Source: Pneumocystis sp. 'macacae' (Eukaryota; Ascomycota; Pneumocystomycetes; Pneumocystales; Pneumocystaceae). Taken from it: a stretch of 64,000 bases of DNA. Of this stretch, positions 1-64,000 are shown one piece after another; within the stretch, counting starts at the first letter, position 1; the number at the start of each line of letters is the position of its first letter. A program made the translations under genes and the position numbers. The stretch lies in assembly GCA_018127085.1 (NCBI GenBank), contig CM030730.1:89501-153500 (forward strand), in the 5' to 3' direction. The notes under the pieces are model-generated. The model had not been told where the DNA came from, searched no databases, and worked only from the letters and a program-made list of their open reading frames with translations.

Positions 1-25
1 GTTTTTACTCCACAGATCAGCTAAA

Positions 26-466
26 TCAACTTTCAAAAATACATACATTAATTACTTCACCTAAATCTTCGAAATTTGTCTCTTGAATATTTTCCTGAAA
101 TATCCCATCTTCCAAAAGTATGTTTCTGATACTTGCTACAAGTGTAACCAATACAAGTCCTAATTTAGGAAATTGACCTTGAGCTATAATACTTGAAAAA
201 TACCTTTATTATTAGAAATTTTAATTATTTCAAAGGAGTACACACAAATAAGCCTTAGGTATAAGTATAAGTATCTTTTCCTGTTGCTTCTTATGAAGAT
301 GTGATGGTAATAAAAAATATAACCGAAGTTTTTGTCGTAACATAGCAAGATATTTCCACCAAACTTGTCTATGATGTTGATTTTTGTTTCGATAAAAAAT
401 GCAACAAATAACTTCGTAATTATACCAAAGAGCACTTAACTCATATCTATCTGGTTTTTTTAACAT
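26..466 (-). CDS. RMP1: RNase MRP protein subunit RMP1-like
   Basis: RMP1 is an RNA-binding protein subunit specific to RNase MRP, which processes pre-rRNA in the nucleolus. The first exon, read from the ATG at 466, contains the family signature FYRNKNQHHRQVWWKYLAML and continues to PKAYL. A 60-nt intron at 184-243 (GTGTAC donor, TATAG acceptor, TTCTAAT branch-like site) joins this to GQFPKLGLVLVTLVASI, which matches the second conserved RMP1 block. The C-terminus is less sure. The frame reaches a stop at 26-28, but a GTATGT right after GEVIN could be a donor whose acceptor lies beyond the window start, so the gene may be cut by the window edge. Family identity is good; the 3' end is open. 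Confidence 0.75.
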
Positions 467-937
467 TTCTATAATTATATTTTATAATTTAAAATGTTTT
501 ATCAAAATAACCCCAACCCTATATCAACCCTAAAAGAAAAAACACTAGATGTTCATCTAAAAATATCAACGTAATATTTTAAAATGAAAACATATTTGTT
601 TGGTATACATTGATAATTCAAAATCATTTCAAGAGTCTTAATTATAAAAATATATAATAAGAAAGCAACATTTAACAAAAACACATAAAAACATCTTACA
701 AACAAATAATAAATTTACATAATTTAAATATAAAAAGAAAATATAAGTACTATTGCTTTAATCCTAGAGCAATTTCATATTCTAAAATGGTCATAACAAT
801 TATAACAATATTTACATTTTTCAAAATAAAATATCTTCATGATTTACACATGAATTCTTGAAAAAATAAAAAGAAATTGTACAAAAAAACAACTATTATT
901 TACCGACCACATATTTATAAGTAATAATTTCTTCATG
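467..937. other. AT-rich intergenic stretch
   Basis: This stretch lies upstream of RMP1 and downstream of the R-SNARE gene, both on the minus strand. It is very A+T-rich with many short homopolymers. I see no conserved reading frame, tRNA-like B box or repeat. It presumably holds the RMP1 promoter and the 3' UTR of the R-SNARE gene. Confidence 0.5.
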
Positions 938-1796
938 TTATTTACAACTCTGCCATGCTAATAAAATATAAGCAAAAAAGATTATTAATTTCGTTACCTG
1001 GAAATCCACAGCATAACCCAATCAATAAGTATAATAGAAACAAAGCAACAAAAGAGAAAATGATAGTCATTTTTACCGATTCCCACCATATACGCCGCCT
1101 GGAAATTAGATTTATCAAAATAAGTATACAAAAAAAATAAAACCTTAAATAAGAAGACCTTTTAGAAAAAGAAAACGCTGTATCATTCATATTTTGTGTT
1201 CTATCCAACAACAATTCAATGCGTTCTCCACGCTCAAGAACTTTCTCAATATTTTCAGCCACGGCTATACTACAATCAGAATACAAGATTTCATTTAAAA
1301 AGAGAACACCTGCTCTAACTTGCTCCATCTCTTTCTGAACAACACGTGTCATATCCGTCATTAGTATATCATCATCACGGTTCATAATAGATATTTTTTC
1401 ACCAATTTCTCGACTAAAACTTGTAAAACTTGACACAGGAAGCTCAACCATATCATGTAAAGAAAAATATTTAGAAAAATCATGCTTAATTTCATACAAT
1501 AACGCAAAAGGAACTCTTCGTTCAATTTGATCGGATGTGATACATAAATACGTCAAACCACCCACTGGTACCATTGGTGTATAGATATAATGAATCATGT
1601 ACGCTTTGTAAATATATGTAAGCTTCGTTTCCTTATTTAACACAACCTTCTCGAGTATCAAAGAAACAAGATCATTCATGTCTGTTCCTGACATATATAT
1701 CAGCAAAAAACAGAAAAAAAACAGAAATATACCATCGATACTATATTCAGAAAGAATATCTTGTCCTCGTGCAACTCCCACATAGAAAATCGACAT
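938..1796 (-). CDS. VAMP7-like R-SNARE (longin plus synaptobrevin domain)
   Basis: This is a vesicle-fusion R-SNARE of the VAMP7 type, acting in late endosome and vacuole traffic. The protein begins MSIFYVGVARGQDILSEYS, the typical start of a longin domain. The internal R-SNARE helix follows (MEQVRAGVLFLNEILYSDCS and on), with the SSYLR and IWWESVKM boundary, then one transmembrane helix. Several introns remain in frame, for example one between SSYLR and the RRIWW segment. The ORF appears to end in MAEL, but a GTAACG...TTATTAG intron after GGTTTTCCAG gives a tail ending CGFPAWQSCK, closer to VAMP7 C-termini, so I place the stop at 938-940. I chose the inner ATG at 1796 because the family starts there. 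The gene is divergent from the phosphatase gene, 142 bp away. Confidence 0.85.
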
Positions 1797-1938
1797 CTCC
1801 AACCAGTAGAGTAGTCGAAGCGTAAAGTTCAAAATCCTGATGTCAAATAGTGAGCGAAGGAATTATCGTTGTCTAGGCAACTTAACCATTAAACACACAA
1901 ATTATCTAACTTTCTAAATTTCAGTTTTACAGTCAAGA

Positions 1939-2995
1939 ATGGACTCTACGGTAAAATTTCCACAAACAAAAGCATGCATTTTCGACATGGATGGAAAGAC
2001 AGTTTTTATATTTTTTATATATTTTTAATAGTTTATTAGGTCTTTTAATCAACAGTGAACAGCTTTATACAGAGATTACAAATGAATTACTAGCTCGCTA
2101 CAACAAACCAAGCCTTTCTATTGAGACAAAAATGAAAATGATGGGTTTGTTCTTAGTGTTTAAAACAAATTTAAAACTTATTTTCTAGGCATTCCCGGTC
2201 CTGAAGTAATATATCTTATTTTAAAACAATTTTCTAAACAAATAAAAAATAGGCAACAAAAATCCTCATTGAATGGTCTGGTATCGATATTTCTGCAGAG
2301 CAACTTTACTTAGAAGCCAGCGATCTTCAGGTCTCAAAAACAAAGAAAATATGTATTATCTAATAAAATCTTTCAGAAAACAAAATTTCCACATGTTAAA
2401 GAAATGCCGGGATGCCAGAAAGTACTAAACCATCTTAAAAGTAAGGGAATTCCTGTTGTCGTTAGTTCTGTTATTATGTTTTGATAATTTATTTAAAATT
2501 ATATAGCTTGCTACATCATCTAGCATCCGTAGCTTCAAATTAAAAACAGATCATTTAGGACATATTTTTTCACACTTCAATGGAAGAATAATACGTGGTG
2601 ATGATCCCAGGATTCCTAAAGGGCGTGGAAAACCTGCACCAGATATATACATACTCTCATTAGAAATTATCAATGAAGAACGTAAATCAAAAAATTTAGA
2701 TCCTTTAAGCCCTCAAGAATGTCTTGTTTTTGGTAGTTATGGTACGAAAAACTCAATGCTAATTTCTAATTTATTTTTAGAAGACAGTATTGCAGGAGTA
2801 AAAGCAGGAAGATCTGCAGGCATGAGAGTATCTTATCGTATATAACGTACAATTAACTAATAACATCAGGTTGTCTGGGTCCCCGATCCTACAACATTAG
2901 AATACTATAAAGAACAAAAAAATGATATAATTGGTCCTAATAATGAAATCCTTTTTAGCCTTGAAGATTTCAATCCTGAAAAATATGGACTCTAG
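1939..2995 (+). CDS. HAD-superfamily phosphatase, HDHD1/pseudouridine-5'-phosphatase type
   Basis: This HAD hydrolase probably removes phosphate from a small phosphorylated metabolite; the HDHD1 branch acts on pseudouridine 5'-monophosphate. The catalytic motif I is CIFDMDG followed by LLINSEQLYTEITNELL after the first intron. The cap region, motif II (LATSS), the motif III lysine (KGRGKPAPDIY) and motif IV (ECLVFEDSIAGVKAGRSAGM) are all present. The end is NPEKYGL and stop. There are about seven introns of 40-50 nt. The first intron splits the catalytic DxD motif codon block and has a GA instead of GT donor (see 1994-2039). All other donors are GT. If that intron cannot be spliced, the gene would be broken just after the nucleophile Asp. 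Confidence 0.82.
1994..2039 (+). other. non-canonical GA-AG intron (phosphatase intron 1)
   Basis: To restore the family sequence FDMDG-LLINSEQ, 46 nt starting GAAAGA and ending TTATTAG must be removed. No GT in this stretch gives the right phase. The donor differs from a normal GTAAGA site only at position +2 (T to A). Phase and protein context on both sides support the boundaries. Confidence 0.65.
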
Positions 2996-3090
2996 AATTC
3001 ATGGTTTAAACATGTTGATACAATTATGTAAATGCCATATATTAAAAATCTATATACAGTATAAATAAAAATCAACATTTTTATTTAGTC

Positions 3091-5246
3091 TTATGGGATC
3101 CAAATTCTACTATAACTCATTACTAGCTGCCTACAACAAGGGCATTCTATAAAAATAAGGATTCCAAGAAATAAATATAGTTTAATACCTTTAAAATTGC
3201 GCATTGCTAATGTTTTTCGACAATCATCACACAAAGCCAAACAACGACATGGCCATAAAACAATATTCCTTATAGTGCAACAACATATTACACAGGTCCT
3301 TATTTGAACTGTATTTTCATCCTTTGAATTGCTCATTAATTCCATCATAGCTTGTCTACGATCCTTTATTGTTTCTAAAAGCCTTTTTATATCATCAGAT
3401 TCATGCCTAGAATGCAAAATTTCGCGATATTTTGATCTCGTAACTACCATATGCGATGTCATATGTGATTGCAAAATACGAGATTCTTCATGTTCTGGTG
3501 AAATAAAAGGTGCTAAACTCCGTAAACTCGGAAATAATTCAGAAAACGATTTTTCTGCACAAAAATTCTCCTCATTATCATCATTCGAACTCTCTTGTGA
3601 ACAAGTCTCTACATTTTCATTATTTTTCCAATAATTATCATCATTACTATCAATTGAAGGAGATGGTATAAAGTCAGAATCATCACTTTCATTCTCTGAT
3701 ATCTCATATCCTCGAATAAATCTATCATAAAGAAAAATAGTATCTTGATTATCTTGACCATGCTCTTGATAAAAAGATGTCTTTCCTTTTTTTAAAACAA
3801 GAATCATCCATAGAACCAACGCCTTTATAGTTAAAATGGTTTTTGTTAAAAGTGTAATACTAGGCTGCCACCTTGAAACACGATATCTATTAATATCTTT
3901 CTGTTTTTCATTTTTATATTCAACATTCTTTCGTTCTTTCGAAAACCCATTAACATTTGTTAAACTTAAGTAGTCGTCAGATTCTTCTATCCACGTTTTT
4001 TCAGTGACTTTAATCTCCTCTACTTCGTTAAGAAAAACAGCTTCTTGCGCTGAAGTAAGAGCTATCATCCCAAACTTCAAAAGCAAACCGAAAAAATCAT
4101 CACTCATATCGAGACCAAGATTATTCCCAACAAAAATCGTACCATTAAAAATATCAGTTCTTAAGTTAGACGAATGATTAACAATCAATCGTACTATAAG
4201 AGATATCATTAAAGAAACAACGATAACAAAAATAGTAATCAAATGAGGTATAAATGATACACAAACAGCTATTTTATTTAGTTAAAAAAACAATCAAAGA
4301 ACTTTACTTGTAGAAAAATATAAACCTCGACCGTTATAAATACTCCATGAAAAGTAGGATAAAAAACTACAACCAATAATGGTTGAAGAAATTAACTATT
4401 CATCAATTAAAATAGTACAATCAAATATACCTTAAGTTACTTTAAAACGCTCAATATTGAAAAGACACAAAAACTGTGTTAATAAGATTCCAAAAATTGA
4501 TAAGAAAGTAATAAAGATCATTTCTGTAGAAGGAGTAGAAAAATTAAGCTCGGTAAAAGAAACACTAGATACTAGATAAATATTTTAAAAATTAACTAAC
4601 GAAACATTTACGCATATTCAAAAATAGTCATTCCATGATCATTCAAAGGAAGACGCATCTGCAATGATGCAATCAGTGTATTCATAAATGTCACCTAAAA
4701 TATTAAGTAAATCATTATATACTTCTAAATACACATACAAAACATATAATTTTATACGTAGACCAAAGAATATATGGAGTTTCATATGGAGTAATAAATT
4801 TGGGAAAATATCTCGCAATAGGATCATTTTTAAACTTAATATATGAAAGTAATGACCACGATGCTTTGGAAAGCAAAATAATCGGGATAAACCGCAGTAA
4901 CAAGCGTTTCCAAAAGTTTAAATAAACAGGCCTATACATAGATAAGAAAAAATAACATATTTCAAGTCAATAAAACACCTTCTTACTGAAGCATATACAA
5001 TACATCGGTTCAAAACAATGGCCTATTATATTTTGTTAAATTGAATCAAAAAATACACCAGCAACTCTCAACCATAATAAATGCAAGAAATATAAACGGT
5101 GACACCCAAATCCCAATCCAAACCTCAAATTTACTCCGAAGATTAGAATCTATCAAGCGTTCACCTCCATAATGAAAGTAATTTGGTAATCGCCGAAAAA
5201 TCATAGTTGAAGCAGATAAATAAGCAATCCCAAATATCTGAACCAT
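3091..5246 (-). CDS. Asi1/Asi3-like multi-spanning RING ubiquitin ligase
   Basis: The product is a membrane RING-type E3 of the kind that forms the Asi complex at the inner nuclear membrane in yeast. The C-terminal domain reads CVICCCTIRNIVLWPCRCLA then LCDDCR and, after an intron, ECPCCRQLVMSYSRIWIP, matching the unusual C-terminal RING of Asi1/Asi3. The upstream exons encode several hydrophobic segments (4243-5246: VWIGIWVSPFIFLAFIMV, LLLRFIPIILLSKASWSLL, FITFLSILGILL). An NDHGMTIFEYA motif also resembles this family. A long acidic and Ser-rich linker (about 3490-3720) sits between the membrane part and the RING. The ATG at 5246 opens MVQIFGIAYLS. It is divergent from the TPR gene at 185 bp. 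Exon borders in the middle are approximate. Confidence 0.72.
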
Positions 5247-5431
5247 TCAAATGGTTCCATTCGAATCAAAAAAGTCAAAAAAAATAACCTATCTCACTTA
5301 TACAAAGTGTATTTTGCATAGAAAATTCAATATTAATCTTTTTAACAATTCAGACGTAATCTTGTTTTGTTGTCTAGACAACTACGTTCTAAAAAGCAAC
5401 CTAACACGACCTCAATTTATTTCTACACTAA

Positions 5432-6332
5432 ATGGAAAACAAAAAACCTCAAGAAAAAGAAATTGACCAAAAAAAACAAAATATTTCAAATGAACAAAAT
5501 AATTTTGGCGAAAATATCGAAAAAGAAATGAAAAATCCCGCTGAAAATGAACATCTAGAAAATACAAACAATCTATTAAAAAATGAACAAGTAAGAAAAG
5601 ATGTATTTCTAAAAAGCTATTAGCATTGAAAACATTAGGAGAATACAACAATTGCAGAAAAACACAAATTGAATGGAAATGAAATGTTTCGTCAAGCATT
5701 TTTTGATGCCGCTATTGCATCGTATCAAAAAGCATTAAATATATGTTCACCAAATGCAAAAAATCAAAGAGCCATATATCATGCAAACATAGCAGCTTGC
5801 TATATTCGACAGGTTTTTTAAAAAAATTTTTTTAAACTTTTAAAGTTTTATTGATTTTTTAGGAATTATGGGATCAAGCAGTAGACGCGTGTACTCAAGG
5901 TGAACAAGTCAAATTTTTAAAAAACATCTGATTAAGAATCTAAAGCTCTAAAAGAAGACCCTTCATATGTTAAAGCAATGCATAGAAGGGCACAAGCAAA
6001 TGAAAAAATTGCCACATGGAGCTCACTTAATGCAGCACTCCTTGGTAAAATATTACTATTGAAATCAATTATCAATTAATAAACAAAAAGATTACGAAAA
6101 TATAGAAAAAGGCCTTCCACAAACATCTCCTATCTTAAAATCTATTAAAGAGTCCATATCAAAACTCAAATCAAAACTATCAGAAGCACAAGAAAAAGAA
6201 AAAGCACAAATGCTCGGTCAATTAAAAACATTAGGCAATAATATTCTTGGGAAATTTGGTCTCTCAACAGACAATTTCAAGGTCATCAAAAACCCACAGA
6301 CAGGGGGTTATTCAATATCCTTTCAAAATTAA
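5432..6332 (+). CDS. TTC1-like tetratricopeptide repeat protein
   Basis: This is a small TPR protein related to human TTC1, an Hsp90/Hsp70-associated adaptor. An acidic, Lys/Glu/Asn-rich N-terminus (about 50 residues) precedes TPR helices: EKHKLNGNEMFRQAFFDAAI, then IYHANIAACYIRQ, ELWDQAVDACTQ and ALKEDPSYVKAMHRRAQ. The C-terminal block LGQLKTLGNNILGKFGLSTD and NPQTGGYSISFQN is the diagnostic TTC1 tail. Introns of about 40-50 nt interrupt the gene, the first starting GTAAGAAAAG after NEQ. The start ATG at 5432 is the first in a clean frame, and the stop is at 6330-6332. Its tail faces that of ACL1 (convergent, 128 bp apart). Confidence 0.82.
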
Positions 6333-6460
6333 CATTTACACAACAATAAACAATCAAATATTATTCAGCAATAAATAGTCAAAGTACTGTTCAGCAATAG
6401 ATTATATCAAGTTTAAACATATTACTGATTCATCTTTTCTTATTTAAACATCCGTATATA

Positions 6461-8719
6461 CTAAACAAGTGCCCGCTTAGTTGCACCTGGCATTTCTTTA
6501 TCTAGTCCTAAATATAGAAAATCATCCCAGGGATGTCTATATAAACCAGTACGAAGTCTCTTTTGATCCAAGAAATGTCCAATAAGTCCAATACTTCTTC
6601 CTAATACAAAAAGTCCATTAAGAACACCCATCTAAAAATACAAATGAATTCTAAGACAATTATATAAACAATAAAAATATACCTTTAAATAATCTTCAAC
6701 TTCTTCTGTAGTAAATGCACCACAATTCCTTAACAAATCAACAAAACATACAGCAATGCATCCATCAACTTAAAGAAATCAATAAACTAACAAAAGTGTT
6801 AACATTTACCATTTAAAATAAGATTATCTTTTTTTGAAGTAGTTATACTCTCAACAACTAGCGCATAATCCAAAAGTTTAGTAGAAGGAAAATTTTTCTT
6901 AGCATAATCTTTAACAATTTGTACACGGAGATCAGGATTATTTAGAGATTTAACTTTATGACCAATTCCAGGTACTAAAAGAAATCAAAAAATGAATATA
7001 TACAATTAAAAATACTTAGTTTATTCTGTTTTCTCATACTGTCAACAAACTCTCTAGGAGAAAGCCCCTTATCCATAGCTCTAGTAAATTCTTCAGCCGC
7101 ACTGTCTAATGCACCACCAAACCGAGTGCCAATCGTCAAAAGCCCTGAAACAAGAGATGATACAAGATCTTTCCCAGCGCGAGTTGTAATAATAGTATTC
7201 ATAGCACCAGAAACTGCTGGCCCCTAAAGATGTAAACAAATAACGAATAACAAAAAACATACATGATCAGCAGTAAGCATAAGAACCATCTCAAAGAACT
7301 TAGAGGCATATGAAGGAAGCCTTCTTCTAAACCAAAGAAGACTCATAACTCCACCGATACCAATATCTTCTTTAAAAACGTCTGATATAGGCATACCGGC
7401 ATAAAGAAGTTCTTGTCCTCGATCATCGGAAATAGTTGAAATAAAAGCAGCAGGCTTTCTAATAAGACCAAGCTCCTGAGCCCAAGAATAGTCCATAGGT
7501 ATTTTAGGGACCATAGGCTCTTTTTTTTTAACAATAACGCCTTTATCAAGAAGATCATCATAAACTACTTTAAGTAATTGAGGAAGATCCTCAAAAGTAT
7601 TTGGAACATAAATTCCAGCCTCACGCATTGCAGTATTTTTAGCAAAAGCGGTCTCATGAGCAGAATTAGCAAACGATCCAGCATGACCAAATTGTATTTC
7701 AACATTAAACATAGATGCACACGTCCCAATACACCATGCAATCAACGGTTTTTTAATCAACCCACTTTTAACAGCTTCAATTACATGATATTCTTCAATA
7801 CCACCTACTTCACCAAGAAGAAGAAGTATTTTGCATTTAGGATCAGCCTCATAACGCAAAAGATGATCTATATATGTAGTTCCAGGATAACGATCTCCAC
7901 CAATAGCAATACCCTCATAAACACCATCCGTAACATTAGAAATAATATTATTTAGCTCATTGGACATTCCTCCAGACTTAGATACATATCCTACAGACCC
8001 TGGGCGATAGAGTTTAGATGAAACAATATTATCCATCATCCCACCAGTATTCCCTAATTTAAAACATCCTGCTTTAATTCCACCAACTGTACTAAAAGAG
8101 CTAAGCCATCATACTAAGAAAAATCAAGCATACGCAGGCCCAATAATGACAACTCCCCGCTCTTTTGCCTTATAAAGGATCTCTCGTGAATGCCGCTCAG
8201 GAACACCTTCCGCAACAATGACAATAGTCTAAAAATAAGCCATCAAAATAACACAGCACAACATACTTTGATCTGTGAATATCCAAGAAACTCGATTGTA
8301 CTAGAATATGCAGAACGACTCGATGCAAAACTAACAACAACAGTAGCATCCGGATGACTTCCAATAGCATCTGATATAGACTGGTAAACAGGGAGCAGGG
8401 TTTCTTTCGTTCTACTAAGAATCAAATTAAAATTCAACCAAAAACATTTCCTAACCCCCAATACATCTTTGAGACAAACTGCCCTCCGAACGTATAAATA
8501 ATTGCTGCTACTGATGGCGTTTTCCTCCCACAAATAAAATCAAAATCCTAAAAACATTAATATCAATTTTCTCTAAAAAAAACATACCAGCATTCCTTGA
8601 ACAGCTTTAGGCTGCATCCCATAAACAAATGCACGAGTATCGTGCGTAAACAGCTCTTCTACATTATTCTGAATGTTGCTTACAGGTGCACGGTAAATAT
8701 TATCATTAGCAGAAACCAT
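6461..8719 (-). CDS. ACL1: ATP-citrate lyase, CoA-binding/citrate synthase-like subunit
   Basis: With ACL2 it forms the fungal ATP-citrate lyase, which makes cytosolic acetyl-CoA and oxaloacetate from citrate. Recognisable stretches include [48 protein letters not shown]-like [18 protein letters not shown] (with the phospho-histidine region), [20 protein letters not shown] and [20 protein letters not shown]. The C-terminal citrate synthase-like part runs through [18 protein letters not shown] to [14 protein letters not shown], ending KRALV. The start [12 protein letters not shown] at 8719 is followed by [17 protein letters not shown]. About eight short introns are present. The gene corresponds to the C-terminal half of animal ACLY. 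It is divergent from ACL2. Confidence 0.95.
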
Positions 8720-9485
8720 TAGTTATCAGCTTAATTTTTTACGTCGTTCACATAGCTTGTACAGTGATTACCATGGAAACTCATTCGAAGACATCGAGAT
8801 TACGTGATCATTTTCTCATTGTGTAAACTTCTACTAAGAAAACAATATAGCCACACATAGGGCATTTTAAAGAAAGTGGACCTCTAAAATACATAAAAAA
8901 ATCAAACACACTTATGCAGAGCCTATTACCATATATATCCATAATCAGTATATCTATTCAGAACCAGCTATATGTAAATACGTTGCAAATGGCACAGATA
9001 CAGTGCATATAAAATGTATATTTCAAAATACACAAATATACATTCCATAACACCTGTTTTTATAGACATCTTCCAATATACCCTCCTCATATACTAACTT
9101 TCGAACATAGTGAATAAACTGTACATTTATTTTAAAACATATAACATAGATACAATACAGATACAACACACAGATATTATACACATACTACATATATATA
9201 TACTTTAATTCATCTAAAAATTTTGCAATACATATAAACCCTTCTCATTTTTCCAACATCATTTCCATACTAAAACTATATTACGCAAAGCAAATCTTGC
9301 ATAAATGCACCCGAAATTTAAACACATGAACTCACTTTTAAGAGTATACATGCTTTCATCTTCCACTACAAAACAAAATACAACATATCCAGTATCTTCA
9401 GTATATTTTCAATATTCCGATACTCATACATCGAAGCCGTGTGCAAAATAATCACAAATCCTCAAACTTATACCACTACATAAGA
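8720..9485. promoter_or_regulatory. bidirectional promoter region of ACL1 and ACL2
   Basis: These 766 bp separate the two start codons of a divergently transcribed gene pair whose products form one enzyme. The stretch has many TATA-like runs (for example near 9180-9210) and CACATA/ATACA-rich sequence, and no ORF that matches a family. Shared control is an inference from the arrangement, which is also seen for acl1/acl2 in other filamentous ascomycetes. Confidence 0.6.
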
Positions 9486-11565
9486 ATGTCTGCCAAAGCA
9501 ATCACTGAATTTGATGCGAAAGCAATACTAGCGTATTGGTTGAAACATGCCAAACCACTATTATCCTGCGATGCAGCAATACCAGAAGCACAAACACAAC
9601 CACTTGCACAAATTTGCACTCTAGAAGATCAATCAAATACGGATTTTGGAATATATACAACACATACATGTGATGAAACAGAGAAGATAGGAAGAAAAAC
9701 TGCACATATTTCCCAAATTTTGGATAAAACAGAAACGACTTATCCATGGATACTTACTAAACAACTTGTTATAAAACCAGATCAACTTATTAAACGACGG
9801 GGAAAGCTTGGACTTATTGGAATAAATTATAATTGGGGAGAAGTGAGAAAATGGATAGAAAGGTACTCAGGCAGTAAACAAACAATTGAATGTGTCACAG
9901 GTGTATTACATACATTTCTCTGTGAGCCATTTGTTCCACATACACTTAATACAGAGTTTTATATTAGCATTGTTTCAGCTCGAGAGGTAAGATATACAGT
10001 AATCCAACAGCTATAAAATAGCAGAATATAGTATAAAATTTTATATTATAAAATCTTGAATAATTTTTCATAATTAATATTTCTATGAACATCCAAAAAT
10101 ATATTGCAATTTTCAAAAAGGCACTTTTTTCTTCAAATAAAAGAAAATATTCAGTATTTTTATAAGTAGAAGAGTATTATATGATACTATATGGTTTTAC
10201 ATCATTTATATATAATTTTTACACAGAGAATTTTTTAAAACGCAATACTTCTGTACAGCATAACGTTATGTTATACATTCTTAGTATACTATATATACGA
10301 TGCACCTTATTATACATAACTACATATTTGTATTTCTAAACTGATCATATATTTTTATAGCATGGTTACATTTCTATAGCATGTCTAGATATTTTTATGC
10401 CTATTATGCTGCACTATTTTTTAGACTTTTTTGAAAATATCAACTAACATTTCTTAATAGGGTGACTGGATTCAATTTACACATGAGGGCGGCGTGAATG
10501 TAGGCGATGTAGATAACAAAGCAGAACGATGGCTAGCACCAATTGATTTATCTAAATTTGCAACACGCGAAACACTAGCAATAGCTCTATTGAAAAGAGT
10601 TCCGTTAGAACTGCATGATGTCTTGACACGATTTATTGTTCGTCTGTACACAGTATTTGTTACATGTCATTTTACATATCTCGAAATCAATCCGCTTGTT
10701 GTGGTGCAAAATGCGGAAAAAAATATAGAAATATATTATCTAGACGTAGCAGCAAAACTAGATCAAACAGCAGAATTTGAAGCAGGAGCCAAATGGGCAG
10801 CAGCAAGAGCTCCTAATGCATTAGTAGGAGCAATACTACAACCTCAGGACACTATTAATGTAGATTCGGGTCCGCCTATTGTATTTCCAGCGCCTTTCGG
10901 GCGAACACTATCGAAAGAAGAACAATATATTGCGAAACTTGACTCAAAGACAGGTTCATCACTTAAATTAACACTATTGAATCCTTCAGGACGTATATGG
11001 ACATTAATTGCAGGCGGTGGCGCAAGTGTTGTATACGCAGATGCAATTTCAGTTGCAGGGTATGCAGCCGAATTAGCAAATTATGGAGAATATAGTGGTG
11101 CACCAACAGAAACTCAGACATATGAATATGCACGTACAATCTTTGATCTTATGACTCGTGGTCCTTTACATCCTGATGGAAAATATTTATTTATTGGTGG
11201 CGGCATTGCAAATTGTAAAATTTTTTTAAAAAACTATAAATAGAAACAACTAACTATGAAATTAGTTACAAATGTTAGCAGCACATTCAAAGGAGTAATT
11301 CGTGCTATGCGTGATTACGCGTCAGCTTTTCATGCGCACAAAATACAGATATGGGTCCGACGCGCTGGTCCCAACTATCAAGAAGGTTTACGAGCAATTA
11401 AAGCAGCAGGAGAAGAACTTTTTTTGCCTCTAAAAGTTTTTGGTCCGGAAACACATGTTTCAGGTAAGATTTATTATGTTTTTCTCTTAAACTAATCATC
11501 TAGAAATTGTACATTTTGCTCTTCTCGGAAAACCATCAACTGAACCTGTAATTGGAGTTAATTAA
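9486..11565 (+). CDS. ACL2: ATP-citrate lyase, ATP-grasp/citryl-CoA subunit
   Basis: This is the partner subunit of ACL1 and corresponds to the N-terminal half of animal ACLY. The start MSAKAITEFDAKAILAYWL at 9486 matches the family start. Further blocks are WILTKQLVIKPDQLIKRRGK (ATP-grasp), ISIVSAREGDWIQFTHEGG, FTYLEINPLVVVQN, DVAAKLDQTAEFEAGAKWA, LIAGGGASVVYADAI and FIGGGIANFTNVSSTFKGVI, with the end TEPVIGVN. Exon 1 ends at 9986 (SARE), and an intron of 474 nt follows, roughly ten times longer than its neighbours. Later introns are about 50 and 43 nt with a CTAAC or CTAAT branch. A slightly longer upstream reading (from 9441) exists, but the family start favours 9486. Confidence 0.95.
9987..10460 (+). 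other. unusually long (474 nt) ACL2 intron
   Basis: Donor GAG|GTAAGA and acceptor TTAATAG|GGT join SARE to GDWIQF exactly. A CAACTAACAT branch site lies about 20 nt before the acceptor. Nearly all other introns in the window are 33-60 nt. I could not recognise an ORF or a clear box C/D or H/ACA RNA inside it. Confidence 0.85.
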
Positions 11566-11846
11566 AAACATTCTGATAAATTCGTTTTTAACCGTATTAA
11601 CAGGCTACCCCCTAGCCTGTATAATTCATAATATACACTGATTATACATCATTCCATAAATTCTATCTTTTAAAACATACGTTCAAACTCAATTAAAAAT
11701 ACTTAAAATTATATATCCTCCTAAATAATACTAACTACAAAAACTATAAAATTATAAAATACCCTATATTACCATAACTCATAATAAACATATACAAAAT
11801 AATGCAATGCTTTTTTTCTATTTTTTAAATATATTTTTTTAAAACA

Positions 11847-13587
11847 TTAATTCGTTTTTTCTAATACCAAAGTATGAACATGATTTTTTGCTTTTATAAT
11901 ACCACCGTTATTGTCTACATGGCACATTTCTACATGTTTAATCCATGGTTGCTGTGTAATTTGTTCCATCGTCCAACGATATTTTGAATCAATCTCTAAC
12001 ATTCCTTGAATAGTGGAACGTGTTTCTCGAGGAAGCAACCTTAAAAGGCGCCAAGAACCACGAATATTTTGCAAAAGAGGTTCACCTATCATAGCTGTGG
12101 GTGCTGACATAAGATAATCAATTTCATTATTTTCATTCTCCATTCTTCCCATAGCAAATTCTCTAAACGAACTATCTGACATATGGGGAACTTTCCAAGG
12201 AAATCGACATAAAATCATACAACAAAATATAATTGCAACTGACCATATATCCACAGCCTGAGGATTATAATATTCTTCAGTACACACCTCAGGTCTAAAA
12301 AAATAAATACAAATAATACTTTAAAATAAAAACGTACGCTAAATAAGGGTCAGAACCAACAATACCAGATGCTTTGACAAAGTTTTCAGAAGGATATCGA
12401 AATACAGTAGCACTTCCAAAATCAATTAACTTCACAATCCCATTCTCATTCATCATTAAATTATCAAGTTTTAAATCCCTATGTGCAAGTCCCAAGCTAT
12501 GTATATAATCTACTGCTTGCAATATTTGTTTAATGCAGCAATATATTTCTTCACGCGACATTTTGCCCGACATCACAATAGAAAACTAATATAAAGTTAA
12601 ACTTCATCCAAGACATGCTCGCATAGTACCATATCATATGGTGCATATTCCATAATTTCATAATATTTCGATCCGTCTGCTACAAAATCCAAAGTTCGAA
12701 TTATATTGGGATGATGTAATGCAGCACCAACACAAAATTCAGCAGAAACCTTCTTTCTATATTCTCTACCACTTTCATAAGGTGCACGTCGGCGAAACTC
12801 TTTAACAGCATAGACTGTTCCATCAGAAGCAGTCAAAAGCCGAACAGAACCACCTGTTCCGGAACCAATAGGTTTCCCATATTTCTCATATTTATGAGAA
12901 AGAGCAACATAACTGTCCTTAAAAGAACTCTCCGGCTTTCGAGACTTTAACCTAAGTAATGAATGCTTTTTCTGATGAATAGAATCTGATAAATTAGAAT
13001 GGGAACGATCATGATGATGAAACTTAAAAAAATGTTTCAAATCCAAAAAACTATGTGAAGTATAAGAGCTTTTATCGTTAGATATTTTCCCTTTTTCCTC
13101 ATCCTTTGAAAGATTTTTCATTGAAACATTAGATAATGAATGATTTACATGTGGTGATAATGATCGTTTAAAAAAAAGCCAAGGAATACCTGCTAAGTTC
13201 TTTGACATTTTAAAACAATGACTAAAACCATAAACACGACGTCCTGTTCGTCCACCATTAGAAAAAACTGCTTTGGACAAATGCATATCTGGATGACTTT
13301 GAACTGCAGACAAAGATGTTTTTGGAGTTTCCCCTAAAGTAGAAATACGAGAAACACTTGTAAAACCTGAAGAATAGTGCGAAGATTCATCCAAATAAAA
13401 CTTAGGCGAAGGAACCTATATTTTTATAAGAAAAATATCACTCAAAAGCGTTTATATCAACTCTGCTTGAAGGAACAGAAAATGATCCAAGTCTGCAAAC
13501 ATCCATCTTACGTGTCAAAAAAGAGACATTATCTGTATCTTTCTCCATAGAATAATTTTTTCGTGGATATTCTGTTTGTTTTCTCAT
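11847..13587 (-). CDS. Hal4/Sat4-type serine/threonine kinase
   Basis: This belongs to the fungal Hal4/Hal5/Npr1 kinase group, which controls plasma-membrane transporters and ion balance. The first 200 or so residues are Ser/Lys/His-rich and probably disordered. The kinase domain has a glycine loop ([15 protein letters not shown]), the lysine motif YAVKEF, the block [17 protein letters not shown] rebuilt across an intron, the catalytic loop [14 protein letters not shown], the metal-binding LIDFGSAT, then PYLA|PEV, the APE-like motif. The C-lobe has [20 protein letters not shown]. All catalytic residues are present, so it should be active. The start at 13587 ([11 protein letters not shown]) is the first ATG in a frame that splices (GTTGAT...ATATAG) into [10 protein letters not shown]. 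Confidence 0.87.
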
Positions 13588-14787
13588 ATTAAATATATTT
13601 ACATAAATATACTATTGTAATTCTAAAAAAACAATCATATTTAACGCTTTTTAAAAATTTAAAAAGAAATACCAGCAAGAAAACCCGCTAAAACGAAATG
13701 AAGCATGAATATTAAGAAAATTTCCCTCATATGCCAAGATATTTTAGTTTTTTTGTATTTTTTTACATTGAGAAACGATCGGTCAAAAACCTAAAAATAT
13801 ACAAGTAACTAGACAACTTTATATCCTATTTTGATAAATTATGTAATAAACAGAATATAAGAATAATTTGAAAATAACAGTAGATATTGATACAGTAAAA
13901 TAAATATAAAAACACTTAAAAATCTTAAAATAAAATATAACATAAAATAACCAATTTAACAGTAACTTAATTCTTAAAAATCCTAAAATTTAAAAACAAA
14001 AAACACAATAAATTGAAAATCCAATAATATTTTGAAACATTTCTAAAAAAGTTTTATTAAAAAAATATAAAAATATTCCAAAACATTATTACTATAAGAA
14101 AACAAGTCCCTAAACTAAATTATGAAGTCAAAAAAATATAAATATATAAAAAAATTAAAGATAAAATGCAAAATCATGAAAAATAACTTAAAAATGCTAT
14201 ATAAAAAATATTAATTGTTTTCTATAAATAAAATTCAAGAATATTTCAAAAATCATTTGATCATAAATGACAAATATTTCAAAATCATGTTCCCGATATT
14301 ACTTTTATTTAAAGTAACATTAATAATAATTAAAAATAATAGCCAAAAACCCCTAAAAAAGATAAAACAAATTCAATTAAAGCCCATCAATAAAAATAAT
14401 TAATAATAAATACGTCAGATCTTTAAAAATATCAAGATAAAGAATACAATTGATAAGATAAAAAATATCCATACTAATAAAAAAAATATTTTAATATATT
14501 AAAAACTTTTTAAAATCATTTAAAACCATTCTCAATATAATTTATCAATAAACGTTCACAAATAGCTCTAATTTAAAAAAAACAAGTCCTAAAAAACCAG
14601 AAGAACAGAAATTTCTAAAAAATATTTTAATAAAGACAATAAACTCTTATAAAAATAAAACCATCGTAATTAATAATAAAAAACCATCTAAATTAGAAAG
14701 TGAAATATAATTTAAAACTAATTATTAGTCAGCTCGAATCTGAAGTAAAGAATAAAGCATAAATTCCTTCTTAAGAAATAAATTGTT
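13588..14787. other. 1.2 kb extremely AT-rich intergenic region
   Basis: This lies between the kinase promoter and the 3' end of the uL11m gene. Composition is close to 85-88% A+T by eye (line 14041-14100 has 7 G/C in 60). The short ORF at 14215-14403 is Lys/Asn/Ile-rich and looks like chance. No tRNA, snRNA or repeat was recognised. Confidence 0.5.
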
Positions 14788-15402
14788 TCACGGAACAACC
14801 TTAATACCAACACTTTTTGCACTCGCAATCACTCATTTCATTATTATATGAAACGAAACAAAAAAACCTACCACTCTTACAAATACTTTCAAGAGGAATT
14901 CCTTGAATATTTTCATCCTAATAAACATTAAAAAATCAAAAACAATAATCTTAAAATACTTTATGTTTAATTTTTGCAATTTCATAAATATGTTTCAAAG
15001 AAACAGTACCAACAATTGTTTTTCCAGGAGTAGACGATCCATTATCAACCTTAGCTGCTTTAAAAAGCAACCAACTTGTTGGAGGAGACTTTATCTCAAA
15101 TGTAAAACTTCGATCTTAAAATAGTATTAATTTTTTCAGAACCCATCCATCAAAAATATCATACCAGGACGAATTGAAATAACTACAGGAATAGGAATTC
15201 CAGGAATAATATTAGAAGTCAATTCATTAAATTTTTTGCAAAAATCAATAGATTTTATGCCCTAAAAATAATCACCAAAATTTCAATAAAAAAAAATACA
15301 AACACGTGCACCTAAAGCTGGACCAACTGGTGGCTGCGGAGTAGCTAATCCAGAAGGAACAATAAGCTTCAAAAGAATATTCTTTGCGGAAGAGCACTTC
15401 AT
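14788..15402 (-). CDS. MRPL19: mitochondrial large-subunit ribosomal protein uL11m
   Basis: Mitochondrial ribosomal protein L11, part of the stalk base that binds elongation factors. The protein starts [20 protein letters not shown], then [13 protein letters not shown], the universal L11 signature. After short introns come [67 protein letters not shown] and [15 protein letters not shown], ending [14 protein letters not shown]. The lack of the cytosolic eL12-type start and the bacterial-like spacing support the mitochondrial form. It is divergent from the ULA1-like gene, 120 bp away. Confidence 0.87.
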
Positions 15403-15522
15403 GATTTTTCAATATTTATTAAAAATACTCTTATATTTTTAGCGTTAAAAAAGCTAAACGATATTTTACATAATAAATTAATATCATAAAAAACATATTA
15501 AATAAAATTAACTAAATAGACA

Positions 15523-17530
15523 ATGGATTCAAAAGAAAACAAGTACGATAGACAAATACGTATTTGGGGGGAACATGGGCAATTATTGCTTGAAACATCA
15601 CGCGTTTGTTTACTTCAAGGAAATGCAATGGGAGCAGAAATATTAAAAAATCTTATTTTACCTGGTAAATTAGAAAAAAAAAGTCTTTTTTTTAAACACC
15701 TTAATATTATACTTAAGGAATTGGATCATATGTAATTGTCGATGATGGTTTTGTTACAAAAAAAGAAGCAGAAACAACATTTTTTCTTGATGTGAATCGT
15801 ATAAGCGAAACTAAAGCACAACAAATGTGCGAATTTCTACAAGAATTAAATAAAGATGTTAAAGGCGAATATTTAATTAGCGTAGATAAAAAGTATCTAA
15901 ATACCGAATGCGGTTCATCATATATAGACATTGGAATCGATTTTGGAACATAATCCAAATTTTTTCAAACAATTTAATATTGTAATTACATCTGCACTTA
16001 ATGATAAACTTCTTTTAAAACTAGAAAAAATTTTGTGGGGACTAAAAATTCCTCTAATCATTGCATATTCTGTAGGATTTATAGGGTATATTAGAATTAC
16101 TATGCCAGAACACACGAGTATATTTTTTGTTTTTAAGTAAAAAATAATTACTTACGTAAAAAAGTTATAGAAACGCATGCAGATAATCTCGAAGACTTAA
16201 GAATTGATTGCCCATGGCCCGAACTTAAAGCACTGGCATCAAATTTTAAATTAGAAAACCCCGAAAATCACTCTATACAAATACCTTATATATTAATTTT
16301 ATTAAATTGTATTGATATATGGAAAATAAAAGTAAATTAAAAGCATTTAATAAATATTTTCTAATCCTTAGAGTCCTAAAACACTTCCTTATACATATGA
16401 AGAAAAAGAACAATTTAAACAAATAATAAGATCATACATGCACGAATTTGATGAAGAAAAAATCCAAGAAGTACTATCCGTAGCATGGAAAGCCTCGTGT
16501 GTGACATCAGTAAAATCTAATTAATAATTTATATATATACTTATTGTATCAGATTCCAGATGATGTCCAATGTATATTAAGAGATAATAAATGCATACAC
16601 ATATCTTCTGAAGTAAATTACTATCCATTATATAAATAATCTAATATAAAACTCATTTAAGAGTTCAGAATTCTGGATATTATGTCATGCTCTTTCTAAT
16701 TATGTATTGTCAGAAGGTAATGGTTTACTACCCCTTCCTGGCATACTTCCAGATATGAAATCAGATTCAGAAATTTATGTAAAGTTACGAAATACGTATA
16801 AAAAATATTTTATTTTTGAATTATCTAATATATACAGATATCATCAAAAGGCACAAAAGGACTATGAATATGTTAGAAAACATGTTCAGAACATACTCAC
16901 ATCAATAAATCAACCGATATCGAAAATATCAGACAAAAAAATAAAATTTTTCTGCAAACAATCTAAATATATCAAATTATTACATTATCGTTCACTAGAA
17001 TTAGAGTATAAATATCCAAATTCAGAACTAATTAGTATATAGCTAAAACATATATACTAAATTAATTTTTTTAGAATCATCTTTTTCAATACCAGATGAT
17101 CTCATAACATGGTACATTGCTCTTCGATGTTATAATAAATTTAGAAATACTTTTGGAAAATATGCAGGTTCAGAACAAGCTACTCTGGACAAAGACATAA
17201 ACCAATATATTCAACTAACAAAACAATTTCTTTCAAAATTTAACTGTAACATAACCGATTTTCAAATAATAGCATGCAAGGAACTGTTAGTGTATAGCCA
17301 TATGTTAATTTGTTTCTAAGTTTTTAGAGTAAAGACAAGGGGAAATGAGCTGAATAATATTATATCTTTTATAGGAGGAGTAGCAGCCCAGGAAGCAATT
17401 AAGGAATACATAAAAAATTATTTACAGATAAAATAACACAAAGTAGATTATCATTAAACAATACATTCCAATCAATAACACCTATATATTCAACGGAATT
17501 TCATGTCGAAGTCAAGTTTGGGAGTTTTGA
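15523..17530 (+). CDS. ULA1: NEDD8-activating enzyme E1 regulatory subunit (ULA1/NAE1)
   Basis: This is the APPBP1-like half of the heterodimeric E1 that activates NEDD8 for cullin modification. The start [20 protein letters not shown] is the classical family N-terminus, followed by [20 protein letters not shown], then the pseudo-adenylation domain without a catalytic cysteine. The C-terminal segment is [11 protein letters not shown]. Reading straight on gives a stop at 17435. Removing 17404-17446 (GA donor, GTAG end) instead gives [18 protein letters not shown], an excellent match to the family tail, ending VWEF at 17530, so I use that end. Six or more short introns interrupt the gene, which is convergent with TYW1. 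Confidence 0.88.
17404..17446 (+). other. non-canonical GA-AG intron (ULA1 last intron)
   Basis: These 43 nt start GAATAC and end AAGTAG, with an AATAAC branch-like site. Their removal converts an early stop into the conserved C-terminus (NNTYIFNGI). No GT donor is available in the right phase. As in the phosphatase gene, the donor differs from a typical GTATAC site only at +2. Confidence 0.7.
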
Positions 17531-17672
17531 TTTGAAATTATACATATAAAAGTTTTTGAAAATGTATAATTTAATATATAAATATAATCACATAACTTTT
17601 TAAAAATTATATAAGCAAATAAAACATTAAGATTTTTAAATTTCTAAGGTCATAACATTCAACAATATTTTA

Positions 17673-20205
17673 TTATTCAAGATCTTTTTTCAAACTAATA
17701 GATTTAGCATTTTTTCTTCTCCAACGAGTATCTTCTGGATTAAATCCTCCATGAACTGAATTAAAATATGCCCAACTCGGGGTTTCTATTTTATATTAAT
17801 ATTTCCATGATATGAGATTATATTTACCTGAAATATAATCCATAACAGAAAATTGCATTTTTGATTGAACCAATTCAAAAAAACGATCATAATTTATATG
17901 AGTATACCATTTGTCATTTATGTAAAACTTTTTCTGCGCAATTAATACACAACAGGAATGAACATGTTCAGTGGCAATACTATATTCAGGCATATTATCA
18001 ATTTTTGATATTTTTTCTGTTAAAACTTTTGAAAAATTAACTACTTCTTCATGAAAGGGAACATTTTGCATTGTTAATGGCGAAGAATTAGTATTTCCAC
18101 AATATGTCACTCCTAGAAGAATAAATATACATTAATAAAAATAAGAAATACCTTTAACTTCAATAAAACACGGTTTTGCAAGGAACACCAAATTTGCATA
18201 TTCTTCTATTTCTTGAATATTAAACTGTTTAACTAAAGTAAGCCGATAAACAGTTCTTAGTTTTTTTCGACCCAAAATTTCTAAACAAGAAAGAAATCTT
18301 TCCCAAAAATCCTATTTATTTATTTAATTAAAATTAAAATATAATTATAAAAAACCTTAAACAAAGGACGATCAATTTTTTTTAATGACTCTTTTGTACT
18401 GGCATCTATTGAAACATAACTTTAAAAATTAGTATCTTAATGCAGATTCAAGAAACATACAGTTGAGTAACTTGTTCTATATTTTCTAAAGCATCTGGAT
18501 GTTGAGCATTAGTAACTAGGAATGTACTAATTCTTCTGTCATGAAGCATCTTAATAAGTTCATTAATATGTGGATCTGTATAAAATCAGAAACATATCAA
18601 TCTCACAATAGGAAATATACATGTTATAGGTTCACCAACAAGACTAAGAGCACAATGCCGAATATGCGTAGCTTCTTGTAGCCTTTCTAATTGAATTCCA
18701 GGAATTCCTTTCATCTTCAACAGTTTTTTAAAACTCTAAGAATATTCTTAGAATTTTTACCTGTTTAATTTTATCATGATGACCTGCCATTACACCAGCA
18801 AGAATATCCTCGGGTTTATCAGTTTTCCATCTCCAAGAAGTCCCTACCTATTAATATAAGAAAAAAACAATATTCTATAAGTAAAAAAATACTGGGTTCG
18901 TATGTCCTCTCCAACAAAATACACATCTATCTTAATTAAAAAACAAGAAAATATCAAATACATATAAAATTACTTATTTGCACAAGCCAAAGATGGAGTA
19001 ATTTCCATACATAAATGACTCTTGATACCATAAAAAGAAAATTTATAACATGAACCTCTTCCTCGAAGAGCAGACTTAGTCCATCGACAAATCTAATTAT
19101 TTTAAAACCAAAATAACCAAATTTAAGTAATGATTACTTTGACACCAGAATGTGAACCAACAACTGTGTACCCTTGCTTAACCAATGCTTTATATGTTGG
19201 CGAATCCTTTGCAACCATTTCTTTGATAACAATATCATTAGAATCATTTTTTTTTATTTTCATCAACATTCCTATATCTTCCATATCAACAACAGAATCT
19301 TGATTATCTTCAAATATATCATTATCACTTTCCCCTGAAATATCTGAAATTAATTCTGGTATTGCTATATTTTTTATTGCATTTAAAAGTTTATTAGCCC
19401 AAGTTTGAATATCATTAGTTATATTGCCTTTAACATTTCCATAACACATAGGTACTATTCTTCTTGCACCTAATTTTGAGAGATATCGATCTATTTCTTT
19501 AGCCTGATAACAAAATTTTTGCGGCCAATTTTCTTGATCACCTAAGCCCAGAACTGTGTATCCTTTTAAATCTCTTAAAGGAAAAGCATCCAACCTAAAA
19601 TCATTAAGAGTATCTTTCAGAATAGAAATAAGCATATCAACGGGTGAATCTGTTTCATATGAAGGAATAACAAGAATAAATACATGTGACTGAGGATTCT
19701 TTGGTGATACAAAATAATCATCAAGATCTTCAACAAAATCAATATTCTCAAGAAATACTTGCTTCTCAAAGTAAGAAAAAACAATATTGTATAATAATTT
19801 CGCATATTTTTCTGTCGACCCCATCAATGTTTGATATAATATAGTTATATAAACAATATCAGTCATTTCTTGGTCACTATTCTGAAAAACTTTAAATCTA
19901 TCTTTCAAAAAATTAGTCATCTTTCTACGCCTTTCAGGAGATATAGTGAATCGTTTTAATGTCTTTATTTTCTTATATTTTAAAACCTGATCATCAGTAT
20001 CATTTTTAGTCACTTTTAGAGACAAAAAATCATTTTTCTCTAAAATATTAAATTTAGCTTGTAACTTACTGAACCCTGAAAATGTCTGTAGAAAACAACT
20101 AAAAGAAATATATAAAGTATAAACCAAAACCAAACTCAAAACAATAAATATACGATAAAACTTCCATAATTCATATAGTAATAATAATAAATACATACAA
20201 AACAT
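17673..20205 (-). CDS. TYW1: tRNA wybutosine-synthesizing protein 1
   Basis: TYW1 is the radical-SAM enzyme that builds the tricyclic core of wybutosine at position 37 of tRNA-Phe, at the cytosolic face of the ER. The N-terminus (start 20205) has a transmembrane-like stretch. A flavodoxin domain follows with ILYQTLMGSTEKYAKLLYNI, VIPSYETDSPVDML and GLGDQENWPQKFCYQAKEID. After the linker comes the radical SAM part: GSHSGVK|ICRWTKSALRGRGSCYK, FYGIKSHLCMEITPSLACAN, then KCVFCWRGHTNPVGTSW, containing the CxxxCxxC cluster. Later motifs are LSLVGEPI, VTNAQHPD, YVSIDAST and VKGVTYCG. It ends SLKKDLE. Around eight short introns are present. Length and order match the yeast and animal enzyme, which needs FMN and iron-sulfur. 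Confidence 0.95.
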
Positions 20206-20918
20206 TATATACTGTAATTGTATTCATAAAATAGACTCAATAATCATTTGTTTATTCGTAAAAAACTTAAAGTTTCTACCTTTCTTAAACTAGTCGATAA
20301 GTTTATCAAACTGAACCTAATCAAGTTCAAAAAATCATGAAAATAAAAAAACATATATTTATATAAACTATCCTAGACATAACTACTTAATTATAACTAG
20401 AGTAAATATTCCAAAAACATAAAAAATGTATATAAATAAATTATAATTAAATATATGATCAATGTCTTAAGATTAAGATAATAATAACAATAATATTATT
20501 TTCTAATATGACCTAAAAATAATCATTACAAAAGCAATATACTACCCACTATATCTAATACAAATGACTGCTTAAAGATGCAGTCTAAAGATATGATATT
20601 CAAAAATTATGTTTATTACCTTTGAACAATTTTGAGTAGAATATTAAAAAGTCACAAAAAGGAAACTGTTTAACACTTAAGACAAAAAACATATTAGTAC
20701 AAGAAAATGATCAATAGACACCAAAACAAAATCATCTACTAAAATATAACAAATTAGGTATTTTAAATGTTTTAAATAAATCAAATAGATATTGCCATTC
20801 TTCGTAAAAACAAATTCAATAAAATCAATCCAAACATAATTTGTTCGGAAGCATTCATAGAGAGAAAGAATATCAAATATAATTAAAAAGAACTATTAAG
20901 GTTTAATATAAAAAATAA
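20206..20918. other. AT-rich intergenic region
   Basis: This stretch lies between the TYW1 start and the FIP1 stop (both minus strand). It holds the TYW1 promoter. It is strongly A+T-rich with no ORF of note, tRNA-like element or repeat that I could see. Confidence 0.5.
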
Positions 20919-22443
20919 TTAATGATTCGAACGTGATTTTCCACCACTTGATGATTTACTTCGATGTTGTATAGTAGACCTTCCAGAGATTCGACTTTGA
21001 GAATTGGTAGAAACATGTTCTGCAACATCATGGGATTCTTTTGATGATCCCGAGATAGATTCCTAGAAATAAATAATTAAAAACTATAAAAGTAACAATT
21101 CACAAATACCTGTTTATGATTCCCAGAGGATGTCATTCGTTCATTTGATAATGCTTTAACTCTAAATATTAAAATAAGCATGAGATTATCTCTTAAAACA
21201 AATAAATATATACCCATCAACATTATGTGCCTTTGGCCCAGAAGGCGTTGGCTTAGATCCTTGTATTTGTGGATTATATTGAGTCTGCATTTGATTATAT
21301 CCTCCATAAGACTGCATATTATACGGATTATGCATATACGGCACCTGTTTCCCCTGAACAGACTGTCCTGACTGAGAATCTGGAATCATAGCATTCAACC
21401 CTGGAGGAAATTGTTGAAACCCCATTTGACCCATTTGACCCATATTCATAACAAAACCACTGATATCAGACATCCCCATTCCCATCATAGGTACCATATC
21501 TGGATGCATCCCAGAGATATTTTGCATCCCAGGAAACCCACCTGCTGCCATCATAACTTGCATGTTAGGTGCCATTGACATAATATCTGGTCCAGACATC
21601 TGCCCCATAATTTGCATAAATTTTTGAGGCGAAAATTCCTCACGAATCCCTATCTGTTTTGCACAGTATGCCATCCAAGTAAATTCATCAAATCCATAAT
21701 TAAAATAATCTGTGATATCGGCTCCTAAATAATCCATAAACAAACATAAAAATCCTGTTATAGAATACCGGGTTTATTCCAGGGCTTATCTTCTATAGAA
21801 TCCATATCCAATTGATACAATGACTTACCATTCCATTCTGCAACATGATATACATCCACTCCCGGAGGTTTAGGTGCAGACGGCTCTAAAACATTTAACA
21901 AAAAAAAATTTATACATAAATAAACTGCACCTGTTTTCTGTGAGGATAAATGTACTTTATCAACACTTTTTGTCGGTACAGATACTCTAACACCACTATA
22001 CGGAGCTGGACGACTAAAATACATAAACACTCTTAGAAGATAAAAAAATAACATCTAATACCTAAGTGGCTCTGCCCTCTGACCTGGCTTTGTTTCTATT
22101 ACAAACTCAATGTCCTAATACTATATCAAAAAAGATTTCAGGCATATAATAAAATTTACAGAATCACTCTCATATTCTTCTTCTTCAATCCCATCTATTA
22201 AATCCTTCGACACATCACGCATCTCTTGATCCTTTCCAGAACCCGGAATCTTCTTATTATCGTTTTTAAGTGCTTTATTGACAATTAAGTCCAGTTTTAT
22301 TTATCTTTAAACACCCCTACCTGCTCAAAAATATCAATTGTTAGGCAAAACAAAAACAAAATAGGAAAACCTTCATATGAAGAAGTAGTTTTTGGGATCT
22401 CTTCTTTCCCGTAAAGATAGCGATCTTCCTCATCATCAGACAT
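20919..22443 (-). CDS. FIP1: pre-mRNA polyadenylation factor Fip1
   Basis: Fip1 is the flexible bridge between poly(A) polymerase and the cleavage/polyadenylation factor in the nucleus. The acidic start MSDDEEDRYLYGKEEIPKTT at 22443 is typical. The Fip1 motif is rebuilt across an intron as DKPWNKPG|ADITDYFNYGFDEFTW, followed by MAYCAKQIGIREEF. Downstream is a low-complexity Met/Gly/Pro/Gln-rich stretch (GQMGQMGFQQFPPGLN). The tail is Ser/Arg-rich, ending GGKSRSNH. There are at least seven short introns. It is divergent from the nucleoporin gene with only 64 bp between start codons. Confidence 0.93.
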
Positions 22444-22507
22444 TTTTTTTTCCAAAAAAATTTGACGTTAAACGTCGAATAATAATTTTTTAAAACAAAA
22501 TCTCAAA

Positions 22508-23669
22508 ATGTTTGAAACATCTAAGACGGTTGGTATATCAAATACAAATAATACAAATCAACAAATATTTTCATTTACTCAACCTGTACAAACAAGTATA
22601 GCAACGAGCTTACAACCTGCATTCTCGTTTGGAACTCAATTGCAACAACAGACAAATAAACCCTCTAGTTTTTCATTTTTAGAAAATAAAACGCCTTCAG
22701 ATAACACACAAATGACTCAAGTAAGCAATTTCAATACACAAACACAACCATCAACGAATTTTTTGTTTGGAAATACTTTTCAAAAAACAACACCTATTGC
22801 TAGCTCAACAAATCTTTCTCAAACCCAAAAGGCAAACACTGGATCGTATGAAATTTATTTTAACAAAAAATATATCTTTAATCTCTAAAAATAGTCTTTC
22901 TCAACCAAACACTATATTGCAGTCTCAAACGATTTCACGTACATCACGTTATTCGGACTTTCCAAAAGAAAAAAAGATATTTCTAGACGAAATGAAGTTA
23001 GTATTGTATTTTTTTGTATATAAAAATGTAAAACATTTATAGTCAATATATTATTACACAAACACATATCTCAGATCATCTTCTATCACGAATATCATAC
23101 ATTAATGAACTTATAAATTCTGTACCTAGAGATGTAGAAGAAATTTCAAAGGTTTTATTGAGTCTCATTTTATGTATAAACGTTTTAATATATACATTAG
23201 AGATTAGATCAAGCCGCAACTGCTTTAACATCAGATATAAGTCAACTTATGTCACTTAAAATAACAGTAGAAAAAGATTATAATAATTCAAGACTATCAA
23301 AAAATGCAATTGACTCAACACCTATGCCATATATAGATTCTTCCCATACAAAAGATTCAATACTAGCATATTTTGAAAATACATCAAATGAAATTGAAAA
23401 GAAAATAAATAATTACGCAAAAGCTGTGGATGATATTGAAAAAAACTTAGGATATCTTGAAAAGGATCATGGCGAGGAAAAAGGAAATCCAGAGGGTATT
23501 TTATTTAAAAAACCTTTACTTATTTATTAATCTAACTATAGCATTATTAAGTACACTTAAAGCGGTATATGATTTCTTTTTTGCATTAAGTAATAATGCA
23601 GCCGAAGTTCATGATAAAATTAAGCAACTTGGAGCACAAAACTTAATTAGAAATACCACTGATCGATAA
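22508..23669 (+). CDS. FG nucleoporin of the Nup58/Nup49 type
   Basis: This is a channel nucleoporin of the Nup62 complex. The N-terminal third is Gln/Thr/Ser-rich with scattered FG-type motifs (FSFG, FLFG). A coiled-coil region follows after several introns: SDFPKEKKIFLDEM, ISDHLLSRISYINELINS, LDQAATALTSDISQLMSLKI, SKNAIDSTPMPYIDSS and AYFENTSNEIEKKINNYAKA. The C-terminus AVYDFFFALSNNAAEVHDKI then KQLGAQNL resembles Nup58/Nup45 and Nup49. The order of FG repeats then coiled coil, and the block before YFE, point to Nup58/Nup49 rather than Nup57 or Nsp1. The number of FG repeats is low. The gene is convergent with URA2. Confidence 0.75.
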
Positions 23670-23805
23670 ACAAGTTCTTGAATATATATATACTATATTA
23701 CAATTATATGTTAAACATATGTGCAAAATACTTTCTTTGTATTTAAAATAGAACTAAATTCAACATTTTAATTAATTCTAAGTATTTTTTGCACTAGTAT
23801 TGGAA

Positions 23806-26800
23806 TTATACTCTTTCATTAGTTCCCAAAACTGCTACTAAAAGTGCCATACGAATAAACATACCATATTTCATTTCTCGAAAATAGGCAGCCCTCTAAG
23901 TCATAATTAGCATTTTCAACATAAAATATATAAATAATACCTGATCGAAATCAACTTCTTCAGAAATTTCATTATTTCTAGGAAATGGATGCATAATAAT
24001 CTATATCTTAATTAAGATATGCAATTAAAAATTTAAACTAACCATATGTGATTTTGCTTTAAGCAAAATATCATTATCAATTGTAAAAGAATTCTTAAGT
24101 TTTTCATATTCTTTTGAATCTGAAAACCGTTCACCTTGCACTCTTGTACAGTATAATACATCAGTTATAGCAATAATATCTTCATTTAAAGTATAATACT
24201 CATTAATAACTTGACCTTGATCCAATATGAACTTCTTAATGTCTTCTGGTAATGCTAATTCGCGAGGTGAAACCAAATTAACTTCAACTTGATAAAAACG
24301 CAATAATTTAATCAAAGAATGAACAGTTCTACCATATTTAAGATCACCAACAAATGTTACATTCAGGCCATTAACAGTTCCAAGTTCTTCACGGATAGTA
24401 TATAAATCTAAAAAAGCCTGAGTTGGATGCTCAAAAGATCCATTACCTTAAAAAAGTAAATATGATTTCAAACCATTTATCAATATTCACCTCCATTAAT
24501 AATTGGAACAGGAGAATACTTAGCTGCTATATTTGCACTATCTTCTGAGGGATGTCTTATAAGTATAGCATCTCCATAACATCCTAAAGTTCTAATTGTA
24601 TCTGCCAATGATTCACCCTTTTTTACACTTGACGCACTAACAGTAACAGAAACAACACGACCACCTAATCGTTGCATAGCGGCATCAAATGAAGTTGAAG
24701 TTCGTGTTGATGGTTCAAAAAATATCATACAAAGAACTTTTGATGCTAATATATCCAATATACCCTGCCGTTCTACAGCAATTCTCATTTCATGAGCAAT
24801 AGCAAACAATAAATGTAAATCTCTACGATTAAATTGCTGAACAGAAACAATGTTTTTCCGAAAAAAATTTGTATTTTTAATTAAAGAAAATAAAGTAGTT
24901 GTATCTGAAACACGAGGACCAAAAGACTCATATTTTTTTTTGAACTGTTCAGAAACAGCCAATGGAAAAGTTAAGTCATTTAAGGGCCCGGGAGAAAAAA
25001 CAAACGGTCTTAAATTTGCATCTTTTTTTGCATAAATCGTAGGAATATCAGTCGATGGTAAAATTGAACTACTCAATATCAACGATATATCTTTTCCTTG
25101 ATAATTAGGGAAAAATTTTCCGTCAAGATATGTTGTTTGACCATTAAAAACTACACGATGTATCGATCCTATCATTTTTTTACCAATAAAAGGAGACCAT
25201 CCATCAGAAGAATTCAAAATATAATTTCTATCAATCTCTACTTCTAAAAAAGTATTTACTTGTTCTGGAATACCAAAAATAGACTTTGGATTATAATATA
25301 ACCTTAACAATATATCATCTAATGTAAGTCTTTTATCAGTCATTGCAGTAAATAATAAAGGAAGAGTATCAGAAATCCTAACACAGCTAAAATCTGTTTG
25401 ATTAAGTTCATATGCAATTTGATAAGGCAAACTTCCAACTGAAAAACAATCAATTATTTCCATATGTTCCCATAATGATTTCTGATCTATATCAGTAGGT
25501 AAAAACTTAAATTTATAAATATCAGACTGAGAAAGAAATAGAGCATAAACAGAAACATCACATGTAACTTTAAGACCTTTTTTTTTACTTAAAGATATCA
25601 ATAATATATCATCTCTAGTAGTCACATTAGAAATATGAATAGCTATATTATATAAATTAGCCAAAAACAAAACAGATGCTAAATATGCTCCTTTAGCATC
25701 TGTAACAATAATTTTAATATTAGGCCAAGAACTAAAATGAGAAATAAAAAGAGTTAATTTTCCAATATTTTCAAATAAAAAATTAAATGGAATAAATACA
25801 GATTTTACACTTGTAGATATTTGATCCAAATAAGTTAAATTATCGGAAGCCGCCGCCACTAAAAGAGCATAGTCACAATGTACAGATTTTTTAGCATCAA
25901 AAGCCTTTATTGGCACTGAATTTGCATTTATTACAGAATTATCTAATTCAATAGGAACCAAACAAATTGTTGTAAAACCAGATGCAATATATCTTTTTGT
26001 AACATCATCAAAATCAAAAAAATCAATTTGCGACATTTGAGGAACAAAAGCAGAAATGTCTATAAAACCAGGTAAAGTTATAGAGTTATAACTAGTTTGA
26101 AAATCTATAGGAGAAATATCTATTGAAGAAATCCTCGACAATGCTTCTATCATAAGTTTCGCACACTTAACATTAGTTATAAGAGGAATAGAATAATCAA
26201 CAGCCATTCTTCGAGTTCTATATCCAATACTAGTATAATTTGCAGGGCGTCTAAAACGATTATTTGAAGGTAAATTAATATACATATCAATCAAATTTTT
26301 CGAAAGATGCTGAGTTAATGAATATTCTGATTTCTGATCCTTTTGATCCTCTGGTAATGCTTCTAAATACTTTACAGGAATTCCATGTTCATGAATAAAA
26401 TCAGCAGTCCCTGCGGTCGCAAAAAGAGTATAACCCAATTTATATAATTTAATTACAGATTCTAACATTTCCGTCTTTTCTTTAAAACTTCCAATAGACA
26501 ATAAAATATTCTTTTTCGGAAGTTGTATTCCTGTAGAAACAAGAGCTTTAAGATAAGCCTCATATTTATCTTTTCCAAAAGATGCAACTTCTCCTGTAGA
26601 TGCCATTTCTACTCCTAAAACAGGATCTGCACCAGAAAGCCTACTAAAACTAAATTGAGGAACTTTCACACCAACGTAATTATGAGGCATATTTATAACA
26701 GGATAAGAACTATCTGAAAAACCCAAAATTACATCTGTAGCTATTTGAACTAAATCAACACCAGAAACCTTAGATACGAAAGGCCATGACCTTGCTACAC

Positions 26801-29800
26801 GAACATTACACTCAATAACTTTTATTTCATTATCTTTGGCAATAAATTGAATATTAAAAGGACCAGTTACATTTAATGCATTTGCAATCTGAATAGAAGC
26901 CTGTTCGATTCGATATACAGTTTCTGGATCTAAATCTTGTGGTGGCAAAATTAAAGTAGCATCACCGGAATGAACACCTGCATTTTCAACATGTTCTGTA
27001 ATAAAATGAATAACCATTTTTCCATCTTTTGCAACAGCATCTAGCTCTATTTCTTTTGCCCCTTCTATATACTTTGTTATAACCACGGGGTGTTCTTTTG
27101 AAACATCTACAGCCTGTTTAAGATAATTTGCCAAATCATCTCTTGAATAAACTGTATTCATAGCAGCACCAGACAATACATAAGATGGCCTAACAAGAAC
27201 AGGATAAGTAACTGACTCACAAAAATCAGATGCCTCATCAATACTTGTAAGTTCTTTCCATAAAGGTTGGTCTATTCCAATTCTATCTAACATTCGAGAA
27301 AACTTATATCGATTTTCAGCAGAATCAATCATTTCTGGAGAAGTCCCCAGTATTTTAACATTAAGTCTATGAAGTGAAAGAGCAATATTATTAGGGATTT
27401 GACCACCCATAGAAACTATAATACCAGTAGAGTTTTCAATATCATAAATATCTAGAACTCTTTCGAGACTAATATTTTCAAAATACAACCGATCAGCTTC
27501 ATCATAATCTGTGCTTACTGTTTCTGGATTATAATTGACCATAATAGTTTTTATTCCTCGCTCACGAACTGTTCTTATAGCACAGACAGCACACCAGTCG
27601 AATTCCACAGAAGACCCAATTCTATACACACCAGAACCAAGAACCATTACACCATGGTCTTCAAACGATATATCATGCTCACAAGCATTATATGTCATAT
27701 AAAGATAATTAGTATAAGCGGGAAACTCAGCCGCAACAGTATCAATCTGTTTAACAAACGGAGTAATACCAGAATCAATTCTTTTTTTGCGTACTGCCAA
27801 TTCATTTGAGCCTAAAAATTTTGCAAGCTGACGATCAGAATAACCAAATCGTTTTGCATGAAAAAGAAGCTGTATTGGTATATTATGCAGAGTATATTCA
27901 CGAATTTTTTTCTCTAAATTTATTAACCCCATAAGTCTATCTAAAAACCACTTATCAATTTTTGTCAACTCCCATATTCTATCCACAGAATAACCAGCAT
28001 ACATTGCATTCGCAATAGCAAACATTCGCTGGTCAGAAGGGGTCTGCAATTCCATATCTAAGGACATAAGAGCATCAGTTTCATTAAAACCAAGATTATT
28101 ATAATCAATAGCCCTAATCGCTTTTTGAATAGTTTCCTCAAATGTACGACCAATACTCATAACCTCGCCAACAGATTTCATAGAAGAATTAAGTTGAGTA
28201 TTCACACGCGTAAATTTCTTAAGATCCCAGCGCGGTATTTTAACAACAACATAATCCAAGCTTGGTTCAAAACATATAGACGTCTCTTTTGTAACAGCAT
28301 TTTTAAGCTCATTAAGAGTAATTCCAAGACCGAGTTTTGCTGCTATAAATGCAAGAGGAAATCCTGTAGCTTTAGAAGCAAGAGCAGATGACCTAGATAA
28401 TCTAGCATTAACTTCAATAATATAATATTCCTTTAGAAAAGGATTTAATGCATATTGAATATTACATTCACCAATAACACCAAGATGCCGTACGACATTT
28501 ATAGCAGTAGTCCGTAACATATTATAATCTTCATTAGAAAGGGTCTGAGACGGTGCAACTACAACAGAATCCCCTGTGTGTATTCCTAATGGATCAAAAT
28601 TCTAAAATTAAATAATTGTCATTTTATAAAATCTATTTTACCTCCATGTTGCAAACAGCAATACAATTATCTTTGCAATCACGGACTACCTCATACTCAA
28701 TCTCTTTCCAGCCTTTCATACTTTTCTCAATTAAAACTTGAGGACTAACAGCAAACGCTTTACTGCATAATGCACATAATTGTTCGACATTATCAGCAAA
28801 ACCCGATCCAAGACCACCTAAAGCATATGCTGCTCGAACAATGACAGGATATCCAATATCACTTCCTACTTTCATAGCATCTTGAATATTTGAAGCAGAA
28901 GCAGATGCAGCACACTTTTCGTTAATTTCTTTCATACTTTTAGCAAATAACTGACGATCTTCAGTAGTAATAATAGTATCAATAGGAGTTCCAAGAACCC
29001 GAACTCCTAACTTCTCAAATTCATCTTTAAGTCGCACTCCTACATTAAGTGCAGTTTGCCCCCCAAATGTCAAATAAATTGCATCAGGAATCTCATATTT
29101 TATTACTTTTAATACAAATTCAGGGTTAACAGGCAGAAAATAAACTTTATCAGCAAGCCCTTTAGATGTCTGTACAGTCGCAATATTTGGATTAATTAAG
29201 ATAGTATATATACCTTCTTCTTTTAAAGCTTTAATAGCCTAATAATAATTACTAAAAATAAAATAAAGTAAACAATTAAAACCTGGCTACCAGAATAATC
29301 AAATTCACCAGCTTGTCCAATACTTAAACCACCACTACCGAGTATTAAAACTTTTTTAATATTAACTCTTAAGTTAGATAAATTATCTTTTACTTTCTCT
29401 TGAGGGATTTCAAACGAAACAAGTCGATTTTCATTAAAAGAACGCTTAACAACATCAATAAATACATCAAACATAAACTCAGTATCCCTGGGACCAGGTG
29501 CTGATTCAGGATGAAACTGTAAAGAAAAAAAAGGCAAAGTCGTATGATAAATACCTTCATTAGATCCATCATTAATATTAACATAAAACTCTTTCCAATC
29601 CTGTGGTAAAGTCGATGCATCTACAGCATAACCATGGTTTTGTGAAGTAATATAACAACGACCATTTATCATATTCGTACATGGAATATTTTGTCCACGG
29701 TTCCCAAATTTCATTTTTATAGTCTCAGCACCAGCTGCTCTCGAAAGAAGTTGATGACCTAAGCAAATACCAAAAATTGGAGTCATTTTAGCATCTATAC

Positions 29801-30709
29801 ATTTTTTTAAACGTTCAATAACTATCGTTAAAATAGAAGGATCTCCTGGTCCATTGGAAATAAATAGACCATGATAATCTTTTTCCAAAGAAAAATCATA
29901 ATCCCATGGGACAACTTTAAGTTCTACACCGCGTTTTAAAAAACAAAGAATTTGACTCGCTTTCATTCCAACATCAACGCATAATATTCGAAGTTGTTCT
30001 CCAGAAAGCAATTTTTGTGAACACTCAGATAACGGCTTATAAATACGAACGGTAGGTATTGAAACTTCTTGAACAAGATTCCTAAGATTCGGATTTACCC
30101 ATTCAATATTTTCAAATTTATCTCTCCAAGAAACATTATCGTCAAAGAAATCATCTAAAACACAACCTTGCTTCATTTGCAATAACCTTCCAAGTATAGA
30201 GCCTCTGGCTCGTATTTTTTTCGTAAGAGCTCGAGTATCTACTCCACAAATTGCGGGAATACCTTGTTCACGTAACCAATCACCAAGAGTAGATTCGGAA
30301 AGATAATGAGAGTATGAACGCGAGTAACTTGCAACTACTAAAGCTGAAACATGAATCTTTCTGGATTCGAAATAAAGAGGAATATCTGAAAGTGACGGAT
30401 ACATCTTCTTTCGAGAAGGTACACCATAATTACCCACAAGAGGAAAAGTAAAAATAAGAATTTGGCCCTTATATGATGGATCCGTAATAGATTCATTATA
30501 TCCGACCATCCCTAAACCAGTTATAAAGCAATTATACAATCTATATATATTTTAATACCAGTTTGAAAAACCAATTCACCAGAAACAGATTTTTCAGCCC
30601 CAAAAGAATATCCTTGATATGCAATACCATCATCAAGTTCTAATATAACTTTTTTTGCATTATTATTAATCGAAGTTGGTGTTTCAGAAGATGCAGGTTT
30701 TATAAGCAT
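23806..30709 (-). CDS. URA2: URA2: glutaminase/carbamoyl-P synthase, DHOase-like, aspartate transcarbamylase
   Basis: This multifunctional enzyme catalyses the first two steps of pyrimidine synthesis. Domain order: glutamine amidotransferase with catalytic Cys in [16 protein letters not shown], the two ATP-grasp halves of carbamoyl-phosphate synthase ([56 protein letters not shown]), an inactive dihydroorotase-like domain where the metal HxH motif is missing ([13 protein letters not shown]), and aspartate transcarbamylase ([20 protein letters not shown]). It ends [20 protein letters not shown]. An upstream in-frame TTG codon at 30721 is not used; the ATG at 30709 opens MLIKPASSE. One exon of about 4 kb carries most of the protein. 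Loss of DHOase activity is normal for fungal URA2, so a separate DHOase is expected elsewhere. Confidence 0.96.
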
Positions 30710-31678
30710 TTTTTTATTCAAAGTTAAAATTCAATAAAAGTTATCCAAAAATACTTCTTAAAAAAGAAAAATAAACATAGACTTTAATGAGTATATTTCA
30801 CTATAAAAAGATCAAATTTAATAACTATATTATTTTTTAAAAAAAATTCACCTGTTTTAATATAAACAGTATTTCTTAAAAATTGCTGAAAAATAATCAA
30901 ATAATTAAATAGAAACATATCAGTATTCACCATATAAATACAACTAAAATAAAAATATCAATAAATAATTATAATTATTACAATATATTTTTGAAATATC
31001 TTAAAAATTAGAAAAGATAATCGTTAATTTATCAACTTAAAATTATTTTTCTTAAATAAAAAATAAAAAAACATACATTCTTTTATTCAAAAACTATAAA
31101 TTACAAAAAAGAAAATTCATAGAAACATGTAAAAACTTCAAGATTTAGAATTAAATAATTATTATGATAACATAATGAACATATATTAAAAGAATATACA
31201 AAGTATTTATAATAAAAAATTATATAAAATCATATTTAAAACATAATAAATATTTTCAACAGAAAAATAAGGACTAATAAAAATATTTATATACTATAAA
31301 ATTCTTAATTTCTATTTATGTGTATAAAATTAAACTTCTACTAACTCAAATAATAAACTCAGATTTCACATAAACACTAGAGAATACGTATTCATATAAT
31401 CAATACGAAACAGATATATATAATAGATATATTAAACACACAATATGCATAAACCAAAAGTAAAATACAAAAATACATGTAGAAAAAAAACAAGTCTTTT
31501 TCATGAAAAAAACAAAACAATAATATAATAAAATTATATAAGACAAACTGAAACAAATTAATGCATACAGACCTTGTCTCATTCGCAAAAAATACAAAAA
31601 CAGTATGTTACAAACATTTCTTCAAATAAATATTCAATAGACCATCAACTAATCAAGCCAACTATATATCAGATACCT
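30710..31678. other. AT-rich intergenic region
   Basis: This lies upstream of URA2 and downstream of NDUFS7, both minus-strand. It should hold the URA2 promoter. The short ORF at 31400-31597 is Phe/Tyr/Ile-rich and looks like chance. No RNA gene or repeat was recognised. Confidence 0.5.
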
Positions 31679-32672
<994 letters not shown>

Positions 32673-32876
32673 AAAAATATATTTTCCAAAGCACTTTTTT
32701 TCAAATAAACATATACAAACCACTTTAAGACGTATAAATATCAAGTATAACGTATAGTTTATCCATCTACTGTGTATCTAAAATATATTACCTGACATAT
32801 TTTTCAGTATTTGCTGACCGTTCTTACAGAATATCAAATTCAAAAAGTCCAATATTTTCTATTTTAAAAAATTCCA

Positions 32877-34918
32877 ATGAAATTAGCAATTTACGGCACG
32901 GTAGAACGAGTATGGACAGAAGAAAAAATATAACAAATGATTAGAGTAGTGCGGTGGCAACGGCTTTTGTGATTTTTAATGCATTTTTAAATAGATCAAA
33001 TTTTTATGCAGCATGCATCTATTTGACAGAAAGTAATGCTTGTCTGATGGTACAGAAGTTCTTTTTCAAATAAAATGTATATAAAATTATATATAGGTGC
33101 TGATGAATATGAGTCTTTTTCTTGCAGCGATGGTAGGAAAGCTGATTCAAAGAATTTTTTTTGGACCACTACGTACAACAGAAGTCGAACATCTTTATGA
33201 AAGAACATGGTATTCTATTACAGAAACATGTTTAGCAATGACAATTTTCCGAAACAATTTCGATACTATATCAATTATTGTATTTGTAATCCTAATTTTT
33301 CTTAAAACTTTCCACTGGCTTTGTCTTGACCGTCTCGAATTTGTAATGCAGCAGTTAACTACATATCTTACATACTAAGGCTTTTTTTAGACTCAGCAAT
33401 CAGAAAATACAATATGGAGATTTCATACACGGATTATTGTCTCTATTATTTCATTATTAGTATTTGACATTATCATGACACGATTTTCGATTTATACTAT
33501 TCTTCATCAAAAACCAAACATGATGCTTATGTTTGCCTTTGAATTTGCTATTTTGACATCAACTATTATTGGTGCAGCAATTAAATATACCTTTAATCTA
33601 ATAGATTCCTACCATAATGATAACTGGGAGAATAAAGGATTATACATATTATATCTCGAGCTTTTCTTAGGTAATTGTCAAATTTAAATCATTTTGTTAC
33701 TAATGTAAAGAACTTTTCAAACTCATAGCATATACAACATTTTTCATGCTAGCATTAACATTTTACGGTCTTCCGCTTCATATAATTCGAGATGTATATA
33801 TGACTTTGAAGTCATTTCTTGCAAAGTGTCGCGATCTTATTCGGTACAAAAGAGTCACAAATAATATGAATCAACGATTTGTAGACGCAACGGCTGAAGA
33901 AATTGCCGCTACTGAAGACAAAACGTGTATTATTTGTCGCGAAGAAATGATTCATTTAACTGAAAGAGATCCGAACGAAAACAACAAATCCCAGCATATT
34001 AACAGCACGCCCAAAAAATTACCATGCAATCATATATTGCATTTCAACTGCTTAAAAAGTTGGCTTGAAAGACAACAAAGTTGTCCTACTTGGTATACCT
34101 TATTTTCAATTTCACATATTCTAATCTTTTTAGTCGACGACCTGTTTTAGAAGGACAATCACAAGAAATATTTAATATAAATAGATCTCAAATACTTCAT
34201 TTTTTACGTAGTTTTGGAAGAAGAAACAATGAATTACCTAATAGAAATCAAGAAACAGAACAAAATAGAAATCCTATTTCACAAAATACTACTGGTCACC
34301 AGAATCCCCAAAATATACCCTTATTTCATAACAATTATAGATTACCCACAGGCTGGACAATTATTCCACTAACTAACCAAGATATTTGCACAATACATAA
34401 TGTAATTAATAACAATAACACAGGTAATAGTTACTATAAAAATCAATACATCATCTTATAATTTAGACAATTTTTTCAATAATAATCCAAGAAATGTTAA
34501 TCAAAACAAACAAAGCGAGGCAGATTCATCTTTTGATAACAAGAAAGGAAAAAAAAGCGTAGATACATCTTGTACAAGCAATCTTAATTCTAATATTGAA
34601 TACAATTTTCCAGAAAAACTAAATATAATTAATATAAATACACAGCCTCCTCCAGCTAGTACTATATATGCAGCTGATTTAAGCTCAACTAAACTTGATT
34701 CTACTTTTCTTGAAGCAAATAATATAAGAAAAGTCGAGGAGAGTAACAAACTGCTTTTGCAAGCACAAGAAAAAATTTTGCAAAGTTTACAAATATTAAA
34801 TACTCAAGGACAACTACAAAAAAATATCGAAAATAAAGATTCACCAGACACTGTTAAAATGAACAATAAACTAAGCGGTAATACTTCGCAAATAGAAAAA
34901 AAAAATTATGATCAATAA
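32877..34918 (+). CDS. HRD1: ER-associated degradation RING ligase Hrd1
   Basis: Hrd1 is the multi-spanning ER ubiquitin ligase and retrotranslocation channel of ERAD. The start MKLAIYGT at 32877 splices to FVIFNAFLNRSNFYAACIYL, then TESNACLM|VLMNMSLFLAAMVG. KLIQRIFFGPLRTTEVEHLY and FHWLCLDRLEF are diagnostic. The RING-H2 domain is TCIICREEM, LPCNHILHFNCLKSWLERQQ, SCPT and, across an intron, CRRPV. The C-terminal third is Asn/Gln/Ser-rich and probably disordered. It ends KKNYDQ. One intron uses GTAATG after LEF. It is divergent from NDUFS7 (204 bp). Confidence 0.95.
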
Positions 34919-35357
34919 GACTAAAATTTATTATTCAGACTTTTAGTAATAATAGAAATTTCGAGATTCCAATGATTCAAGAATTATTAGTTAAATCATG
35001 TATAATAATACTCTAAATTTTATAATAATACAACAGTCATTTAGTGACTAATAGAACAGTCCATACTAAAGAGAAGAAATAAACAATATGATTAACTTTT
35101 TTTACTCAATTATTATAAAGAAACAATTTTTAACACAATTATAGTTTATTACCAAAATAACATTTCAGACAATATTTTTTATTTAAAAATTGCCTTAACC
35201 TAACTATATTAGTATGTAGATCCAATTTATTTATTGAATGTTTCAAATTTAGTTTTATTAAAAAACCTAAAAACAGATTATTTTTTTTTTAAAAATACAT
35301 TTTATTATTCATGAATTATTAACATTATTTCAATCCTAATATTTTAAATTTATAAAT
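34919..35357. other. AT-rich convergent intergenic region
   Basis: This lies between the stop codons of HRD1 and AGC1. It is A+T-rich with long A and T runs that probably hold both polyadenylation regions. No gene was seen. Confidence 0.5.
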
Positions 35358-37606
35358 TTAAGGTTTAAAATAATTTTTAAAATTTATATCCAAATCCTAT
35401 ACGAAATTAAAATACAATAATTTGCAATCTACCTACCAATATAACTTTTAAAGCATTACGAGACCGTAAATATGACAAGGATACTTTTTTTTCATCCAAA
35501 CCATCTGCTAAGTAAGATGGATATTTATGTTTTGAAAATAATGTCTGCAACGCTTCATATACAGCTAATGTACATGCAAATTGAGGCGATGAACGAACCA
35601 CTCGAGCAGGACCACCTTTAAAAAGAGCTGTAAAGCCTTCTTCTTTGATAATTGTAAAAAAAGCATGTCTAATACCTTTGTAGTTGGTTTCTCCTTTTCT
35701 AGCATCTACTTGTAATCTAGTTTTTATGACCTAGAAAAATTATTTGAATATTATAATTATAAGAACATACATCTGCAGGTGTCGTAAAATAAGCAGCAGG
35801 CATACCAGCAACAGCACCTGAAATAAAGTGCTCCTTAATTCCTAATCTTTTTTGCGAGCTTTCTTTAAAATAATCTTTCTTCAAATGAGAATATACAGGA
35901 AAATATATAGCACTAAAAGGTATATCACGCAATAAACAAGCAGACACACCTCTATAAAGTCCAATAAAACCTAAGTCTTTTATAATCCAGAGAGCATTTC
36001 TACGAGGAACATTCTCAGTTGCATTAACAAGTTCTCCTTGTATTTGAAGTCTTATTTTTACAATTTCTAAAGGCTTAATTTATAAGTTACTAAATAACAA
36101 CAAGGATCATATATTACATTTGTAAATACCTTTTAATTAGAAAAATTATTAAATAATATCGAATAAAACTTACCACTTGAGATCCTCCTGCAAAAGCACC
36201 CGCTAATATCTCGTAGTGAAACCTTATATTACCATCATCATTTTTAGTCAAATGTCTAATCAAATCATTTACAGTGAGTTTTATTGCTTTTTCTGGTACC
36301 ACACCCTTTACAAGTTAGAAATTTCAAAACCAAAATTTATAACAAATACAATTAACTGAAGGCCTAAGCCACTATAAAAACCAAAAACGCCTTCATTTTT
36401 TAAAACTTTTTTTACACAATCAAAACTATTTCTATATAACATCTGCCCTGCCATTCTAGTTCTAACATTCTGTACCCTTGTCTTCACTAAGTCTATAGGA
36501 TAAACAACAATAGCTCCAGATGCTCCTGCAATAGCCCCTAATGAGAAATGATAAACACTTTCTAGCAAACTTAAAAAGATTTTTTTTGTTTTGCTGTACT
36601 TATTTATGATTCTTGATTCATTACTAGAAGAAACAACCTCTTTATCAACAGGGTTCTTCCATGAAGCATCTAGAACCTTCATAAAATCTTGATAAGTTAA
36701 ACGACCAGTATCATTATCTAAACCAGCAAAATGGAACAAGATGTCAATTTCCATAGGTGTAAAAAAAGAAAAACAATCCATTTTCCCAACTTCTTTCAAA
36801 AAATCATCTTTTGTAATCTTTCCATCTGTTGATTTCAAGATTAATGTCCTAACAATATTTTTAATCATATTCATCTTCCGAACCAAATTTTGAAAAGCTC
36901 TCATATTAGCATAACTAATTTTTGATACATTTCCTATATTGCAAAGCGTATGCAAATTCTCAAGAAGATAATCTGATAATTTATGTGAAGACATTTTATT
37001 AATAATCTCAAAAAATTCACCTGGTTCGATATAACCAGTATTTTTCTTATCATAATACATAAAAGCCTGATTTATGCGCTCTTCTTGGAGGTCTTCTAGC
37101 ATTTGAATGAACTGAGGATAAGCTGTTATATAACATTTTTTTACATCTCCCACATAAGATCTCAGACATGAAGATTCCCAATTAAAAGGAATAATATCAA
37201 AACTTCTGTTTTCAAATATCATTCTACGAAAATCATCACACGAAATACTTCCAGTTCCATTCACATCAAAAATTCTAAATACTATTTCATTTTCTGCATC
37301 ATGTTTTGCAAGCAAATTCTCAAAGCAAATCCAATCCTGAAGACTTAAAAGACCCCTTTTATTGACATCAGCAACTCTAAAAATCAAAAAATAGTCCTCT
37401 CGCTTAATTTTATAACAATCTTCTTCCTCAGGAACAATTGCGTTAATAAAATTATCCAGATTCATATACAATTGTCCATGCTGTTTCACTGTTGCATATT
37501 TCTCAAAAGTATTCCTATAAAGATCTTCTACTGATTTTTCAGAAAATATCCCAAAAAACAAATCTAAAAATCGCCGAAAGGCTGATTGTTCATCTAAAGA
37601 CGACAT
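35358..37606 (-). CDS. AGC1: calcium-binding mitochondrial aspartate/glutamate carrier
   Basis: This is an inner-membrane carrier of the Aralar/citrin type that exchanges aspartate for glutamate plus a proton in the malate-aspartate shuttle. The N-terminal half (start 37606, [20 protein letters not shown]) holds EF-hands such as [20 protein letters not shown] and [17 protein letters not shown]. The carrier half has three repeats with [40 protein letters not shown] and [20 protein letters not shown], the PxDxxKxR-type signatures. It ends INFKNYFKP after an intron with GTAGGT...GTATAG. The second carrier signature depends on a 12-nt microexon at 36118-36129. Confidence 0.95.
36118..36129 (-). 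other. 12-nt microexon of AGC1
   Basis: Read on the minus strand, GTATTTACAAAT codes V-F-T-N. It is flanked by introns GTAAGT...TTAAAAG and GTAATA...AAATTAAG, in phase 0 on both sides. It joins GGSQV to [12 protein letters not shown], exactly the conserved carrier sequence. Without it the second signature motif is lost. Confidence 0.82.
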
Positions 37607-38462
37607 TTCATAACTTTAATTCTTAAATTCTTCTATAAACTATAAATATAAAAGAAAAAAAAACAAAAAAAAGTTATATAAGAAAAAATAGATTAAAAAC
37701 CAGCTTAAATGTATTTCATTAACTAAAAAGCCTTTTGCATGTATCTAAACAAATAAATCAAATTTTAATTAAACGAAATCGATAAGTAAAAACAAATTAT
37801 AAATGACAACTATAATTACAAATATAAATATATTTTTAAACTAAGGAAAAACAACAAAATTAATCTATATTGTACTATATAAGAATATTTTTTTATATAT
37901 AAACATAAAATTATTTCTATTTTATCATATCATTTTAAAATATCAATACAGTATATACACAAAATTATAGATTCCATATGTATTAGATATATTAAATATG
38001 TTTTTCTTATCTAAAAAGATTTAAAATATGTATGTCAAAAGATTTTTTCAATTTAATTTTATAGGAAAATATATAAAAAATCAAATTATACAATTATTTC
38101 ATCATAAACAATCTTCATAGATTATAAAAAGCATATTTTTTAAGTCTATATTGATAAATTTATATTAGATTTATAAAATAATCTAGTAACATCTAAAGAA
38201 CTTAGAAAAGATCGTTTACATATTAACAATCAAAACGTAAAATTATTGTTTTTTAAATCCATGTATAATAAATTTTCATGAAAATAAGACCAGACAAATG
38301 GTATAAAACAAATATACATGATAATTTCGCTCAACGGACAACCGTTAAAATACATTAAATAGCTTATTTATATGTTATATGTATCATTTTTATAAAACAA
38401 GCAACAAACGATACTTAAGAAAATATCCATTAAAAAGATCATTATTTTATGAAGAACACTAA
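37607..38462. promoter_or_regulatory. divergent intergenic region of AGC1 and NTO1-like gene
   Basis: These 856 bp of A+T-rich DNA lie between two start codons on opposite strands, so both promoters must lie here. I see no conserved ORF, RNA gene or clear operator. Confidence 0.45.
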
Positions 38463-41380
38463 ATGGTCTCCCGTATTCGTTCTAGGGGAAGAAACAGGAT
38501 TTTTTCTAATTCTTTTCATACCAAGCGGCTATCAATAATCAGCGATGATCACAGACAAATTACAGAGAAACCAAGAGAAGAACGATCTTATTTGGAATTT
38601 TATACAAACCTTGATATAAATAGCCCTTTGAAAATTGTATATACACAAAATGGCATGCTTAATGAAAATTCTATATTTTTTTCTTACATACTTTAAAGAT
38701 AATAAACCAGTTGTTTCACTTATATCAAATAACATAAATGAGCTCAATATTCAAGATTATCATGTGGGGCTATGTAAAAAAAATCATCTTAATACAAACA
38801 ATAGTAAATATTTTCGATCAAAAACATTAGATAAAGAAAAAAATAAATGCTTTGATACTGATTTATCATTACACGATTTCTCTAAACAAAATAAAGATAC
38901 AGATTCAAAAGAAGACCGATTAAGAAAAACAGAAAATTCATGCATAGAAGAATCATCACGGTTCTCTTTTCGAGCTATTCAGCCTTTTGAAAAAGAAACA
39001 AAATACACTGGACGTTCAATAATTGATTATGGCTATCAAGAAACAGACATTTGGGATAGGCCATCAAATACTTATATTAGATTCATTGGTATTTATATAA
39101 TAAAATGAAAATTTTCATATCTAATACTAATTAGAAGAATCAGAAGAAACTTTAGCAAATAAAGTTGAATATGATATGGATGAACAAGGTTATTTATTAG
39201 AATGCACTTTAAATAAAAATTCATTTTTTTAGACGATTTTTGGTTAGAACATTATAATTCAAAAAGATTAAAATTAGAAGGAGACACTATATCACACGAA
39301 TTTTTTGAAATAGTTTTAACAAGAATTGAGAAAGAATGGATAGAATTGGTATAGTTTTATTTATCTATAAATTAATTTTTAAAAATAACATGCATAAAGG
39401 ATAAAAGAATACCTAAAGATGCATCTAAAGAAAATTTATCTTCAGATGATTCAAAGTGTTCTATTTGTGATGATGGTGAATGCGAAAATATTAATGCTAT
39501 AGTGTTTTGCGATGGATGCAACTTAGCTGTTCATCAAGGTATTTTAAACTATTTATAATAAAAATATCTCATAATATATACAGACTGTTATGGTATTCCT
39601 TATATACCAGAAGGACAATGGTTATGTAGAAAGTGTATCGTGTCTCCTCAGAATACCCTAGTACATCTATTGTATGTATATATTCTTTACCTAACAGAAT
39701 TAGAATTGTATTTTTTGCCCCAATACTTCAGGTGCCTTTAAACAAACTTCAGATAACAGGTGGGCCCATTTACTTTGTGCTATGTGGATTCCAGAAGTTA
39801 CTGTTGCAAACCCTGTTTATCAAGAACCTATTGACAATATTCATAAAATTCCTTCTTCAAGGTGGAAACTTGTAAGTATTTTTCATTAAATTTATGTTGT
39901 ATTACTTACTTAAAGATATGTTATATTTGTCAGCAAAAAATGGGTGCGTCAATTCAATGTATGAATAAATCTTGTTATAAAGCATTCCATGTTACATGTG
40001 CTCGTAGGGCAAAATTATACATGCCTATGAAAAAAAATAGCACAGAATTAAAAGCTTATTGTGATAAACATGTTCCTGTAAGCGTTATTAAATTTATTTC
40101 ATTTTTGTGCATTAATATTAAAAGAATTTTTGGCGAAACGAACATAATATTACTAAATTTCTTCATGATACTCGAAACTACTTCTTATCTCATACAGTTG
40201 CTTCACAATCGTCAGTAAATAATTATAATTCCAATTATACACGAAATCCGTCATCTAAAATCTATATCAATTTAAAAAAAACAAAAACATATCCTCTTAT
40301 ACCAATGTATATTCAGCGTAAAATATTAACTTATATACATAAGTTTCCAATTAGGAAAAAAGCAATATTTATTACAGATATATGCAAATATTGGTCTTTA
40401 AAAAGAGAATCACGAAAAAATGCGACTCTTATAAAAAGGTTTCAATTAAAAATAGAGGTTTTAAAAATATATTATGTAAATACACTTTTAAAATATTTTA
40501 GGATGATAGAGTTTACAATCTTTCAGATAATCAACTTTTACAAAGAATTAAGGTACAATCTAATTAAAATTGGGGTTCTTAGTTAATTATTAAAGTTTGC
40601 AGAAAATTTAAAAAATGATTTAGAGAAACTATTACAATTAATTGATGCTGTCAAAAAACGTGAAGAAGAAAAGAAGAAAATATCTTATTATTTAGAAACA
40701 GTTGCCGATTGCCTTTATTTTCCAATTACACATGTTGTTAGAAATATATTAAATTGCATTAAAAAGTATGTTACTTTATAGCTTAATTACTAACTTTAAT
40801 TATTGTAGATGGGATAAAAATAAATTATTTTCACATATTCCAATTAATAGTCTTAGCAACAATTCAATAGTTGGTATACCTACTTCATTGTCAATGATCT
40901 CTAGAAAAATTGAAGACCGAGAATATGCTAATTTATTACAGTTTAAGGTATTTTCTTCTTTGAAAAACAAAAATTTAACTATTTAAGACTGATATTATGT
41001 ATATATTTGATAATGCTATAGAAAATAATAGCCCAGATACTATTTATTATAAAACAGCTATTAGATTCAAACGACAATGCGAGAAAATATTTTCAGATGC
41101 AGAAAATTACACATCCTTCTTGAAAACTGAAAATAATAGAATGGTTTCAAATTGGTCTATTTTTGAACCAAAAGGGTTATCTATAAAAGAATATGTACAG
41201 TTATGGCCCGGTGATGACATTAGAGAAATGTCTCCATTATCTGAAATTACCGAAGAAGAATTTAGGATCCTCGAACAACGTATAAATGTAATTCAAAAAC
41301 AAAATAAAGAAAAGACAAAAAATCAAATAAAAAACGAAAATAAACATAATTTACGAAACAAGCTCACAAACTCCAAATAA
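38463..41380 (+). CDS. NTO1: NTO1/BRPF/Jade-type PHD finger chromatin protein
   Basis: This is the scaffold PHD protein of an H3 acetyltransferase complex (NuA3 in budding yeast, Mst2 in fission yeast). It has an EPL1-like segment ([19 protein letters not shown]), a PHD finger ([42 protein letters not shown]), a zinc knuckle ([32 protein letters not shown]) and an extended PHD ([28 protein letters not shown]). The C-terminal region is Lys-rich without an obvious bromodomain. Many short introns occur. One fits only as a GC-AG intron (38653-38698, TQN|DNKPVVS). The start at 38463 is the first ATG in frame. Confidence 0.85.
38653..38698 (+). other. probable GC-AG intron in NTO1-like gene
   Basis: Donor GCATGC and acceptor TTTAAAG remove 46 nt, in phase 1, joining YTQN to [10 protein letters not shown]. 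The nearby GT (GTATAT, 38637) gives the wrong phase and a stop. GC-AG introns are a known minor class. Confidence 0.55.
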
Positions 41381-42946
41381 ACGTATAAACTTTAGAAAGT
41401 AACTGTATTTATAATATTTACAATTTATCAGGAAATTACATAAACGTCACCATAAATATCAGCATTTTAACATATTTTATATCAAATATAAATACATCAA
41501 CAGATAACGTTTGAATTTTATATAAAAATTATATCTACCTTTTAAATAAATAACATATAATTATACAATATAACAGTTAAAACATCGTTATATAAAAAAT
41601 TTAACAAAAACAAGTATCTAAAAATAATTACTTAAAAGGGCACCGTAATACGTAAATTATATTTCTCTTAATAACAAAAACATCTAAAGCTAATTAATAC
41701 AGCTATTTTTAGGGAAACATACAAAAATACTATAAGACATTCAGATAATTATGAATAAAATAATGACGCTACATATTACTCTAAATAAAATAAGATCTAC
41801 AATATTCTTGCTATGTATTTGTATAATAACAATAATAAATATTTATGTATAAAAATCAAATTCAATTCATTTTTTTTAAATTAACTCATCAAAAATGTTT
41901 TAAAATACTATAAAATTTACAATATTGTTAATGGCAATCTATTTAATCATGAAAACCATTTAATATACATTTTTTTAAGAAAAATTATCATAGTTAAAAT
42001 TATTTTCCATATAAAACAAAATGTCCATAAAATCTACAGTCAGGTTCTGAGATACAGAATATTAAAACAATTAATATCCAAAATAAATATTTCTAATCCA
42101 AAAACAATATGTATACTAAGTCATTGATACGCCAAATATTTTAATAAAAACAAAGTCATTTAGTCTAAAAAGTATCCATATAACAATACTCCAATATCAA
42201 ACATAAATCCATATTGAATTCACAAAAAAAGTTACTTTAAGAAAAGTATGACATCATTTTCAACCAACAATTCAAAATATCTAAATCTTCAAAATAATAT
42301 TAAACATCCTTGAACACTTAATTTCAACATAAATGCATTTTCATATGTACAAATTTTGAAAACCATAATAAGATTTGTCAATAATGTTACAAAAGTCCAA
42401 TTATTTATAATAAAATCAAAAACTCTGTCTATGAGATCCAAAATAGCAATATATTGCCAATCCTTTAAAAGATTAACCTGATGATATAGCTTAAAACATG
42501 GTAACCATGTATCAATATAATTCCCAAGAAAATAAAAAAACAAGATATCGCAAACCTATTTTCAATTTTCAAAACTTATTATTTACCTATTATCAGAATT
42601 AAATCAGTAATTTAAAAAGAATTTATCTAATAAAAGTACTATTATAAATTCTATAATAATATAAAACACAAACACAATTTAGCATTCATATTATAATACA
42701 AATTCACTCTCCATTATATAATATATATATTCTAGATTTAATAACCATGGCAAGATAGAAAAAGTATTGTTACTTAAATCGTTTTGATTTAAATTTTTTA
42801 ACCAACTTTCAGAATATTATTTTGTGATAACCTTATTAAGCAACAACAATCAAAATATTTGAAGAATATTTTTATGTTAGCATATTATAAAACAAATTAT
42901 TAATTTCAAAAACAAAATTATTAAACACAACTTGTTCAATTAATAC
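41381..42946. other. 1.57 kb AT-rich convergent intergenic region
   Basis: This is the largest gene-free stretch in the window, between the tails of the NTO1-like and LRR genes. It contains only short, low-complexity frames (for example 42289-42543 on the minus strand, Phe/Ile-rich). I looked for a tRNA B box, snRNA-like segments and repeats and recognised none. It is a plausible place for a non-coding RNA, but nothing seen supports one. Confidence 0.45.
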
Positions 42947-44746
42947 TTACTCATGCCCCATAAATCCAATATCAAGAATTCTTGTCTTCCCAATTTGATT
43001 TTTCCTATCAATTGTAGAAATTCCAACAATACTCTGTTCCGGGGTAATAACTTTACAATCAGTATCGGATGAGCAAAGAGATGTTTTTTCTGAATCAGTT
43101 GATGATTGTTTACGCTTACGAACCTTTTCAAACAATCTGCGTCTTTCCATAATCCCCGGGCCTTGTCCATCAATAAGAATATCAAAAACATGATTAGACA
43201 TAGTACGAAATAAATTGAATATAGTAATACGGTATGTTGAAAAATGCTTTTGAGTAAAAGGATTACCCGCTACCCATATTTGTTTAAAATTTGAAGCATT
43301 AACCAATCTTGTAATCTCCATTGGATCGGATAGAAGATTGTCCCTAATGTCCAATCTTTCAAGACTTATTAATTTCTCAACTCCAGCTAAAGACTGCAAA
43401 CGGTTAGACCGTATATCAATAGTCTTTATTGCCAAAAGAGGATGCACTGTTAACGAATGCAATGATTCAATTCTATTGTAAGAAATATTTAAAGACTTCA
43501 ATGAAGAAAGCACCGATAAAGAATACGGAATTTCAACAAACATATTATGAGAAATATTCAAAGAAATCAAAGACTGAGAGATCGGAATCATTGCAAAAAA
43601 CGACAACATAGTCAATGAATTATTGGACAAAGATAGATACTTAAGAAAACGCCATTTTCTTAAAGAAAGAATCATTGAATGAGACTGAATCACAGCAGAA
43701 GTAGTAGATCCACGAGATTCATTGGATGAGGAACCCGATTTCTCTAAATGATGGTGCGTTTCACAATTATTATGTAACGGAGACGAAAATTTCCTAGTAT
43801 GAGATGAGGAAACCCTTTTAGGATCCAAAGACGAAGAAACAACCCTCAGAGGGTTAGGTGTTTGAAATGCCGATACTGAGTAGCCTGATCCGACCAGTTT
43901 AGTTCTCGATGTTAAGGGAAGAGAATTACTTTTACGAATTCTCATTTTCTTGCGTTTTTCAATATTATCCAAAACAATGTCAATAATTATCTCAGAAGCA
44001 TCTCGTATCCCACATCCATTAAGTGTCAAAAAACATAAATTATCTGCAACTTTATCCCATCCATAAAACCGTCCGATTTCAATATCTTGTATTTCCAAAT
44101 TCTTAAGATTCTTAAAAACGGACAAAGGGATTGCAGTATCAAATGGAAACTCCTCATATCCATCAATCATCTGAAAATTGGATGACGGCAACAATCTAAG
44201 AGACGGCAACTTTGTAAACGACGAGTAAAGATACACAATATCAGATTGAATAAGTTCATAGACCCTCTCCTTTGGGGGATCCCTCCATCCCGCACTCAGA
44301 CGCCCCCAAAGATTCGACACTCCCTTAACTACACTTCGAATTGAGCTTACAGTTCGAATAGACCTTGCATCACTCATATCTACTTTTTTCGGTACACTCG
44401 TGTAATCACGAAGAAATGAGACATAATTCCCAGGCTCTCCTACATTCAAAAGAGTCTCCAGACGCACATTCATCGGCCCTGTAGGTAACTCCATCTCATT
44501 AAATCGAGAAAGAACATAAAACAAATAATGAGGAGTCAAACAAAGAATACTTGACCGCCACTTTATTCCCTCATTCACCCAATGATAGAGTCCTTTCAGA
44601 ATAGATATCCCTTTATTATTATAGTCACTTTTGCGCATTGAACATTCCATAGCACATGCCAATGACGGTTCATTTGCACGTATATACTGTACCAACCGCC
44701 GAATATAAACATCTCCATCCATTACAAGTACTACCTGTATATTCAT
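42947..44746 (-). CDS. leucine-rich repeat protein, 599 aa, intronless
   Basis: This is a long single-exon gene, unusual in this intron-rich window. The N-terminal part (DVYIRRLVQYIRANEPSLAC, GLYHWVNEGIKWRSSILCL) resembles a fungal LRR protein family of unclear role. The LRR block in the second half has regular repeats (LKSLNISYNRIESLHSLTVH, IKTIDIRSNRLQSLAGVEKL, LERLDIRDNLLSDPMEITRL, with a cap WVAGNPF). A Ser-rich linker (about residues 285-365) splits the protein. G+C is higher here than in the flanks. The architecture recalls STK11IP/LKB1-interacting proteins, but I would not assign that function. It ends DIGFMGHE. Confidence 0.85.
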   Translation of the reverse strand: MNIQVVLVMDGDVYIRRLVQYIRANEPSLACAMECSMRKSDYNNKGISILKGLYHWVNEGIKWRSSILCLTPHYLFYVLSRFNEMELPTGPMNVRLETLLNVGEPGNYVSFLRDYTSVPKKVDMSDARSIRTVSSIRSVVKGVSNLWGRLSAGWRDPPKERVYELIQSDIVYLYSSFTKLPSLRLLPSSNFQMIDGYEEFPFDTAIPLSVFKNLKNLEIQDIEIGRFYGWDKVADNLCFLTLNGCGIRDASEIIIDIVLDNIEKRKKMRIRKSNSLPLTSRTKLVGSGYSVSAFQTPNPLRVVSSSLDPKRVSSSHTRKFSSPLHNNCETHHHLEKSGSSSNESRGSTTSAVIQSHSMILSLRKWRFLKYLSLSNNSLTMLSFFAMIPISQSLISLNISHNMFVEIPYSLSVLSSLKSLNISYNRIESLHSLTVHPLLAIKTIDIRSNRLQSLAGVEKLISLERLDIRDNLLSDPMEITRLVNASNFKQIWVAGNPFTQKHFSTYRITIFNLFRTMSNHVFDILIDGQGPGIMERRRLFEKVRKRKQSSTDSEKTSLCSSDTDCKVITPEQSIVGISTIDRKNQIGKTRILDIGFMGHE

Positions 44747-45147
44747 TAGAAAAACAGCCTTTAAAATACATTTTTTTGAACTTTTCAGGCGATTCTAGTT
44801 TTTTTTTTGAAAATCTATAATGTTCGATAATTATAAAGACAAACAGTAAAGATAATAAAAGAAAAAAAATACAAGAAATAATAATAAATGATAATTAGTA
44901 TAAAACGAAATAAAAAGATTAAAAGAGATAGTTAATATGTTCAAAGAAACCCAATGGAAAGTATTTTTATTAAGAGAAAAAAGAAAGACAAAGAAATAAA
45001 CATATAAAATATGCAATTTGTATTTCTGATTAGGGCCCTTGAATAATTGAAAAAGATTAACGAATAACAAAGCCGAAAAAGAATACTGAAAAAATAGTAA
45101 GAAAAATAAAAAATGCGTACATGGTAAAAAAAAACAAAAATAAAGTT
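44747..45147. other. intergenic region with a polypyrimidine-like stretch
   Basis: This lies between the LRR gene start and the G gamma stop (both minus). Read on the minus strand it is T-rich with Phe/Leu-rich chance frames (44831-45166). It probably holds the LRR promoter and the G gamma 3' UTR. Confidence 0.5.
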
Positions 45148-45444
45148 CTACATAAGAATACAGCATTTAAATGACTTTTTTGGGGCAAACGGGTCATTAC
45201 ACTTATCGACATGTCCCCAGATAGATGGAAGCATTGGATCTTTTGTTGATGTAGCAAACATAATTAACCTAGGAATATTAATTAAAAAAAACGGAAAAAA
45301 GAAGAACTACGATTGACATGCTTCACTAACAGGGATCCTCGGGCGCTCTAAATCCTCTTTCAACCGTTGATTTAGCTCACACATACGACGCAGTTTCATT
45401 TCACTCATAGAAAGTTTCGAGTGTCGTTCACGAGAGCCATGCAT
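45148..45444 (-). CDS. heterotrimeric G protein gamma subunit
   Basis: This is an 84-residue G gamma (fungal Ste18/GNG-1 type), which pairs with G beta in pheromone and nutrient sensing at the plasma membrane. The start is MHGSRERHSKLSMSEMKLRR at 45444, then ELNQRLKEDLERPRIPVSEA, the coiled-coil G beta-binding segment. A 42-nt intron (45269-45310, GTAGTT...TCCTAG) joins CQS to LIMFATSTKDPMLPSIWG. The protein ends PFAPKKSFKCCILM, a CCaaX box: the first cysteine could be palmitoylated and the second farnesylated. Without splicing the ORF stops right after ACQS, so small-gene callers may miss it. Confidence 0.93.
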
Positions 45445-45769
45445 TTCAATTAATATGAAAACAGGTGTATACACTATTTTATGCGCTCCTAAAGCAATTA
45501 GCCCGTGTTTTAGTTTTAACAAACCAATAACAACTCGTCACCTTGAATGCAATTCTACAAACAATTGATTGTTTTTAAAGCAAAAAAGGAAATTAAAAAT
45601 ATCAATAAAAAATTAGCTGCATTAAAAATTAATAGCAGAATTATATAGACAAAAAAGGCATCTTTACCCTTACAATTCAATCAAAACCTTTTTTGAAGGT
45701 TAAAACAGTTTCTGAACGTCGACGGACATCTCGAAAAAAAATCAGCAAAAAACATTCAAAAATAAGGCG
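45445..45769. promoter_or_regulatory. divergent promoter of G gamma and eIF3a genes
   Basis: These 325 bp lie between opposite start codons. No conserved ORF is visible. The segment is A-rich on the + strand near the eIF3a ATG (AAAAAATCAGC, AAAAACATTC). Confidence 0.4.
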
Positions 45770-48700
45770 ATGTTGATTCCGCAAAGTAAGCCTGAGAATG
45801 TTTTAAGAGTATGTATAAATAAAATTATTCTTAACTATAAAACTAATGTGATTGTTTTTTATAGCGTGCTGAGGGTTTGAATAGGAAAAAACATTGAAAA
45901 ATAACTAATCTATAAATAGAATTAATTGCAGTTGGCCAGAGCACGGCAGCTCTGCAGTCTCTTCATGAATTGATACTCTCTAGGTGCTCCCGTAATACTT
46001 CAGTATCATCTTTGAAACCAATTATGCTGCGTTTTGTTGCATTGTGTGTAGATTTAAGAAAAGGAAAAATGGCGAAAGAAGCACTCTACCAGTACAAAAA
46101 CATTGCTCAAAACACATCAGTTGGGACAATAGAGGTGTGTGGTTAAAAATAAGATTATTTTAGGCTTTAAACGAGCTATATTGACTATTTTAGGTTGTTT
46201 TAAAAAAATTTATTGATCTTGTCGAAGAAAAGGTATCAGAAGCACAAGTTCATGCAGAGAAGCTTATTCTGGATGCAATCGATGACCTGGAAGCATCAGA
46301 AACCCCAGAGAATATTATTCTATCAACAGTTTCCGGAGATCAATCAAAAGATCGAACTGATCGTGCAGTTGTGACACCATGGCTTAAATTTCTCTGGGAA
46401 ACATATCGTACAGTACTTGAAATTTTAAAGAACAATGCAAGACTCGAACAAGCATATCAAAGCACAGTGAATCAAGCCTTCGATTTCTGTCTAAAATATT
46501 CAAGAAAAACAGAATTCCGTCGGCTTTGTGATATCCTTCGTACTCATCTTCAAAATGCTACTAAGTATTCTGGTCAGCAACATTCGATTAATTTTAATGA
46601 TCCAGAAACACTTCAGCGTCACCTAGATACACGTTTTTCCCAATTGAATGCAGCAGTAGAACTTGAACTTTGGCAAGAAGCATTTAGGTCTGTCGAGGAT
46701 ATTAATAACCTTTTAGCACTTTCAAAAAGACAACCTAAACTATTTGTAATGGCAAACTATTATGAGAAACTTGGAAAAATTTTTGCAGTTAGTGAAAATT
46801 ATCTGTTTCATGCAGTTATTTGGAATAAATACTATGGACTAATATCTTCTCAAAATAAAGGATCGGATGACAAGGAGCTTGAACGAGTGGCATCTTTGGT
46901 TCTTTTATCTGCATTGGCAATCCCAGTTGTTAGTGTAGCAAAATCAAAAGGAAGTATTATGGAAATAGACGATACAAAAATTCGCAACACAAAGCTTGCA
47001 GCATTATTGTCGCTTTCTAAGCTTCCTACAAGAAATAGTCTTTTAAAAGAAGCAGTAAGTCATATGTATTTCAGAATAAATGACTTATATATTTAGCTCG
47101 GAAAAAACATATTAGTTCATGTAAAAAAGGAAATCAAAGAATTATGCAATATACTAGAAGTAGAATTTCATCCTTTAAGTATCTGTCAAAAGGTTGAGCC
47201 TTTAATTAAAGTAATATCTCAAGATCCAGATATGATACAATATATCAAACCTCTTCAACACGTTATACTTACTCGTTTGTTTCAGCAATTATCTCAAGTA
47301 TACGAAACGATTAAACTGGATTTCATCCTTGGTCTTCTCAATTTTTCAGAGCCATTCCATATTGACTCAATTTATATTGAAAAATTTATTATGAATGCAT
47401 CTAAAAAAGGAGAACTGTCTATTCGAATCGATCATTCATCTAATTCACTAATTTTTGAGACAAATATTTTTACATCTCATCATACTATAACAGATAGCAA
47501 TGTTCGACTTCAATCTACACCATCCGAGTTAATACGCTCTCAATTATCACGTATAGGAAAATGTCTACTTACTACAATTTGCATTACAGATAAATCATTT
47601 CTTCAGGAACTGGAAGATCAAAAGAATATTGCAAACGGGCGTGCAGCTAATGGTATTGAAAAGGAACAAAAAGATACACTAGCTCGAAGAGCCATTATTG
47701 AACATCGAAAAGAAGTTGCTGAAAACATGATGATTTATAAAGAAAAAGAAGCGGCAACCAAAAGAGCACAGAAACTGCAGCAAGAACAGGAAGCAGAACA
47801 AAGACGTGTTGCGGAAGAAGCGAAAAAGAGAGAAGCAGAACGTATTAAAAAAGAAACAGATGCTATTCGTGCAGAAGAAGCTAGAAAATTAGCCGATGAA
47901 CTTAAGGCCAAAGGTGCTCTAAAAGTAAATGTCGATGGATTAGAAGGACTAGATACATCTAAGTTAAGAGCTATACAACTAGAGCAACTTGAAAAGGAAA
48001 CCCGTGATCTTAATGAAAAATTACGTGTTACTTCTAAACGAATTGATCATCTTGAAAGAGCATATAGAAAAGAAGAATTTCCTCTCCTTAAACAGAAGGC
48101 TATTGAACAGCTTGCCTCAGATAAAATATTTTATGAGAAAGCAAGAAAATTGCAACTTGAAGCATCTCGTATAAAACATGATCATATGGTTGCACTCAAA
48201 CATCGTTTCCAGAGACTCTATCCAGACTATGTGATTTACCGTGATACCTTTCTAGATAAATGCAAAAAGGAATTTGATGAACATTCCAGGATTGCCAATG
48301 AAGCTTTAGAAAAAGCCAAAGAAGAAAGACGGATTGCTTATCGACTTAAGAAGGAGAAAGAAGAAAGACAGAGATTAGAAGAAGAGGAGAAAAGAAGAAA
48401 AGAAGAAGAAGAGAGGGAAAAAATCAAGCAAAAAGAACTTAAACTCAAAGCTATCGAGGAGGAAAATAGAGCTAGAAAAGAAGAAGAGTTAAGGTAATTT
48501 CACTTTTTTAAAAAAATGCATTAAAAGCGTCTAGAAAACTCGATCAAATGGCAGAAAAACAGAAACAAAAAGAACTTGAAGTAGAAAAAAAACTTCAACA
48601 GAAGAAAGAAGAATTGAAGTCACTCGACCATAGTTATGATCGATGGATGAAGAAAGACCGATTACCCTCATCAGATCCATCCGGAGAAGAAAAATGGAGG

Positions 48701-48889
48701 CCTGGAAAGGGTTCCTGGAGACTTCGTGTTTCCGAACGGCAAGAATTAGCCGACTCTGATTCCTCAACTAACGAAACAAAATCCGATATACATTCAAAAC
48801 CCACATCAGCTAGGTCATCCACCATCGACACTCCCTCCTCCGGAATATACAAGCCTCCTGCTGCAAGAAAAGAAAACTCTCGCTGGTAA
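45770..48889 (+). CDS. RPG1: translation initiation factor eIF3 subunit a
   Basis: This is the largest eIF3 scaffold subunit (Rpg1/Tif32), binding the 40S subunit. The start [13 protein letters not shown] at 45770 splices twice into [18 protein letters not shown], then [78 protein letters not shown] and [20 protein letters not shown], followed by the PCI domain. The C-terminal third is a long charged Lys/Glu helix ([20 protein letters not shown] and on), as expected. The last exon is Ser/Pro-rich and ends ENSRW. G+C rises toward the 3' end, at the approach to the GC island. Confidence 0.96.
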
Positions 48890-49335
48890 TGCCTTCTATT
48901 TATTTCTACGTATTTATTCTTCACAATAACACTACATAATTACACCATATATACATCGCAACAACTATACATCATAATAACTTGTAACTTATATACCTGT
49001 AACCAATATATTCGTTTCCTTCAGTCCACATGTTTACACATAATACATCATGTCTATTGTTTACTTTTATAAAATATTATCTATTAATTTTTACCCCATC
49101 GTACAAATCACCTACGGGATAACAAAGAACGAAGGATTAACACACAAAACAACTTTGAAACTAAGACAAAGGAAAGCAGCCAAAGGGCTGTTCAAACATG
49201 CATGTACAGGAAAAAAAGGCAAAACTACCGGTAAAACCATGTATCTACAGATGCGTATAAGACCAAATGCACAAGGTTTGCTATCAACACGTCTTACTTT
49301 ATTAACATACACTACAGAGCGGAAACAGAACTTCT
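48890..49335. other. transition zone into the GC-rich island
   Basis: This is the 3' flank of eIF3a. It starts AT-rich with many ACA/ATAC steps and becomes CA/TG-rich. An open frame at 49050-49418 (+) is basic and without family resemblance; it could include an upstream exon of the next ORF or be chance. No other feature was seen. Confidence 0.4.
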
Positions 49336-50919
49336 ATGTCGTTATGTACACAGACCACAGCCTGTCTGGAAAAAACAGCGCATACACTCCGCTCCAACAC
49401 ACATTTATCTACCTTTAAGACCCATAAGCCGAGTTCTGATGCGCATACACAGACTCCAACGTGTGCATCGTCTCTTGAGATACATAGGCCACACTCTTCC
49501 GTCCACACTGTCGATGCATTGCAGGACTCACAAATGCATCCACAAAGCCTTTCGACACATGTACACCGTAAAAATATATGTTCCCTTCACAATGAGGCAC
49601 ATGTAGCCCAAGAAGTCATGCATACACTCAGCACTTCAACACATATACTCGGCTCTTCGGCAGACTATCTGGAGCACCAGCTAAACCAGCTTGCACGTGC
49701 TCGGCAGGACGAAGAGCATGGCGTTTCTACAGCTAAAATCCCAGCATCTACTGTATCTACCCAGTCGCTGTTGACAATGCTGCTTGCATCGCCACAGAGG
49801 ACAGGATTCTCAGAGTCTGCTGGCGTCGATCTTCTCTCAGACCACGGATCGACAAGTGGGCATTCGACACCGACTCCGCCACTACAGCTTCACTTTACAT
49901 CTCGGCCGACTGTTAAATTTGCAGCGCCTCCGTTGGCTCGGGCGAATGCACATGAGTTGACACACGAGCTGTTGCCGATTCTGCAGCCACCATGCTTCCA
50001 ACAGGCACTCCAGCAGGGGCTTCACACAGATTCATCCACAGAGCGGCCTCAGCACCATGTCCGCTTCCAAGCAGGCGCTGCTGGGACCGATGACGCACCG
50101 GCAGCAAAAATACTCGGCGGGGGGGCTGAGACTGGATTCTTTCTGGATCGCCTAAACCATTCGACAGACACACCAGCCAAACCAGCAACCAAGATCTTGC
50201 TGGATCACGTGCTCCCAAAGGAGAAGATGAGTCTTATTGTGCAGGACGAGGACGAGTTTGATGACCCAGATACACAAGAGGACTCTGACGACCCGGGCGA
50301 CGGCATAGACATGCCAAGGCCCCCGCAGCATCCACGGGGAATGCGGATGCCCCTGTCCACCCAGAAAGGCACAAGGTATGCATGCAGGGGTCTTTCTGGC
50401 CTGGCTCCAGAGTCGGCATCGTACCAAAGCATCGTTGCAGCCTCATATGGCTCGCTGCACAGACACTCTGCACTGTCGACCCTGTCGACCGGCAGCGCCG
50501 ACGCAGACACCGGATCCTTTCCCGAGCCCCTGTCCACAAAGGCCAGCCTCCTCGACGACACGGATCTTGTTCTTGGCAACCTCGACGAAGACCAGCTCGC
50601 CCTGGCAGCATCGCATCTGCATGATCTGCATGTCTCCGCCCCCCAGAGAACACACCCCATCAGCCCTGCCCTTTCATGCGCCGACACAGACGGCTCCTGC
50701 TCTCTCCTGCACAGACCCTCTCCACAGCCCTGCACAGAGACCCCGTCCGTCCTCACTGCAGCCCCTCCCACAAAACACTCTTCCCCAACCTACCCCGTCC
50801 CGCCCCAGACGCCCACTCCCGCATCCACCTGTCCCGCTGCACCCTCCATGCCATGGCAACTCCGCCATCCCCCCGGCAACTCCCTGCACAATGGTAAGCA
50901 CCCCCTTCCGCACCGCTAA
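49336..50919 (+). CDS. uncharacterised 527-aa ORF, Ser/Thr/His/Pro-rich with acidic patch
   Basis: I do not recognise the product. It opens at an ATG (MSLCTQTTACLEKTAHTLRS). Its length is improbable by chance at its 5' end, where G+C is still moderate. Protein-like segments are STQSLLTMLLASPQRTGFSE, RPTVKFAAPPLARANAHELT, KILLDHVLPKEKMSLIVQDE, DEFDDPDTQEDSDDPGDG and LGNLDEDQLALAASHLHDLH. The overall pattern suggests a disordered regulatory protein. The first 100 codons are rich in ACA/CAC. The last part (after about 50690) is low-complexity Pro/Ser. As drawn, the stop codon lies inside intron 1 of ATG44 and the frame overlaps the ATG44 start by 29 nt, so the true 3' end is probably earlier (an intron I could not place). 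Confidence 0.5.
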   Translation: MSLCTQTTACLEKTAHTLRSNTHLSTFKTHKPSSDAHTQTPTCASSLEIHRPHSSVHTVDALQDSQMHPQSLSTHVHRKNICSLHNEAHVAQEVMHTLSTSTHILGSSADYLEHQLNQLARARQDEEHGVSTAKIPASTVSTQSLLTMLLASPQRTGFSESAGVDLLSDHGSTSGHSTPTPPLQLHFTSRPTVKFAAPPLARANAHELTHELLPILQPPCFQQALQQGLHTDSSTERPQHHVRFQAGAAGTDDAPAAKILGGGAETGFFLDRLNHSTDTPAKPATKILLDHVLPKEKMSLIVQDEDEFDDPDTQEDSDDPGDGIDMPRPPQHPRGMRMPLSTQKGTRYACRGLSGLAPESASYQSIVAASYGSLHRHSALSTLSTGSADADTGSFPEPLSTKASLLDDTDLVLGNLDEDQLALAASHLHDLHVSAPQRTHPISPALSCADTDGSCSLLHRPSPQPCTETPSVLTAAPPTKHSSPTYPVPPQTPTPASTCPAAPSMPWQLRHPPGNSLHNGKHPLPHR

Positions 50920-51186
50920 CCCACAGTCGCTCGGAAGAATCATCCACCTCTCCCTCGACCTGCTCCTCCTCTCCTCCGTCCTTGCAGGCATCCGCCGGTC
51001 CACCGGCCTCACGTACACACGTACACACCCCTCTCCACGCCCCCTAACCTCTCCAGCCCCTCCTCCAGCCTGCTCGGCTCCGACGCCCGCGCCCTCCTCG
51101 ACACCTATCTGCACATCGGCGAATGGGCCGTCGACCACTGTGTCTCCTGGATGGCCACAAGCAAGTACTTTGAGCGCAGAAGATAG
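50891..51186 (+). CDS. ATG44: mitofissin Atg44 (DUF1748 family)
   Basis: Atg44 is a small mitochondrial intermembrane-space protein that drives membrane fission during mitophagy. Coding exon 1 is only the ATG (50891-50893). A 33-nt intron follows (50894-50926, GTAAGC, CGCTAAC branch, CACAG). Exon 2 gives SLGRIIHLSLDLLLLSSVLA and GIRRSTGLT, a second intron is 51013-51056 (GTACAC, CCCTAAC branch, TCCAG), and exon 3 gives LLDTYLHIGEWAVDHCVSWM and ATSKYFERRR. The total is 72 residues, close to the 73 of fission yeast. The LAGIRRSTGLTP and GEW...SKYFERR blocks are diagnostic of the family. The gene sits fully inside the GC-rich island. Splitting into tiny exons hides it from ORF scans. Confidence 0.93.
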
Positions 51187-51653
51187 CTGCTCCAATACAC
51201 CCCCGCACAGCCGCCCCAAAGTGCACCCCCGTGCCCGCCCCCACATGGCCGGCAGACACAGAGCTGCTGCCCGCCTCGCTCTTGTCCACAGCGGGCTTGG
51301 CGCCGCGCCGCTTGCCCCCGACGTCCTTGCACTCGCCGCCTGGATCGGCGCAGACTCCAGCGGCGGCCGCATGGGCGGCCGGTGCGTTCCAGCCTCTCTG
51401 TCGCGCTGACAAGACAGCAAGTTCTGGCGCATCCATCTCCCGCGGATCCAGTTCCACAACCCACACCTGCCGATTGCTGTCCACCGTGCCGACCACGGCG
51501 GCCGCCCCGTCCTCCTTGTCCACCGAGGTATGCTGTCCAGCCCTGCACGCTTACCGCCAGCCACAGGGACAACGTCCATCGACATGCACGGCCGGCATGC
51601 CGACGACATCTGCCGCGCACTGCTTGCGCATGCGCGCGCATAGCAGCGCACTG
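51187..51653. other. unresolved 467 bp between ATG44 and GET2, possible small minus-strand gene
   Basis: This stretch lies between the stop codons of two convergent genes. The minus strand has a protein-like segment (DKEDGAAAVVGTVDSNRQVW, VVELDPREMDAPELAVLSAR, about 51400-51530) that looks more natural than the other frames. A donor-like GTAAGC precedes it, but the nearest acceptor would make a 22-nt intron, shorter than any other here. I could not build a complete gene or assign a family. A perfect 18-nt purine/pyrimidine alternation (TGCGCATGCGCGCGCATA) lies at 51625-51642. Confidence 0.35.
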
Positions 51654-52157
51654 CTATGCATCGCTCCCCGTGTTCCACCACGCAAGCACCCCCGCGGCAA
51701 AGACCACCACCGCTGTATCCTGCACCACCCGCCTTGCCAGCAGTCTGCCGCCGCGCGCAGCACCCGTCTGTGCAGCACTCCACACACACAGCACTGCGTC
51801 TCCAAGCACCACCCACCAGAAGACCGGCCGCCCCTGTGCTGCACGGTCGCGCACAGAGCCAGCAAAGCCTGCATGCGCAAACACAAGCGCAGCAACCACC
51901 GCGCCCATCCACACTGCATGCACCGCGCCCACCCATGCACACGCACGCTGCACCGGCGCGCAGGCCGGCGCTGCTGCGCGCGGCTGCTCAGGCAGGTCTG
52001 CGCGCACTGCACGCGGCACACGGCACACCGGCACAGACGCCCCGCCCGACGACAGCTGCATGATGCGCGCAAGCCGCTCCGAGCCCTGTCCAAGGATCCG
52101 GTCCTGCCGCGCCCTGCGCAGCCGCGCACGCTCCGCCGCCGACTGTGTATCGGCCAT
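51654..52157 (-). CDS. GET2: GET complex subunit Get2-like (tail-anchored protein receptor)
   Basis: Get2 is the ER membrane receptor that captures Get3 carrying tail-anchored proteins. The protein has 167 residues, starting MADTQSAAERARLRRARQDR. The basic cluster near the N-terminus is the Get3-binding motif, followed by GSERLARIMQLSSGG, as in fungal Get2. Three hydrophobic segments follow at about residues 74-97, 111-128 and 145-161, and the tail is short (WNTGSDA). It is intronless here. Composition is strongly Ala/Arg/Gly/Val-biased, as expected from the GC-rich DNA, and differs from genes outside. Start codons of this gene and the RCCD1-like gene are only 41 bp apart. Family call rests on the N-terminal motif plus topology. 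Confidence 0.78.
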   Translation of the reverse strand: MADTQSAAERARLRRARQDRILGQGSERLARIMQLSSGGASVPVCRVPRAVRADLPEQPRAAAPACAPVQRACAWVGAVHAVWMGAVVAALVFAHAGFAGSVRDRAAQGRPVFWWVVLGDAVLCVWSAAQTGAARGGRLLARRVVQDTAVVVFAAGVLAWWNTGSDA

Positions 52158-52198
52158 CGCGGAACTGGCCCCGCTGCCCTGCAAAAAACCCGCCGCCC

Positions 52199-53215
52199 AT
52201 GGAGCTCTGGGCCGCCGGATCAAACCTCTTCGGCCAGCTGCGCCCACACCGCGACGCACATCTGCTTGCTCCCGCACTCGTCCTCCGCTCCCACAGATCT
52301 GCCGCCGTCCTCTGGATCGGGTGGTCTGAGATAGTGTGTATGCCGCTGCTCCCCGCGCTCTGACACACAGACTGCATAGACGGCACTGCACATGCGGCTG
52401 GACTCAGAGGCACCGTCTGTCTCGGACAGATCTCTGCTGCCTTCGGCACCCTCGAGCTCTCAGGCACTGTCGACTGCACAGGGACGCTGCGCGACCTCGC
52501 CGGAAACGCCGTGCACCAGCACATCCAGCTTGTTGCCGAGGCCGGCAACGGGCTGGTTGCCGCCACCGACACCAGCGGGACGCTGCTCGCTGCGCCCGAC
52601 AAGCACCAGCGCCTGCGCCCCGCTGCACAGCCGCTGCGTGCCGGTGCCCGCATGCTGCAGCTGTGTGCAGGCGCTGCACACTTTGCAGCACTGTCGTCAG
52701 ACGGCACAGTCTACACATGGGGCAGCAATCTGCATGGACAGCTCGGGAGGGAGGTCGATGGCGAGGCAGACAGTGTGCCGGGAGCAGTCGATGCACTGGA
52801 GGGCCTGCGGATCAGGCGGATCAGAGCAAATGGATGGGTGACAGGCGCGCTGAGTGCAGACGGCGACCTGTATATGTGTGGATGGCTGCGGCTGGAGACA
52901 GGGGAGACAATGGGATGGGAGGGCGGGTTTGTGCTGGTAGACTTTGGGGCGGAGGTGTGTGTAGAGGACTTTGGGGTGGGGTCGGGACATGTGGCAGTGC
53001 TGACAACAGAGGGCATCTACACAGTGGGGCGAAGAGGGGCAAACTGTCTGGAGCACGGGACGGGGGAGTGGACAAAGATCAGGGCGTTTGCAGGAGGACG
53101 GGTGGTGGGGGTCGAGTGTGGGCAGTGGAACACAGTGTTTATAGTGGAGAGTGGTGGGGAGGGGGGTGGAGGAGACAGACAGCATCGGCAGCAGCAGTGC
53201 GGGCGACAGACTTGA
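52199..53215 (+). CDS. RCC1-repeat protein of the RCCD1 type
   Basis: This is a beta-propeller RCC1-repeat protein. The start MELWAAGSNLFGQLRPHRDA is at 52199. A 33-nt intron (52338-52370, GTATGC, CTGAC, CACAG) leads into YCIDGTAHAAGLRGTVCLGQ. Repeats include MLQLCAGAAHFAALSSDGTV, YTWGSNLHGQLGREVDGEAD, ANGWVTGALSADGDLYMCGW and FGVGSGHVAVLTTEGIYTVG. The end VVGVECGQWNTVFIVE matches the C-terminal block of RCCD1 (a histone demethylase partner in animals). Its role in fungi is not clear to me. The frame then runs on through a Gly/Gln-rich tail (53150-53215), antisense to the last exon of the ARMH3-like gene. ATS1 is a weaker alternative. Confidence 0.83.
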
Positions 53216-55435
53216 GGAAGACACGGTGGGCGGACTCTCTGAAGCGGAGAACAGGGTCGGGGGGCGGGAGAGAGGAGAGATCGAGGAGGGGAAGGGCGTT
53301 GGAGATGGCGGCGAGGACGGCATCGGGAGAGGATGGGTGGGGGAGGGTCTGGGAGAGGAGGGTCTGGTAGTGGTTGATGAGGAGGAGGATTGTTGCCGAG
53401 GAGGGGGAGTGGAGGGAGTCTGGGGGAGTGAGGAGGGCGGGAGGGGGGGCGGGGGTACAGGAGTGTATGAGTTTGCGGAGGAGATCGGCGTTCTGGACGA
53501 GCTTGTATATGAGGTCGAGGAGGGAGGCGAGGTGGAGGAGGAAGTTTTCGCCGCGGACGGCACAGAAGGAGAGGAGGGCGAGGAGGAGGGAGAGGAGGTG
53601 GCAGATGCGGGGGAGGGGCTTGAGGAGGGCGGCGTTTGTGAGGAGGAACATTGCAAGGCGGATGAGGAGCCTCCAGAGGGGGGGCCAGTGGTATTCGAGG
53701 CGTATGCGTCTTGTGTCGAGGGAGGCGGCGATGTTTAGGAGGATCTGTATGTGGAGGCTGGGGGGTGAGTGGGGGGAGCAGGGGAGGGGGGTTACATGTA
53801 TTTCTCGGTGTCGAGGTTCCTGCTGAGGTTGTGTTCGAGGGCCATGGCGAGGGAGTCGAGGATGGCGAGTATGGGGGGGCGGGGGTGAGTGGCGGGGGGG
53901 AGGAGGGAGTGTTTTTGGCGGCAGAGAAGGACGAGGGAGCAGGAGTTGCAGAGGGCGGAGAAGCAGGCGTCGTCGTCGACGAGGATGTGGATGATGAGGA
54001 GTGCAAGGCGGGCATAGTGCTGGGCCCTGGGGGAGAGGGAGTGGTGGAGGAGGAGGTGTGAGGTGAGGGAGAGGAAGAGGGAGAAGGGGGTTTCTTTGGA
54101 TTAGTTGGGGGGCGGGGGGAGTGGGGGACGAACCGGTCGAGGGGGAGTCGGGGGAGGAGCCGACGGTGATGAATGTGTGGCAGAAGGCCTTGTTGAGGCT
54201 TACAAAGTCGTAGATGGGGAGGAGTATGGCGGCGGCGGGGCCGGGACTGTGGGTTAGAGAGGAGAGGTGGGGGTGGGAGGGATACAGTGGGAAGACGGCG
54301 TTTTGGGGGGAGCAGGAGGAGTCAGGGAGAGGCCTATGGTGGTCTGGGGGGGAGAAGATGTTGAGATAGGCAAGTATGTTGGTGAGCCGCCAAGGGTTGT
54401 CGGGGGCGTTGCCATGGAAAGAGGAGTACTGGTTTCTGCAATTGGAGCAGACAGCAGAGATGATGTTGATGATGCGCAGCATAGTGCAGTTGTCGACAAA
54501 GTCGCTTAGGCGTGTCTGGTAGAGGTTGCGGGACTCGAATTTCTTGTTGTTGGCGAGGACTCCAAGAAAAAGAAAAGCTAGAAAGGCGGTTGGAAGAGTG
54601 TTAGGATCGGCAATATACTGGAGATAGTTATTCTTTTTGGCCGTGTGTGTGGAAGCAGACCTTGATGATTGAGGGGAAGAAGTCTTTGTAGTGGAAATAT
54701 GAGACGATGTTTGAATTGAAGCCCTGGCATGCAATGCATAGGCATAGTCTTAGGGCTTTTGTTGCAACTGTAGCTGTTGGGGGAGTCAGCCATGTTTGTG
54801 TATGGGGGTTCAGGGGGCATACTCCTGGGTTCTTTTTGGATAAGGGCTTCCAGCGACGTAACAAAGTCCTAACTATGATGAATAAAAAACAGAAAGCCCG
54901 AGGATTTCACCATGAAGACAGTGTCGATGTTGTCGAGACTAGAGATAATGAAAACAGTGTCGGATGTAAAATTGTTGTATTTCTTCTGAAATATGGAGCG
55001 CAGGAACACTTCCAGCGTCTAGTCCTCGTTATTGCTTTGTATTTTTAATTTATTTCAACTACATCCAATGCATTTTCTAGTCTCAGCGGATCCGCTTTTT
55101 TGATGATAGACACACCCTCCATAAACAGTCCGCGTGTATTGTTCTACGGAATATAGCCATGAAGCCAGCAAAAACAGAAATAGCAAACCTGTAGAAAAAG
55201 AAGCTGGTCTCCTGTCAATTCGTCAAGTATGGACGCTAGTTCTTGCAGATCAGGCTCAAGAAGGTACATATCCAGGAAAAAACGGCGATCCAACGCCTCT
55301 CCTTTCTCTTTCTATGCATTTGATTAGCTTTTTTTCAATCCGTTATCTAAGAAAATTTACACGAAATAGTCGCTCATATTGAGCCACAATTTTTGGCTTA
55401 AAATTACGCTCAAAACCTTTTTCCTTGTTCCCCAT
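53139..55435 (-). CDS. ARMH3-like armadillo-helical protein (DUF1741)
   Basis: The family (human ARMH3/C10orf76) binds GBF1 and PI4KB at the Golgi in animals. The start MGNKEKGFERNFKPKIVAQY is at 55435. Rebuilt exons give FFLDMYLLEPDLQELASILD, GLFMEGVSIIKKADPLRLEN, ALD|TLEVFLRSIFQKKYNN, DFVTSLEALIQKEPR, NSNIVSYFHYKDFFPSIIK and YIADPNTLPTAFLAFLFLG. In the GC-rich half come PFSLFLSLTSHLLLHHSLSP, ARLALLIIHILVDDDACFSA, YILHIQILLNIAASLDTRRI and RLEYHWPPLWRLLIRLAMFL. GC-rich introns keep GT and AG ends. Two alternative open frames in the region are composition artefacts. The gene goes from AT-rich (5') to GC-rich (3') without a break and overlaps the RCCD1-like gene by 77 coding nt. Confidence 0.88.
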
Positions 55436-55658
55436 ATATATGGCTCAAAATACATTCAATAGACTGCCTTTTCCTTCATTTTCTTCTAAATTACAGACTT
55501 TCTCCTGCATTTTTATCATATAGTTGGTCGTTACTATAGAAACTCTAAGTAATTAGATCAGTTCAAAACAACGCGTCTGACAAATAAGATAAATGTAATG
55601 AAAATTTAAAAGTAAGTATCTAAGAAGGCCCAGAGAGAATTAACCGCTGTAAGGTTGA

Positions 55659-57070
55659 ATGGTTCTGAAAGTTAGGCTTTGTGATGAGAGTCCTAAATCG
55701 CGTTTGGTAGTCTCACATATTACGAATATTGTTGAAAAATCAAAAAAGTAAAGTTTTTTTATTTTATTAAAAAATCTGAAAAATATTTAACAGATCAATC
55801 ATCATTACAAGTGCAGGGATAGCGTCTACTGCAGGAATTTCAGTATATTCCCTTTTATTTGCTTTTTCTTGATAATTTTTAAAGGACTTTCATTCTACAG
55901 ATGGACTCTATAAGTTTATAGAAAAGGTTAGGAAGAAGCATGTTTTTATGGAAAAATCTGACGATCTTAAAGCAATGTCCGAGTGTTATAATGAATGGGG
56001 ACGATTTGTTTAATTCATTAGTGTTTCAGGACCATGTTTCTTCTTCGATCTTTTATTCATTCATGGCAGAATTACAAGCATTAATTCTTTCTGCTAGATC
56101 AAAAAATACAGACAAATTTGTACAAATACTCAAAGATAGATCGTCACTTTTACGATGCTATACTCAAGAAATTGATGATTTAAAGTCTCAGGAAAAACTA
56201 TGTATAGAAACAATGAATATAAAGAAAAATAATGTCTACAGGCTTCATGAAGACGTAAATAAGTCAAGATGTATGATTTGTGGTATAAATTGTGATTATA
56301 CAGTAGAGCAAATTGAACTTTTAAAAAACAACATAGAATCAAGCAACCTTGAATGTACAAATAAAAATATGAAAACAAAAAATAAAAAGGAAAATCCTAG
56401 AGTACAAAATTCACATCCAAATACTGTATTTTATGATAAAACACACCCAATTAGCGACTTTTTAACTCAGGTAACCGCTTCTAATATTAAAAAACGACCC
56501 GATTTATTATTGATTATTGGAATATCTCTTAGAATAATAGCTATTAAATCTCTAGTTAAAGATATTTCAAAGATTGTTCATTCAAATGGAGGAAATGTTA
56601 TTTTTATTAACCATACAGAACCTTCTTATAATGAATGGAAAAATATTATTGATTGGTATGTTCAAGCCGATTGTGACGAATGGGTCGAAAACCTCAAAAG
56701 AAGAAAATCATTTATGTTTATAAACCACTCTGAGCCTCCTGTAATGTCGCCTAAAAAAAAAAATCCAAATTCAAAAAAACATCCAAGTAGTATTTAATTT
56801 TAATATATATGTATATTAAGTATCTTACAATGATTAGGAAAACATAAAAAAAATATACAAACTGTTTCTAACTTTTCAGATTCAGATTCTCCAATCCAAA
56901 AAAAAACTTATTTTGATTATGAACTAAAAGATTCTCAGAAAAAAATAATATCAAGTGCATATAGAGTTAATTTCTCTATTCCTCCACCTAAAATGGCACC
57001 TTTAGTCAAAGACAAAACTCATCTAGTTAATGGAAATTCAAAACAAAAAATTAAATCGCAATACAAATAA
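55659..57070 (+). CDS. Hst3/Hst4-like sirtuin with altered catalytic residues
   Basis: The fold order is that of a class I fungal sirtuin (Hst3/Hst4, histone H3 K56 deacetylases). After MVLKVRLCDESPKSRLVVS comes SIIITSAGIASTAGIS|DFHS (canonical GAGIS...GIPDFRS), GLYKFIEK|QCPSVIMNGDDLF, LVFQDHVSSSIFYSFMAELQ, CYTQEIDDL (canonical TQNID), VYRLHEDV (canonical HG), the first zinc pair CMIC, then ECTNKN where CxxC is expected, RPDLLLIIGISL (canonical GTSL) and VIFINHTEPSYNEW. The catalytic His is kept, but NAD-contacting Gly, Arg and Asn positions and the second zinc pair have changed. All introns splice with GT-AG and the frame is open, so it is not simply a pseudogene. A Lys/Ser-rich tail ends KIKSQYK. 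Confidence 0.78.
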
Positions 57071-57366
57071 CAAAAAAAACAAAAAGATAGACATTGTTAC
57101 TATTGAATTAAAAGAGTAGTATTATAATTTTTGAAGTCTATATTACTAGTTTTGTATAAATTGTTTGAATGGGTATACTTGTAAATATATTTATATGTTT
57201 CTTCATAAACATTTTTCAAGAAATCATGGTATTTCTGTGTTCCCATAAATCTGATAATTAAAACAACTATTATGGGTCAATTTATCTCTTTATTTTTGCA
57301 ATTTTTTCATCTTAAAATCTAACGTAAAAGCTAACGAAAGATTACCTTTCAAAGTTTTTATTTTAG

Positions 57367-60300
57367 ATGAATGATAAAAACATATCATTTGAAGAAAAAT
57401 TATCAAAAATAAAAACGCAATGTTTGTCCAAAAATGACCATCAAAAACAGGTTTTTATATTTATCCCAATATTTTTTAATTTTAATTTGAATCATAGATT
57501 GCTACTGTATTACTTGCTGTAGAAAATACATTGCATAATGAAAATGCAGAAGGAAGTATTGTGGCGTATTTTGGGTCTTTTGTAAGATATGATATATATT
57601 AAGACACTTTTTAACTTCGAAGCTTGCGCTTTTGGAAGAATCTTTACAAAACACAGATAATAAAAATCTTCTCTATCCAATACTTTATCTTCTTAATCTA
57701 ACAATTCCATTTACAAACAAACCTTTACTCCGTTCAAAATTTGACCAAATATCTACTACTTTAAGTGCTGTACTAACTCAACCTGAGATAAATACATCTA
57801 TTTTACGACTTATTATTAATTGTCTACAAAATTTTTTAATTATTCAAGATAATTCTATATGGACAGATCCTAAAAACAACATAAAACAGACATTTTCATG
57901 TTTGTTAATTTTAGGCTTGGATCCTAGACCCAAAGCTAGAAAAAAAGCACATAAAGCAATTGGTGAAATCTTGAGTAACCCTCCACCTAATCCATCAACA
58001 ATGCATCCTATTCTTGATTTTGTGTCAAAAGAGGCTCTCTATATAGCAAAAAAAACAGTCCTTGAAAATAAAGAAGATATAAAATATAAAAACAAAATAA
58101 CATTTGATCATTCAAAAGCGATTCATGCTTTTCAACTTATAAAAGTTATCGCAGATTCGGATGGCTGGCCACCATCAAGGATAGAACCTCTTTGCGATAT
58201 ATTAATAGAAGTATCAAAGACTAAAGACTACTATCTAATAATGACTGCATTTGAAGTATTTCAAATTATATTTAAAAAATCAGATTTTGTATCTGAGGAA
58301 TTACGTAACATTTTAGATGTAAGTTTTCCTAAATGCATATAACTCAAAATAATTAGTATTTGAAAATAGTCAATAATAAAAAAAAAACCGTCTGAAAAAG
58401 ATATTATATTACTGCCTCCCTGGTTTTCAGCACTAATTACAGGATTTGAATCATATTTCAAGCTTGAGCAAAATTTAGCATTTGAACTTCTTCAACAAAT
58501 ATTTATGGATATATTTCCTTTTCTTCAATCCGATTCATTAGAAATCCGAACATCTTGTAACGAAGTTTTACTAAGATTAATTACAAATTGTATTCCTAGT
58601 TGGATTGAAAAAGATAACAGGGTAATAGTTAAACTAATTGAATTAACTATGCAAGGGTTTACCTTAAATTATCGAATAGCATGGAAAGAAATATTCAAAA
58701 TACTGATAGCTTTTTTTGAAAATCTTCCTTTTTACATTGACCCTTATTTTATAAACGCATTAAAACTAGTAGATGAAATGCGAGTAAAAAATAATTTTGA
58801 CGGAAAATTGGAGGCCGATCAAGTTGTTGGTGCTGCTATTAAAGCAGTTGGGCCTAAAACTATTTTAAAAATTTTGCCATTAAATCTTGGCTTAGAAGAG
58901 TTAGAATATATATTATTTACGTATTTTACTAACATTATTTAGCAAAAAATCACCTACAAGAACATGGATGTTAGCAATTTTACGATCAAACATTTATAAT
59001 ACAGAACTGCAACATTTTATATCTGAATTTATTCCACTTAGTGAACAATTGTATCAAAAAATAATAGAAAATAAAAATTCTGTCCAAGAAAAAACGTATA
59101 AAATTTATATTGAGCAAATCTGGGCACTTTTTCCTAGCTATTGTAAATTTCCAACAGATCTTAAAATAGTATAAATTATTAAGTTAAATATATAATTTTT
59201 AACTTAACTAAGGCATTTAATGAAAGTTTTGTTGAATTATTGATAACAATACTTTATAATCAAACCGATCTTAGACCTATTATTTGTCAAGCTTTGCAAA
59301 TACTTATTAATAAGAACAAAGAAGTTATTGATAATAATGATAACAACAAATTTAAATTACCCATTACAGAGTCTAGTGCTGAAAATAATTTGATTTATCT
59401 ACAGAAATTTGCGCCTAATATACTTTCAACACTTTTTAATATTTATGGTCAAACATTATCTCAATTTAGGGAATATATATTAATTTGTATAAAATCATGG
59501 CTATCGGTAACGAGTAAAGAAGTTATATAACATTTCAAATAAAACTATATTAAAAGTCATCTAGGAAATCGAAAATATTTTTGATAGAGTTGTCGAATTA
59601 TTATCTCAATCTTTAAAAGAAAAACCAAAAATAAATTCACACAAAGAGAATCCAAACTCTGTATCTCATGCAATATTAGACCTTTTAATTGTTATGACTG
59701 TTCATCTTCCACCCAATAAGAGCTTACCGCTTTACAACATAATTAATTTTCAAATTTTAAACGAAACGGATCATATTCTTCAGAAAAAAGCATACAATTT
59801 GTTTTGTAAAATGGCGGAAAATCCGTCTATTAAGGAGTTTTTAAAAGATAATATACAGGAAGTACAAAAAATATTCCTTGAAAATGCATCAAAAACGGAA
59901 ACTTCTATAAAAAAGGTAGCATCTTTAAAATGACATCACATATTATTCAAATATTTAGTATCGTTTCTCCGCATTATTTCATATAATAAATATACTCCCA
60001 TTAACGGATTTACATTTCATACCATTAATATTATCAGAAATAATAATGGGAACAAAGGATTCGAATAAAAAAGCTAGGTCTATGGCATATAATCTTTTGA
60101 TTTCAATTGGAAATAAAATGTCAGAAAGTAGCATCGTTGAAAATACTAAAATATCAAAAATGGATACAGTATCTAATATAAAAGTTAATATTCAAGAATT
60201 TTTTACTATGATTTTAGCCGGCTTAGCAGGAAGCTCACCACATATGATTAGCGCGACTATAATATCTATTACAAGACTTTTATTTGAGTTTAAAGGTAAT

Positions 60301-61272
60301 TATTCCTATTCTACTTCAATAACCTAATATATCACATAAGATTCTTTGGATCAAAATTTTATCAATGAATTGTTAAATACAGTATATATGTTTATTATTT
60401 CTAATAACTATGAAATTGTCAAGTCTACATTAGGATTTATAAAAATGACTCTTATATGTCTTCCTATATCTATTATGAAAAATTATTTATCCATGTTAAT
60501 ACCTAATCTTATAATTTGGGCTCATGAACATAAAGGGCATTTTAGAGCAAAAGTTAAAAATATTATAGAAAGAATAATACGACGTTATGGATTTGAAATA
60601 GTTGAGAAAGAGGTTCCAGAACAAGATAAAAAATTAATAATAAATATAAAAAAAACAAAAGAACGTCTTAAACGAAAAAAAATAGCTAAAGAGAACAAAT
60701 TAAAGAATTCTACACTAAATAACAAACATAATATTTTAAATAAAGATAAAAAAATCTATAAAAATGAAGACACTGACTCCGATATATCTATTTCTACTGA
60801 CGTTTCAGATTTTAAAAATAAAAAAATCTCTGAAAAACAACAAGCACTTATTAAAAAAATAGATGACGAATTAATTGATCTTTTAGATACAAATTCATTG
60901 ATTCAAGTAGTAAAGAATAACTCTAAAAAATCCAAAAAAAGTAGACAAAAAACGCATATAATTCCGCAATTTAAAATTGATGATAACGGGAAAATTATTA
61001 TTGAAGATGTTAAAGAATCAAATTTAAAAAAATCTTCAAAATCTTCAGATGACAATTTTAATGCATACATCAGTTCTATAAAAAATAAAGATGGATTTTC
61101 TCGAGGATATTCTAATAAAATACGCTTTAACAAAAGAAAAAAGGAAAGTGACGATGATAGCAGTGATTCAGAAAACACTCCAGGAAATAAACAGTTAAAC
61201 AATCAAAGTACAAAAAACATTCAAAAATCTAAACATACTAAAAATAAACAAAAAATTATTAAATTTAAGTAA
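57367..61272 (+). CDS. RRP12: ribosomal RNA-processing protein 12
   Basis: Rrp12 is a HEAT-repeat export factor for pre-40S and pre-60S ribosomes. The start MNDKNISFEEKLSKIKTQ at 57367 splices into IATVLLAVENTLHNENAEGS, then LALLEESLQN and a long HEAT array: FSCLLILGLDPRPKARKKAH, KAIGEILSNPPPN, HAFQLIKVIADSDGWPPSRI, and EIMMGTKDSNKKARSMAYNL, which is diagnostic of Rrp12. IHEHKGHFRAKVKNIIERII-like HEHKGHFRAKVKNIIERIIR is also conserved. The C-terminus is Lys/Ser/Asp-rich with acidic clusters, ending KQKIIKFK. About nine introns of 40-50 nt, all with GT donors. The 5' neighbour is the sirtuin, on the same strand, 296 bp away. Confidence 0.95.
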
Positions 61273-61363
61273 ATCTTGTAGAACATATAAATATATACAT
61301 TTGTTATATAAGTACAAAACAATTATTGTTCTAGACTATTTTAATTGTAAACTCTATGGTTTG

Positions 61364-61525
61364 TCACAACCGTAATAATCCATAGACCAAATACGCAATG
61401 AAATGGAATATAGAGTCTGAAATGCCCAGTAAAACGAGCATCAACCTATAAAATAGTCAGCAAAACAAAAACATAATATAAACAATATACCTCTTTCGAA
61501 GGAGCTCAATTTTATCTGATGACAT
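61364..61525 (-). CDS. possible 38-aa single-pass membrane protein
   Basis: I do not recognise this. An ATG at 61525 opens MSSDKIELLRKR. A well-formed intron (GTATAT...TTTTATAG) leads into LMLVLLGISDSIFHFIAYLV then YGLLRL and a stop at 61364-61366. The product would be a short basic head with one hydrophobic helix, as in small subunits of mitochondrial or ER complexes (Tom7-like in size only). The other phase of exon 2 reads VDARFTGHFRLYIPFHCVFG and also looks protein-like, so the exon junction needs transcript data. Confidence 0.35.
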
Positions 61526-61755
61526 TTCTTTTTCTTCGACTTGTCGTTAAGTACACAACCAAATATGAATATTGCAAAGACATATAAATATCAAAGCAAA
61601 TTCAACTATTATGCACTATTTCTATACGAAAGAGCATTTAACTTAATTTTGCTGTTTTTTTTGAAAACTACAAAATTAAAATTAAAGCTCCAAGTCGTTA
61701 AAAAGTTTTTCGATGATCGAATATTATATATTAATATCCATAAAATGATAAAAAT

Positions 61756-62349
61756 ATGATTATAAAATTATACAGCATTTTTCCAATTAAGCATATCATT
61801 AAACATATTTTTAAACAAAAATGGGAAATTCAGACGTCTAAAATCATAAAACGCAACATTGTAAACGAAGTAAATTTAAGTCTTTCACCTAAAGAAATAA
61901 TTGAGCAAAAACAAGCTAAACACAAAAAAAATCGTAATGATGGTGTTTTATACATGGCACACAATCCAAAACCAATTAGAAATATTACTAAAAAACCTTT
62001 TTTTAAACGATCTGATAAAGGTCTCTATGCCAACTGTTGTATTCAATTTGGAAATAATGTTCCAAAATCAAAACATAAAACTCGAAGAAAATGGCTCCCG
62101 AACATTCAGAAAAAATCATTGTATAGTAAAGCATTAGACACATTTATTCAATTAAAAGTTTCAATGCGTGCACTCCGAACAATCGTCAAAGTTGGTGGGC
62201 TTGATGAATATGTAACAGGAACTAAACCAGCAAGATTGAAAGAATTAGGTGCACGTGGCTGGGAACTTCGGGAAATGGTGTTAGCTGCACGAAAATATAA
62301 ACACACATCCAATGCAGAAGATTCAAAGGATAAAGAATGTTCATCTTAA
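61756..62349 (+). CDS. MRPL24: mitochondrial large-subunit ribosomal protein bL28m
   Basis: This is a single-exon gene of 197 codons. A basic N-terminus precedes the bL28 core: KRSDKGLYANCCIQFGNNVP, KSKHKTRRKWLPNIQKKSLY and KALDTFIQLKVSMRALRTIV, then KVGGLDEYVTGTKPARLKEL. The R/K-W-x-P-N block and the T-x-R-A-L-R-T-I segment are diagnostic of L28. The C-terminal extension is typical for mitochondrial forms. The start at 61756 gives a short hydrophobic/basic leader consistent with mitochondrial import. The stop codon overlaps the first copy of a 14-bp tandem repeat. Confidence 0.93.
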   Translation: MIIKLYSIFPIKHIIKHIFKQKWEIQTSKIIKRNIVNEVNLSLSPKEIIEQKQAKHKKNRNDGVLYMAHNPKPIRNITKKPFFKRSDKGLYANCCIQFGNNVPKSKHKTRRKWLPNIQKKSLYSKALDTFIQLKVSMRALRTIVKVGGLDEYVTGTKPARLKELGARGWELREMVLAARKYKHTSNAEDSKDKECSS

Positions 62350-62388
62350 TATATAAAATATAATATATAAAATATAATATATAAAATA
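62347..62388. repeat. three perfect copies of a 14-bp AT tandem repeat
   Basis: The unit TAATATATAAAATA occurs three times head to tail at 62347-62360, 62361-62374 and 62375-62388. The first copy supplies the TAA stop of the bL28m gene. The repeat lies in the short convergent gap before RGP1 and may serve as 3'-end sequence, or be a simple microsatellite-like expansion. Confidence 0.9.
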
Positions 62389-62434
62389 CTCTTTTTAATA
62401 TTGATCATCAGTTTATACATAACATACAGTATAA

Positions 62435-64000
62435 TCAGAGGTAAAACGTTGTATTAAAAGCATTTGAAACTTTAGAGGATTTTAACAAAGGAAAAATTGT
62501 AATAGGTATTGTACAGTCGAAAATTCCACATTCTAAAGAAGATGGTGCAAGATAAAGTGTTTCTCTATAATCCTTATGACATTCATTCATCAGTTTTGTC
62601 ATAGATAGGGTCTCAAAGGATTCTATTTGGTCGGATTGCTTATAAACCAATAATGGCATTGTGATCTCTAGACGTACTGCCCATAATAAAGAAACTATTA
62701 TGTTCTTAATAACGCCGAAATTAATGATAAAATATATTTACTTGCAGAGGTTTTAAAGGAAGGAGGCGCAGTAACAGGAATAGTAAGTTTAAACTGTATT
62801 CTAGAGGTGTATAAAGTAATTTCTGAACAACTATCGTATATCTTCCGAGTTTGTGAAATATCAGTTTTTGAAGATATGGAAATTGATGAGTCAACTATTT
62901 CCGTTGTTTCCAAGAAGAATTTTATCTAAAAAATTAACATATAAAAGTATAAAATAAACATACCTGATAACATGGTAATTTTGCAGATGAAAAATCAACT
63001 ATACCATTTATTGTTTCTCCTAGCTTATAAAATGATTTTGGAATTGATACAACACCGATTACATTCCCATTTTTATTAATATTAAATCTTTTATTAGAAA
63101 GATTACTATGCAATGAACTGTTTCTAGTTATATTGTTTATTATGCTCTTCATATCAATTACACATTTTTTTGTCTGTTCAGAAGCATTAGAAGAACATGT
63201 ATTAACATCTTTTTTAATATCATCAAATAAAAGCAAGCTTTTTAAAGAATCATCATGCAAGTGTTCTGATAAATAATTAATAAAATCTTCCTTTGAATAT
63301 TCATTATCTTCAAAAGAATCAAGATCTTTTGTATTCAGGTCTGCATTTAATAACTCAGAAATATCTTTTGATGATTTACAGACAAATGTGTATGCCTGAT
63401 CTGTAAGAAAAGTTATAGGAGAAAAAAGATCATATATAATATGATTTCCTGTCTCTATATCAAATATTAGTCAGAACAAAAATAATTTATAATTATAATA
63501 CCATCAATTCTAGATAAAACTTGAAATGGAATTTTTGATATTTTTAATTGTTGTATCTCAGTGCCTGAACGCTGTGTTCCAATAGATAAATGGTAACTTA
63601 TTTTTATAGATTTACCATCATACGTAGGAGGTAATTGAGAAGGCAATATAAACTTATAGCCAAAACTACGACTTTCTCCTGGAGCTAATTGGAGATCGAT
63701 AAAAAGAATAGACGGTGGGACAGAAAGTATAGGAATATACTTCGAATCTAAGTTTCAAAGTTAAAAATAATAATAATAATAATTGAAAAAACTTTTCATT
63801 TCTTTAAAGTCACTTAAAGAGCCAGTAAATTGGTTTTTTAAAAAACTATTTAATCCATTGTTAAATAAGCCTAACTGACCAACAAAACGTGTTTTTCGAT
63901 TCGTTTGCGCATGAACACTAAGTAAACCATTTTTAATAGAATTTTCAGAATCCCTATTAACCTTAAGATCTTCAAATTCATCAATTTTAACTATCTTTTC
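62435..64000 (-). CDS. RGP1: Rgp1 (Ric1-Rgp1 Rab GEF subunit), 5' end cut by window
   Basis: Rgp1 pairs with Ric1 to activate the Golgi Rab Ypt6/Rab6 and has an arrestin-like fold. Visible blocks are FVGQLGLFNNGLNSFLKNQF (about 63890-63820), SKYIPILSVPPSILFIDLQL, APGESRSFGYKFILPSQLPP, TYDGKSIKISYHLSIGTQRS and ISKIPFQVLSRID. A Ser/Asn-rich insert follows (63000-63300), then GVVSIPKSFYKLGETINGIV and DFSSAKLPCYQ|V, and the end FDCTIPITIFPLLKSSK. Introns of about 45 nt interrupt it. The start codon lies beyond 64000. An (AAT)n run sits in an intron near 63765-63785. Confidence 0.85.

What the first reader, a model, noticed from the sequence alone, without database searches (positions are those of the whole stretch)
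49400..54700. GC-rich island inside an AT-rich genome, built from native core genes
A block of about 5 kb goes from roughly 25-30% to about 65-77% G+C (46/60 counted at 51961-52020) and back, with gradual edges. It is not foreign DNA: it encodes ATG44, GET2-like, RCCD1-like and ARMH3-like genes with normal fungal introns, and ARMH3 crosses the boundary within one gene. The best explanation I can offer is a long-lived local process such as GC-biased gene conversion at a fixed recombination hotspot, or a special replication/repair context. That is an inference.
Basis: partly seen in the sequence, partly recalled or inferred. Interest (0 to 1): 0.88.

Follow-up and report, generated by a model that had tools for sequence, protein, structure and literature searches.

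The report
Strand-lopsided GC islands in Pneumocystis
In the AT-rich genome of a monkey lung fungus, core genes lie in small GC-rich islands whose left half has gained C and whose right half has gained G, whatever way the genes point, as if DNA had been broken and repaired at the same spots over and over.

Summary
The island is real: G+C rises from 0.29 to about 0.65 over roughly 49.6-54.5 kb, through native genes. It is not unique. The genome is Pneumocystis macacae; G/C-run searches list at least 30 internal places, about 60 by extrapolation from three contigs. I read 24. The sign follows the side, not the gene strand, in 32 of 35 domain segments. At four-fold sites beyond 800 bp one strand has C 0.73-0.74 but G 0.06-0.07; flank background is C 0.06, G 0.11. 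Ordinary GC-biased gene conversion would raise both. ARMH3 in five other Pneumocystis species keeps AT-type composition, and P. macacae diverges unusually only in the edge and island parts. Best reading (inferred): fixed break sites, probably meiotic, where repair of resected 3' tails favours C. No break was observed.

The parts
49557..54545 (.). GC-rich island (301-bp smoothed G+C above 0.48); mean G+C 0.63
49557..52050 (+). left half: + strand C-rich, GC skew -0.26
   Evidence: GC midpoint about 52,051, not fitted to skew
52051..54545 (+). right half: + strand G-rich, GC skew +0.37
   Evidence: minimum of cumulative skew at about 52,715
50891..51186 (+). mitofissin (ATG44) gene, two exons about 50891-51010 and 51046-51186 (boundaries approximate); + strand skew -0.45 and -0.25
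   Evidence: PF08520, E 2.4e-10 and 9.4e-9
51654..52157 (-). GET2-like ORF, sub-threshold match
   Evidence: PF08690, E 0.22 / 0.11
52199..53215 (+).
   Evidence: PF13540 E 2e-12, PF00415 E 5.7e-9
53142..55435 (-). ARMH3 gene crossing the right edge of the island (stop codon not included; exon ends from alignments)
   Evidence: orthologues in five Pneumocystis species
55922..56794 (+). flanking SIR2-family ORF at ordinary G+C 0.29

Best explanation
The island is one of many fixed sites, about 60 by extrapolation, in the Pneumocystis macacae genome where DNA breaks recur, most likely Spo11-type meiotic double-strand breaks. From a central zone of roughly 1 kb, 5'-to-3' resection exposes a 3' tail on each side: the + strand on the left, the - strand on the right. 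When these tails are paired with the homologue and repaired, the outcome favours C on the old tail strand, over about 2 kb per side. Over evolutionary time this turned A and T into C on the tail strand, seen as C-left/G-right on the + strand, in genes of either orientation and at sites that change the protein. A concrete version that yields strand asymmetry: heteroduplex is polar (old tail opposite donor-copied strand), repair is donor-directed, and mismatches with C on the tail (C:C, C:A, C:T) are repaired worse than those with donor G (G:G, T:G, A:G), so C is both kept and gained. Shown: composition, polarity, independence from gene strand, recurrence, lineage-specific divergence at two loci. 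Inferred: breaks, meiosis, resection, the repair rule.
For: Mirror-symmetric C-then-G profile, ending with the G+C rise near 2.5-3 kb from centre. 19 of 20 islands have L<0<R about the GC midpoint; C7 flips off-centre. 4 of 4 islands fetched afterwards agree. 32 of 35 in-island segments, several from the same gene, follow side and not gene strand. Four-fold sites on the putative tail strand: C 0.72 or 0.64, G 0.10 or 0.13 for the two gene orientations (n 873, 915); beyond 800 bp C 0.73-0.74, G 0.06-0.07 (n 684, 501); at 300-800 bp C 0.56, G 0.21; within 300 bp C 0.39, G 0.30, as expected of a break zone rather than a point, or of error in the midpoint. P. macacae-specific divergence of ARMH3 in its edge and island parts, not its AT-rich part, and GARP-rich drift of a second island's protein. 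A Spo11/TP6A_N domain is encoded.
Against: No break, recombination or polymorphism data could be examined. C-only gain is not an outcome of gene conversion that I know of; the mismatch-repair version rests on recalled repair preferences. Over all sites G on the tail strand does rise somewhat (0.15 to 0.20 at 1-1.5 kb, 0.29 at the centre). Right-hand + genes show a weaker effect (C 0.57, G 0.18) and one island, C15, has C 0.57, G 0.25. A mutational (repair-synthesis) origin fits the composition nearly as well. The two loci compared look ordinary in sister species' proteins, so the hotspots must be lineage-specific.
Confidence: 0.58

Rival explanations
1. Recurrent breaks, but the bias is mutational: error-prone fill-in over the resected tails puts G opposite tail-strand bases, so the tail strand becomes C; no conversion bias is needed.
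For: Fits polarity and range; asymmetric by nature.
Against: A and T fall together, which needs G misinserted opposite both T and A; no Y-family polymerase domain (IMS, PF00817) was found in the genome, though intron-split genes can be missed.
Confidence: 0.17
2. Replication origins: bidirectional forks leave G-rich leading strands either side of a fixed start.
For: Right sign of skew (G-rich rightwards).
Against: Folded mean skew is between -0.04 and +0.06 at 3-6 kb from centre (22-24 half-islands; single flanks vary more, -0.23 to +0.27), while forks travel further; strand asymmetry of replication does not by itself raise G+C from 0.29 to 0.65.
Confidence: 0.12
3. Classical strand-symmetric GC-biased gene conversion at recombination hotspots, nothing more.
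For: GC-rich recombination hotspots in another fungus: flanks of the MAT locus, and a GC peak inside it, in Cryptococcus neoformans (PMC3390403, passages).
Against: Predicts G and C rising together; at four-fold sites more than 800 bp from centre G is 0.06-0.07 while C is 0.73-0.74.
Confidence: 0.08
4. Transcription-linked skew from divergent promoters, or codon selection in highly expressed genes.
For: Some islands hold ribosomal protein genes.
Against: Skew follows side, not gene strand; two of three approximate ARMH3 introns have G+C 0.67 and 0.64 (the third, at the edge, 0.43); the rise stops inside a gene.
Confidence: 0.03
5. Foreign DNA or an assembly artefact.
For: Sharp contrast in base composition; the P. 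macacae ChIP authors left open whether their multiple Mis12 peaks, which tend to lie in GC-rich regions, are artefacts (PMC10327204).
Against: A conserved fungal gene crosses the edge; the same polar pattern in the 24 islands read.
Confidence: 0.02

Closest known systems
GC-rich meiotic hotspots flanking and inside the Cryptococcus neoformans MAT locus (PMC3390403, passages read)
   Same: Local GC peaks in a fungal genome tied to gene conversion.
   Different: The passages seen describe peaks at and within MAT and say nothing of strand polarity; here there are many, running through genes, each with a C/G flip.
GC-biased gene conversion model of conversion tracts (PMC3020949, abstract and passages read)
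   Same: Composition changes with distance from a double-strand break site over a conversion-tract scale.
   Different: It models GC content; here one strand gains mainly C, with a plateau of about 0.65.
Runaway GC evolution in gerbils (PMC7403616, passages read)
   Same: Lineage-specific, protein-altering weak-to-strong substitution in clusters.
   Different: Clusters there are scored in 1-Mb windows; in the passages seen 'GC skew' means excess of GC-ward change, not strand skew.
P. macacae Mis12 ChIP peaks in GC-rich regions (PMC10327204, passages and section 9 read)
   Same: 4-6 peaks per chromosome, tending to GC-rich regions, in the same species; run-of-12 clusters here number 3, 4 and 6 on C1, C2 and C3.
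   Different: The authors left the extra peaks unexplained; correspondence with these islands was not tested.

Membership tests
GC-biased gene conversion hotspot | local G+C rise at synonymous sites over a conversion-tract scale | tested here: met
GC-biased gene conversion hotspot | strand-symmetric gain of G and C | tested here: not met
   C 0.73-0.74, G 0.06-0.07 beyond 800 bp
GC-biased gene conversion hotspot | weak-to-strong drift strong enough to alter proteins | tested here: met
   (two proteins)
GC-biased gene conversion hotspot | GC-favouring allele-frequency spectrum | not testable with these tools
   no polymorphism data
Meiotic double-strand break hotspot | measured breaks or elevated crossover/non-crossover rate | not testable with these tools
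   no such map held
Meiotic double-strand break hotspot | break-forming enzyme (Spo11) encoded | tested here: met
   (TP6A_N, E 4.0e-13 and 3.2e-4, two adjoining pieces on C12; the gene itself was not studied further)
Replication origin skew | skew extending with the forks beyond the start | tested here: not met
   folded mean skew -0.04 to +0.06 at 3-6 kb
Transcription-linked skew | sign follows gene orientation | tested here: not met
   32 of 35 follow side

The most novel reading that the evidence does not exclude
A strand-polar 'C drive': at fixed meiotic break sites the repaired 3' tail strand is pushed towards C and hardly towards G, so break position, resection length and strand polarity can be read straight from a genome sequence, and the bias exposes a donor-directed, mismatch-specific repair rule that symmetric gene-conversion models leave out.
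Probability: 0.45. Interest if true: 0.92.

Novelty: new variant of a known kind. Interest (0 to 1): 0.85.

Why it matters
How gene conversion comes to favour G and C (mismatch repair or base excision repair, and on which strand) is, to my knowledge, an open question. These islands separate the two strands: the bias makes C on one strand and G on the other, with no gain of the complement at four-fold sites beyond 800 bp from centre. If they mark break sites, the recombination geography of a fungus that is hard to culture can be read from sequence. They also show proteins (ARMH3, an RNA methyltransferase) dragged to unusual compositions, apparently by a molecular drive.

Tried and rejected
Unique anomaly: rejected, since S-run searches find many places. 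Foreign DNA: rejected by native genes and Pneumocystis orthologues. Divergent transcription and codon selection: rejected. tRNAs or Rfam families in the window: none found. The RCC1-gene search gave 11 hits, none named Pneumocystis, so that gene was not used for comparison. Dinucleotide bias as a polymerase signature: TT and TA low, TG high on the tail strand; not decisive. Paper searches for Pneumocystis with gene conversion, biased gene conversion, GC-rich or GC rich and for GC skew with hotspots listed no description of such islands beyond the one sentence in PMC10327204; I saw listings, plus passages of the papers named.

Selection and dropped rows: the S-run lists show only about 100 places each and were cut (one search was complete for runs of 18 or more), so 30 internal places with runs of 16 or more is a lower bound. 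Of these 30 I fetched 19 besides the window's; of 7 further run-of-12 clusters on C1-C3 I fetched 4. Pfam six-frame scans were made on 7 of those 23. One search used 41 segments; 6 lay outside islands and were dropped before the count of 35. Left out beforehand: overlapping families of the same stretch, second stretches whose coordinates the table does not give, and three weak hits that by their coordinates lie outside the islands. The two ATG44 exons (left, +; skew -0.45 and -0.25) were not in that count and agree. Four-fold sites within 300 bp were dropped and shown; the background there is five flank ORFs read on their coding strands. In one search I compared 7 of the 120 listed homologues (four named Pneumocystis including P. 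macacae, two unnamed, one Neolecta). Results against the reading: the block-shuffle test failed for C7 (p 0.85; the other 19 gave 0 of 2000 shuffles) on a fetch that had cut off its left end; extended, it shows the flip 1.3 kb left of the midpoint. The first midpoint count was 18 of 20, 19 of 20 after completing C7 and C9. Of the four later islands, one is cut at the left end of the fetch, two run to its right end, and one is narrow, about 2-2.5 kb.
Full report
Observation. The window shows a single block in which G+C climbs from about 0.33 to 0.65-0.70 and falls back by 55.4 kb; the 56 one-kb windows outside 48,001-56,000 average 0.289 (s.d. 0.041, maximum 0.372). The block holds mitofissin/ATG44, an RCC1-repeat gene, the 3' part of ARMH3 and a possible GET2 (sub-threshold).

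Identity. A protein from another island (C6) matches PMAC_002756 of Pneumocystis 'macacae' at 100% over 77% of the query, on a contig of 537,432 bp, the exact length of C6. The 8.27-Mb size agrees with the published 8.2 Mb, though that assembly is given as 16 scaffolds and this one has 19 contigs (PMC7940399, passages).

Not alone. Runs of 16 or more G/C bases are listed at 30 internal places, besides contig-end repeats and poly-G runs; the lists are cut, so this is a lower bound. Runs of 12 or more number 297 genome-wide, against 0 in 155,511 bases of flank. On C1-C3 (1.80 Mb), where that list is complete, they form 13 internal clusters (3, 4 and 6), hence my estimate of about 60 islands; 10 of the 13 were read and are islands, 3 were not fetched. 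A preprint reports 4-6 Mis12 peaks per P. macacae chromosome that tend to lie in GC-rich regions, unexplained (PMC10327204, section 9).

Polarity. The + strand is C-rich left of centre and G-rich right of it. Splitting each island at the midpoint of its G+C span, with no fitting to skew, 19 of 20 show L<0<R; C7 gives L 0.00, R +0.20 with its flip 1.3 kb to the left, and C14's right half is only +0.06. Four islands fetched afterwards show the same flip in 500-bp tables. A pattern of this kind is its own reverse complement, so its sign cannot come from contig orientation; by chance half the islands should have the opposite sign. Among the 20, mean width is 4.2 kb (s.d. 0.65 kb; some 5-kb fetches may cut it short) and mean G+C 0.62; folded mean skew is near zero beyond 3 kb.

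Not transcription. In 35 in-island Pfam or alignment segments from 8 islands, several from one gene, the + strand skew is negative in 6 of 6 left/+ and 8 of 8 left/- segments, and positive in 12 of 14 right/+ and 6 of 7 right/- segments. The three exceptions are a PPPDE piece at 0.00 and two segments within 250 bp of the midpoint (-0.11, -0.02).

Away from the centre only C is gained. At four-fold sites at least 300 bp out, read on the strand whose 3' end points to the centre, C is 0.72 (coding strand the same) or 0.64 (opposite), G 0.10 or 0.13, A 0.08 or 0.07, T 0.11 or 0.17; flank ORFs, read on the coding strand, have A 0.30, C 0.06, G 0.11, T 0.53. Beyond 800 bp C is 0.73-0.74 and G 0.06-0.07; at 300-800 bp C 0.56, G 0.21; within 300 bp C 0.39, G 0.30. 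Over all sites G rises a little even at 1-1.5 kb (0.20 against 0.15). Symmetric GC-biased conversion predicts C and G rising together, so it is not enough.

Lineage and load. ARMH3 orthologues from P. jirovecii, P. oryctolagi, P. wakefieldiae, P. carinii and P. murina keep AT-type residues: in island columns GARP 0.12-0.16 and FYMINK 0.34-0.39, against 0.24 and 0.16 in P. macacae. In the AT-rich 5' part (126 columns) P. macacae and P. jirovecii are 0.74 identical, against 0.68 for P. jirovecii and P. oryctolagi; at the edge (144 columns) the figures are 0.60 and 0.78, and inside the island (231 columns) 0.57 and 0.79. The C6 methyltransferase has GARP 0.40 and FYMINK 0.13, against 0.24-0.30 and 0.22-0.31 in six orthologues. 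So the drift looks P. macacae-specific at these two loci, as judged from proteins; no sister DNA was available, and no P. jirovecii-named orthologue was among those compared for the second.

Mechanism. A process that starts in a roughly 1-kb zone, runs outward on both sides for about 2 kb, distinguishes strands by direction and ignores genes fits break-and-resection better than anything else considered. The tail strands would be + on the left and - on the right, and both are the C-rich ones. Standard conversion bias is symmetric because both alleles of a site serve as recipient. Asymmetry arises if repair is donor-directed and depends on which mismatch lies on the tail: poor repair of C on the tail keeps C, good repair opposite donor G gains C. 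This is inference; the poor repair of C:C mismatches is recalled, not looked up. TP6A_N (Spo11) is present; HhH-GPD glycosylase domains at three loci and UDG-family domains at two leave a base-excision version open; Y-family polymerase domains were not found, which weakens but does not exclude an error-prone-synthesis version.

Limits. No break map, polymorphism or raw reads were available. The islands were found by G/C runs, so weaker ones are missed. Domain-based gene models are partial, and midpoints carry an error of several hundred bases (flip and midpoint differ by up to 665 bp, C7 1308 bp).

Noticed in passing
G000 C3:305, C4:553175, C8:480293, C10:472864, C13:6509, C15:374637, C16:10592: The same GC-rich 18-20-mer recurs within about 12 kb of contig ends: probably a subtelomeric repeat, apart from the internal islands; the surroundings were not read.
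   Followed up: no
L024:1984-2616: The orotidine 5'-phosphate decarboxylase gene lies in an island; by eye its protein is very rich in Ala, Gly and Arg (translation printed).
   Followed up: partly
P0019 (unnamed source, 243 aa): An unnamed orthologue of the C6 island protein is intermediate in composition (GARP 0.30 against 0.24-0.25 in the other five): perhaps a close relative with a weaker island.
   Followed up: no
whole genome G000: No Y-family polymerase (IMS) domain was found by the exon-by-exon search; a possible loss worth checking with intron-aware gene models.
   Followed up: no
C6:520751, C10:17583, C10:306591, C12:166683: Runs of 16 or more pure G or pure C; their surroundings were not read.
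   Followed up: no
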